From Dioscorea cayenensis subsp. rotundata (taxonomy: Eukaryota > Streptophyta > Magnoliopsida > Dioscoreales > Dioscoreaceae), in assembly GCF_009730915.1 (NCBI RefSeq), contig NW_024088559.1, positions 62,001 through 126,000 of the forward strand: a stretch of 64,000 bases of DNA, in the 5' to 3' direction. This document shows positions 1-64,000 of this stretch, one piece after another. The notes beneath the pieces were generated by a model that was not told where the DNA came from, made no database searches, and worked only from the letters and a program-made list of their open reading frames with translations. Numbering within the stretch: the first letter of the stretch is position 1; each line of letters begins with the position of its first letter. Both the position numbers and the translations under genes were made by a program.

Positions 1-57
1 AGGAAGCATCATTTTACATCACTGGCTCAAGTTCGAAAATTCAGTCTAAGGTAGTAA

Positions 58-2962
58 TTAGACTCTGCTGTTCTGAGGCAATGGAACTACACCATCAAAG
101 AAATCTCCAAAGTAGCCCCGCGGTTCATGGACGAGCTTGGAGATTATATCTCTTAGTGTGATCACTCCCTCTAAATTATCCTCGTCATCTACAACGTATA
201 TGCGCTGTATTTTGTAAGAGTCTAGTTTCAAAATGATGTCTTTGATTGTGTCAATTCTCTTGCAGGTAATCACTCCAAGCAACCGGGGTGAAGTTCCTTC
301 GTGTTCTTTCAGATAACTCCTTACCAGTGAGACAAAATCCTTAGCTCTGATAGACCTGTAAATGTGATTCTGTGTATTATCATGTTCTCAAGCAAAATTT
401 ACCATACTCTGACAATTGAAAACTAAGGGCAAACCTAACATTATCGTGAAAAAATTTATACACATTTCTTCAAAAGTATAGTGATATGACATTGATAATA
501 TATAGTTCACATTATCAGGTACTAGAGTAAAGAAGGAAATAATTATTAACTAAAAGGGCGTAAGTACGAACCTGTAGTCTTTGTATATTTCTGGGGCTGT
601 TAAAAGATATTGAACATCTCTAATGCTTATATTTCCTATTGCCTTCTTCCCGTTTGCTTCAACTACCGGAAGCCCACCAATTCCTTTCCTTCTCATCAAT
701 TGGAAGGCCTTTAGAACTGGCTCGTCCTCACTCACCTACAAATTTTATTTATGTAAAGAATGTCATGAACATCTATTGAATAGAGGAGACAAATCATTAT
801 ACAGAATAAAATATCTCCATCAGTTTTCAGGTAGTTCAGCCATTCAACTGACAGAGCCAAACACAGAACTACCTATGGAAATAAAGATCAATTATGGGAG
901 AAATCTCAAATCAAGTTAGAAAATATAATCTCAGAAACAGTCAGCAACTATTAAGCTATTCTAAGTGCTTGAAAAGAACTATTTCATGCTGAAGATAATG
1001 GGCAAGACAATGTTTATCAACTGCAATAAGATGGAATTGAACTTCAGGTTAATTTTTCTAAAATAAGTATGATAATGTGAAGATGATCATAAAAGCCACT
1101 CAAATTTTCAATTATGAGGTGAAATTACATAGTGTTTTATTCCTAAAAATTATTTAAGCCGGTTGTTTGTTAAGTAGCCACACTTAAGATCATGCTATAG
1201 CAAATTATTTTAATGTCTCAGAGAAATCTAGTTCCAATTCAATGGCTAGAATAGCAGTCAACAGCAAACTTCATTGACGAAATCAATCTGACAAATTGAA
1301 GAAGGATAATCAAGTGGTAACGGATGCAAAAACTTAAAATATAAAATGTGAAATGAAAGTTGAAGCAAAAAGATCACCTTAACAAGTCTGCTGGGTTTCA
1401 TTATAGGAAGGCCAAGTTCAAAAAGTTTCTTAGTGCCCCAGTCTTCAAACCAGTGAAGCCCAACACATTCCGCCAACATGTGAACCACAGCAGACTGTGT
1501 GATGATGTTGTCGATTTTCCCATCACCAAGATCAACCACAGGAAGACTCTTCATTCTATATTTTGATAGTAGCAACAGCATGGTCAGAAATGAATCAGAT
1601 TTCTGCAAGGCAAGAAACGGCGCCCACCGGAATGATCCCAAGATGTCACGAACCTGAATCAAAACACACAAATTTAAGCACAAAATAATTCTTTCAAAGA
1701 TGTATAAGTCCCACATAATCAAATTAAACAAATATTGATCACTCTTCTCATCATATGCAACCTTAGTTTTCTTATAAAAGTCAGAAGAAGTGAGAGTTTC
1801 CAAAAAACTCCCACCCATCGAGGCTGCTGCTTCAGAGTCAGTTGTCTCAGAGGCAACATCATCACTGCTAACACCATTGCTTCCTTGTCCAGACGCCTCC
1901 AGAGTCACATTGGCCACCTTCTTGGCTAATCCATCTGCCGAACCACTTACACTCTTCTGAGCTGCAGCATCAGACTGCAATAGCAAAGCTAATAACTTAT
2001 CAATGGCCATACAGTTTCAATATATAATTTGGAAACAAGTTTTCCAAGTCTAGCAAACCTGATGCAAAAGCCATACAGCAATTCCAGCAAACTCAACGAT
2101 GCCAATATATTTGTCAATCCAGCTTGCATCTTCTGCCGCGTCCACATCCCTCACAGGTGCGCTAATGATTTTACTCTTGGACAAAGTATCAACAGCAGCA
2201 GCAAGACTAGAATCTGATGGAATATCAATTACTGCATACACGATCAAAGAAACCAAGAAAACATACATGTCAATCCAAATCCATCTTCTGATCAAATTTG
2301 ATATATCTACCCTTAAAACAACAAGAGCATGAGTTGTACAAACTCAAAAAGGGTTGACCTTTTGACCAAATTTAATCTAGCCTTAAATCACAGCAACAGA
2401 AAAACAAGAAAAGGCCGAGCTTTGGCTCTGGCTCTGGCTCTACCAATCAAACAAACAAGTGCACAATTTGCACAAACTCAGATACATCAAAGGGAAGGAA
2501 GATGGAAGTATAAGTCAGATCATTTGTATCTTCTCATAAAATTTACTCTACTCTTGTAGAGAAGCAACAAACATAACCAAATTACAAGCTTGCATCTAAA
2601 AAAAGAAAAAGATATATATATATATATATATATATATATCAAGATAAGAAATTTATTGCATCAATCTTCTGATCAAATAGAATATAATCCAGCAAACAAT
2701 AAAATGACAAGCCTGGTTGTACCAATCGGAAGAAAACGAGAATCTTGGACAAATTGTACAAGATTAAAAGAAAGAAAGAAAAGAAAAGAAGTAAACCTTG
2801 GGAGGAAGGAGCAGGGGGAAAGGAGGAGACAGGGATAGAGTCAAAGCAAGAGTTAAGCTTCTCAGAGGGACTGAGTTGGGGCTCTTGGATGCTATCCCAA
2901 AGGTCCTCCACTCGCATCCCCACTTCAGCCTCCGGGCTGGAACATCTGGGACTCTCCTCCAT
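58..2962 (-). CDS. KING1: SNF1-related protein kinase regulatory subunit gamma, KING1 type (CBS-domain protein)
   Basis: Six exons on the minus strand: 2962-2797, 2231-2059, 1974-1762, 1653-1378, 735-572 and 355-58. All use GT-AG boundaries and the phases join into 429 residues, close to the roughly 424 of Arabidopsis KING1. The protein starts MEESPRCSSPEAEVGMRVED, followed by a block (LSPSEKLNSCFDSIPVSSFP) typical of the plant gamma family. CBS repeats follow; the last one reads IQRIYVVDDEDNLEGVITL in the final exon, and exon 5 carries GIGGLPVVEANGKKAIGNIS. The family binds adenine nucleotides in animals and acts as a regulatory gamma-type partner of the SnRK1 energy-sensing kinase in plants; this role is inferred from homology. 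The start is the ATG at 2962; the frame is open a little further upstream but without an ATG. The 5' leader is rich in GA runs (about 3125-3180). Confidence 0.93.
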
Positions 2963-3406
2963 CCTTCTTCTTGCGACCACTTTCTTCAGTCAGATCACAA
3001 GCAAGCAACAGCGGATCTTCTTGTGCTTTTTGGCTTCGTTTTGACAGAGAGAGAGAGAGTTGGAAAAAGAAGGGAAAGTGATAGATAGGAGGGGATCCAA
3101 AGGAAATGCGTCGTCGTCCTTATCTGGTGGTGCGCTGGACCTGGTATAGAGAAAGAGAAAGAGAAAGAGAAAGAGAGATGATGCCAAAAGTGAAGAGATG
3201 GGAAGAGGGAGGGAGGGGGCCTGGCCTCTCCCGTGGGTTCCGCAGGGCCATGTTTTAGTAGTACATTTGATTTGGGACCCATCCGAATTTGTTGCTACTA
3301 CACACACACACACCCCCAAACCCAAAGTATGGATTTTTAATAAAAAAATTAAATAAATAAATACCTATTTTACAAAAATAAATAATTTATTAATGTAAAA
3401 TAAATG
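2963..3406. promoter_or_regulatory. KING1 5' leader and proximal upstream region
   Basis: Non-coding DNA upstream of the KING1 start. It contains purine runs read on the plus strand (GAGAGAGAGAG near 3048 and repeated GAGAAA units at 3150-3178), which become CT-rich stretches on the gene strand, typical of plant 5' leaders. A short CA run lies at 3300-3312. Several overlapping open frames here arise from this low-complexity sequence and are not genes. No clear TATA box could be assigned. Confidence 0.4.
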
Positions 3407-3692
3407 TTTAATTATGGTACATGTCCTTATAATTGTGTACTTTCTACTCTTTTAGTCCTTCTAATATTTTCAAATACAATTAAGTATTCGTATTTAGTCA
3501 AATTGGTTTGTTTGAGTTCATAGCAATATTTTTAGGTACAATTAAGTTCTTCCAATTTACACTTGTTTATCTGCACAGCGGACTAAAATGATTTAATTCG
3601 ACTAAATATAATAACTTAATTATATCTAAAAATATTGTAATGATTATAAATACAGAAAGTACATAATTATAATGACCTGTATAGTAATTAAA
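3407..3692. mobile_element. MITE-like inverted-repeat element, about 286 bp
   Basis: The two ends are imperfect inverted repeats of about 40 bp. The left end starts TTTAATTATGGTACATGTCC. The reverse complement of the right end starts TTTAATTACTATACAGGTCA. The similarity continues into a TATAATTRTGTACTTTCT block on both sides. The interior is AT-rich with no open frame. Size and structure fit a miniature inverted-repeat transposable element; the superfamily and the exact target duplication are not resolved. Confidence 0.55.
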
Positions 3693-6104
3693 TCTAAAAT
3701 AAATTAGCAAGACCGGTATATGTGTGTGTATATCAGTATATGTATATATTAGCCTACTCTTCCGATAACTTCCATTAATTCAAAATCTATAGATATCTCC
3801 GGGCTTTTGGATTAACATTCAACCGTCAGCTCAATCTCACTCGGGTTTTTTTTTTCTTCTCTAAATTCTAATTTTAGTTTTTTCATTTATATTTTTTGTG
3901 TTTACACGGGAATAGTTTCTAATGTTAACAACTTAACATGTGAAGTATTGTATTTATATATAATTAAAAGATTATTAGTTCAATGACACTAAACCTGTTG
4001 TTAAAATTTTTGTTTGTATGCTCATTACTCATATTAAAAATACACTGAGTGTAACAGTGCTTAAGGTCTCTAGTTATGGATATGGGTTTATAATCCAATT
4101 TTTTTTTCAATCAGGTAAGTATACATCTTTTTTAATGTACTTATACCCCTCAATGTATATCATCTTGTCCCATTTCATCAATATATGTATATATATATAT
4201 ATATATAATAAAATGTTGAGTCTTATTTTTGAACAATTTGTTTAATGTTTTATGAAATATAGATAAACTAAAAAAAATATATATATATATATATAATTGT
4301 CAAATTTCAAGTCAATAGTGAATCCCATTCACTTGCCCCAAAACACAGGCCAACGTGGAAGTCCTTATCTAAACTCATTTATATCTCATCCAAGATATTT
4401 TTTAATGTGTCACATCATTAGTATGGTTGTTCAATACATTAAACCTTTATAATAGTTTCATTCAAAAACATTATTATCACAACTCTATCCAAACTAATCC
4501 TACCATGACACCTGCCCCTCAATTATTGAATGCAAACTTTCTATTTTTTTTTAATTGTCATTTTAGCAATTATTATTTTAATAAAATTATTTGTGCTGGT
4601 TGTTGATATGATTCATCATTTTGTTGTATTCTATTACCAAATAGTGACTATATTAGTTTTTTTTTTAATTTTTTTATTTTACAAGCCTTAACATTTTTTA
4701 TCATTTAGGAATTAGTTAGAGTGATAAAAAATAAAAATGGCAATGAGGATATATGTAAGAATGGAAGGGGTGATTCGTGTAAACATAAAATTATATAAAC
4801 TCATTGTTATACACATGATAAAAACATACAACAATGATTAATGTATAATTTTATACCTTGATAATTATGAAATATATGATTATTAATAAATTTAGTAGTT
4901 TAGAGGGAAACTATATTAAGCGGCCCATGACTCGTGTAAACATGGAATTACTCTTTTTTTTTTTAAATAAAACAAAAAAATAAAAAAAAATTAAGCGGGC
5001 CATGATGTTGCGTTATGTGCGGGCCTGAATCAGCACCGCCCAAGGAGGGCCAGTGCCATGCCCACAGTACTATAACTGGGCCTGAAGAGGCCCATGTCAC
5101 GCTGTGTCGTGAGCGGCCCGATCAAAGGGACGGTTGGTTGACTTGAGTCCTTTGAGAGAAATTTATGTTAGAAAAACAATAGCAATTAACATGCAATTAA
5201 CCAACATAAAATCTAATTAAAACAACAAAGTGAGTTAGACTCATTAGGCATAGGATTAGTTGTACAAAGACACTGGTTACAAAGTAGAGTGGTCTAACTC
5301 CAATGCTAGGATATGCTAATTTAATCGATAGATCCACTCGTTGCTTACAACGTTCAGTGAGGAAAACAATGTTTAAGTGTTGGCACCAAGTTCTGGTTAT
5401 TCAGACAAAAGAGGATCTCAAAAACAAAAAGTCACAATGTCTAGAATTAAAGTTTCTCGGGAGACCATCCAACACTTGAAAAAGAGCAGTTAAAGAAGAT
5501 CAACAATTCAAGAAAAAATACATTTGGATATTAAAGGCAAAGAAATAAATTAGGGATATCAGTTACTTAAGACATGAAATCATATGATTTACGGAGCCTT
5601 AAAAGACACAATTAAAACAAATGGTAACTAGTTAAGCATAATCTTCTTCAAAATACTTTATACAAAGTAAAAGACATATAGAATGTATTTAAGGTTATAT
5701 AGATTTTTCTCATTGTCGTATGTGGGATAAAAGAGATTCTATAGAGTCAACTATGACTAGGTTTGGATGCATGAGATAGACTTGAGTTGGCCCATATCCA
5801 ACAATTAAAAACGTGTATGGTACCAAAATTAATTTAAGATTTCCAAATAATACAAAAAATAGAGTGTGCTATTCTTATGTTTAGTATAAAATTTATAAAA
5901 TTAATCTCATGAACCATTTATTTCCATATATAAAGTTTTCCTACAACTAATGGCTTTTCATAGAGATATTCTTATATTATGTATATATTTGGTATTAGCA
6001 ATATATTCCAAACCTTCCACAATGGCCTTTATGACATGATAGCCAACTAACTTTCTCTTTTGCTTCTCTATTAATAGGAATTTATTATAACGTAGGCAAT
6101 TCAA
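3693..6104. other. AT-rich intergenic DNA, no gene seen
   Basis: Low-complexity AT-rich sequence with TA dinucleotide runs (about 4190-4207 and 4278-4294) and long T tracts. A short GC-richer patch at about 4995-5150 has no open frame. Nothing here resembles a conserved coding block on either strand. The single open frame at 4018-4245 is an AT-composition artefact. Confidence 0.6.
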
Positions 6105-6114
6105 CCTTTATGAT

Positions 6115-7843
6115 TCTAGGTAGTCAGAACCGGACCGGACCGGCCGGTTCAACCGGGTTGGACCGGACCCGGGCACTAAGCCGGTCCGGTTCAGCTCAAA
6201 AAACCGGGTAAAGAAAAACCCGGCTATGAACCGGGCCGGTTCTCCCGGTTTTAAAACTTAATTAAAAAAAAATAAAAAAAACTTAATAAACCAGCTAATC
6301 AAGCTTTCAAAGACCTCCACCCGTGACTCCATGAGCAGTCGAGCGACTAGGTCTCCATCTCCAACAAATGACCTCTTCACCCAAAAACATCATCGCCTGA
6401 TCTCCCGATTCTTCCTCGCCCGTCAAGCAGCGACACCGCCCGGATCTTCCTCTCGTCAAGCATCGACAACCCATCATCTCTTCCGTCAAGCACCGGCACC
6501 ACCCATCGTTTTTCTTTTTATTAATATTTTTAAAAAATTTTATAGTTCTTGAGATTCGTCTTTTCAGTTTTATTGACTTAAAAAATTTTATAGGTAGTTT
6601 GCCTATGATTTTTGTGTTGCGTGTGCTCTTTCTTATGTTTCTTAATTATCTACTGCTTGTGCAATTGATAATTCTGTGATTGTGCTATAAATCAGAGCAG
6701 GTTTAATTAATTATAAATGTGATTCCAGTGGATGAGGCCTGTTTAATTGCTTTGATTTAGTGTTCATGCAACTCCAAATATGATTCTGAAATGAGGAATT
6801 TGCATTGCTAAATATTAATTTATCCTTGTTCATAAACATTTCATTTCTAATATAATCTAGTATGTTGCAAGTCTTAAATGGTTGGCAGATGTACATGGTT
6901 GCGTTGATGAACTTGGGATGAATATTATTACTGTTAGATATCATGAGCATGACCTAACTTTGCAAACTATATATATTAATGTTAATAGTTCTTGGAGGGA
7001 ATTAAAAAGTTGTGAGTTTAATTAGTTGTCAAAAGGTGTTTAACTATGGAGCTAAGGTAAGATTTTAAGTTAGTTTATAACTATATAAAATTTTGTTTTA
7101 AGTTTTTAACATGATGCAATTTTTTAACATTATTAACCTTCTATATTTTTGTATTGTTTTTTTGCCACTAGATGATGTAGATATGAATGAAGAAGAAGTG
7201 GATTTTGAATTATTTGATCATGCAAGCTATGATGATGCATTTGATCAACAAGAATACTTGGGGCAAAGAGATGACAATGAGAGTTGGCCACAACATCAAC
7301 CATGATTTGTGGATTTTGCTTAAGAAGGAGCTTTCTAGTGAAAATTTCTTATTTAATATATTGTGTGGATTTTAGTATTTTACTTCAATGTGAACCACTT
7401 TTTGTGTATGAAACTATGCATTTTGATTCTTATCATGTTTATTGCATAGTATTGTCTAAATGTATTTTTGTTGAGAATTATGAGCTCATTTTATTTGGAA
7501 TTTCATATGGATTTAATTTTATGGATTTGATTTCAATGTTTGAAATTTTGAATAACTTGATGAGATTAATATTATTTAGTGTTTCATATCAATTTAGTTT
7601 AATTAAATGTTGTTAAATGTTGTGTTTTGAATATAGAATCAATACATGTTTGTTTCATAGGTTGTGTATTTGATTTGAAAATTAATATAGGATGTGTATT
7701 TGATTTAAAAATTAATATAATATTTAATGTATTTTATTTTATATTATTATTTATTAAATCCGGTTTGACCCCGGTTGAACTTCTTGACCCTTGAACCTTG
7801 GCTTCCTCCGGTTCGAAGGTCCGGTCCGGTTCTGACTACCTAG
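6115..7843. mobile_element. Non-autonomous DNA transposon, CCGG-rich terminal inverted repeats, about 1.73 kb
   Basis: Terminal inverted repeats are perfect over 26 bp (6116-6141 and 7818-7843), both reading CTAGGTAGTCAGAACCGGAC inward. They are flanked by CCTTTATGAT (6105-6114) and CCTTTATCAT (7844-7853), a 10-bp target duplication with one mismatch. A 9-10 bp duplication points to a Mutator-like element rather than the 8 bp of hAT. Inside are a GC-richer block resembling a 5' leader (6300-6520) and an acidic last-exon remnant near 7172-7305. No transposase catalytic core is visible, so it is probably an internally deleted derivative. Confidence 0.75.
7172..7305 (+). pseudogene. Leftover last exon of a transposon protein
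   Basis: This open frame follows a plausible acceptor (TTTGCCACTAG) and ends at a TGA. It encodes an acidic tail containing NEEEVDFELFDHASYDDAF followed by QQEYLGQRDDNESWPQHQP. The coding-like composition differs from the AT-rich surroundings, and it lies inside the inverted-repeat element near its right end. Many plant DNA transposons end in such an acidic exon, but I cannot assign the family from this piece. No upstream exons were found, so it is treated as a remnant. Confidence 0.4.
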
Positions 7844-7853
7844 CCTTTATCAT

Positions 7854-9975
7854 AACCCCTCTGGCTTAGAATAGATTGGCCAATTGCTTGGTTATTAGGA
7901 AGGAATTCCCATAATTGTCTTTCTCTTTATTATCAGGGCCTTGATCTTCTTAAATGGTTGATGACATCCATTAAAGATATTGGTTTTAATTTCTAGATTT
8001 GTTGTTTTTAGCTTCTTTTTTTTTTTCCTTTAGCTTCTCAGCTTGTTACCTTTGTTCTCTTATATTTGTTATTTTATTTATACGGTTTTAATAATTAGCT
8101 ACTCTGTAGTTTTTTTCCAAGTAAAAAAAAAAATGTATATACAAATATTATCCGTTTGTTTGTTGGAATGTTTCATATCATGAATACTGATATAAATTGA
8201 CTATAGCTAGTCTCCTTTATTCTTTTGATCTAGCTAATTTTTTGGCTTATTTTTTTGGAGAAAAATATCATTTTATTGATTTATTTTATTTTAATAAATT
8301 GACTTGAAAGTCAATGATATAACCAACATTGGCTCCTGTTCTTTCGCTATTCAGGGTGATACTCATGAGAAATTTCTCCAGCTAGACTAGATACAATGCA
8401 TGATGCATCTATTTAAATCCAGTAAATATGATACTATTGGAACCAAACTGAAAATGATACTATTGGAATCAAACCGGAACTGTAAAAATGATTTCAGTTC
8501 CAAACCGAAACTTTGAACTAGAACCTTAATGATTAAGATTCTTATGAGTTAAAAACTATAACTTGAACCGAACAAGAATTAAACCTCCGGTTTTGGTTAT
8601 ATTTTTATTTTTTAAATAAAAAATATATAATATAATTTTTTATATATTTTAATTAATTAGATCCAAATTATTTAAAACAGAATTGAACTGTATTGAAATT
8701 GAACCTAAAATTGATATTTTAAAACAGCGTTTCGGCTCAAATTCTATAATTTATAAAACGGGAACCGCGGGTTTCAAACCAGAACCTATTCAGGTCCACC
8801 ACACTTCATTTCACAATTAATGATTCATTAATCAAGACATGACCACTTTTGTACCGCCAGAGCACTGAAATGAAATTTTTAAAATTGGATATCTCAAAAC
8901 AATGTGTTTATAATTCCATAATCTTGAAATATATATATATATATATATATTTTATAAAAAAATAACACTGTAACAAGATCTCATGGTGAAATATGATGTC
9001 ATGTCATCACATAGAAAAACACAAAAATTATTATTTTTCCATGGCCTTCTAAATTTCTAATACCACAAATTTCAAATTAACACGTTTTTTAATATATATA
9101 TATATATATATAAATTCAAATTCGGTATACCATCCTACTTGTAAACCGCAGCGGGATATTTTATTTTTAAAATGCGCAAATAAATTTGGTGGTAAAATTA
9201 TTAAGTAATTTTTTTATAAAATACAATAAATATATGTCACAACGTGCATAAATATGAAAAAACTCAATAAACATATATAGGATCTGTTTGATTTACGCAT
9301 AAGTACAACACAAGGAGTACATCATAGTTCAAATATTTAATTATTATATAAATGCTTGTATTGTTCTACGTTTGATATTAGTGGACATCACAAAAAATTG
9401 TGTATTATTTTCTATTTGATTCAATACTGTATTAAAAAAAAATGTAAAACTATTATAACACCCTCTGTATAATATTTTGTTATTTTAGAAAAAAATTAAC
9501 ATGACAAAATGTTTTTAAAATTTCTTCCTATTTTTACTAGTCATTTTTTTTTGTATCAAACACTCGTTACCTAAGTTTTGACTTTGATTTCGGATCATTT
9601 TTAAAATAAATATTTTATGAAAATAATAATAATAATAGGTCAGAACATGGGTGATAATAAATAGATTAAAAATAATTTTAATCTCATTTTAATAAAATAA
9701 TAAAATAAAATAAAATAATTGACTTTGACTTTATTTATTATTTTTTATTTATTACTCAACAATTCATTCAACCGACAAGCCACCTTCCCCGTAGTTTTCG
9801 CCATTTACCTCACAACTCAAAATATTCATGCTCTTTTTCTCTCTCAACTTTCCTTTTTAAATTAATTATTATTATTTTTATTTATCTCCGTTCCAAAAGG
9901 GCCCAAGTCTCCCCAAAACCTTTAATTAATTACTTAATTAATTAAAATATTAAAAAAGGAATAAAATCAGATCTC
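7854..9975. other. AT-rich intergenic DNA with a degenerate repeat patch
   Basis: No gene is seen. Between about 8430 and 8800 the sequence alternates AACCGAAC-like and GGTTC-like motifs around an AT core, suggesting an old, decayed inverted-repeat transposon. TA runs occur near 8931-8950 and 9090-9110. From 9590 the sequence is AT-rich with AATAAT and AAAATA runs up to the PAP promoter. Confidence 0.45.
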
Positions 9976-9983
9976 TATAAATA
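9976..9983 (+). promoter_or_regulatory. TATA box of the purple acid phosphatase gene
   Basis: TATAAATA, in the context ATCTCTATAAATAAGAG, lies 83 bp upstream of the start codon. A GA microsatellite at about 10024-10042 lies in the presumed 5' leader between them, a common arrangement in plant promoters. Confidence 0.6.
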
Positions 9984-10058
9984 AGAGAAAAAGGTGCAAA
10001 GGCTGTAAATACGAGAAAAGAGTGAGAGAGAGAGAGAGAGAGCGCGAGAGCGAGAGGG

Positions 10059-13000
10059 ATGGGGTTCTCGCGCATTCGAGAGGCCTTGCTGGCGATGATC
10101 ATCGGCGCGGTCGCCGTCGCCGGCGATTCTGAGTACTATGGAGCGCAGCCACTGGCGAAGCTATCGATGCACAAGGCCTCCATCGCCATCGACGGCAAGG
10201 CGCAAGTGCGAGCCACGCCGGAACTCCTCGGCTTGAAGGTATGGCTCTGAAACTATAGATCTCTGGCCGGCGCAGCGAAACGGAATGGCTCCCTTTGCAT
10301 GTGTCGTTTAGCGTTCGTCATTGGTTTTTACTTGTTTTTTTGTTTTTGGTTTTATTCTTGCTTTTGGATTTTTGTGAAACACTCCTTTTGAAATTTGGTG
10401 GTACCGATCCCCAAGAGTTTTATGGAGGTCACGTGTTTGAGCCTTACTCCATTGCGATGTTTTTTGTTTGGGTGAGAGTGTTGTAGAGCGATACTTTGGC
10501 GCATGTCCTTGACTTACCCAGTGGGAGGACCACGTCCTGTGTATAAAAAAAAAAATTTGGTGTTTATATATGAGTTCTTGTTTCTTTGGAATTATGCGAA
10601 ATTCTGGGTCAGATGTTATTGTTCTTTAGTCTTTGAAGTATATGACGTTTTCACATTTGGCATTAAACAACACAGACGACTTTGCTTTGTGAATCTCAAA
10701 GTGCTACTAAAACGAATATTTAAATATAGCTGGAGAATAAATTTGGAACTTTAACCATGAAATTATTGTTTAAGCTTCTTGTTTGAATTTTTTATTTTTT
10801 ATTTTTGGTTGACTTGATGCTTGCTTTTAGATTACAAGACAGTATGAATTCTTAGTTAACTCAGAAGAGATGTGTACAAGAATATATTCAATTGAATTAT
10901 CATTTCACATGGAACTTTGACTATCAGGATTATTATAATGTTTTGAATAGTAAAAATTGATTAATTATTTTTTTGGATAACAGGGGGAGGATATTGAATG
11001 GGTCAAAGTAGACTTACAGAATGCCAATCCAACTACGGATGATTGGATTGGAGTATTCTCTCCATCAAAGTTCAAGTAATAGGACATCATTTTTAGATTT
11101 GAATAGGTTCAGAATTTAGACTAAGGTTCAAATTTTTCTATTAATATCCAGTTCTTCTACATGCCCTGAGGTTGTTGGTGATATCAAAGATCAGCTTCCA
11201 TTAATATGCACTGCTCCAATAAAGGTATGGCTGAAATTAAGATAAATGTACTTGTATAGGTAACATGTTTGTTAACTTTTGTAAGGCCATATGTGGTTTC
11301 AGTATCAGTTTGCGAATTATTCGAATGCGGATTATGCAAAAACAGGCAATGCATCTTTGATGCTTCAATTGATCAATCAGAGAGCAGACTTCTCCTTTGC
11401 ATTGTTCTCAGGTGGATTTCAAAATGTAAGAATATTTAGTGCGCTTTTCTACAATGATCTTGAAATAATAATTGTTTAGGTCCCGTGTGATTTCAAGACT
11501 AATTCTGCCTATCTTTTGATCTTGTATGACAGCCCAAACTTGTTGCAGTTTCGAATGCGGTCTCATTTTCAAATCCGAAGGCCCCTGTTTATCCAAGGCT
11601 AGCACAGGGTAAATCTTGGGATGAAGTAAGTTTTTTTGTTTTCACTATTTATCAAAGTTCTCTGCATAATTTACTGCGTTCCTTATTTTTGCCTTGAGAT
11701 ACAGTAATGGGTATAGCTGTCCATGGTATTTTCATTATTGTTCCTTTAGGAAAGAACTAGGTTGGAAATCCATGCATCATGACCTCATGATGGAGGCAGC
11801 TCTTTAATTTGATACTGTTTATAATTTTCTTATCAGTCCGCTCAGTGATTTTCAGATCTTAAGTTTTGAAGAGAACCTTTATATTGTCATATCATCCAAA
11901 AGAAATTTGCTCAATTTAAATTCACCTCCAAGATTTCATTTTTTAGCTCACAAGACCTGTTTGATTTCATTGTTTTTGGCTTTCAGATGACTATAACGTG
12001 GACTAGTGGATATAACGATAATGAGGCTTTTCCTTTTGTTGAATGGGGTCCCGAGGGAGGTCCACAAACACGCTCTTCAGCTGGGACACTAACTTTCAGT
12101 CGTAATAGCATGTGCGGTATGGAAAACCCTTCACTGTAAAGTTGTGCATACAAAAGTTTCAGAATTTAGATATCTGGAAGTCACTGCATTACTAGCTAGC
12201 ATGTGCAGTGTAGATAAGTCCGCCCTTTAAAGTTGTACAAATAAAGGCTTCAGAAATGGATATCTGGAATCTGATACCACTTGTTCATGCATTCATGATA
12301 ACGAGCATTTACTTCTGCATGTCGCAGGAACAAAAGTTCTGACTGGATTATTCCCATTTTCCCATGATTATTTTACATGCTTCAACTGCTTTATAATTTC
12401 TGATTATTATGTAAAGTTCATTATAAGTTCGTCTGGTTATATGACTTGTTCATTATCCAATTTTTTTTGTTTTTGATAGGCGCACCAGCACGTACATTTG
12501 GATGGAGGCATCCTGGATACATTCACACAAGCTTCTTAAAAGATTTGTGGCCAAATGCAATGTATAAAAGTTCTTGATGAACTTTCCTTTCTTATTTGAA
12601 GTATAGTTTTTGTCTTAAGACTTGATGATATTACAGTTACACTTACAAACTTGGGCATCAATTATTGGATGGAACTTATGTTTGGAGCAAGAAGTACTCT
12701 TTTAAGGCATCACCATATCCTGGACAAGACTCATTACAGAGAGTTATCATTTTTGGTGATATGGGAAAGGTGCGGTTTATTATCTTATATTTCTATGAAT
12801 CATGAGCCTTGATATATAGGAAATTTGCACAGTTTAATCTGAGATTCTGAATAAATTCAGTCATTGATAAGTTTCTTTCTTTCATGTTTTTTTGCCTCTC
12901 TCTTCTTTTGCTTTAGAGTGTTTCAAATCTCTATTCTTGCGATAATTTATGAAACTAGAGAACCTCTTTCAAATTTTCAGGCGGAAAGAGACGGTAGCAA

Positions 13001-14298
13001 TGAGTATAGCAATTACCAACCGGGATCATTAAATACCACAGACCAGCTTATTAAAGATTTGAACAACATTGATATAGTTTTCCACATTGGGGACATAACG
13101 TATGCGAATGGTTATATTTCTCAGTGGGATCAGTTTACATCTCAAATAGAGCCAATTGCATCAGCTGTTCCATATATGATCGCAAGGTTGATTAATTCCC
13201 TTTTTTTTCATGATCTTCAAAGTCCTAATACCTCTGAAGGTTGTTTATATTGTTAAGGTGCATGGTCTACTAATAATATCCATGGTAACTTCTTCACTGT
13301 TTTGTTACAGCGGTAATCATGAACGTGACTGGCATGGCACAGGATCCTTCTATGATACTGACGACTCAGGCGGGGAATGTGGTGTTCTAGCTGAAACGAT
13401 GTTCTATGTACCTGCAGAAAACAGGGCCAAATTTTGGTAAGTAAAAGTCATCCATCTCCACTCTTATATAGCAAGCGTGTCAAATTCAGTTTTCAGGGTT
13501 TTTTTTGTTAATCTTTTCTGAAACTAATTCATTTGTCACCACAGGTACTCAACAGATTTTGGAATGTTCAGGTTCTGCATTGCAGATACAGAACATGACT
13601 GGAGGGAAGGCACAGAGCAGTATAAATTCATCGAGCATTGTCTCGCAACAGTTGATAGACAAAAACAACCATGGTTGATATTTGCTGCTCATCGTGTTCT
13701 CGGTTACTCTTCTGGTTTTAATTATGCGTTAGAAGGATCATTTGCAGAGCCCATGGGGAGGGAGAGCCTCCAGAAGCTTTGGCAAAAATATCGAGTGGAT
13801 CTCGCTTTCTACGGCCATGTTCATAACTATGAGAGGTCTTGTCCCATCTATCAGGTATTTATTCGACTCCTTGAATTTCTTTTAGATAGAATATCCATTT
13901 TTTACCTTCATCATCAAGCAATCAGATTATGCAGATCATTAAATTGTTTGAGATGCAATTTGCATAACATAATCTGAAACATTTCATTGCAGAATCAGTG
14001 TGTAAACAGCGAAAAATCTCACTACTCAGGAACCATGAACGGAACAATCCATGTTGTTGTTGGTGGTGGAGGCAGTCATTTGTCTCCTTTCACTGATTTG
14101 AAAACATATTGGAGTATTTTCCAGGACTTTGATTACGGTTTTGTTAAACTAACTGCTTTCAACCATTCATCACTTCTTTTTGAGTACAAGAAGAGCAGTG
14201 ACGGCAAAGTTTATGATTCTTTCACCATCTCCAGAGATTACAGGGATGTATTGGCATGTGTTCATGATAGTTGTTCTCCCACAACATTAGCCAGTTGA
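10059..14298 (+). CDS. PAP27: Purple acid phosphatase, PAP27-like
   Basis: Twelve exons: 10059-10238, 10984-11075, 11152-11224, 11303-11425, 11533-11625, 11987-12116, 12480-12561, 12637-12769, 12981-13186, 13311-13436, 13545-13854 and 13993-14298. Phases join into 617 residues. A hydrophobic stretch at about residues 8-22 looks like a signal peptide, implying secretion or vacuolar routing. All seven metal ligands of the two-metal phosphoesterase site are present: D299 (GDMGK), D340 and Y343 (GDITYANGY), N373 (GNHE), H462 (FAAHRVLGY), and H504 and H506 (GHVHNYER). The HRVLGYSS segment replaces the HVPWY-type block of active plant PAPs, which places it with PAP27, often labelled probable inactive. 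The N-terminal part matches the fibronectin-like domain seen in these large PAPs. Confidence 0.94.
10401..10552 (+). mobile_element. Short SINE-like retroposon in PAP27 intron 1
   Basis: A block of about 150 bp ending in a poly(A) run is flanked by the direct repeat AAATTTGGTG (10391-10400 and 10553-10562). It contains GGTCACGTGTTTGAGCC, which resembles an RNA polymerase III B box, and a conserved-looking tail (CCAGTGGGAGGACCACGTCC). Small size, an A tail and target duplications fit a tRNA-derived SINE, possibly 5'-truncated because no convincing A box is seen. Confidence 0.6.
12107..12269 (+). repeat. Tandem duplication across the exon 6 donor of PAP27
   Basis: Two diverged copies start at 12107 (AGCATGTGCGGTATGG) and 12198 (AGCATGTGCAGTGTAG), 91 bp apart. 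Both contain AAAGTTGTRCA..AAA..TTCAGAA and end near GATATCTGGAA. The first copy spans the real exon 6 donor (exon end 12116). In the second the donor GT has become AGTG, so it lies inside intron 6. Confidence 0.65.
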
Positions 14299-15496
14299 AG
14301 TATGTTTGGTTGGAGGGATTTGGTTTGAAGATGAGGCTTTAGAATGGATATGGTTATCCCACTTTTTTGACTTAAAATTTGGTGTTTAAAGTTCTCTCTC
14401 AAATAAGGTGTTAGCATGATAAAAGAAGACAATGTTTTGTTAAAAGATTTATATATGTGTGTATGTATGCATACAAACATATTACATGATATTCATAAAT
14501 TAAATTTTAATTTGAATAAGTTCAAGGCAGTGCTTGTAGTGCATGATTTATCTTATATGGATTTACCTGTAAATCAAAGATATATTGCATGCCAATACTG
14601 GTAATTATAATTTTATCTAACGTAAAAATTACTAAATAGAAAGATAAAAGTTTGTTTTCCTTGCATAGTCCTGCAAAAATAAGATTTTTTTTTATGAAGA
14701 TGACAACCACCGCTTTACAAGGGACCAAATCGATGGGGGAGGGCACAATACTACTCACCTAAAAAATTTGATACTAGGTTTGTCCATTCATTGAGGATTT
14801 GATTTTATATCTATCTATTCACCAATTTTTTTTTAAAAAAAATAATAAATCATTGATTTATTAAATGAGAAAACAAGTACAAGCAAAATAAGAAGGACAA
14901 GAAAATAATAAAGCGAGAAAAAATCACCGGGGGTGAATCAAAAAAGACCGAAAAAACAAAAAAAGACAAAAAAAAAAAACCAAAAAGACAGAAGAAATTA
15001 AACAATTGTAGAAGCAAAGTCCACTTTTTGGAATGTGACGCCTCCTCAAGCTGAAAAACAGAATCAATCACTCCTTAGTAGTAGAAGGGGTTGTGGCTTG
15101 ATCGTCTGGACATATGCTTAAGAAGTTAGTAGAGTGTTTTAGTTTTTTTTTTAATGAAATCACCTGGAAAGTGTTGACTCGGGTCTTTAATTTCACCTGT
15201 CAATTAAATAAATGTTAAATAGTGGTTGTTAAAAAAAAAATATATATATAGTCCATGCTCTAATAAAAAAAATAAAAAAAAATATTTGCTTATATACTTT
15301 CCCACCAAAAGCGATTAAACAAATTTTATAAAAATAAATAAATTATTATTTACTATTTTTTACTACTCAAGTCTCAAGTAGGTCACGGGAATCGATGCGG
15401 GAGTTATTTTATTCTAGTAAAAATATAAACAATTAACATCAATTTATTAGATTTTATTTCAAGCTCTTTGATTTGTTCATCCGCGAGGAAGTCCAA
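14299..15496. other. Intergenic DNA between PAP27 and the FAD monooxygenase
   Basis: It holds the presumed 3' UTR of PAP27 and AT-rich DNA with A-rich runs (14920-14990 and 15231-15290). Open frames on either strand here are low-complexity. No conserved coding block, clear TATA box or RNA gene was recognised. Confidence 0.5.
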
Positions 15497-18400
15497 ATGG
15501 CCAGGGACGTTGCCGTGAAATCTCTGTGGAGGAGATGCCCAAGCCTTCGATTCGCTTATCCTATGAGAAGGGGAACCCTTCGCCATTGCTCATCATCAGC
15601 TTCATCCATTGACCTTCAAAGCAATGGTGGGAACCGACGGGAGGAGCCCTATGTACCGGTCTTGATCGTTGGGGCTGGACCTGTTGGCCTCGTTCTCTCC
15701 ATTCTTCTCACCAAATTAGGGTCCTTTTTGAATCATTTTGTTTTTCATTCTCTTTTTGATTGGCTTTTCATGCTTTTGATTACCTATTTGAGATTCATGT
15801 GGTCTGAATTAATGGCTGGCTCTTGATAGTAGTCTCCTGCTGCATTGTGATTTATCCTGTGTTCTCTTTCAAGGATCCTAGGATTTTTGGGTTTAGGGTT
15901 TTAAACTTTAAATGTTTGGTTCCTATTTTATCTTATGTGATATGAATTACATATCGTGTGTGTATATATATATATATATATATTGAGGAAATGTACTAAT
16001 TATAGGCCCGTAGATGACCTCGCTTGGATTTCCTCCTGGAACTTCTTCACGCATGAAGGAAAAAAAAATGGTGAAAAGTTACTACCTTGAGTTCAAACCT
16101 CTGAAGTGCCTAGTTGTAACTTTTTTCTCATCCTGTTTTGGTCGTCACTTGATAGGTTTGAGAATAAGTTATATCATCAAAAACATCACTTTACGCTTAT
16201 TTCACAGTTTTTGAGTTGTGGTTGTCATAAAGATCTTAAAATACAAAGAGAAGGATGTCTATTGGATGTCGCTGTGCATGGAGGAAGCTAGGTCGATATA
16301 TTTTCTTCATCAATTGTATGACTTTAATTATATATTGTATTTCAAACTTATTGAATATAATTCCACATTTTATACTTCCATAATCCTACAGATATATCAT
16401 GTAGATATGCAATGCCAAAATACGGATGTCATGTACTTCCAATGATAACTTACAACCCTGGGGACACTATTTTCGGTGTAATGATTGAAGCAATTATCTA
16501 TAACACTGCATCTTCAGTCTATTCGATTTCATATGTATAATACACATGTTATGTAGTTGTATAGAGCTTGTGGCAAACATAATGGCCAATAATGACTGTC
16601 TGTGTTACACTCTCAACCTTTAGGTCACTTTATGTTTTGTCTCCCTGACCTTTTAGTCATTTTGTTCAGATAGAGCATTTATCTATTTGCTTATTTTACC
16701 AACATTTAATGTAGAACTATTTTATGTGTTATTTATTTATTTATTATTATTTCTTTGTAGGGGTCAAATGTGGGGTGATAGAAAAGAATATGGTTTTCTC
16801 TCAGCATCCACAAGCACACTTCATTAACAACCGAACTATGGAGGGTTTTTGGTTATCTTCATGAACCTCAAAATATTTTCAAACTATCAGTTTAGTTTAT
16901 TAAAAGAAAAATTGGGCGATGTGTTCCTCATCAAATTCCAATGCTCTGAGGCTGGTGTTTGGTTGTAGGAATCTTGCCAAACTCCCAGGCATCTTGTAAA
17001 GGAATGTAGCATGCTTATGCTTGGTGCACACTATTAGCAATATTCCCAACAATATAACAGTTCTAGGATTTTAACTTTCGCACAAATCACTGTCAAGTGA
17101 TGCCCACCTAATATTTGGGTAACGCCACATTCCTATCTTGTTTGAAAGTTAAAATATGTTTTCATTCCAAAAATATCTTTTTGAACTATCTACTGATTTG
17201 TGGTTTGGAATTTAGTTTTGTAATATAATTATATTCTCATCCAAAATTGTACCAAATATATCAAAGTAAAATATCTGTCAATCATTAGACTGAATTATTC
17301 ACAAATCAAACATGGTGTTTTAACATTTGTAGGAATCAAATTCCTTAGAATTAAATTCCAAACAAGCTAGTCGTGTAAAGGCATCTTGCAACCCATGAAC
17401 CGAATGCCCCTTGAGATTAAGGTTCTTACATATTTGGCATTACTTTGTTGCTTAATTAAAGACTATTTCAGCTTTTCTACAGAATGGATGGTCTAGCAGA
17501 GGAAATAGAAAGGTTGCAACCACCTGTTGATTTATGGAGGAAGTTCATATATTGCACTTCTCTTTCTGGTTCCATTCTTGGTTCAGTGGATCACATGCAG
17601 CCTCAAGGTACCATCTTTTTCTACCTATACACAATGCAAGGAAAAGTATTTTGACACACTGAATTCTTGTTCACAGACTTTGAAAAGATTATCAGCCCTA
17701 CTTCTGTTGCACACTTCTCTCAGTACAAGCTGGTTAGATTGCTCCTTAAGAAGCTAGAAACTCTTGGATTTTATATTTGTGCCCCAAATGATTTTGAAAG
17801 TTTAAATCACAAAATAATATGCGAAAGGAAGATTTTGATGGGCCATGAATGTCATTCAGTCAATTTTACAGACAAGGGTGTCACTGTGGGAGTTTCTTTT
17901 CTTGAGGGAGGGAAAATTGTAGATAGAGATATCCACTGTGACATCCTTGTGGGTTCAGATGGTGCCAGAAGCACTGTGAGGAACCTAGTGGGCATAGATA
18001 TGAAAGGTGAAAGAGATTTGCAAAAGCTTGTTAGCGTCCATTTCTTGAGCAGAGATCTTGGACAGTACCTTCTTCATGAACGGCCTGGAATGTTGTTTTT
18101 CATATTTAATCCGAAGGCCATTGGTGTTCTTGTTGCTCATGATCTCTATGAAGGGGAATTTGTGCTACAGGTAAGTTTGGGGATGTTAATTGAAGCTCTT
18201 TGATTTAATCCTTTTGTTGATGAAGATATGCAATTGACATATCTATCTCTTCCTTTAGATACCATACTATCCTCCTCAGCAGATGTTTGAGGATTTTGAT
18301 TTCAAGGTAATTCCTAGTGGATCAAAAGTTATCTCCTTCAATGACATCAACCTTATTGAGATGGATGGGGAAATTTCCTGTTCTTTGTTGTTACAACATG

Positions 18401-20581
18401 CCAAGTTACTTAATTTAGGGATTCAGGCAATTTCTCATATCTGGTATATTGCAGGTATGTGAGCAAATAATTTCTAATTTGGTTGGATGGAATCTAGCAG
18501 ATGTTCAAATTCTAGATGCAAAACCATGGGCAATGCATGCGGAAGTTGCTGAAAATTTTGTTTCATTTGACAACCGAGTTATACTAGTTGGTGATGCTGC
18601 TCATCGGTTCCCTCCTGCTGGTGGTTTTGGTAAATGACCCACTAACTTGTGCTTTCTTTTTTAGCTTAACTAATTTTGTTTCATGTGAAGGTCAACTTTT
18701 TTTCCTGTTACTACTATGCTCTTTGTGGGTTCATAATGCAGGAATGAATACCGGCATTCAGGATGCCCATAATCTAGCATGGAAAATAAGCTCTCTATTA
18801 AATGGTATTGCTCCATGGTCAATTCTTCAGACTTACGAAACGGAGCGTAGGCCTGTATAACTTCTCATCTGATCTTTTGGATCACATATTTTTGATTTCC
18901 TTTCATGATGATGAATACTAAACCTGTATTCTTAAATATTTGCAGATAGCCATTTTTAACACAGAATTGAGTGTTCAGAACTTTAAAGCAGCTATGGCAG
19001 TCCCGGCTGCACTTGGCCTTGATCCAACTATTGCAAACTCAGGTAAAAGACTTTTCTGAAACTTGAAACTTTTAAAATTTATACTCTTAGCAGCTACTTC
19101 ATCGGCTAATTGTCATGTTATTGTCAATGTATCTTTTCAGTGCATCAAGTAATGAATAGCAGCATCGGTTCCGTTCTACCTTCCAAATTGCAGAAGGTTG
19201 CTTTGGAGGGCATTTTTTCAATTGGTCGTGCCCAACTCTCTGAATTCTTGCTGAATGAAAAAAATCCCCTTGGATCTTTTAGACTAGCAAAACTGAGGAG
19301 AATATTCCAGGAAGGAAAGAGCCTCCAGCTTCAATTTCCTGCTGAGGATCTTGGTTTCAGGTCAGCATGACATTGTATTTCAGCCTAACTGATTGTCGCA
19401 TGTTCTTTGGATGATCGATCAAACTGATTCTGTTCTCAGGCATTACAATGTTTTTTCAACATTTGGTCATCGTCATGGTCTATAATAGCAAAATGAAGTT
19501 GCCTTTCTTCATGTATGGACTGTTTAGTTAGTGAGCTCGGTTTGATACATAAATGCATTTTTACATTTCTTCACTATCTTGGCACATGATTTTTGGGTGA
19601 CTCTGGAAGCAGCTGCTTGTTAGATAATAGATAGTCATATATATGTTTTTCACTTCAAACAGTTGTTTAAGTCTAGGCTTTTGTTTTAGTGCGTGCCTTA
19701 TTTAAGCTGGGTGCTCCTTGTTTCAGATACTATGAAGGAGCTCTTGTGGCTAATGCGGGGCATGTCCCACCTCAAGGTACCGTAGAATCTGATGGTAATT
19801 CTAACAGACAGTTGAGGAAATATGTCCCCTCTGCAAAAACAGGTTCACGCTTGCCACATATGCAACTGCATGCGTTGAAATCTTCAAATGAGGTTTGTCC
19901 AATTCCATTTGTTTAGATTGCTTATATTTGATAACAAATATTTTTTCTTCATAAATGATCTAATCATTATATAAATTCTGTCTCGTATGCTGAGATTTAG
20001 TTGAATTTGTTCCCATTAGATTATGATATTCTTTATTTTATGGTTTCTATCAAAATGTGCTATACCTTACATTTTTAACATCGAGCAAGTACTCTCTAAA
20101 TAAAAAATACAAAACACTAGTGATTATGAATAAATACCTTTTCCATTAACATAGTCCAGTATCCTCCTCCTTGCTGCAGGATTGCTTTTCTACATTGGAC
20201 CTAATCTCTGGAGATAAATTCGAATTTGTTCTTGTTATAGCGCCAATAAAACAGTCATATGACCTTGCACGGATTGCTTTAAAGGTGGCATCAGAATTCA
20301 AAGTACCCCTCAAGGTTTGTGTGATCTGGCCACAAGGTTCTGCTTCTGAGAAGGCAAATGGCAGCGACAAGGAGTTGGAGCCGTGGAGTAATTATATAGA
20401 TGTTGAAGAAGTTCGCAGATCACCTTCAGTGTCATGGTGGGATATGTGTCAGATGACAAGCAAAGGGGTCATCTTGGTGCGACCGGATGATCACGTTGCA
20501 TGGACTGCCGAATCAGATGCTGTTAAGGACCCTTTACTGGAAATGGAAAGAGTATTTACTATAATATTGAAGAGGGAGTAG
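15497..20581 (+). CDS. FAD-dependent monooxygenase (aromatic or polyketide hydroxylase type), organelle-targeted
   Basis: Eleven exons: 15497-15719/15720, 16761-16843/16844, 17472-17607, 17677-18170, 18259-18306, 18455-18629, 18742-18854, 18946-19042, 19141-19360, 19727-19892 and 20180-20581, giving about 718 residues. The basic, Ser/Arg-rich N-terminus (about 40 residues) suggests mitochondrial or plastid import. The Rossmann FAD motif VLIVGAGPVGL is at about residue 59, the DG motif GSDGARSTVR at about 240, and the ribityl-binding GDAAHRFPPAGGFG at about 374. The C-terminal 130 residues resemble the thioredoxin-like tail of phenol and polyketide hydroxylases. It matches a conserved plant family (for example the At1g24340 type) with no settled substrate. 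The boundaries around exon 2 are irregular: with strict GT-AG splicing the frame breaks there. Confidence 0.85.
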
Positions 20582-21808
20582 AACTTGCATGTAAATCATC
20601 GGTTTATATATACTTGGCTCTTTGCCTTGTCATTGGAAGGTCTACATAAACATCTGATCAGAACCACCTTGGAAAATATGGTTGGTTGCCGGTATAATGT
20701 CGGAACATCACCGGTTTTTATTGTACATGTGCTCTCGGAAGAGAGGCTTCAACAACTACAGGTTTTTTTCTGTGTTTATTTCTTGCCATTGTTTCACCAA
20801 TTGTATCCCAATAATATCTCTATTTATTCTCAAGAGATCTTCTGTATTTTAGATTGTGTTAAAAGCATTGCTAAAATCGTGATATGCTCTGACAACGTTT
20901 TAGATGAATGATGTTCAGATTATCAAAACTTTTGTTTATGGAATTTTTGGGATACCTAGTTTTTGCTTGCCACTAAATTCTTCATTTTGTGTAGGAAAGT
21001 CAGTGGGGATTTAATATGCATATTCATTTATAAGAATTAGTGCTATAGATGATAGTACATGATATATATATATATACACTCTAGGGGAAACATAACATTA
21101 CTAATATTTTCTTATAAAATTTCTTTCATATATTATTTAGATTCATTCTTACATATTTATTGGATGTATAATATCATAAATAATTTTTTTTTTTGTATAA
21201 ATAGTTATACTTCAAAACATGAAAAGAACTATGTAAAGAAATAAAAAGACAGTAGAGCTCACCACTATTTTTTCATCTATGAATGAATGATAATTGGTAG
21301 TTAAATGTTTGTGTATGCACATGCAAACACACACAAAAGAGTTTAAATTTTCAATGGTATATTATGTGTATGAAAGTAGAAACTTCACCAAGACATGTGT
21401 AATTTCAGGTTTTTGCAGCAGTATGGATATAAAATACCACACCTGACAATAATGATAACACAAGTCAAAGGAAACACTACTGTAAACTTTGCACATTACA
21501 GTAGAGACGTTGAAGCCCAAATCAGAATGGGTGTGTATGGACCGTTTTCTATAAATATCTTCCCAATTCCACCCTCCTTTCAAGGGCAGTATCTTGTAAA
21601 TAGAATCACTCTATTGATACAACCTTCACAACAATGAATCACTTGGAATTGCGAACACATACACAATCAGTGGAAACTAAGAGATGAATAATATGCACAT
21701 GAAGCAATTCACAACTTCCGAATTGGTGTTAAATGAATCGATTTGGAGTGGAGTCTGAAGGCCAGTAATTCTCATTTGGTGAATTAAGTGTACTCATCAA
21801 TCATTAGC
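20582..21808. other. Convergent intergenic region
   Basis: This DNA lies between the 3' ends of the FAD gene (plus) and the DUF212 gene (minus). It holds the two 3' UTRs, a TA run at about 21060-21076 and a CA-rich patch at 21318-21340. The open frames at 20585-20911 and 21395-21637 lack recognisable domains and look like chance frames. Confidence 0.5.
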
Positions 21809-24800
21809 TCACACATTTACAGCCTTGTCGATCAGACACCCAATTGATGCTATGATGAATCCCAGAACTGCACCAGCAACCACCTGAGGAGTTTCGAATC
21901 ATGTGGATACTCAATTTAGCTCTCAGAGGAAAAATATAGCATTTATATATCATGCATATTTAGTAAAGACCATCACATTAAGTTCTGGGTTATAGAAGCT
22001 TCAAATGTTATGACAAATTTGGGTCACTAACAAGGCATTTTTAGGGCTCTACTGTTAAGAATCCTCCAAAAAGTTTTAGCTATTTTATATCCAAAACTCC
22101 TGAAAAGACGCAGTGGTTTACTAATAAAATTGAGTAACCCTCCAACTGAAAGAGGTTTAGGGAACTATGGCTGAATTAAAGATTAATCAAAGATATAGAT
22201 AAGTTATGGAGACAACCACAGTAAAGCAATAGAATAATCTGACTAATGTAAAACATGAAAACCTGTGGCCAAAACTTTCAATCTTGAATATGCAGTACAT
22301 ATGTTAAGGGCAACTTGTGTAGTATAAATACCACACAATATGCCTAAACAGGGGCACCATAAAACGTCTATCAACTTGTAAATAAGATGTTTTGATTGCT
22401 CTAAGCAAAGGCACCAATCTAGGCCATGTATACTACAGAATATTAAAAAATGGAGAAAACAAACCTTCATTAAAAAAAATTTAAAAAAAGAAACATGATA
22501 CGTCACAAAATGGAACCAGATTAGCCAACATTTACAAACACGGAATGTAGGCTTCAACAATAACCACAATGCAATGATTTTTTACAAATACAGATGGAAG
22601 ACAAACAAAAATAAAATGCTGATATGATGAAAAATTTCATAAATTGAATGAAAAATCAAAGGGCTATATCAAACCTGTGGAGGGGTGTGGCCTAGAAGTT
22701 CACGCAGAGGTCTTGTGTCAGCAAGAGGATGCTCTTCTGGGAGCTCAAAGACAATTTGGTTCAACACCTACATAACACCAAAATAGTTGAAGAACATACA
22801 AGCTTTGACTGTTTAAATTATAGAACAAAATCAAAAGGCATTGCTAAATAAGAATATGGAGAGACTCGCACACAAGGACTAAAGAGAAAGTATTGAGAGG
22901 CTCACAGTGAAAAGAGGTGTATTTTGCCAGAGAACATGCAGATTCAAAGTAGAGGAATACCACTTTACAAATTTAAAAACTCAATGGTGACCAGCCAGCA
23001 CCATAAGAAGATGTATGGTACTCTTATTAAGTAAGAGAGCACAAAACAGCTAAGCAGACTTGATGAATCTAGGGTTAGCATATTCTCAGGCTTCAACAAG
23101 CTAGCTCTACTATGTGCAAATGCTACACAAGTTTAGTTTTTGCAAGTATTAAATGCTTAAATGCACAGAATCCACATATTCATAACAGATATACAAACAG
23201 AAAAATATTATATACAACTTCATGTGCAAATTACAGGTGCATATAAAACAAGTCAGATTCATATGCAAGTCAAAGAAGTTACTCAAATATAAGCATTTAT
23301 AGTGTGAAACAAACAATATTTTTCAAACAAGAGAATGGGAATAATAAATGCGAAAGCTGAAAATAGTACCTCCGCCTGCCTCCCAGCATGCAATCTAACT
23401 CCAGAAGCATCATACATCACCTGAAATTGGAGCAATGCATTAGAATTTTAACAAGGAAAGGTTCAGTACTAAGCACAGAAACAACCCAAAAGGCCATAAC
23501 CGCAAGGAGATTACATTTTTCTTTTCTAGTTCTAGCATCAAAATTATGATCTAAATTTTAGAATGAAAGGGCAATATGTGTAGAAAATATATTCACCTCC
23601 AAACTCGCACAGAGCTCCATACTATTACCATTTAGATCAGCTAAGCAAGAAATAGTCATGGACAAATAACATAAGTATGATATCCATTCTTGCTTTTGCC
23701 TTTTCTTCTACTCAGACATCAAGCTGATCAAGACTATTTTAACAAAATTTGTTAGAAAGTTTCTCTTATTTTTCCTTTGTTAGTGGACAAGTTGATACCC
23801 TTACAAAGTCAATCAACTCCCTGAGTTGTCAGGAATCAAGGTTTCTTTTACTACTTCTTTGGTTCAAGCGCAAGTTCTGAGTTTGTGCCGTGTAATGTAA
23901 GTTCTATGCTACCTTACATTTACGGGTGGTCATGGGCGGGAAATCCCCAATCCCCGTGAAGGCAGGGACGGGGGCCAATTCATCCCCGTTTCCTAAACGG
24001 AAACGGGGACGGGGACGGGGGTGGGGAATGCCTTCCCCGCCCCGTGGGATCCCTGACCCAATTAAATATATATATATGTGTGTGTGTGTAGGTTTATTGA
24101 GTACATTTGAAATTCTAAAATCTAAGTACATTTGTTAAGTCATTGTATTTGATTGTAATGGCATACTACTTGTATGAATTCCAAATTTTATGTTTTGCTT
24201 TATATTGATAACCATTTGGAGAATTTTTTTTTTTTTTAAAGTTTTTATATGTTGGTTTGACAGGTTTGTTGAGCTCTATGTTGAGTAGTTTTGATGGTAT
24301 CATATTTTTATGTATATATCTATGTAGAGTAGTTTTCATGTTCAAAAATATAACAATATGTTTACAAATATAGAATCCCCGTGGGGAGGGGATCCCCGTG
24401 GGGATGGGGATGGGGAAGCAATTTCCCCCTGTCGGGGAATCGGGGATGGGGAATCCCCGTCCCCGTCATTGGCGGGGACGGGGAAGGGGAAGGGCCTCCC
24501 CACCCCCACCCACCCCTTTACCACCCCTACATTGCAATTCAAACCAGAGATAATTGGAAGGTTCATGGCTTTTATCATCCAGTTTGCGTAGTTAAGCTCA
24601 TCAAAGGCATCGGTTAGATGACAAGAAAGAAAATGTTTAAGTTGTTAATTGATAAATTTGGTGGAACCCAATGATGTATGAAAAGATAAATAACTCACAA
24701 CAGAGGCCAATATCATTGCAATAGCAAACGACGAACTGCCAAAGCCATCTTTGAACCCAACAGCAATCGCAAGTGCAGTAACTGTTGCAGAATGGGATGA

Positions 24801-26614
24801 TGGCATCCCACCAGATCCAATAAGTTCCTTGGCATCCCAACGTCTTTCCTTATACCTGAATAAGTAATAAAAATTAAATACCATAGGAGATAGTGCTAGT
24901 GCTAGTGCTATAGTGCACTTCAGTGGACTTACTCCAAGAAGAGACGGCTAAAAATACAAATAGATACAACCACATAACTCAAAACGCCATCATGTTTTTC
25001 TAATAGTGAACCTTTCATCAATTCAATATGATGAGTTAAATGAAACAAAAACTTCTATCAGGGTTTGCTTATTTTCACAATTCCATCATTATCCTTATGG
25101 TTATAGGTGTGGGCTCGTGGCACTCTATATACTCTTAAAAAAAATAAAAATCAACAACCAGACATGTTGCAGATCAGGAAAGCCTTACCAAGGATCTTGA
25201 GACTTAATATTAATGTGCAGAGGCCAAAGCGAATGGATTCATTAGGTTCACATTTTAGCTTAATATTGGGGTTTATGAATCGAAACGAATGTTAGTCTTT
25301 TATTAGATACAATCCCCTTATTATTCCATAGATATTACAATGTACTCCTCCGATGATTAAATATGTAGAAGTTACATACGAATAAGACAATGATATTCAA
25401 ACTAGCTTAACTTAGCAATCATATTTCACATAGAAAACACAAACCATTCTCATATATATACACTTGCTCCATAAGAAAAGATGTTCTGTCACAAATAAAT
25501 TAAATGTTCTGTCAAAAAAAGAGCAAATCACCCCATATAACCACATTATTAAGCTAGTGGAATATATAACCTGAGTATGTCATTTGGAACTTAAAATACT
25601 TCTATGTGCAGAACAACTAATTGTTATAGATTTACAATTAAGTTCTCCATACATGTAATATTTTCTTGTTATTAGGAACAAATCCATCCATCTCAATGAT
25701 TTCGAGTGATGGCGGTCAAGTCCCCACTCACATGACTTGAGCCCTTACAAATTTTAGTTAAGACTGCTAGATATTATAACAACTGAAAACAAAATACCTC
25801 CATAAACTAATCCCATACTTCTATTTTTATTAACCATATAAATAAAAAAGGATGCTTACACCAGCATGTCTGTTGACCAGCATCTGGTTGATTAAGTTGC
25901 TTTAAGTTCTTTTGAAAAAAAAATTAATTAATTAATGATAACAATAATGCAGAACCAACTTTGACATTAATTATTACAACTTGCCATCTCTTTCCTTGAA
26001 AAGTAGGTTATGTATTTATGTTGGGATATTTTTAATTTACATTTCCCTTCTTCATCCTACTTTCCAGGATCAAGGAAACAATAATTTTTTTTTTAAATAT
26101 ATACAATTTGCATATCACTTCACTCTTTGAAGAGTAAATCACAAGAAAAAGAGACCTGATCATCCAAATGTTCCTTAAGTCATTCTTGAAAAACTAGAGT
26201 GAGTAAATTAGTAATCATAATTTATCAGAAACTAAATTCTATCTTAAGAGAGAATTAATGCGACGAAATATATTATATAGGTCCTTCTTGCTCTAATCTC
26301 CAAACTCTCTAATGAATCCACGAAAACAACAAAAACAAAGATCAAACTAACGGAACAACATCTCAGATCTCTAAGAAACACAAACACGCAGACATCAAAA
26401 ACATCAGCTAAAACAACATAAATGTATGAATCCATCCAAAGAAAAGAGATCCACAGAGAGAGAAAGTGCTAGTATACCAGGTGGTGAGGCACTTGGTGGA
26501 CTGAGCGATGGCGAAGGCGAGGAAAGCCGAGATGAGAGGATAGTTCTGGAAAATGGAAGAATAGCTCGCCGGAAGCGAGGGAGAAGGCCTCGTTAAAGCC
26601 GCAGCATCGTCCAT
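21809..26614 (-). CDS. DUF212 family membrane protein (acid phosphatase/vanadium-dependent haloperoxidase-related)
   Basis: Five exons on the minus strand: 26614-26478, 24855-24699, 23420-23370, 22767-22675 and 21883-21809. All are GT-AG and in phase, giving 170 residues. The start ATG at 26614 gives MDDAAALTRPSPSLPASYSS. Family hallmarks are RRWDAKELIGSGGMPSSHSA in exon 2, then hydrophobic segments (LAIAVGF, FAIAMILASVV) and a final segment AGAVLGFIIASIGCLI. The GGMPSSHSA block resembles a PAP2-type phosphatase loop, but other catalytic parts are absent and the function is unknown. Intron 2 contains a hAT-like element (23923-24527). Confidence 0.9.
23923..24527. mobile_element. Non-autonomous hAT-like element in intron 2 of the DUF212 gene, about 605 bp
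   Basis: The ends are inverted: left CGGGTGGTCATGGGCGGG, right reverse complement GGGGTGGTAAAGGGGTGG. Flanking 8-mers are TACATTTA (23915-23922) and TACATTGC (24528-24535), an imperfect 8-bp duplication as hAT elements make. The subterminal 80-150 bp on both sides are packed with GGGGAC/GTCCCC motifs, while the middle 300 bp is AT-rich and non-coding. The GC-rich blocks create long mirror frames on both strands that are not genes. Confidence 0.7.
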
Positions 26615-28642
26615 TCCCCCTGTTCCGATCCTCCAGATCCCTTCTCTTGCCCTAGTTCTGCGAGCTCGGGCGAAGGCGATGGAGAAGAGAGGCAATGCGA
26701 GAACCGGAATTTGGGGGCGACCTACGAAGAAGCCCGTCTCTTTCGCGTGCGTCGAGGGAAGCTCTCTCTCTCTCTCTCGCCCTCCTTTTCTTTCATACTA
26801 AAAAACAATTGCAATTGCAGACATCCCCCTGAGAAAATGCAAATTTATGCTTATACGCTCGAAAAAATTACAGATATACCCCTAAAAAGACGCAAATTTA
26901 CATATATATATATATATACACACACAAATATATTAGGGGAATATTAACAATGTCCATATATATATATATATTTTCTAGACCAACACGGAACATAGGTTTG
27001 AAACCCTGTACCTAATGTATGGCAATATTATTCATATATTATTTACTAAGATTTGCTAGGATCACATTTCTTTATTTTATCGGAGGATTTTTTTTTTTTT
27101 TTTGACAAATTGGCAACAAGCACCTTTTTATTATTTTTTTTGCATTGTGCTTGAGAGGTTTCGAACTCGAGACCTCCCAAACACAAACAAGGTAGGAAAC
27201 CACTAGGCTATGCTTTGGTTCTTTATCGGAGGATTTATCACATTATGAGTTATGATTCATAATATATTATCTTAGATGTACGTGTTAAAGCTTCATTACA
27301 ATGTGTGTTGTGTGTTATAGTGTTAGTCCATTTCATATAGTGAATTATTAGGAGATCGTTAAGTCAATGTAATTGATGTACCTTCATACATGATTATTTT
27401 TTAACGATATTTGTAACTTTTATCAATATATATATTAATATAATTTCAGTTTTAAATAAAATTTTTATAAAGCCATAAAATGATTTTTTTTTTAATTTAA
27501 CCTCTCAACTATAAGCTCAAACTCTCTCATAATGGGTTTTTTTGGAATAATGTTGAAGAGAGTATCAATTTTATAAATGCAAAATATGTTTCACTGCATA
27601 TGTTTGGGTATTTGCTTGATTTTGGAGTCATTTGCCGCCCGTCAACGACTCTTCAAAGAAAATTATAAATTATACCTTGTGAAATATATTAATTATATTT
27701 GGCATATTTTCATATTTACCCTTGTGCAATTACAAATTTGCAGTAAAACTATTGTTAAATAAATCATTTTCTTTAAAGATAATTCCTTTGTTCAGTTTTG
27801 AATAAGTTAATTATTGAAAGAAAATGTGATATACCAGTCTATGTAATTACATGAGTTAGTTAAACACACACAAAAATTAACAGAAAAAAAAAATTTGTTT
27901 GAGAATTTGGCTAAATTTATGAAAAACTAAAAGTTGATTGTTTAATTCCATGATTTGTTTATATTTATATTAAAAAAAATTTGGCTACAAGTCTCTAACT
28001 CGTAAAAAATCTATTTGATCCATTAGAAAAAAAAATATTTTATTATTTTTGACTTGGTAAATATTAAAAGAATTATTTTTGAAATACACTTATTTTATAA
28101 AATATGTAATTTTTTTAATATACTCTTAACTATACGTCGGGAGGAAATTGAGCTCTCGACATCATATTAATTAATTTAGTGGTATTTTAGTTTTTAAAAA
28201 AAATTATATGACTACAATAGAACTGTTTAATATATATGTTAAATTATATGTCCAATATATAAAATCCAATTCTTTTTGAGATAATTTAAAAGAATGTAAT
28301 AAAAAAAACGTTTTTTTTATTTAATTAAAAATTATTATCTTGACATTAAGATGCTTAATTTTGTCATGCCAACAATGATTTTCATTCTTCAAAGCTAAGC
28401 TCCAATTCAACATCATTAGTCTTACAATTTAAATTGATAAAAATAAAAACATGGTTTTAAATTACCTGTTATATATATATATATATATATATACATTAAA
28501 AAAAGTTTTTATGGAATTTTTTTTTAAAAAAAATTATTATTATTATTTAAATATAATAATAAGGGATGTTTCTTCTGAGAGGCCACTGCTTCCCGGGAGC
28601 TCTATCAGCCAAAACCCTCGACGACGACGACGGCGAGCTCCG
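26615..28642. other. Divergent intergenic region between the DUF212 and RsfS genes
   Basis: The DUF212 side (26615-26800) is GC-richer and carries CT microsatellite sequence (26762-26780), probably its 5' leader. The rest is AT-rich, with TA runs at 26900-26917 and 28470-28491. One SINE lies at 27091-27221. No other gene was found, and open frames such as 27577-27762 are compositional. Confidence 0.5.
27091..27221 (-). mobile_element. tRNA-derived SINE, minus orientation, with perfect 15-bp target duplication
   Basis: The 15-mer TTTATCGGAGGATTT occurs at 27076-27090 and again at 27222-27236. The 131 bp between reads on the minus strand as AGCATAGCCTAGTGGTTTCC (an A-box-like TAGCCTAGTGG), then about 25 bp later GGTCTCGAGTTCGAAACC (B-box-like), and ends in a poly(A) tail (poly(T) on the plus strand at about 27091-27105). 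Head, tail and duplication together are diagnostic of SINE retroposition. Confidence 0.85.
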
Positions 28643-31600
28643 ATGATGGCGGCGCTGAGGTCTTCGTTCTCTTCGATCCGGATGCAGCCATGGACGCATC
28701 TAGGGCTTCTTCGCTCCGCATTCTGCTCTTCATCCTCTTCGTCTTTTGGCCAGAAAGGGTTTCTCGATCTCGAGGAGGTGGAGAAGATCCTGAGCGACGT
28801 CAAGGCCGATGATGTTAGGGTTATCCCTGTCGGCGACCAGTGCGAATGGACGGACTACATGGTTGTCGCCACCGGCCGTTCGGCTTGGCATGTCCGGAAC
28901 ATCGCTCAGGCTCTCATCTACAAGGCAAAGTCCCTCTTTCCTCCTTTGTTCTTCTCCTTTTCATTTGTTTCTGTTATATTTTGGAGTTCTTTTCGCTTGT
29001 TTTAGCTAATTTTTCAGTGAAAACATTATGCTTTTGTCCTAATGTAAGGCCATGGATTTCTCAATTGCTATCAAATGTTGAAGTTCTTTTTTAGAACTAG
29101 GATCATAACATTTTTGAGTGTTTGTGCTTTTTTCTAAGCAAATTTTTTGCTTTTCAGTACTTGGTGTCATGCGTGTTCACAAATGGTTTTTAGTATATAA
29201 GTATACACACATACATGCATATTGATTCAACAATAGTTGAATTAATTTCCTCTAGGAAAAAGTTCATCACATTCTACTGAACTTTGGTCATGCTAAGAAA
29301 CTATTCAAAGGCTAATATTGTGCTGGATTGAGCACAGTCACCACACTTTATGTGTATACTGTTTCATCCTATCATATTGCAATTGCATGCCTGATTTTTT
29401 CTTTTTTAATTTAATCAGCTTGTTCTTCATGATTTTTATGTGCAAAAATATGTAAGGTATATGGAATTCAAGTGGCTTATATACTCTATTGTAGTTGTCT
29501 TTTATTATTGTTATTTACAGATCATTTATTTTTCGTTATCCAAAATATGGTTGCGGAACGTCTAAAAAACTCATATTTACTTCTTAGGCGTATGAAATGG
29601 TGTATATCAGGTTTCACAACTCTGGTTTTCTTTTCAAAGTACCTAGTCTGTATTTTCTGTTGTTTAGGATCCAAGGCTAAGAGGCATTGATTAACATATA
29701 AAGGTTTTTGGCTTTTTATAAGAGAAATTTAAACCCTCTAATAAAGGCTCAATGATCTTGGTCAGAGCCAATGATTGACTTATAATTCTCATTTTAATTG
29801 CAACTTTATAACTTGACCCATTCATGATGATTGACATGGAAGAAAGGTGCTTTGTAAACAAGGATAGAAGCGGGAATTCAGAAAATGGCATACATAACTT
29901 TTAATCATATGTTGTTGCACCAGAAGAGTATCCTATGCCAATCACATACTTAAACTGAGGATATATTCAGCCAAAAGAGATCAATCAGGCATAACCTTCA
30001 TTCAATGAAAGAGATCAGCTCAAGACAGACAAAAATTCATTATTTTTTATTTTAACAGGATATTTATCAATTTTTTTGTTATTAAGAAAATCAAAGTTTC
30101 AAATGGGATTACTGTTCCCATTAAGGAAATGAAGAGGCAAATCGAACAATTGCTAGAAATACAATCCTGAATCACCTCACAATGAGATTGGATAGAAGTT
30201 CCTGGTTTAACATGTCTTTGATAAATATTTATAGTGAAAGAGTGGATGCAGCTTGGCATGGGAAAGATGAATTGATATCTAAAGTTGAACAGGTGAAACA
30301 AAAGCAGAAGGGGCAGGAGCGTATGCTGCTTCCGAGCATTGAAGGCCATCAAGGAGGAAATTGGATTGTTATTGATTCTGGTGGGTTTCTAGTCACAGTT
30401 ACGTAGCGTGGCTTCCTCTGATTTCATAATTGTCTTCTTGCATTGTTACTCTTTAAATAATTTGACTGTGTATCTGAATTTATTTTGTTTCTTTGTGGGC
30501 AGAGTTAGTTGCCTACTTGAACTTTCAGCAAATCTCAATACAAACACCACCGGGTTGGTGTTAAACTATGTTTTCTTGTGCTCCTCTAATTTCCATGACT
30601 CTCTATTGTAGGCCGGGTGATTGTTCACGCTTTGGAGGAGAAGGCAAGATCTTACTACAATCTAGAAAGTCTCTGGACAAGTGAAGCTTCTACCAGAGTA
30701 CCAAATCAGGTGAATGTGAACTCATGTTTTTCTTTTCTTTCTATTGTACGTCTTATTTTGTTGCATGCCTCATTTCATCTTACATTTCTTTTTCAAAACT
30801 TGTTAAAACTGTTTGTGAGGGAACCCGGTCATGCATGCATGCATGCATTAAGTCTTCAGGAAACATGAATTTGGTGATCTTACCTACACATGCCCATAAC
30901 ATGTACAAATCATGTACAATAGTATTCAGAAACACTATTTTCCAGTACCTTATCTAAGATGATGTGATTTTCCTTGACGATTTGTGCTTTCATTAATCAG
31001 ACGATAAAAATCTTTTATATTGAGTTTCACACTTTCATGTAAAGTAACTGAGCAACCATTGATCTGGTGAGACTAGGTTCTTTTTCTTTAATCATCTCCC
31101 TTTTTTTCTTCAATGTATCGTATTTTTCTCCATTACATAAGTCAAAACTTTAATGACTTTTGACTTATGTAATTAAAATCTTTCAACAAAAGGGTGTTAT
31201 CTAGTCTCATTTCGTTCATTTTGTCAGAGTGGAAATTCAATTGGTCAAAGTAGTTTTGCTATGAAAGTGAGCTTCATGCCGAAAGTTTCAAAAAAGAGAT
31301 GCAATATGCTTGTGAATTTGACCTTTTAGATAGGGTACCAAGCAGATGCTAGATCACAAGGCTATTGTCAATATTCATAAAAATTAGCATATAAATGATC
31401 AGTAACTACCAGCAGCCTGTATTAACAAATGATCCGTATCTGTTCATTTATCTAAATCTTATATCCGAAATAAACAAAAGGAATGACGATAATCAAACTG
31501 GATACTTGCTGTACCAGAAAAAAAAAAATTTAGAAGGGCACATGGAAGCAACCTTTATAAATATGAGACATTAGCTTTTAACTGAGTATGTTGGGACACA

Positions 31601-32249
31601 AGGCAGCACCTCTCCTTTTGGGAGTGGGGTGTCTTAGCAATTAAGGCTAACTTTTCAATATGCTCTGGGATTTTTATCCACTTCTTTTTCATGTTGTCTG
31701 GTCTGTTCTGATTGTGTGTCCCATCCATAGCTTGAAAGTGGATATTGTCTCGATTCTTCTAGGGTGAATTTTGGAGCTAGAGTATATCATCATACACTTA
31801 ACAGTTATTTTCTTACCTACTTTTTTTTTTCCCAGGAAAGTAAGATTTACATGCTGTAAAGGATTGATACTTATGCTTGAGCATCCAGTCTTGGAATGTG
31901 ATTGGATTCACTCAGTTTAAATATGTGTAGATTCTTGAGTATGTAAAAGGCAAAGTGCAACCCTACAAAGGAGGCAATATTGAGTATGTAAAAAGGCAAA
32001 GTGCAACTCCACAAAGGAAGCAATTTATTAGAGAGCAATGTTTGTTTTGACCATCAAATAGAAAACATTACTTATTTTCGCATTTGAATTACAAATATTT
32101 GTTCATTTTGGTTTGTCCTGTTGACATAGACTCGTAACAATGTGACACACATATTTTCTTTCTCTTTTTAATTTTTATTGCAGGATTTGGAGGAAGCCAT
32201 TGTCAAGCATCGTCGGAAAAACAACTCGAAAAAACGTGTCGCTTCTTAA
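28643..32249 (+). CDS. Ribosome silencing factor RsfS / Iojap-related protein, mitochondrial type
   Basis: Four exons: 28643-28924, 30293-30380, 30612-30709 and 32184-32249, giving 177 residues. The N-terminus (MMAALRSSFSSIRMQPWTHL) is Arg/Ser-rich like a mitochondrial presequence. The RsfS domain follows: WTDYMVVATGRSAWHVRNIA, then QGGNWIVIDSGRVIVHALEE and YYNLESLWT. Bacterial RsfS binds ribosomal protein L14 and blocks subunit joining; a similar role in organellar translation is inferred. The first intron starts AAG|GCAAAG, so it is a GC-AG intron; no GT donor nearby keeps the frame. The lysine-rich tail (KHRRKNNSKKR) is short. An ATG at 28646 is an alternative start. Confidence 0.9.
31132..31173. 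repeat. Perfect short hairpin in RsfS intron 3
   Basis: ATTACATAAGTCAAAA (31132-31147) is followed after a 10-base loop by its exact reverse complement TTTTGACTTATGTAAT (31158-31173). It is too short to be a MITE on its own and probably reflects a local palindrome. Confidence 0.6.
31937..32030 (+). repeat. Short tandem duplication in RsfS intron 3
   Basis: Two adjacent copies of a unit of about 46 bp share GAGTATGTAAAAGGCAAAG and then a CTxCACAAAGGAGGCAAT-type end, with a few differences. It is non-coding and sits about 150 bp before the last exon. Confidence 0.65.
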
Positions 32250-32880
32250 TAATTAATCATCATTTGATTAATTATTGCTGGTCCTCATGAAGCAGATTTC
32301 GCATTCAGTGTTTTGTAATCATGTGTCAATGTAGCTTTCACTTGTTAAAATCTCTTCTTGTACTGCTGCCAAGTAGCAATGTCATGGTTCTCTCAAACCT
32401 TTGATTTTTTTCTTTGTTCCTCCAAGAAGATGCCACTCTAGAAAATTCTAGTTTATTATTATTATTATTATTATATATATTCATTTTATTCACGGTAGGT
32501 ATAGAGAAGATAGCATTTGAAAATAAGCTTATTAATTAATTAATAATATAAATAAATACACTGATCATCTTCTGAAAAGCCAGAGGCTGTCAGGGAGTGA
32601 CTTCACAAGCCCCACAGGAATGGTCACAACCAACCTAATCAACCCAGTGGCATCCAACCCCAATTAAAATTTTATTAAAACACAATTGTCCGGTTGTACC
32701 CGTACAGGATGGTAGGCAAGAATAGATCCACTAATAAGATTTTCTCTCTCCCCTGAATAAAATGAATAAGTATATAGAAAAAAAAAAAATAAAGAAAGAA
32801 AGTGGTAGACTAAAAACATCAATCTAGGTTAGGAAGAGTGACGTCACAAATCTCCCCCAAGATCCACGTCGCCTTCAGAT
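32250..32880. other. RsfS 3' region and intergenic DNA
   Basis: The segment contains the presumed 3' UTR and polyadenylation region of the RsfS gene and an ATT microsatellite at 32454-32473. No open frame with coding character was seen. Confidence 0.45.
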
Positions 32881-32884
32881 CTTC

Positions 32885-33334
32885 CACGTGTCCTAGCCCA
32901 ACCTTGCTAATAATAGCCACCCAACAGAGCCATGTTACCCTTCTCCCAATCCATCTATTCCACGTGTCCAAATTCTGGAACCACCCTTTTATTTCCTAAA
33001 AAAAGCCCGGTTCTCTTCTCTTCTCTCTCTCTCTCTCTCTCTCTCTCCTTTCATCATCATCATCATCTTCTTCTTCTTAAAAGCACTCAAAGAAAAGCCC
33101 ATCTCCCAACGCCCTCTTCTCTTCTCTCTTCTCTACTACGTGTTCACCCCTCACGTCCCTTTCTGGACACAACTCCAACTCTCATTGGTTACATCTCTCC
33201 TCTTTCCCGACACCCCAACCCCTCGTACGCACCAATCACGTGCTCTCTTCTCTCCTCTCCTTCCACGTGTCCTTTTTCACGTTCCATCACTGTCCTAGAT
33301 GCCCTTCTCGACACCTGTTCCCTTCTTCCACGTG
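32885..33334 (+). promoter_or_regulatory. G-box/ABRE-rich promoter and leader of the DUF7950 gene
   Basis: Five CACGTG hexamers lie upstream of the start codon at 32885, 32961, 33237, 33264 and 33329. Four of them sit in a CCACGTGTC context, a G-box with an ABRE core (ACGTGT) recognised by bZIP and bHLH factors. A CT microsatellite occupies 33022-33047. The density suggests ABA, light or stress control, which is an inference from the motifs. Confidence 0.65.
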
Positions 33335-33463
33335 TCAACCCATTCCTCTCTCTCCCCATTATTATATCACCCCCTCCTCCTTCTCTCCCTTATCTTCCTC
33401 GTTCCTCACCACCACCACCACCACCATCACCATCATCACTGCTTTCTCATTTCATTAACTCTC

Positions 33464-34321
33464 ATGGAGCGAAGAGGAGGTTGCTGCATAGTCAGGTATG
33501 GCGCTGAGCCTGATGTAGCTTGGAAAATGGATAGAATAATGTTAAGATTCCGTCCTATCGCACCAAAGCCCACGGTTGACGGTGCCGTCGCCGCTGCTGC
33601 TCCCGCTTTACCTCCGCCAAAAACCGGCCGGAAGAGACGAGGAAACCCTACTAGTACTAGCACTGGTGTTACTGCCAAGGATGGTGGTGGGAGAGGGAGG
33701 AAGGTGTTAAAGAAGGTGGAGAACCTTAACTTTAACCTGAAGACGTTGGCTTTGATGCCGGAGATGCCGGAGAGGAAGGAGGAGGTGAAGACTACGACGA
33801 CGACGACGACAGAGAAGAAGATGGTGACGACGTATGTGCCGGCGGTGTGGAGGGTGGGGATGGGGACGACGGGGGAGGTGGTGGTTCCGAGGCCGGTGAG
33901 GCCGGCGGGGTCGTGGGTGACGGTGGAGTGTGTGACGGACACGTGGAGGGAGGTCATTGGGTGGGGGTGCGAAGAAGAAGCTAGAAGAAGAGCGGTTATG
34001 GACACGTGTCCGGTTTTTTTATCTGGTCCGTTGGATCGGGTGACGTGGACCAACGAGGCGTATAGAAGGATGGTGGTTGGAGAAGATGATGGGGAGGAGG
34101 AGGAGGAGGAGGAGGAGGAGGAGGTTAGGGTGGCGTTGGTCACGCGAGGAATGGTACCGCAGGAGAGCATGGCTTTCACGTGCCGTGTGCGCGTGCGATA
34201 CGCGTGCAGGAAAGGGAAGGGGTCGTTGGCGGCTCCGTGTGATGTTTGGCGGCTCGGTGATGGCGTGCTGGCTTGGCGGCTTGATGTTAAGGCGGCTCTC
34301 AGTCTTAGCCTTGGGAGATGA
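33464..34321 (+). CDS. DUF7950-type plant protein of unknown function, intronless
   Basis: A single exon of 285 residues. It opens MERRGGCCIVRYGAEPDVAW and MDRIMLRFRPIAPKP, the conserved N-terminal signature of this plant family. The C-terminal domain has SWVTVECVTDTWREV, DTCPVFLSGPLDRVTWTNEA, FTCRVRVRYACRKGKG, and PCDVWRLGDGVLAWRLDVKA. The ending ALSLSLGR resembles an LxLxL (EAR-like) motif, raising a possible role in transcriptional repression. Between the domains are a basic patch (KTGRKRRG) and an acidic Glu run (about residues 206-222). No enzymatic motif is visible. The frame is open 165 bp upstream, but the conserved MERRGGCC start argues for 33464. The gene is much more GC-rich than its surroundings. 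Confidence 0.85.
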   Translation: MERRGGCCIVRYGAEPDVAWKMDRIMLRFRPIAPKPTVDGAVAAAAPALPPPKTGRKRRGNPTSTSTGVTAKDGGGRGRKVLKKVENLNFNLKTLALMPEMPERKEEVKTTTTTTTEKKMVTTYVPAVWRVGMGTTGEVVVPRPVRPAGSWVTVECVTDTWREVIGWGCEEEARRRAVMDTCPVFLSGPLDRVTWTNEAYRRMVVGEDDGEEEEEEEEEEVRVALVTRGMVPQESMAFTCRVRVRYACRKGKGSLAAPCDVWRLGDGVLAWRLDVKAALSLSLGR

Positions 34322-37264
34322 TGGTGGTGGTGGTTGGAATTGTAAATATGTGTGTTTGGAGGGGGAGTTATGTAAATTCGGGTAAGGAAAAAGATGGTGT
34401 TTGCTGTTCGAAGCTGACCAGCGGATTAAGGGAGAGAGGGGTGGGACACGTGGTGGGTTATGGTTTGAGCTTTTTGTTTGCAATTAGGGAAGTGTGTACA
34501 CGTGGATGAGTACGTGGTTTGTTGTCGGGAAAACATGGAAAAGCTTTTTTTCTTTTTTCTTTTTTTATATTTTGTTGTTAATTTTTAATTTTATGAATGT
34601 ATGTATGGAATATGGATCATGGTGGTGTGATGTGTGCGGCACTGTATTGTAAGGTGATTGGTTTGGATGGGCACACAAGTACACGTGTCGCACTTGTGTT
34701 TATTGTATGTTTGAAAGCTCTGGATAGAGTTTTGCATGTATTCAAAGTACGTGTGTGGATGGATGTTGTGTTGTGTTGTGTTTGTTTCAAATGTTGCATG
34801 TTTTGTGGAGAGGATAAAACGTCCTTCATGAGACTTTATGAGATTTGGTGAAGCTAATGGTGTTGATATTAATAATATTAATACTATTATTATTATTTTT
34901 AAAAAAAATATATAAAACAAAATATCTGAGGTGGAAATGAGTCATTTCGAGAAGAGTTAGCTCTTTGGATAGCACGTTAATTACGGGTTGGAGTTTTATC
35001 CGTCTATATATATATAATTTATATAATTTATTTATTTTTTATTAGAATACTTGCATTAGTGGAAATCAACATTCCATCAGAGTTGGAAGTGTATGATTAT
35101 TTGAATTGTTTGTAGTATGGGTTCAGAAATCACATATTTTTGGTTAATTTAATTGGATTGGATAAAGAGATAAGCTGGTGATTTTTTTTTCTTTTAATTA
35201 AGCAAAACAGAAGATCTCTTATGTGGATAATGCACATCTTCCAGTTGATTGAGCATAGTCTTAATCGATCATTTTGTTTTGTTCTTAAGCAAACATATCC
35301 AAGAGGCCAGATAATTAATGAATATTATTATTTATTTAGCTTTCCCTTGTTAATTCATGTTTGAACAAGAAAAATTTTAAAAAAATATTAATATGATTAT
35401 TTAATTCTAAAAATTAATTTTATATTATTTATCAAAGAAATGATTCGTGATTTATCCCTTACTTTCAGCTTGTGGTGATCACCCAAAATATGTTACATGT
35501 GTTTTAATATTTTTATTACTAATAATAGTTGTACTGGATATATTAATGCTTTTGATGTGTTGTGTATCAAGATGTAAATTGATTGGTATTTGATGGATCA
35601 CATTTTTATGTGTTTTTCCTGCTTCTTTATATTTGTATTGAATATGATAATTAATTTTGAATATAAATGTTGTTGACATTTATCATTTTATGAGTGGTTT
35701 TATTTGTCAGTGATAAATATCTCAACAGCCATGAAAATCGGTATCTCATTATATTTTTAAATAAAAATTGGGTGCCGTAGTTTGTCTATATTTTTTAAAA
35801 ATAAATAAATAAATATCTTAACAAATCTACCAATAAAAATTGTTTTTAAATTCAATATGTTTGATAAATTAATGGTTTTCTTGTTCATTGATTGCAAAGA
35901 AATCAAGATGCAATGTTGCACTTTTGATCTGGTTTTAATTTGGTATCTTTCTCTGTCATCTAATGTCAATGCAGACTTAAATGAAGAGAGGTTAATTTGA
36001 GATATATATATATACATACACATAAGGTCAAGGATTCATTGATGACCAATTGAACCAAATATATATTGTAGGTACATCTTGAAACTATTAACTTACACCA
36101 AATAAAATAAAATGTTTGTATTTTAAAAAGTTATATATGAACCAATCTTTTCTTTTTAATAAAAAAAAAATTGAATTATATGTAAATGACTATATATCAT
36201 TACTTAATTTCAACCAAATATGATTATTTCTTATCTAATCAATGTCTTATCTTGAATACAAGTGAAATGAGATTATTGTTAGAGTCTAGATGAAGAATCT
36301 TGGTAGATTTTATTGGTGAATGTCACTTAGGATTGATTTTTGATTAATTGGTTTGGTGTGGACTTCCAATCTAATATTTTTCTTCATTCTTTGTCATACA
36401 TCTAATTTTGCATCATACATATCCATATTATATTGTAGTAGATTAATATATCACTTTTTTTTTAAAAAAAAAATTTTATACCTTACTTTTTGTAAAATAT
36501 ATTTTTTTCAAGTTTGGGTGTTAGCTTTCCTTTTTGAGAGTAGATCATAGCTTTAGAACTAGTTAATTATTTTTATATGGTTAAGATCATAGTAACAATA
36601 AGGGAACCATTGGACATTTCAATGAATATTTTGTATGTTAATGAGTGGGATGAATGCATTTAAAGTACTTGAAATTATTTATATTGATAAAATAGATTCT
36701 TTATTGCTTCAACGCCTAGTCTATACATGAATTATAGCGAGTGACTCACCCACTATTTAATTAGTTGTTTGTAGATTCCTCTTCTGTTCTGAGAAAGAAG
36801 ATAAGATATTATGGACATGATAACTTTTTTATTTTATTATTTAAGTATATATGTTGGTGTAAGTTTGGTATACGATAAGCATCTTAGGAGTGTGATGTTT
36901 AGTATAATTAATGTTATTTAAATGTTAAAAAAATTAGAAGACAGCTTTTTTAATATTATTGAGTCTTAAGAAATAAAATGTTTTATTAAGGTATTGTTGC
37001 TGAAATTTTTTATCTCTTTATTTCTCTAATCATTTAACATGAATAATAATAATTAATAATTAATAATTAATTTAGGCTCAAGAATTATATATATACTTAG
37101 ATTATTTTATAAATAAATGGAATAATAACTAATGATTTTATCCAAAGAAGCATGAATGACAGACAGCTCATTAATAATCTTTCTGTAGAAATTCTAGAAA
37201 TACATGTTAACTTCAGAAAAGATGGATGAATGACATCCTACATAAAAAGAACGAGCCTATTTGC

Positions 37265-37297
<33 letters not shown>

Positions 37298-37788
37298 TTT
37301 CTCATGCTTTTTGATTTGACAGAAGAGCACACAGACTGCACAGAGTAATGTCACAAAACAACAGCACACTGATAATTTATACAAGAAAAGCTTAAAATTT
37401 AATTTTAGAAAAAAAAAACATACACAGTGTTTCAACAGCACACTGATTTAGTTTTTATCAGTAGTTTTGCTTTGCCAAAGTTACTCTATAGCTAGGTTTG
37501 ACAACTATTAACATCACAATAAAAACAGATTAGGGTTTTGTTTGTTCAGCAAACCACCATCTCCTCATCATTGAATTTTTAAAATAAATACAAATAGCTG
37601 ATCCAAAAGAATTAATCCAACCATGAGAACCAAAAGGCTTGTTTGTGCTTGAAATTCTCCAAAATCAATCCATGATCTGTTGCTTTTGTTGCTGGAAGGT
37701 ACATATATGCTTCTGACAACAGATCATTGGGTAGATTGTGATGAATTAACTGTGTGGAACAACTATCAAAGGATGCATAAAATGATAT
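34322..37788. other. AT-rich intergenic DNA between DUF7950 and PTAC10
   Basis: The first 400 bp is the DUF7950 3' region and continues the CACGTG series (34447, 34499 and 34682). The rest is AT-rich with TA runs (35005-35014 and 37270-37297). No gene, conserved peptide or RNA gene was recognised, and the open frames are short and low-complexity. Confidence 0.5.
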
Positions 37789-40700
37789 CTAGTTCTCAAA
37801 CATTCCCTCATCTGCCATCCTTGGAGATTCAGTGCCATTAACAAATGGTTTGTTCTCCGAGTCCGAAAGGGCATCACTTAGTATACTATAGATGATTTCA
37901 TCCTCATCCTCGTCCTCGTCGTCCTTGTCACCTTGATCAGAAACTTCCTTTTCTTCGACTTTTGGCATTGCTTTCTTCCGGGCTTCTCGACGCATTTTTT
38001 GCTTCATTGCCTCTTCATATGACATCTCATACCAAACAATACGATTTCCAACAATGGCCTTGTTGTGATTTTCAGTCTCTCTCTGCTGCCTGCTCTTTTC
38101 TGAGTTCTTCGGCTCACCCCAGTAGTCATAACGGTACAATGGGCTTGATGGATCATATTTGTCTTTCATAAATAGCCTCTCATCTATGTATCTTCCTGGT
38201 TCATCTAGTGGAAGTCCTAGAGCTTTCCGGCTGTCAAACATGCGAATTGATTTCCAAAATTCAATATTTCGACAAATGTATCAAGGGTTTCTAGAAAAAG
38301 AAACTGCATAAAGAAAATTCTTGATACAAAATATAGTTAGTTAGTCAAGGAAAAACAGAAACAAAGGTGTTTAGTGGTTGTAACAAAGTAGGTATTCATG
38401 ATAATTCAATTGTTGACCTGAGTTGAAGTAAAGTTCTAACTGTTCTACAGATGAAATAAAGTCTTGCTAGTATGCCAAACTCTTTGCTCACTATTAGCAG
38501 CCTATTTCTCAAACTGCTCCATCCTCAAGCTTCTCCATTCACCTTTCCACTCACCTTAGTCATATTCTTAAAAGTTTATGGAAATCTTTCATGCCACCAT
38601 CTTCCAAACTTATGAATTATGATGCTAACGTCAACATGCCAAGCTTACCAAATTACACTGTTATGTGCATATGCTCAAATCCACATGACATCCACTCAAT
38701 CTCAACTATATATATATATATATATATATTAAATCATTTGTTTCTTTTAAATTGTTCAGGCCATTCTGTTGGGCTACGCATGCCTCATAAAACCAGTAAC
38801 TTTGCGTTTGAATGAAGCGACAAGTTGCAATCCTTCATCTTAATGACAACAACAACAAGCATGCATTGTTTCCATAAACCCTGACTAGTAAATTATATAG
38901 TTTTTCTCACAATCAGTACTGTCTCAAACAACAAAATTAATGGTGTATATTTCACTCAAACAGATATACAAGCATTCCTCCTTCAAAAAGAGAAATGCAA
39001 GTTGATCATTAGTCAAATCAATGTATAGGAGTTTTTGGTAACCATGATTTCAGACACATGACTGCCATTCATAGAAACAGCTAATATCTTCGCCTTTGTT
39101 GAATTGTTCTCCATGATCATCATAAGAAGTGCTCAACTGTTTGTATAACTAGTGAGAAAATAACTAAGGAAATATATGCATGACCAAAACAACCATCAAT
39201 CTGCAGTCACCAGGTATCTTAATTTTCTCTGAGAAGGTAAGTGCTAAATTGATATATATATATATATAAATATATATCCATATATCTATGAAGAGCTTAG
39301 TAGGCAAACTTGAATTTCCATGGGATTATGGTATAGAATTTTTAAAAAAAAATTGCGTTAAAAGAGAGAAACAGATGTGCATTAGTTTAACCATGGTGAC
39401 AAAAGAAGACCAAATATATGAGATTGATCAGAAATGAAATTGTGATGATATTTAGAAAAAATGATAGTATGAAAATAAACACATCTACCTGCTAATATCT
39501 CTAATCAAAGCTTCTCTTTCTTCTAATGAACGTCGCCAATGCATCAGGTCATACTCATCCATTTCAATCATTCGTCTCAACTTTGGAAGTTTAAATTCTT
39601 CTCCTCTTTCATTTGCTTCCTTCTTTAATTTGTAAAGCATCTGTACTAAAAGAATCATTTAAAATTAAAGAAATCTCAGAATCACATCTATATGATTGTG
39701 CAAAATGGGGGAAAAAAAAAAAGACACCAAAAACCTCATGAGCGCTTATACAAACAGATATCCAAGACAAAATTGCCTCAATCTAAATCTTGGACAATGA
39801 TACAACATGTCAGATGCTAGTGTCCAAAATCATTAGTCCTATGTTTTAACCAATATTTTATCTTGGCAATGGTCATCAGTTATATAATCAAATTTTACCT
39901 TGCAAATAGAGCTTTCATTCAAAATCAAACTAAGATGCAATCACGCTTAAATATTATTATTGATATTGCTCATACAACTTACAAATAATTTCCTTTCCTT
40001 TTTATGCATCATACATATATGCACTTCAATGACACTCCAAGACATCAATGTACCAAATCAATTTACCACAATTTTCCTCATTATTCATTAAAAGTAGCAG
40101 TTGTAAATATTCACTTCACCAATAAAAACAGAGAACCATTCAAAAAGCTCCCATCAACACAAGGCCTAAGATGGTCTCGTAGCATGTTCGACATGTGTCA
40201 AGAGATAGTCTTCTCACCTTGAGCCTAGGCACCAACTTGCAAATGAAAAACCTTATCGATGATCCTAAACATGATCTTTGGCCCATAACATGCAGAAAGC
40301 TTCATTGCCAATGCGTGAATGACACATCACCTATGTGTGAAAACTTGACCTTTTATACAATAAATGCAATAAGCTCCCATCAATGCAATAGGTGACACGC
40401 TCATCGCACATGCACCCTTGCGAGGACACAACTGAAAGGTATTGAATTGTTGTCTCTAAGTTTGAAGGTTGGGATGTGGGAACTCAAGATAATTTGATTC
40501 TTAGTGCTTGCATCCTCGCCCTAAAATTTTTTTTTTGAGAGGAGAACGCTTAAGAAAATTAATTTGATATTGCAATCATATAAGACTTTTTCTAACTGGA
40601 GCAATTTCATGAATTTTTTTTTTCTTTGGAATCACTGAGGGAGTCAACGGAGTATTGGAAATCATGATCAAATTTATGTGGCACTGTCTTACCTGACGCT

Positions 40701-43700
40701 CAGCACGAGCAGCATCCAACTCAAGTTCCTCCACATTTGTATTCTGAATAAATAAATATTAATCATGGAAGCTCAAATGGATAAAATCAAGTAATAAAAG
40801 ATACTCCAGGATGAAGAAATACTGACTGCTATACTTACCAGAATCACCTTTGGAATTAAAGCTTTCTTGAAGTATGCTTTGGTATATTCAACACTGTTTT
40901 CTTCATCAAAAGGCTCCAAATTCTTCAAAGGTTTCTTATCCTTATATTTATCAGGGTTTGCATCCTCATCATCCAGAATCAGTTGTTCTGCATTATGTAA
41001 GTGCCATAGCTGCACAGTAAAACACGCAATAACTCTAATTATACCTTTGACCCAGTTAGAAAACGACTTAACAGGATAGGAGAATATAAATGAAAATTTT
41101 CCCCTTGGAAAAGGATGTTATGAGGGTAGAACCATTATTTTGTGTGTTTAAAAAACTGAACATCAGAATTATGTTTTAGACATTGCATGGGAAAAATACC
41201 TTATCTACATAAGGATGATTTGATAACAAGGATTGTTCTTCTATTTTGAATTTTGGCTTTCTTCTAGGAATGGGTGCCCTTCCACAATCCCGCTGAATAA
41301 GGAACAAAATCTCTGTTAAACTCAGGTAACTTAATAAAAACCATACCCTTTAACAATAACCAGACTAAAAGATCTGTGAATTAAAAAAATAATAATTATT
41401 ATAAATAAATAAATAAATAAAAGGAGTGTATTTGATGATAGGTGGCATTGCACTGAACCAATTTAATATTCAAGATGCAGATATAACACTCATCAAACAA
41501 AATTAACGGCTTATAAGCAAAGGCAAAATCTTGACCAGAACATTTTTAATACAATGCATTTGAAACAAAAGTTAAGACAACCAATGAAAGAAGTAGAGGT
41601 GATCAAATATAAAAGCCACTCTGTTTCAATTTTCATCATGAGTCTGTATGCAGTGCTAGTTACATCTGCATCTGTAGCATAACAGGATAAACATTGTTGC
41701 AGTTCATGCCGCCCATATTCAGCGGCTTTTGCAGCAACCAAAGATAAATGATTCTTGTCTAATAAAATGAAATCAAAATAAGGGGCAAAGAGAAATCAAA
41801 ACATCATATGTACGGCCCACAATATTCTTGGAATGACTCTATCCTTCAATTTCAGCCTTGGCGGTTCCTTTCCAAGATTTCAGTATTTTAGCCAAAACAT
41901 GACCAAACTAAGAAGATACAGCAATGATAAGAAGAAATATGACATTCAAGAAAATAAAGAAAAAAATTGAACAGTTCAAGCAAAAAAATTAGATAAAAGA
42001 AAATAAACACAGGTCTTGTTGATAGAGACTCTGGCATTTGGAACACAACCCATATTGATCTATTCCCAACCCAAAACCCTTGTGAATCCAAATGTTTAAG
42101 TCTTTAAGTAATACAAAAACCTTTGGCAGACTCTTTTAACTGCTCCACTGCATTGTTTTACATAAATTGCCCACATAACTGCTTTAGTGCTGATTTTTAA
42201 CTGTTGATTTTATTTTTATTTTTATTTTATTGTTTTGTGCACTAAGGGTGATAGTGTTTACTTCTGAACAAATTAGTATGCACTCATATGAAGTTATTTC
42301 TTCACTATCTTAAGAACTGTGATGGACGTCTAAAGCCTAAGAAACTATTGCTTGATTCAAGTGACAGCAGATTTGTCATTTCCACTTGCTCATTACTTTT
42401 TACTCCTCTATTCCTTTTACTGTTCCTCCCGTAACAAAGGAACTGATCTAATTCTACGAGTGTTTACCAATTCCAAGTCATGTAGACTAACATGTCAGAT
42501 ATTAATGTCTGAATTAACCACTTATCTCATACTGCTCAGAACTATTTCCATTAAGATATTTAAAAAAGAAAAAAATCAACCAGACTTCCCTTACTTGCAT
42601 CAGTCTCAAATTCAGTCTGAAGGTAATGAACCAATAGACACCTAGGCATTTCCCGCGTGACCATAACATCATACAAATTAAATAATAAGCCAACAGACCA
42701 CTCTTGAAAGGATCATAAACTATGAGCATCAAACTTTAGCCACTATCCACGAACTTAATCTGAAGCATGCAACTGAAAGAAAAGAAAGTCACCCATAATT
42801 CTTCTGGATTTGTATCCTCTTTGCGATGAAATATTGGTGGATAGTCAAATCTATTAAATCTGCATGAACATTGACAAACACATAAATTTCAAACCAATGA
42901 CTATATAAATAGTTAGCTTCACTATGAACAAAAAGAGGATCAACAAATTTCTGAAAATTAAAATCTATCAATATTTTGAAGCATGAGCCATAAGGTGTAG
43001 TAACATGCACAAAGTTCTGTTAATTCACAATGTGGGAACTGATAAGTTTTCCACTATAAATCAAAGATAGTGATTGTCACAAGCATATTAGGATTATGAA
43101 GACCATTCATCCGATTAATGATGTAAAACTGACCAGTATAACAAAGAAAATTTTAATAAAAAATAGAGATGGTATTCTGGAAGAAAAAACATACAAAAGA
43201 TGGTCTATGTTTGGATCAACCAGGCGCATTTCAAGGGGAAATCGAAAGCGATATGGATCTCGCTTGGCCTGTAAAAGATCAAGTATAAATGAATTAACCT
43301 TCATTTGGCAAGGAGTATGTAAAATATGTTTAGACATATCAGATAAAACTACTGTAAGTGGCACCAGTACATATTTGCAGCATCAAATGAACTATGTGAT
43401 CTTTGTCACACAGACACAGACATGCATGTGCGCGTGCGCACACACACACAATAGACAAATAAATAAAAAGCTAGCATAGTATCATATGTCTTATCGATAA
43501 GTAGCATGAGTACATCTGAGAACATGCACAGGTACAAACAACTAAAAGGCATGAATAAAGGAATAAAACAATATGTTGGGATATAAGAAGAAATTGACAA
43601 GTGATTATATGTGAATAGATATTTATATGAAAGTATTATATCATATAATTAATATACATAGAGAAATATTCATAAGCACTAAAAGCTGTCCCTTACCAGA

Positions 43701-46030
43701 ATTTCAACAATTACACGCATGCCAACCTTTACATGATGGCGAATCCAGTACCAATCATTTCCTTTTATGGGAACCCATCTATAGATAAGAACAGATGAAT
43801 TAGTATACCAGAATCAGGAAAGTCAAACAATATGAGATATTCCCAGTGAGTTACCAGGTTTGATGGCAATGTTTGCACAACTTGCCAAATGGTACTTTTT
43901 GTCAAACTGAATTAGTTGTGCAGAAATTAAAGATTTTTTGGCATTGGGTAGGGGTAGAGAGCAGAAAAGTCACTAACGTTGAATGCCGAAATTGTCATGG
44001 AAGAATTTTTAATTTTCTCTGTGTACAACATCTTTCTCTACAGTTGTTGCTTTTCAAAAGTGTGCACACGCTCACACACACACAGGAAAAAAAATCCACT
44101 CTTTATTCATTCTTGTCTAGATGTGAAAATGCATTAGCTTTAGTTTAGTTTTCCACTTCCACCAATAAGGTTCAAATTGCATCAGTAATAAATTTATAAA
44201 ATGATCGCAGAAGGAAAAGCTGCATAGCTCAATAGATCTACAAAGAAAAAGGAGATTCACCCATCATAGACACCTCCAATGTCAACAAAGGCTCCTTGGT
44301 GAAGGTGCAGAGTTACCACCTTTCCCATGCAGACCTGCCATAATCCATTATCATATTAATCTTGCTAAGATTATGCAGTTTAATTGTAAAAATATGTTAC
44401 AACAGAAATTCTCGAGGCATTTGAAGGTGAAAAGCTTATAATTATAAGGAATTTAATAGAAGTTGATGACAATTCCGGAATAGATGAGAAGCTTACCTGC
44501 CCAGGGTAAAAAAAGGGAAGCTCAAGCTGCAAGAAAGACCATCATTCTTAGAAAAAAGAATTCACAAATAGATAAGTCAACAACATAAATGAAGAGAAAG
44601 AAGATAGCCACAAATATACCATGCCGTCTTTGTAGTCCTTGCCTCGTTTTCTCCTACCAGGATAATAATCTTGATCAAACTAAACCAAAAACAAACCAAA
44701 TTTAATCATCAGCCCCAAAGAAAAGTTAGAGATATACTCTTAGATATCTATATGAGAGAAAGAACTCCTAATCGCCTTATTGATATTCAAACAATAACAC
44801 AATGTAGCCATTCATATGCATTGACATTAGACTATAAGAGGAATGCGGCCATGGTGATTTAATCCAAAACAAGTTTTGGCATTGAACCCATAAGTGGCTG
44901 AATTTTTCATTTAATACACTTCTTATATGAAAATTGACACAACTTGATGGATAATGATTGTGAACTATTTCTATACAATGTTGATCAAAGAAAATTCCAA
45001 ATATAATTAGACATGGAAGGAATCATGCCATTTTCATTAAATCACAAGTATCTTTGATATCAACAATGCCCTGTAATCATGCTCACATATGGGTTCAATT
45101 CCAAAAATTGTTTTGGATTAAATCACCATGGCCGCACTCCTATAAAGCGATTAAGATCTTCAAGACTTCTCTTTCTCATAGATATGTAAGGGTATATTTC
45201 TAACTTTTCTTTTCAGATTTCAAGCTAAGCCAACAGAGATCATTGCAACATCAACAAACCAAACAAGAACAAAAAAAAAAAAGGATCTTTACCTTGTATG
45301 ACTCCTCCTCCAACCGATCTTTATTCGCTGCAACCCACTCATTGTACTGCTTCAAGAAAACCTTGTACCTATCCAAACACATAATTCCCACATCCGTATC
45401 CTTATCCACCCTCACTCCCTCCATCTTCTCAACATCAACCCTCTCAGCGAGCATCTTATGCGCCTCCCTAATAAACTCCAGCTCCTTCTTATCCACCTCC
45501 CATCCTCTGGGAGGCCAGTCCCTCGGCGGCACAAGCCGGGTCACCAAAGGCCCATCCCAAGAAGTCTCCAGTGGCTCCGGTATCTCTCCCTTAATCTCAA
45601 ACTGCTTCGCCTGGTATTCCTCCTCGGAGAGCCCGCTCTCCTCCATCTTCTTGCGGCGGTACGACGGAGTGAGCATCTTGTGAGCCTCGATGGCTTCAGG
45701 GGATTGAAGAGGGACTTCTTCGCCCTCATTGAGGGCTTTGCGAGCGAAATCAGCCTCCGGCGTGAGGATCTCCTCCCATGGAGCCCAGCCACGCTCGATC
45801 CAGTTCCGGCGGCGGGCCTCGTCCTCCGTTTCCTTCTCACGGGGTTTGAAGTCCTTGAGGAAATCCTCGTCGACGGGGTCCTCATCAGGAGCGTATGCAG
45901 AGGAAGTGGAGGAGGACCTGGGGAGGAGGCGAAGGGATCTCCATTCAACCGAGGGTTTGGAAGCTCGGAAGGGAGGAGAGAGGAAGCGAGGAAGGAGGCA
46001 ATGGTGGTGATGGAGCTGGAAGCAGTGCAT
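37789..46030 (-). CDS. PTAC10: Plastid transcriptionally active 10, S1-domain protein of the plastid RNA polymerase complex
   Basis: Twelve exons on the minus strand: 46030-45293, 44679-44620, 44526-44497, 44334-44261, 43778-43697, 43268-43195, 42859-42793, 41292-41200, 41009-40839, 40743-40693, 39640-39489 and 38230-37789. The joined frame is 677 residues; Arabidopsis PTAC10 is about 668. The N-terminus (to about residue 45) is a Ser/Arg/Pro-rich chloroplast transit peptide. An S1 RNA-binding fold lies at about 267-340 (VCMGKVVTLHLHQGAFVDIG, GWVPIKGNDWYWI). It is followed by LVDPNIDHLLFNRFDYPPIF and EELWRDCGRAPIPRRKPK. The C-terminus is acidic (DQGDKDDEDEDEDE). In Arabidopsis this PEP-associated protein is needed for plastid transcription and greening. 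I first considered HEMERA/PTAC12, but the S1 domain and length fit PTAC10. Confidence 0.93.
44725..45204. repeat. Fold-back element in PTAC10 intron 1
   Basis: The arms are inverted: 44725-44895 reads GTTAGAGATATACTCTTAGA and later GCGGCCATGGTGATTTAATC. The reverse complement of 45085-45204 reads GTTAGAAATATACCCTTACA and then the same GCGGCCATGGTGATTTAATC. The left arm has an extra stretch of about 45 bp (around 44785-44828). The loop is about 190 bp. It resembles a MITE or fold-back transposon; no clear target duplication was found. Confidence 0.7.
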
Positions 46031-47739
46031 GGTTTTTCACTGCATTGAGTTCTCTCTTGGGTTTTCTCAGGGGTTTAAGGAATGGAGAAGATAAGGGGTT
46101 GTTTTTTTTTTTTTTGCAAATATACCCCTGCAAAGCCAAATAATTGTATTTACATACCCAATAAAATATTTTTATTTGTTTATATATTTCAATAGTTAAA
46201 AATTAATATATAAACTTTATAAAGATATAGATTCATCTTTAATTATTTTTTTATATTTTCTAACACAAATAAAGAAAAAATAATAATAATAATATATATA
46301 TGATATATAATATTTTGTTATATATGTTTTTTTGTTAATATCAGGAAAAATTCATAATTTGTCCTTATTTATTCAAATAAAAAATATATATAATTTTTAT
46401 TGTGATTAAAGATGAAAATAACCAAAATGCTTAAATTCTAAATCAGTGTGCTAAGAAAAAGGCAGGGAATAGAGCCTTCAAAGAACTCATTGTGAGCATT
46501 AGGAGACAGTTCCTGAAAATTTTACAAAAAAATCCCTATTTCCTTTTTGCATTTTTAACCATTCTCATGACAATTTTTACACATTAAACCTTAAATTTTT
46601 ATTTATTTTCACAAATTTCATTTTTTTTTGCAACTAGACCCTCTAACTTTGTATTTTGCAATAAAACACCCAATTTTTCACTTTTAACATTATTTTATTA
46701 ATTTCGCATATAAACCACTGGATTTTTTTTTCATATTTTTACATTTTTATGAATTTTTTTTCAAATAACACCGAGCTTCTTATTTTTGAACTTTTTCTAT
46801 GAATTATTGCAAATGAACCCATTTTTTCTACTATTATTTTTTTAAAAATTTCAAATCTTGCAATTAAACCCTTAAACTCCCCTTTTCGAATTGTTGATTC
46901 AACATCTAACACTAAACTAAGCCCAGTTAATATAATCAAATATAATTAAGGGAACTAAGTTGGCATGATGTTGATGTGTTGTAAATGAGGACAGAAAATG
47001 ACTGATCACTAAGTATAGAGATATTCTTATGAGTATGATTTGTTAATGTATGATATATATATATATGACATCTTTAACTAGTCTAGAAAGTCATACAAGT
47101 ATTAGAACATGCACCCGGCCAACCCTGAATAAATATTCAACTTAGATTTATTTATTTATTTATTTATTTAATTATTTTGGAATAAATGTGGATAAACCAT
47201 AACTTTATTGAATAAAAGATAGACATGGAACATAAGATAAAAGCTCTCACCGGAAACTTGGATTTCTTTTCTCAGCTATCTTTATAATAATTATTTATTA
47301 TAGAATGATAAATATATATGACATGACAATATGATATAACTCAAATAATTTAAAGCCTTAAAGCACAACGGCAGGGTCACGCATGAATGCTTTTGATTTG
47401 TGTTCAAACCTATTTTTATCCGCTAATACATTGATTTGGAATGCACATTAATTGTAGTATTTGCTTGCCTAGTATTATGGTCATAGTCCTCAGTTGTTGT
47501 ACATATATGAGTAATTTTGAGATCTACCATGAGGTTTCAAGCTATGCAATTGCACCCAAGCACTATCCAGCAAGACTTATCAAATCATCTCATCCATGTT
47601 ATTGGCCATTCATTAGCAGGTGCAAAACTTAATTCACGTTTGATGTTCATGTGTGTATAAAAGAATGTTGCTCGCAAGCTTTTTGATTCTATGTTGTAGA
47701 TAAAAACTTTGTGAATATAAGGTCAAAGAACTTGTGGTA
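46031..47739. other. PTAC10 upstream region and AT-rich intergenic DNA
   Basis: This stretch includes the PTAC10 5' leader and promoter side. At about 46366-46446 lies a segment that recurs at 55360-55440. From 46520 to 46900 there are degenerate repeats around TTTGCAATTAAACCC-like phrases, suggesting decayed transposon sequence. No gene is seen. Confidence 0.45.
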
Positions 47740-47741
47740 TA

Positions 47742-48016
47742 CTTCTTCTGTTCCTTTTTATCTGTCATAAACTCATGTTTCTTTTTATCTGTCATTTTTT
47801 AACATTAAAAATTATTTATTTGTTTTTTTTCCAAAGTTACCCTAACACTATATTCAATTTTCTTCTTGAAATTTAATATGATAAAAAAATGTGAAGATAT
47901 AAATTAGGAGTAATTTTGGAAAAATAACTAATTTTTTATTAAATTATGTGAAATAACCAACTTTCTTAGTATGTGAGATTCGGTTATTTACGACAGATAA
48001 AAAAGAACGGAGAGAG
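47742..48016. mobile_element. Stowaway-type (Tc1/mariner) MITE, 275 bp
   Basis: The ends are CTTCTTCTGTTCCTTTTTAT (left) and, reverse-complemented, CTCTCTCCGTTCTTTTTTAT (right). Both match the canonical CTCCCTCCGTTCCTTTTT Stowaway terminus and run into ATCTGTC. TA dinucleotides flank both sides (47740-47741 and 48017-48018), the expected target duplication. The interior is AT-rich and non-coding. Confidence 0.85.
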
Positions 48017-48018
48017 TA

Positions 48019-49190
48019 TATTCTAAATGCATGATAAGGGGTAGAAAGAGAAAAAAAAAACAAAGGTGGTCAGTCGAGTAGGGTAATAGGGAATAAAACA
48101 TTTTACTTACTGTTGCAAAGAGATAATTGCATTGCATTTAAACTTCAAGAAAAGCGTGATTGGATTTAGAATGAGTAGAAGCTTGGGTTAAGTCTGTTCA
48201 TTCTAGGTCTCTAACCAATTAACTTCGTTTTACAAAGAACTCATGTCATGAAGGGTTTAAATAAAAGAGAGAGAGAAAGAGAAAGGTTCTGATTAATACT
48301 TAGTGGACAAATGAACCATAGATCATCTGGTGAAGACGTGATAAACATCTCAACAAGAGACGCATGAAGAAAAGGAAAGAATACCAACGAATTCAGAGGG
48401 AAAAAAAAAAGTATTTGAACAAAACATGCATGATTGTATGAAAAAAATGAACATGGCATATGCATACATATGGAACAGGGTCCACCAGAGATACATGCGC
48501 ATGTCATATAAGATTTACTGCATGTGAATATAACTGCAAAAATTATTCTTCCTTTAATCATGCATAATTTTTTTAAAAAAATAAAATAAATAAACCACAA
48601 ATTTATTGAAACAAGAAGAGTAAAGTCATGTATATTTCTTCATCCATATGTTTTTTTTTTCTCTATTTTTTTATTTCTATTTTTTCAGAGCACTATCAAC
48701 CAATAAGCTTTAGCCACATAGGAGAGTGAGATGTTAGGGTGACTTTTTCAACGTTGCAAAGTTAATCTACCATCACTAAAAAAATTTAGATTGACAGTAA
48801 CTCTGGTATGGGGTTAAATGGGATTTTGGGGTTACCCTTGTAACTCCGGTATCGGGGTTATTGATCCCCTAGATATATATATATAATTTTTTTTATATAT
48901 GTTCTTTCATGTAATGCAGTGATTATAGTTTTTATTTCAAAATAATATTATTCTAGTTATAATAATTTATAATTTTGTCAAAAAAAAAAAGAAATTTTTT
49001 ATTTAAATTAAATTTTAAAAAAATTATTAAATATTTATATATTTAATAAATAGTTTTATTAAATTATATTAATTATTTTAAGTTAAATTAAATTTTAAAT
49101 AAAATATTAAATAATTAGTAGTAAAAATGTTCTCACACAATATAGCCCAAATTAAACAACACACCCCTTTCTGATGACACTATACAGAGA
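48019..49190. other. AT-rich intergenic DNA, no gene seen
   Basis: The sequence is low-complexity with several T and A runs and no conserved peptide. The open frame at 48241-48600 on the minus strand is hydrophobic by composition only and has no homology I recognise. Confidence 0.5.
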
Positions 49191-49390
49191 TACATGCCCT
49201 TGTTCCCCACACCCACACTTATCTCATGACAGTTGACACACACCCTTGTTCTCCCACACCTATCTCATGACAGTTGATACACACCCTTGTTCTCCCACAC
49301 ACACACACACACCCACCTATCTCATGACATTTAATACATGCCCAAACAAAGGCATGCACAAGGTTGAACAAAGGCATGCACAAGGTGGTT
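49190..49390 (+). repeat. Tandem repeat array with CA microsatellite
   Basis: Three to four degenerate units contain CACACCCTTGTTCTCCCACA followed by CTATCTCATGACAGTTGA. They are followed by two copies of CAAAGGCATGCACAAGGT (49356-49387). A pure CA run lies at about 49297-49312. The array directly precedes the arogenate-dehydratase pseudogene. Confidence 0.7.
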
Positions 49391-49402
49391 CACACAACGG
49401 CG

Positions 49403-50130
49403 ATGGCAATGGCGGCCACTCGAGCTCCGTGAATCCACTCCACCCCTTCTTCAACCCACGAAGCTGAGAGAAGCTCCATCCAAGCTCCATCTAGTCTCTT
49501 TCTCAGACCTCGCCGGAAAGCTCTTGTCTCCGCTTTCGTTCGAGCCGGAGGAGCTGGCAGAGATGATAACCTCCTCAATAGCACTGGTTCCTCCAACGAT
49601 CTGAATCGTTCTTTTCTTGATTCTTCTTCTGAGTTTGCTTCCAAGGACCCTTCAACACTTCCTCATGAGCTATGATTATGGAAAATGGAGGCATTTGAGC
49701 CCCTTATCGTACTGTTCATACAGCTCTAATCTTTTTTATTTTATTTCATTTTGTATTTTCTTTTTAATTTTATTGATAATCTGTTGGTGTTTGATTTGAT
49801 AGTATCACTGTTTTAATGTGGTAATGTGCAAATGTGCTAACTGAATCTTAACTTCAGGTTTTCACTCAATGTGAGCATACCCTAGCAAAGTTAATTAGGA
49901 GTTGTTAATTAGAAAAAATGTGGATGATGCAGTTGGGGCTGCGAAGGTAAGATTCAGGTGTTACATTCCATTGCATCTGCATGCGCACCCAACACTAAAT
50001 CAATATATGTATCCTATAATGCAGTTTATTGCTGATAACAAGCTTGAAGATGCTGGTGCTGTTGCAAGTTCATTAGCAGCTGAACTCTATGGTTTAAACA
50101 TCTCGCCAGAGATATTCAGGCATGCTACAA
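49403..50130 (+). pseudogene. Arogenate (prephenate) dehydratase pseudogene fragment
   Basis: Two regions of an ADT-like gene are present on the plus strand. The 5' part (to about 49660) encodes a transit-peptide-like stretch with FVRAGGAGRDDNLLNSTGSS and ASKDPSTLPHEL, like the N-terminus of plant ADT1. After a gap, 49859-49947 encodes QCEHTLAKL, a stop, then VDDAVGAAK in another frame. It continues across a preserved intron into FIADNKLEDAGAVASSLAAE LYGLNI (50025 onward), the conserved end of the prephenate dehydratase domain. The middle exons and the ACT domain are absent and there are frame breaks. The retained intron indicates DNA-level copying, not retroposition. Confidence 0.7.
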
Positions 50131-50971
50131 TTTATTGCTAAAATTTGCTATAGCTAATACTGTATGTTCAACTAAATGCTGCTCATAACACCAATTCTTG
50201 CGCACGGAACGGCCTGGGACTTATGGGCTTAGCAATGAAGTTGGGCGTCAATTTAAGTATTGCAGACTTCTTATATGGATCCAAGTGCTAAATTTTATAT
50301 TTTTATTTAATTGTAGTACCCTAGTTTTGCTATATTTTAATTAAAAAATAAAAATAGTTTTGCTATATACGTATATATAATGTAAATTATCTTAATATTG
50401 GAAATATGTGCGCATGTTGAGAGTTGAGACTAACGCTATTAATGATGAGTTTGGATGAATCTTGTATGTAATCACTCTTGCTTTAGATGTTATATTAATT
50501 TGTTTTTTATATTTATTTTTGCATGTTTATCAATTTTGCTTCAATTGTAAGATTATGTTAAGTGAGCTGGTCAAAATGCTTTTTTAGAAAAAGATAAAAA
50601 TTAACCATATTTAATATGTTTTGATAAAGATAGTGTTCATTTCTAATCATGTTATATTTGGTGTTATGAAGCTCATTTCAAGGCAAAATACTAAATTGTT
50701 CAGCCTTCTCTCAGAGAGAAAGTGTTGAAGGGTCCTTGGAAGCAAACTCAGAAGAAGAATCAAGAGAAGAATATCGATGGAGGAACCAGAGCTATTGAAG
50801 AGGCTACCGTCTCCGCCAGCTCCTCCAGCTCGAACAAAAGCGGAGACAAAGGCTTTCCGGCGAGGTCTGAGAAAGAGCCTAGATTATGGAGCTTGGATGG
50901 GAGCTTCTCTCAGCTTCGAGGATTGGAGAGGTGGCGGAGTGGATCCACGTACGGAGCTCGATCGAGTGGCC
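49414..50971. repeat. Inverted repeat of the ADT first-exon region (arms about 250 bp)
   Basis: 49414-49660 and 50721-50971 are inverted copies. Shared blocks in the plus reading of the right arm include GAAGGGTCCTTGGAAGCAAA, AGCTCCTCCAGCTCGAACAA (GCTCGAACGAA in the left) and CTTTCCGGCGAGGTCTGAGA. Small indels and substitutions separate them. The spacer is about 1.06 kb and contains the dehydratase-domain fragment. A transcript across both arms would fold into a long hairpin. Confidence 0.8.
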
Positions 50972-51478
50972 CGGCGGTTGGACCGGTTAACCCGGTGACC
51001 CGGTGCTTAAACCGGTCCGGTTCTCTAATTAGACCGGTTATGCAATCAACCCGTTTTGACCCGTTTCGACCCGGTCAAACCCGGTGACCGGGTTTCTATA
51101 ACCCGGGCGGGTCAATAATTTTTTTTTAAATGACCTTGTCATACTTTGAAGTTTTTGATTTTTCTAATAAATTGAAGGGTATATATGTAATTTTGTAAAG
51201 TATGTATTTTTTTTTTTGTCCCTTTTCTACTACTTCCAAATAAGAGATGAATAATTATTTTTTTTATTTTTTCCATCAAATTATTTATTTGATAATTAAT
51301 AATTCATGAATATTATTATTATATATCATTATATAATTAAAATAATTTATAATTTTAAAAATAATATTTTAGTATATTTTTATTAACCCAGTATTGACTC
51401 GAATGACCCGACAGTTGAACCAATTGACCCGAGACCCAGAGCCCCGTCCGGGTTAATGACCAGGTTAAGTCTGATAAC
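50972..51478. mobile_element. CCGG-rich transposon remnant
   Basis: The left part (50972-51115) is dense in ACCGGTT and ACCCGGT motifs, the middle is AT-rich, and the right part (about 51388-51478) again has GACCCG motifs. It ends in CAGGTTAAGTCTGATAACTA. Its reverse complement TAGTTATCAGAC is a terminus type common in plant DNA transposons. The matching left terminus was not found, so the element is truncated or the ADT hairpin region lies inside it. Confidence 0.55.
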
Positions 51479-52335
51479 TATGCTTTAATTTCCCTGTTCG
51501 GGTTTTAAAGGGCCCCAGAAGGAGTGATTCCCACGGAATGGGGATCACTCATTTACTGAACAAGAGTTCAGGGAGAAATTAAGAATTGAGTCTAAATCCA
51601 ATTGTGCTCTCTTTGCTGTGAAGCTCAACAAGCTGCTTCTGCTGCTGCTGAAGATGCTGAATCTACTGCTTCGTTGCCTCAGATTGACATTAATGCTTGA
51701 TATATATATATATATATTATAATATTATATATTCTATATAGATAGTCATGAAAGCATGTGGAATTTTTAGTAATGACAGATCATGCAGGAACTGAAATTT
51801 GAAGCTCATATGCGTATTAATTTGTATTTGTGTTGTCTGATCTTCTTTTTGGGATGGTGTAACTAAAACAGTTTGTAAGCATGAGAATTAAGAAGGACAA
51901 CCAAGCAGTTGTGTGTCTTGCATGTCCAAAACTATATATGAAATGATAAAAAAAAAACCCATTTACATCTTGGTATGCTGTATATTAATTATTAGGTTCT
52001 GTGATCATTTTCTGTGTTGATGAGTTCTTATCTGAAGTTTCCTTGTTTAATTTACTTCAGTATATTTTTTATTATATTTAAGTTTTTGTTTATATTAAAT
52101 ATAATATAAATAATTTTAATTTTTAAATTATATTTATTTATTAATTTATGTAATAAATATTCATGAGAATTTTTAAAATCAAGATATGCTTCCATTGTAA
52201 AAAGTTATTTAATCAGAGTGTTAGAGTTTTTATTTTATGTCATGCGGAGCAAAGGAATTTACTTGCTATACATGGTTAATGCATACTGCTAAAAATGATA
52301 TATACAATAAGAATTTATGTATTGACAAATCTTAA
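51479..52335. other. Intergenic DNA, no supported gene
   Basis: A short GC-richer piece at 51590-51692 could encode a Ser/Ala-rich peptide ending QIDINA before a TGA. It has no conserved partner I recognise and no credible upstream exon. The rest is AT-rich. Confidence 0.4.
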
Positions 52336-52979
52336 GTAGTGTTTGTTTGGTAGGATTTAAAACTCATTGTAGTTAGAATTACAAAATTTTTTAAATAAAT
52401 TGTTTGGTTAGGTGAATTTGAAAAAGTAACTGGATTTAAAAATATCCTTTCATTATATTTGGGTGGATTTGGAACTACGCACAAATTAGATATAATTACA
52501 TAGTTACAAACTCAAGGATTTAGAATTTCAACAAAATTAATAGAAATTATTCTTTTAATTAACCATGAATTTTATTTATCTAAGTTTTATTTAAACAAGA
52601 AAATAAAATTCTTTCAAAAATAACGTTACATATCACGCAAAAATTAAATATAAATAGTAGACAAAGAAATGAAACATAAAACATAATCATATATTAAGTT
52701 AATTATATATATATATGATTATTTTTATTATAATTAACAAACTCTAATTGGGTATTTTATATTAAACAAAACTTAATAGTCATCGTAGTGATGTGATCTC
52801 ACAATATGTAATTCAGATTTACAAATTCCTTAAACCAAAAACAATTTTATAATCTACCACATCAAATATATTTAACTAAATACTGTATTTGACTCTCATG
52901 TATTTTCAAATACAAGAATTTGCAAATATTATAATTAGAAATTCACTGCATTTTCAACTGCATCTAACCAAATGCTACC
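52336..52979. mobile_element. Tourist/Harbinger-like MITE, about 644 bp
   Basis: The left end is GTAGTGTTTGTTTGGTAGG, and the reverse complement of the right end is GGTAGCATTTGGTTAGATG. TAA flanks both sides (52333-52335 and 52980-52982), the 3-bp duplication of PIF/Harbinger elements. The interior is AT-rich and non-coding. The terminal repeats are imperfect, so the assignment is moderate. Confidence 0.55.
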
Positions 52980-54461
52980 TAAATGAATTTGTGGCATTTG
53001 AATTTTTTTTTTTTGAACAAGTTAGGCCACACACCATTTGTTATTATTAGATCTCAACCATATATTAAGAGAGAATCTAACATCTGCCTTACATTATTGT
53101 CTTTTGGTGCTTTTGTATTGAAAGACTTTCCCTGCAAAATCTTTTACTGTAAAGTTTTTTCCTGTAATTACTTTTCTTGCAAAATAACAATGTTTGGTAT
53201 ATATAATGAAAATTGTAATTAAAATGCATGTAAAGTTAATTATTTCATTTGGTATATATGAATAGATTTCTATGTAAAATTATATGAATTCTCAATTTTA
53301 TTCTTAATTAATCTAGCTAATAAAATTAAAATAAAATAAAAAACAATATTAAAAGTCAAAATCCTACCACCCAACCCCTGTAACATTAAATAAACTTATT
53401 AAAACTATATATAAAACCAAAAATCCAATTCCAAAAAGACAAAAGTTTAATGAAAAACATGTAAAAAAAATATTAAAAAGGTAAGAAAAATATCAGAAAA
53501 CATCCAAGAAGTGATCCCTTTTGCCTTAGGGTATTGAAAAAGAAAAAAAAAATGGGAGGAGTTTACTCTAAGATTTTCAAAAGCAAGAAAAGATAAAGAA
53601 AAAAATTATTTTAACAAGAGATCGTTAGTATTGGAACTTCACTTGTTTCACATTTTCACAACCACTATGTAATTCTTTTCACACCCTCCCCCTATAAATC
53701 AGCTTTCATGGTAAAAAAAAAAGTAATTGCATGAAAACGGTTACTTTGCAGAGTTCATATTAGAATTAAAACGTGTGAAAGTCTTTCATAAGTTTTATTT
53801 TCCCTACAAAGTTGTTAATTTCTCACATACCAAATTGCTCTTAGTGTCTTATTATTCAGATATTGTCGCGGTGAGAAATTACTTTTTTTTTTACATATAA
53901 AATAATTTGGAAATAAGATTATAAATCTTTTTAAATTTTAAGAGTGTATATATAGAAAAGTTTAGGCAAAAAGTTAAATATGAAAGAAATATATGAAGGA
54001 ATTAATGGAGTATAGAATAGTTAATTCGTAATTGAGTATAGAATAATTAATACGTCATACGAATAGGTCATTAAAACACAAGATTTCTATGACAATTTAG
54101 AGTTTATTACTTCTATTAAGAGAATACCCCATGCATGGACAACTTGTTAATAGTTTTAGTGCAAAATTTGCATGAAATTTGCACAAATTTTGCATGAATT
54201 TTTGGAGTTTGAAAATAATATTAGAAAAGAAAGGTTATCCTCCATGTCTCGTTTATATATCATATTATTTTTTTTAAAAGAATTATCATAGGGACAGACA
54301 GAGACAGAGGGACAGACTGACAAATATGAAAGTGCATAAGTTATGGTGACTTATAAACCTTATAGAAAAATATTCATGTCTTTCAACTTTGAAGGGATAA
54401 AATCAATGTTTCACCAGATCTGTGAATGGTATATATAGAAACAATATTACAAACTGTAAGC

Positions 54462-54494
<33 letters not shown>

Positions 54495-54540
54495 GATAAA
54501 TAAAAAGATAAAATTATAACATCATAAAATAAATGATGAG
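52980..54540. other. AT-rich intergenic DNA
   Basis: No gene is seen. It contains an ATA microsatellite at about 54464-54493 and short GCATG/TTTGCA repeats near 54160-54200. The open frame at 52983-53222 lacks recognisable domains. Confidence 0.5.
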
Positions 54541-54685
54541 TAGTGTAGGTAGTTATGTTGCACACGAATTATATGCTAACAACACACAACTCGTTTAGGT
54601 TGCACACGAATTATATGCTAACAGCATCTTGATGAGTAGTGTAGGTAGTTAGGTTGCACACGAATTATATGCTAACAGCACTCAA
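54540..54685 (+). repeat. Triplicated short tandem repeat
   Basis: The unit GTTGCACACGAATTATATGC followed by TAACARCA occurs three times, starting at about 54557, 54600 and 54653. GATGAGTAGTGTAGGTAGTT precedes the first and third copies, so the larger unit was duplicated after the small one. It is non-coding. Confidence 0.75.
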
Positions 54686-54904
54686 CTGAAAATCCCATTT
54701 CTTTTTATAGTATTTATTTTTAAATATTTAAAATTAAAATGATTTTCATATAATAATTTTGAAATAAAAAAGATAATAATAATTGATAAATAAAAAGATA
54801 AAATTATAACATTTTAAAATTACAACATTTTCCATCGAATTATAGATTAATAGATGCATCATAGAATTTCCAACTTAGCATGAACTGTTGTTCTTGTGTT
54901 CAAC

Positions 54905-55442
54905 CTATGCCAGTCTCTTTGGTCACTATTAGCAGCCTACTTCTCAAACTGTTCCATCCTCAAGCTCCTTCATTTACTTTTACACCATCTTATGTTATAT
55001 TCTTAAAGGTTTTTGAAAATCTTTCATGCCACAATATTCCAAGCTTATGATGACCCTGATCTTTGACCCATGACATGCAGAAAGCTTCATTGCCGTTGTG
55101 TGAAAACTTGACCTTTTATACAATAAATCAATATGTGACGCTCGTGGGCCATGTACACTTGTGAGGACACAACTGAAAGGTATTGCATTGTTGTCTCTAA
55201 GTTTGAAGGTTGGTATGTGGGTGATAATCACTATATGGAAACTAGAGATCAAGAGGAACAACTTTGGTATTCAAAGAAAAATTTAAAACCCACTCTATTT
55301 CTCTTGAAAATTCACACAAGCTCACACTTCATATATATCCAGAAAAAAAAAAACATTAACATGTTTAAATAAAAAAATATATATAATTTTTGTTATGATT
55401 AAGATTGAGGATAACCAAAATGCTTAAATCCTAAATCATGGA
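54905..55442 (+). repeat. Shrunken copy of non-coding segments from the PTAC10 locus
   Basis: Three blocks in order match three separate places in the PTAC10 locus on the same strand. 54910-55050 matches 38480-38630 (CACTATTAGCAGCCTA, CATTCTTAAA-type text). 55050-55225 matches 40262-40483 (CATGCAGAAAGCTTCATTGC, GTTGTCTCTAAGTTTGAAGG). 55360-55440 matches 46366-46446 (AACCAAAATGCTTAAAT). The PTAC10 exons between are missing. Confidence 0.65.
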
Positions 55443-55614
55443 ACTTATTAACTCATAATCACATATTATACTTCAGTGAACCCCAGATAATTAACAAATC
55501 TGTTGTTGGAAAAGGAAACAGTGGTTCATAGAAACATTTCATGCTGTACCAATACATGCTAAATAAATAGACTTCATTTACGAACATAAAGAGTAAACTT
55601 TCATATTCATCAAT

Positions 55615-58568
55615 TCATGAATAGAAAGTGTAACTCTTTGCTTGCAAGATAATTTGCCTAAGTGCACCAATTGATGCCAAAACCATCAGTAGAACACCAA
55701 GTATAATGCAAATCTGTAGAGAAATAAAAGAAGAAGAAAAAAACTTAGTTTTAGAAATACAAATAAAAAGTATTAATGTATTCAACTAACCCAATTAGCT
55801 GTCCAAGATAAGCCAAACATTTTAGGTTTGTACAATACAAGCCACATGATGCAAGGAAGCTGAGAACATGAAAGTTTTGGATCAATAAAAACATTAACAT
55901 TAGTTTTTTTTTTTCTTCTCAGAAATTATTTGAAACAGAAAATTAATGATGATTGTAAGAATGAACTCACAAAGTATGTGGTTGGTGCAAAGGCAAACCC
56001 ACCAAAGAATCCCATAAGTGAACCAAAGAATGGCAAGCTTATACCTACGAACATTGTGAGTGCTGCAGAGGAAAAGATTGTGAATTTTTACAAGCATTTG
56101 AGAGTTTTCTGCATTTCAGTCTGTGTTAAACTGAAAAGAAAGAAACATACCAACATATATACTGCGGGATATGAATCGGAGAGGAAAGCTAGGCTTGAAA
56201 TTCATTTTCTTCACCAGCACTGTCTCTATCATGTCAAAAACTGGCATGGCAAAGATCTGTAACAATATCAACACACAAAATAGGATCAATTAATATGATA
56301 TTTCATAATATTGTGTCTTGTGTCAATGAGTTTTATGATTTGCAACAAGTGATCCTCTGCATTTTCAGTAAATGGAATCAAACTTCAGAGGAAAATTAGC
56401 CTGATATCTCTTCAAATATTTGTCCAAATTTCTTTGATTCAGAGTATGAATGAATATAATACTGTTGTTGTTGTTGTTGTTGTTGTTATGGTTTTACAGA
56501 AGATGGATGAACAAGAACATGCACACCTGGTAGCCGCCGATGACATGAATTGTAACCATCATGTTAGCCATTGCAATCAACCACCGTGGTTTCTCCAGCG
56601 TGATGAGAATGTTATCATCAACAGAGTTTCCGAAGGCCCAGTAGCTGATCAGAGAAGCAGGGAAGTAGCACATGGCCACCACAATGTAAGCAACAATGAC
56701 ACCCTTCATCATAGGCTTCTTGGATGGTTTTTCAGGAGTTGAAGGAATTGTTGCTTGTATCTCCAAAACCACATTGTGTCCTGCATAGGCAAAAGCAACA
56801 TCTCCTAGTGCACTTAAGAAGCTGAAGAAAGCTCCAATTTTCGTTGATGACTTGTAGCTATAATCCACCGTTTCTGGCCTTCCCTTATGAACTGAAGCTC
56901 CCCATGCAATGGTGGAATAACTAGTAAAATTCAAATCCAATTTCAATCAGAAAAATACATGACAGTATCAATCACTAAATGGCTTGTTTTCCCTAGATGA
57001 ATTAATTACAACCATTTGAAGCAGCGTAATTACATTTCAGTGTGATTTACCTTAGAGACATGACAGCAGCTGCCAAGGAGACTCCGGAAATTGAGTTGAA
57101 GTTAGGAAGTTGGGAGAGAACAAAGTGAACAGAGCCAAAGATCATGATGAAATAGGTGAGCTTGATAGACTTGCAACTTGGGCAAACAACATCATGGAAT
57201 TTCTTCAGAGATTTTCCACCAGTGACCATGTAGACAATGTTAGTACCTACTTGAACCAAGAGCTGCTGAGGCACAACGATCCAAAGGCCGAGCTTTTCTC
57301 CAAAAGCATGCTGTCCTAGTTCATGATATCGATCAAACCGCTTACCGGGCACCATCTCATGCATCTCAACCATTTGCCAGAGTGTATAAAATGTGATGAT
57401 CCATGATAAAATTAGCACTGTAACACCTGGACCCCTGTTTATATGGTGATGAAAAAACAGAGAAGTGATCATTAACAAAATGTTATTTCTCAAATTTAAT
57501 GATATTCACAAAGATGCAAGAACTGCAATGAGTATTAATTGACATACAGTGTCAGAGTTCATATCTCTAGCTTTTAAGCAAATAGTATTTCCATTTTTGA
57601 AAACTTAAGTGTGAGAATTAATGATATTTAGTATGAAACTGGTTAGAAAAATCATTGACAAAAGCTTATATTAGGATTAAAAAATATACTAAAGAAGATG
57701 TACGAAGGATATGATCAGTAGTAAGCTCTTTTATCTAGCCAAAACTAAAACTTAAACCATAGTTTGAAAGCCAGGTTAGAAACTTTAACTTAATGCAATG
57801 TGGTTTATCCTTTCCTTTTAAAATAAAATCTTAACAGCTTCTGTTCTCATGACAAGCCTAAGATTCCACAAAAGTAACTATATGCGCGCAAATGAAGGAT
57901 TCTGTTACAATGACATATCAAGCCAAAGACTACAGTACAAGAATTACATAGTTTGAAAAATACATACATACATACATACATACATATACAGTTTTAAAAC
58001 CATTAGTACCTTCACTTTTGAAGATGATTAATTATCAATATTAGAATCCTTCAAACAAAAAACCAAGATTTAAGATTTAATAAGGAAAAAAAAAATTCAA
58101 AAGCTTTTTATTTTTTCATGAGGAGGAATCCACTTAAGCCTAAGATTTTAAGCAAAAAAGCAAAATAAACACATAAAAATTAATCAAAGGAAATCATAAT
58201 ATCAAGCCAAACACTGATTCACAAGCATTACAAGCTTTGAAAACATACCTTGAATCACAAAAAATTATCTTTTATTTAATGATTATCCACCCAAAAACAG
58301 AACATGTATAAAATTATCAAAGAACAAAGAATAAGATGAGCAATCCACTCAAACCTGAATTCATAGATCCCAAGAAAAAAGAGATGAAAACAAAGAATAC
58401 ATACCATCCCAGCTCCGCCATTGCGTACGGCAAGCTAAGCACGCCGGCGCCGACGATGGCAGTGACATTGTGGAACGCTGAGTACCACCATTTGGCTTTC
58501 CTCGACGACGTGATCGGCAACCAATCATCAATGGATTTCCCGGCCTTCATCTCCCCCTCGCCCTTCAT
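55615..58568 (-). CDS. LHT1: Lysine/histidine transporter-like amino acid permease
   Basis: Seven exons on the minus strand: 58568-58405, 57434-57051, 56920-56527, 56256-56151, 56062-55971, 55859-55791 and 55713-55615. All are GT-AG and in phase, giving 435 residues; family members are about 440. The N-terminal cytosolic segment is followed by [20 protein letters not shown], the first transmembrane segment of the AAAP family. Further hallmarks are [74 protein letters not shown] and a tail ending QAKSYTFYS. The protein is a plasma-membrane proton-coupled symporter for amino acids, by homology to LHT1. A hAT terminus lies about 95 bp upstream of the ATG. The exact paralogue number is uncertain. 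Confidence 0.92.
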
Positions 58569-58662
58569 TTTGGTGTCTAGAGTATATTATTATTATATAT
58601 TATATAATATAGGTTTACATATATATTAACATTTGTCATAATATATATAGTATACTATATAG

Positions 58663-58875
58663 TAGAGGTGGGCACGGGCCGTCCGGAAAACCGGCCCGGC
58701 CCGTGCCCGGCCCGCCGGTTCAATGACCCGGCGGGCCGGTTCATTGACCCGTAACCGGCCCGTACTGTAGACGGGCCGGTTACGGGTTGGGGTTTTCCCA
58801 ACCCGTGACCCGGCGGGTTGACCCGCCGGGTCAAAACCCGGTTGGGCCCGGCGGGCCGGGTCAAGCCCGGTTTAA
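58663..58875. mobile_element. hAT-type terminus, GC-rich, in the LHT promoter
   Basis: It begins TAGAGGTGGGCACGGGCCG, the classic TAGGGGTGGGCA-like hAT end, followed by about 190 bp of nested CCGGCCCG, GGGTTGACCCG and related palindromes. The composition breaks sharply from the AT-rich flanks. No matching opposite end was found downstream, so it is a solo end or a truncated element. Open frames across it are artefacts. Confidence 0.7.
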
Positions 58876-58889
58876 TGTTTTTGTTTGTT

Positions 58890-58990
58890 TTTTTATTAAT
58901 ACTAAGTATTTGTTAGTTATGGTATTTGAGCCCATGATCTTTGGACTTGGATAAGAAAACCCAACCACTGAACTACATTTGTTTCCAATA
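58890..58990 (-). mobile_element. Possible tRNA-derived SINE remnant
   Basis: On the minus strand the segment reads GTAGTTCAGTGGTTGGG (A-box-like) and, about 30 bp later, CATGGGCTCAAATACC (B-box-like), then an A-rich stretch. The spacing fits a tRNA-type promoter. No flanking duplication could be confirmed and it lies directly beside the hAT terminus. Confidence 0.35.
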
Positions 58991-60109
58991 TTTATTGGAA
59001 AGAATTATATATAGATAGATGTAGGATATGGATCAAAAATATTTTTATATATTTAATTTATAAAAAAATTAAGAAACCATATAATAAATTAAAAAAAGTA
59101 TACAAATCAATTAGTAAAAATATCAATGTATCAAACAATAAATTTTTCATAAATATTTTTTTAAAAAAATAATTATTTTGTTAATTGTCTTTTTGACTCA
59201 TAAAGACTAAATCTCTACATATACTACACTCTTAAATTCTCTTAAATAAGCACTTTTTTATTTATCACATATATATTAGATTATTTTGTTTCAATTTATA
59301 AAAATAAAAAAATAAAAATTACAAAAAAATTGTTTTTAAATTATGTAAATCAATTTATAAAAAAATATATTAGTAAAAAAAAATATCTTTGAATAATATG
59401 GTTCACACCATATTATTTTGATTTGTAACTTTTTTTTCAATAACAACATGATAAGCACGATAATAACCCTATTATCGAGACCAAAGTAAAAATCTAGAGC
59501 CCAACCCTAATTATAATAAATAAATAAGTTGATGATAACTTCAATTTAAAAAAAATAAGAATACTACTTGATATATACATTTTTGTCTGACTTAAAAAGG
59601 TGTGCTTAATAATTTAATTTAATAGATAAATAAATTAAAAATGTAGCTTTTTTTATCCTTTTTAGAATTATTTTGATATGTCATAAAATTTTTTAAGTTA
59701 TTATAAATTATTTTAAATTTTTTGTTGTTTGAGATTAAATTTAAAAAATATTTTGTAACTTCTTTATATTTATTTATGTTTTAAACTAAGACAAGAAAAA
59801 TTTGTAGGCCAATTGGTTAATGTTATTTTTCTCATGTGAGAGGTAACTGTGTTTCAATAATTATAATATATATGGTATATATACATTATATCGTATTATG
59901 ATATAAAATTATATTTTGCGAATATAACATATATATATATATATATAGTTATTACCCATACATTTAATAGTAATAATATATATAATATACTAAATTTATG
60001 GTTTGTATATATTAATATACAAATTACCATATAATAATATATATTAATATGTGTTTAGATTGTTAATATTTATGCGTGTTTGATAAACCAATCTTATTGA
60101 TATTTTGTA

Positions 60110-60460
60110 TGTAGATAATAAGATTAGCTAGGTCAGGGGCCTTACCAGAAGTGGTCCCAGTTAGGGAGATGCACAGGCTGGATGAGTCTATTGATGCGGT
60201 TCGACGTTGTATCCAGTTTTTGGGCCCTCTACACGAGGAGATGGATCCCAATAGGCACAAGGATTTTTCTGGCTAGTTGCTCCCCTGATGTGCGGCTGTG
60301 TCTAGGAGTGTCTCTCTCCTCCTTCTAGTGTCTCCTTATGTTGTACTCTTTTGCTTCCACTCTTAGTGGAGTTTTTTTATTATTATTTTTTACTTGTATT
60401 TTTTTAATGTATTTGTGATTTATCCACTTTATCATAATAAATAAATAAATAAATAAATAA
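60110..60460 (+). mobile_element. Possible retroelement 3' fragment
   Basis: A GC-richer island in AT-rich DNA has a short frame ending PNRHKDFSG then TAG, preceded by EMHRLDESIDAVRRCIQFLG. It is followed by a T/C-rich stretch (TCTCTCTCCTCCTTCTAGTG) and an (AATA)n tail at 60438-60462. Coding end, untranslated tail and A-rich tract suggest the 3' end of a non-LTR element. I do not recognise the protein, so this is tentative. Confidence 0.3.
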
Positions 60461-60462
60461 CT

Positions 60463-61286
60463 AGGGATAAATTTTAATAGACAAGATTAATATATAACCT
60501 TAAAGTATAGTACTTACCCAAACAACACTCCTAGAAAAGAATAAAGCCAGATCTTGCATGAAATGGGGCCTTTCCTTCCTATAGTATGAAAAAAAAAAAG
60601 ATTTTCAGACTATAATTAATTACTTCCAAATGGGATAAGTTTTTTTAAATCAAAACAATAAATGAAAAATTCATATAAAAAAAAAATAAAACACATGAAA
60701 AACTAAAAACCTTTCAACAAAGAATGCGCCGCGGCGAAGATATTTCTATATATGACCAGAATGAGAAGGCAAAATCACATATAAGAAGACAGGCCGCAGT
60801 AGTTAAGTCCCACACATCCAAACTAGTATTTATAAACAATGAGCAAAAGAGAGGTAGCTAGCTAAGTACATGCACAGTGTATGTCCCAACTAATTAAGAA
60901 GAGGGTGAGAAAGATGCTCAAGATTTCATGCAACCAATGTGGCTAACAATAAAACTTTAAAATATAAAAAAATTAAAATGATTTTCATAATTTTAAAATT
61001 TATTCATAAAGATGATGATGATGATTTTTTTTATAATTTCAAAAATAAATATTTTGAATTTACAATGATATATATACTAATATTATATAAAAATGTATAT
61101 ATATATGATTAATATTTTAATCATATATTTCATTTTTACAAAAAAAAAAAAGAAGGAACAATACTACACGCATGCATGAACAACCTCTCAATTAAACAGG
61201 TAAACCATGGCATTTGCATGAGATTTATTAGAGTTTAATTATTTATTCTAGAAAAGAGAAGAAAGATCATACCGCATGCATGTATG
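60463..61286. other. AT-rich intergenic DNA
   Basis: No gene is seen. There is a GAT triplet run at about 61011-61024 and TA runs near 61097-61106. A phrase near 61165-61200 (GCATGCATGAACAACC) recurs at about 61273-61293, a small local repeat. Confidence 0.45.
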
Positions 61287-61536
61287 AACAACCCTTTAAT
61301 TAAACAGTAAAGAGTTTCTTTCTTCTTTCCCTCCTTCTAGAAACAACCTTTTATTTGATTTAAACTTATGTATAATAATTTGATTTATTAATAAATAGGA
61401 GTAAATATAATGTTTATAAGGGGGTTTCTGAGTCAAATCTTAAAACGTGAAAACCCTAATAACGAGGATGGGAAGGGTTGAGGAGCGAGAGATGGAGAAC
61501 GGGAACCATGAAATCCCTGAAAACGTCAACGGAGGT
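61287..61536 (+). pseudogene. Duplicated upstream region and first exon of NBP35
   Basis: This block repeats the NBP35 leader and exon 1 about 570-750 bp upstream of the real one. Shared text includes TTCTTTCCCTCCTTCTAGAA, AATAAATAGGAGTAAATATA, CAAATCTTAAAACGTGAAAA and AGCGAGAGATGGAGAACGGG. The copy encodes MENGNHEIPENVNG. Its exon ends AACGGAGGTAAAT, so a donor-like AG|GTAAAT is present, but no exon 2 copy follows before the real gene. The real copy carries extra material between the two matching blocks. Confidence 0.8.
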
Positions 61537-62258
61537 AAATTTGGATAAGTTCACCTCATCATTCAATTAGCAAAATCACCAACATCTTAATAAATATAAA
61601 AACATCAACCATGCCAAAGAAGTATATATATATATATATATATACTAGTGTTATAGCCGTACTATGCACACCCCATAGATAATATAAATCAATATTTTGA
61701 AATCCAATTTGGCTTGATCAGTTTGACCTGATTCGACTAAACTTGATCATATCTTTAGGTTAGATCATATAAAAATCAACACAAAAAATTAGCTCGGATG
61801 ACTCCATCGAATACCCGTTGAATTGGTCAACGGTCATTCAATTAGCAAAGATCATAAGAACAACCTTTTAATTAAACAGGTAAGAGTTTTTTTCTTCTTT
61901 CCCTCCTTCTAGAAACAACCTTTTTATTTTAATCAATAATTTATTATATTCCACAAAAGAAGTAATACAATGCCTAATTTCTTTTTTAAGGTAATATTAG
62001 CTTATATTAGGTGTATTATAACATAAATATATTTATAAATATTATATTATATAATTATAAATTAAAAAAAAAGTTAAGGAGTTTTAATAAAAATAATAAA
62101 AGATGTGAGATAAATTTAAACTTATGTATAAAAATTTGATTTATTAATAAATAGGAGTAAATATAATGTTTTATAAGGGGGTTTCCGAAAATAATCTAGT
62201 CAAATCTTAAAACGTGAAAACCCTAATATCAAGAATGGGAAGGGCTGAGGAGCGAGAG

Positions 62259-64000
62259 ATGGAGAACGGGAACCATGAGATCCCTGAAAATGCCAACGAA
62301 CGTGAGATTTCTCTCTCTTAGAACCCTAAATCTCTTTTGGCTGTTTAAATTCATACTTTTCTCTGTTTTTTTCTTATTTTTTGTGATTTTTTTTCCAATT
62401 TTTTTGTTGTTAGATTGCCCGGGGCCGCAGTCGGAGTCGGCGGGGAAGTCAGACGCGTGCGCGGGGTGCCCTAACCAAGAAGCATGTGCCTCTGCACCGA
62501 AAGGACCTGATCCTGGTACTCTTTGCTTGTTCTTCTTTGAATTTGAGAAGGAAAACCCTTGTTTTTCTGTTTAGTTTCTCTTGTTTTCATTGGAAGCTTT
62601 GGGTTTTTTTACTTCTTTGTTGCTTCCTTTTGAGTTGATTGAACTTGATATGCTAATTTTGTTTGAGTTGTTTGTTATCTTGCCTAATGATTGTTTATGC
62701 CCTTCCTTTATGCGCTTTAGTAACTTCCATTCATTTTCTCGTTTTTAAATGAAATTATCGACTGATATAGGATAAAGAACTGTTTTCTTGTTAGATAGTG
62801 AATAAAAGTGATAAAAAAGGAGTGATTTTGGGATATATATATATATATATATATATATTTCAGATTGCCACTTCAGAATTCATGATGTTGTGGATTTTGT
62901 TTATGTAGAATAGTTTTTCTGTACAATTTTTAATGGAAATATATGTTTTATAAATAAAAAACCATACATAAAAATACCGTGATTCCCATGGATTGATATA
63001 AACCGTGACGTGGATTGATTGTGGGGGACCTTCCAGTTTACTTTCAAATCCCTTGATATCATCAATTTTATTGTTGAGCTTGTTATAATGCTTGGTTTAT
63101 TTGGTAGTTATTAGTTACTAAGTACGCGATAGTTATTAGTTAGCACTTAGCAACCTTTTGTGACACCTAGTTGGGAGCAGAAAAACTTGAAACTAAATGC
63201 AATCTATATGTTTTTCTTTAGCTTGAACACCTAAAAATATTTTCAGGATTTAATTTATTATTTACTGTCAAGAGCAAACAGAAGGTGTCTTGTCCAGTAA
63301 CCTTTAACAGAACTTGAACTTTTCTCCCAAAAGTTATGAACGGAGCCTTTCACATGGACTTGCTTTGACACTAATAAGCATGCTTTGTGAAGTTATATAT
63401 GCTCATAGAAAAGCTGTATCTTTTTGAGATGTTTGAGTGATCTCATACATAAGTAAATGATCTTTTGTTTTTTTTGTTTTTTTTAACTACCTGAAGGAAA
63501 GCTTGTTTGCATATAGTGAGATGGTAACTAAGATTGTGGGGGATATCTAGAACTAATCTTGGATGGAACTTATTGAATCTGCTGCTTTGAAGGAATTTAG
63601 TTACTTTTTAGTATGAAGAAGGTGATGAGGGAGTTGATGTTAGATTATTAACAAGGGTGGTGGTGTTATGGTTAATAGTTTTGGATCATATACTTTTTGT
63701 CTTGTGTTTGCCTAATTTACGATGGAATTGGTACTATGAGTCTTGGAACTGGGATGTTGAGTGTGGATTTAAATTATATTAAAGAATGCAAGGAATTATA
63801 TTTTGTCAGGATATGTATATGCTGATGCCAGTCTTCCTCAACCTAAGCATTATAATGTATCATGCCATTAAAGTTTGCACGAGAGACAATTTCCAAGTCA
63901 TATGTATTTAATATGAAACTAGATCTATATGTTAGCATACTTATTTTAGTTCCTCATATAGAAAAGTTGGCTGGGTCGTTCACTGTTGAAACCATAGATT
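62259..64000 (+). CDS. NBP35: Cytosolic Fe-S cluster assembly factor NBP35, 5' part only
   Basis: Two exons are present: 62259-62301 and 62414-62515. The gene runs off the window. The protein begins MENGNHEIPENANEHCPGPQ and continues SESAGKSDACAGCPNQEACA and SAPKGPDP. The spacing C-x13-C-x2-C-x5-C is the N-terminal [4Fe-4S] site of NBP35 proteins. The P-loop ATPase part (GKGGVGKS) is not in the window, so the rest must lie beyond 64000 after a long second intron (62516 onward), which shows only AT-rich DNA and a TA run at 62834-62859. An in-frame ATG at 62235 would add eight residues (MGRAEERE); I prefer 62259 because plant homologues start MENG. It acts as a scaffold for cytosolic and nuclear Fe-S proteins. 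Confidence 0.92.

Follow-up and report, generated by a model that had tools for sequence, protein, structure and literature searches.

GmIRCHS of soybean, which consists of an inverted repeat of a CHS pseudogene, is described as a candidate inducer of CHS silencing (PMC13051633; PMC6710647), and deletions involving GmIRCHS are reported to restore pigment (PMC13051633). Its arms are 1,087 bp long, lie 78 bp apart and are fused to a DnaJ promoter. Inverted repeats of PISTILLATA exon 1 on the W of Salix and of ARR17 on the Y of Populus have been proposed as siRNA sources; both systems are sex-linked, and S. herbacea has seven pairs (PMC13064059). Here, a locus at 49403-50971 of a 64-kb stretch of DNA (the window, C2163:62001-126000, on a 233-kb contig) was analyzed against the window's own genome, which comprises 584,211,761 bases in 2249 contigs. 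The initial annotation had described an arogenate dehydratase fragment with an inverted copy of its own first exon, and had proposed a natural hairpin locus. The locus is most likely a relic, an active silencing locus being a minority reading.

By homology and by the presence of a PDT domain, the locus at 49403-50971 belongs to the arogenate/prephenate dehydratase (ADT) genes. Once hand-joined over an intron and a frameshift, the peptide of the middle part passed the curated cut-off for PF00800 (PDT), with E = 1.6e-6; pseudogene exon 6 alone scored only E = 0.042, and an unspliced six-frame Pfam scan of the locus returned no family in any of the six frames. Against solved structures, the middle peptide retrieved four sequences at E ≤ 1, the top match being a flagellin-type protein (0.0017, with no single stretch passing), after which three prephenate dehydratases rank. 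Taken alone, Pfam would lend modest support to ADT identity. At the level of sequence homology, that identity is settled by the genome, since a single gene on C7 aligns with the locus at 83-92%, and exons 1-8 of that gene, hand-joined, score E = 2.1e-62 for PDT. The genome search with 49403-50971 gave 13 matches from seven candidates, all scored, of which three fell within the locus, four on C7:29126155-29128894, three on C3 and three on C553. The ADT origin claimed initially is thereby borne out. Whether any ADT gene of this genome matches the arms had been set beforehand as one point on which the hairpin proposal would fall, and one gene, that on C7, matches both.

The C7 gene, referred to below as the parent, is apparently intact and contains introns. 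Its exons 1-8, joined by hand, are free of stops, the last exons lying outside the model, and the lone TAG counted in its PF00800 match sits in the intron preceding exon 4. An intact homologous target gene elsewhere in the genome, as expected of a hairpin locus, is thus present as far as exons 1-8 are read. A PF00800 search of the genome produced 13 matches (19 of 19 candidates scored), the intron-split ones being located on C7, C8, and C15; the C8 and C15 paralogues gave no match to C7 exon 1 at E = 0.01. No other copy of ADT exon 1 was found in the window, or in the genome beyond the locus and the parent, all seven candidates being scored. Further copies of the arms and ADT pieces were not found in the 64-kb window, and no known RNA family reached the gathering score there. 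Intronless long PDT frames (L014-L021 and L025), some of them short, were also observed on several contigs; they may be intronless ADTs or bacterial contamination of the assembly.

Table 1. Features in and around the inverted-repeat locus, in window coordinates.
Feature	Position	Strand	Basis
Copy of DNA ~80-150 bp upstream of the C7 ADT gene ATG	48681..48751	+	83% over 71 bp
Repeat within the ADT-like upstream region	48838..49128	.	Repeat family (40 of 191 candidates scored), with nearly all matching sequence in query 199-489
Pseudogene exon 1, intron 1 and 38-bp intron-2 piece, without exon 2	49382..49787	+	84% over 377 columns, plus 34/38 bp, to parent
Left arm of inverted repeat (exon 1)	49414..49664	+	Arm alignment
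End of intron 4, frameshifted exon 5, part of intron 5, exon 6, start of intron 6	49789..50183	+	83% and 92% blocks to parent
Loop segment, resembling DNA upstream of a CDK5RAP3-like gene on C3 (0.2-0.7 kb from its first matched reading frame)	50228..50690	.	Genome search with all five candidates scored
Right arm, inverted exon 1 only	50716..50971	-	Arm alignment and parent match
hAT-like MITE without its first 21 bases, 3' end present	50968..51482	.	Among 40 of 328 genome candidates scored, own copy included

The left part of the locus, 48681-50183, is a DNA-level partial copy of the C7 gene that retains an upstream piece, exon 1, intron 1, part of intron 2, the end of intron 4, and exons 5 and 6. 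The ADT derivation noted initially therefore holds, and its extent is longer than had been noted, taking in the three parent-like stretches of Table 1. The blocks that match the parent are 48681-48751 (upstream), 49382-49750, 49750-49787 (within intron 2), 49789-50008, and 49998-50183. In the upstream region, about 630 bp at the locus correspond to about 60 bp in the parent, and the extra DNA includes a repeat family. Parts of introns 1, 2, 4, 5, and 6 align at the positions that they occupy in the parent, as in an unprocessed pseudogene. Since the introns are kept, the left part was copied from DNA, and an origin from spliced mRNA was rejected. For the same reason, the "retained intron" of the initial annotation is an ordinary genomic intron. 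Exon 2 was lost through a small deletion of about 90 bp, and exons 3 and 4 through a deletion of about 1.8 kb before 49789. Furthermore, a tryptophan codon has become a premature stop (TGG to TGA), the intron-1 donor is broken (GT to AT), and exon 5 carries extra bases that shift the frame. The locus thus lacks the intact frame with a catalytic domain of a functional ADT gene. The stop codon, the exon-5 frameshift, the broken donor and the missing exons 2-4 rule out a coding function and exclude an enzyme.

The arms form the best of four inverted pairs of at least 60 nt reported for the window, the remaining three being 70-72% matches in sequence of 82-91% A+T. Aligned as 49414-49664 against 50971-50716, they are identical in 223 of 263 columns, with 19 gap columns and 21 mismatches, and the score of 327 far exceeds the maximum of 27 in 200 mononucleotide shuffles, which confirms the inverted copy of the first exon. 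In the pairwise alignment they differ at 21 of 244 positions and by six gaps. The right arm spans parent exon 1 from just past the start codon to its last base, and similarity stops at the exon-1/intron-1 boundary, the exon end being inferred by joining the reading frame by hand. Relative to both the left arm and the parent, it has 4, 4, 1, and 3 extra bases and 7 missing, and its frame is broken. Retention of the ancestral frame in the right arm, as suggested by the two arms alone, was contradicted by the parent sequence. An imperfect palindrome of about 300 bp at 44839-45141 (70% over 328 columns) is a second foldback candidate in the window.

The pair constitutes a long inverted repeat able to fold, as is characteristic of natural hairpin siRNA loci. 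For the plus strand (1569 bases), the predicted fold is -639 kcal/mol with 228 arm-to-arm pairs, compared with -388 ± 13 in eight mononucleotide shuffles; for the minus strand it is -621 with 234 arm-to-arm pairs, compared with -340 ± 10. The capacity to form a hairpin, as initially proposed, is supported by these predictions. Perfect pairing between the arms is longest over stretches of 46 and 26 bp. Exact identity with the parent extends to 30 nt in the left arm and 32 nt in the right, at the same place, and 30 nt of the 46-bp pairing also match the parent. The left arm has 10 exact 21-mers in common with parent exon 1 and the right arm 12, while 111 of 231 and 79 of 236, respectively, lie within two mismatches of it. 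Any siRNAs made from the arms could thus reach the parent, mostly via one short stretch.

The loop segment is a diverged copy of CDK5RAP3-upstream DNA, with 62.6% identity over 494 columns to L011 and 80% over 250 to L010, and three pieces of three match the CDK5RAP3 Pfam family (E 1.8e-21 to 2.6e-11). Between this segment and the inner side of the right arm lie about 26 bp of unexplained sequence. On its outer side, the arm meets the interior of the MITE at a GGCC present in both sequences. This MITE is one of a common family. Of its copies, 13 of 14 others run about 21 bases further to a CATAGTTATTAAACC-like terminus, two having a changed base in the first seven, the right end is GATAACTATG-like in 11 of the 14, and exact 8-base direct repeats, recognized by eye, edge three copies (L033, L038, and L042). 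The initial annotation had placed a CCGG-rich transposon remnant at the right arm and considered transposon-mediated capture plausible. The former stands insofar as an element does adjoin the arm, namely this MITE with its left end missing. Capture by it was rejected: the absence of the 21 terminal bases and the junction at the common GGCC indicate that the arm was not carried inside the element but lies outside it, on the side where its end is missing, whereas a fragment captured by a Pack-type hAT MITE lies between both terminal inverted repeats.

Divergence from the parent was computed block by block. Left-to-parent K2P is 0.104 ± 0.019 in introns (31 of 320 sites), 0.135 ± 0.024 in exon 1 (31/256), 0.154 ± 0.046 in exon 5 (11/81), and 0.032 ± 0.019 in exon 6 (3/95), and the arm-to-arm value is 0.093 ± 0.020. 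Exon 6 (50025-50119) is thus far closer to the parent than the rest of the copy, which differs by 10-14%. Substitution rates of 0.65-1.3e-8 per site and year give about 4-7 million years for arm-to-arm divergence and about 4-8 million for the left-to-parent introns. The inverted copy is therefore roughly as old as the duplication, and with two values so similar the clock cannot order duplication and inversion. Among private changes, the left arm shows 10 nonsynonymous and 2 synonymous and the right arm 10 and 4 (4 and 1 of these in misaligned end columns), so that no synonymous excess was found in either arm. The arm differences are scattered over codon positions. With this spread, and with a divergence similar to that between pseudogene introns and parent, the sequence gives no sign of selection for arm pairing. 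Most polarized changes, 9 of the 12 in the left arm and 6 of the right arm's 9, are C>T or G>A. By context, 11 of these 15 are CHH and 4 are CG, where 81 CHH, 30 CG, and 17 CHG sites were available; a test of the arms for methylation-type decay accordingly revealed no CG/CHG bias.

An allelic or empty site was not found, and relatives of the neighboring DNA on C20 and C18 end before the locus in the stretches fetched. A gene at ~37.8-46.0 kb resembles what we take to be a plastid pTAC10-like protein, and its 5' region is duplicated in part on C18, at 96%. At 54906-55438, pieces of 38471-38615, 40272-40480, and 46372-46445 recur together as short copies. A highly repeated element occupies 47740-48020, matched by 42 of the 48 rows returned (84-91%) among 40 of 1364 candidates scored. 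Elsewhere in the window, neighboring segments at 61283-62303 are directly duplicated at 89-93%, and an open frame at 33299-34321 with DUF7950 (E 6.9e-41) lies in a G+C-rich, strongly skewed stretch.

On balance, the locus is a non-coding partial ADT pseudogene whose inverted exon 1 was probably made by repair, and it probably decays neutrally and has no regulatory role today. The C7 gene was duplicated at the DNA level, and deletions and insertions later fragmented the copy. About 1 kb downstream, exon 1 is present a second time in inverted orientation, probably placed there as a templated patch in error-prone break repair, with the neighboring pseudogene or the parent as template, and both arms would since have decayed neutrally. 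The single parent gene, the kept introns, the disabling changes, the similar arm-to-arm and intron K2P, and the lack of a synonymous excess argue for a relic. The right arm is flanked by unrelated pieces, the CDK5RAP3-upstream DNA and the truncated MITE, and we infer repair from this composite anatomy together with GGCC at one junction and the 26 bp at the other. Against a relic, it should be noted that the right arm begins beside the start codon and ends at the exon-1 boundary, which is neater than random repair need be and recalls the Salix exon-1 inverted repeats; that the 46- and 26-bp pairings survive free of mismatches; and that exon 6 is so little diverged. The last may reflect gene conversion, a recent patch or chance, and is left unexplained even by neutral decay. 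As for the template, the right arm may have been copied from the C7 gene or its mRNA and not from the neighboring left arm, a real possibility that we nevertheless hold to be short of even. Its stop at the exon boundary would suit this, as would its identity to the parent (211/244), close to that of the left arm (220/251), and an arm-to-arm divergence indistinguishable from that of the left-to-parent introns. The arms are, on the other hand, closest to each other (217/244 in the three-way alignment and 223/244 in the pairwise one). Across the three-way alignment, the parent stands alone at 18 sites, the left arm at 12 and the right arm at 14, five of the right-arm sites being in misaligned end columns. 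Once those five are dropped, this pattern mildly favors the left arm as the template of the right (p = 0.066 against equal branches). An mRNA template is further opposed by the lack of exon 2 after the arm, unlike in a cDNA.

Readings in which the hairpin acts depend on its being transcribed. By computation, a transcript across all of 49.4-51.0 kb would fold into an imperfect hairpin whose stem is about 250 bp and whose loop is 1 kb. Dicer could process it to siRNAs that match exon 1 of the functional gene, perfectly over some 30 nt at most. Were the transcript produced at a low level and diced to 24-nt siRNAs, these might methylate the locus alone and leave the parent unregulated. The hairpin capacity and the preponderance of C>T and G>A changes fit such self-methylation, which is nonetheless unlikely: the changes are not concentrated in CG or CHG, and an excess of C>T is also usual for neutral plant mutation. 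Were siRNAs instead to lower C7 ADT expression, and so phenylalanine supply, the locus would be an active natural hairpin. The strength of the predicted fold, the exact 21-mers in both arms and the GmIRCHS precedent (PMC13051633) speak for this, and the interruption of the ADT upstream copy by a repeat, the lack of any sign of selection on pairing, and a loop of about 1 kb compared with the 78 bp given for GmIRCHS speak against it, so that it appears distinctly improbable. More speculative still, with a very slim chance of being correct, is a young lineage-specific hairpin arising from repair-driven inversion of exon 1 that tunes ADT, and with it the entry of phenylalanine into lignin and other phenylpropanoids, via the 30-nt stretch 49615-49644. 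A different origin, in which a Helitron, Pack-type or hAT element gathered the fragments and inserted them together, is very improbable. Two unrelated gene-derived fragments (ADT as on C7, CDK5RAP3-upstream as on C3) do stand beside a MITE, but the arm lies outside that MITE, whose end on the arm side is lost, and no second composite copy was found in the genome, the seven candidates of seven scored giving only the locus, the parent, and pieces on C3 and C553. For a Helitron, a hairpin with a CTRRT end, in the pattern used, was not found in 46-54 kb on either strand, although a diverged or more distant end could escape such a search.

The locus provides, as it stands, a readable example of the raw material for hairpin silencing loci, in which arms, loop and parent are all identified. 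Were it active, it would act as an RNA switch at the gateway to phenylalanine synthesis and be a case intermediate between repair scar and silencing gene. Ordinary DNA-level plant pseudogenes with repair rearrangements share its kept introns, disabling mutations, deletions, junction bases and patchwork; the inserted piece here is the inverted exon 1 itself, and nothing else tested clearly differs. Typical MIRNA precursor loops are far shorter than the present one. The inverted gene duplications regarded as proto-MIRNAs in the inverted duplication model (PMC3237417) resemble it in being inverted gene-fragment duplicates able to target the parent. By analogy, the kind of locus is already known from GmIRCHS in soybean and from the exon-1 inverted repeats in Salix. 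The Salix and Populus repeats are likewise inverted partial copies of one gene, exon 1 in the case of PISTILLATA; here there is one pair on a 233-kb contig, for which a sex link is not known. GmIRCHS is alike in being an inverted repeat of a pseudogene fragment derived from a metabolic gene, functional relatives of which lie elsewhere, whereas the present arms are about 250 bp long, 9% diverged with indels, and about 1.05 kb apart.
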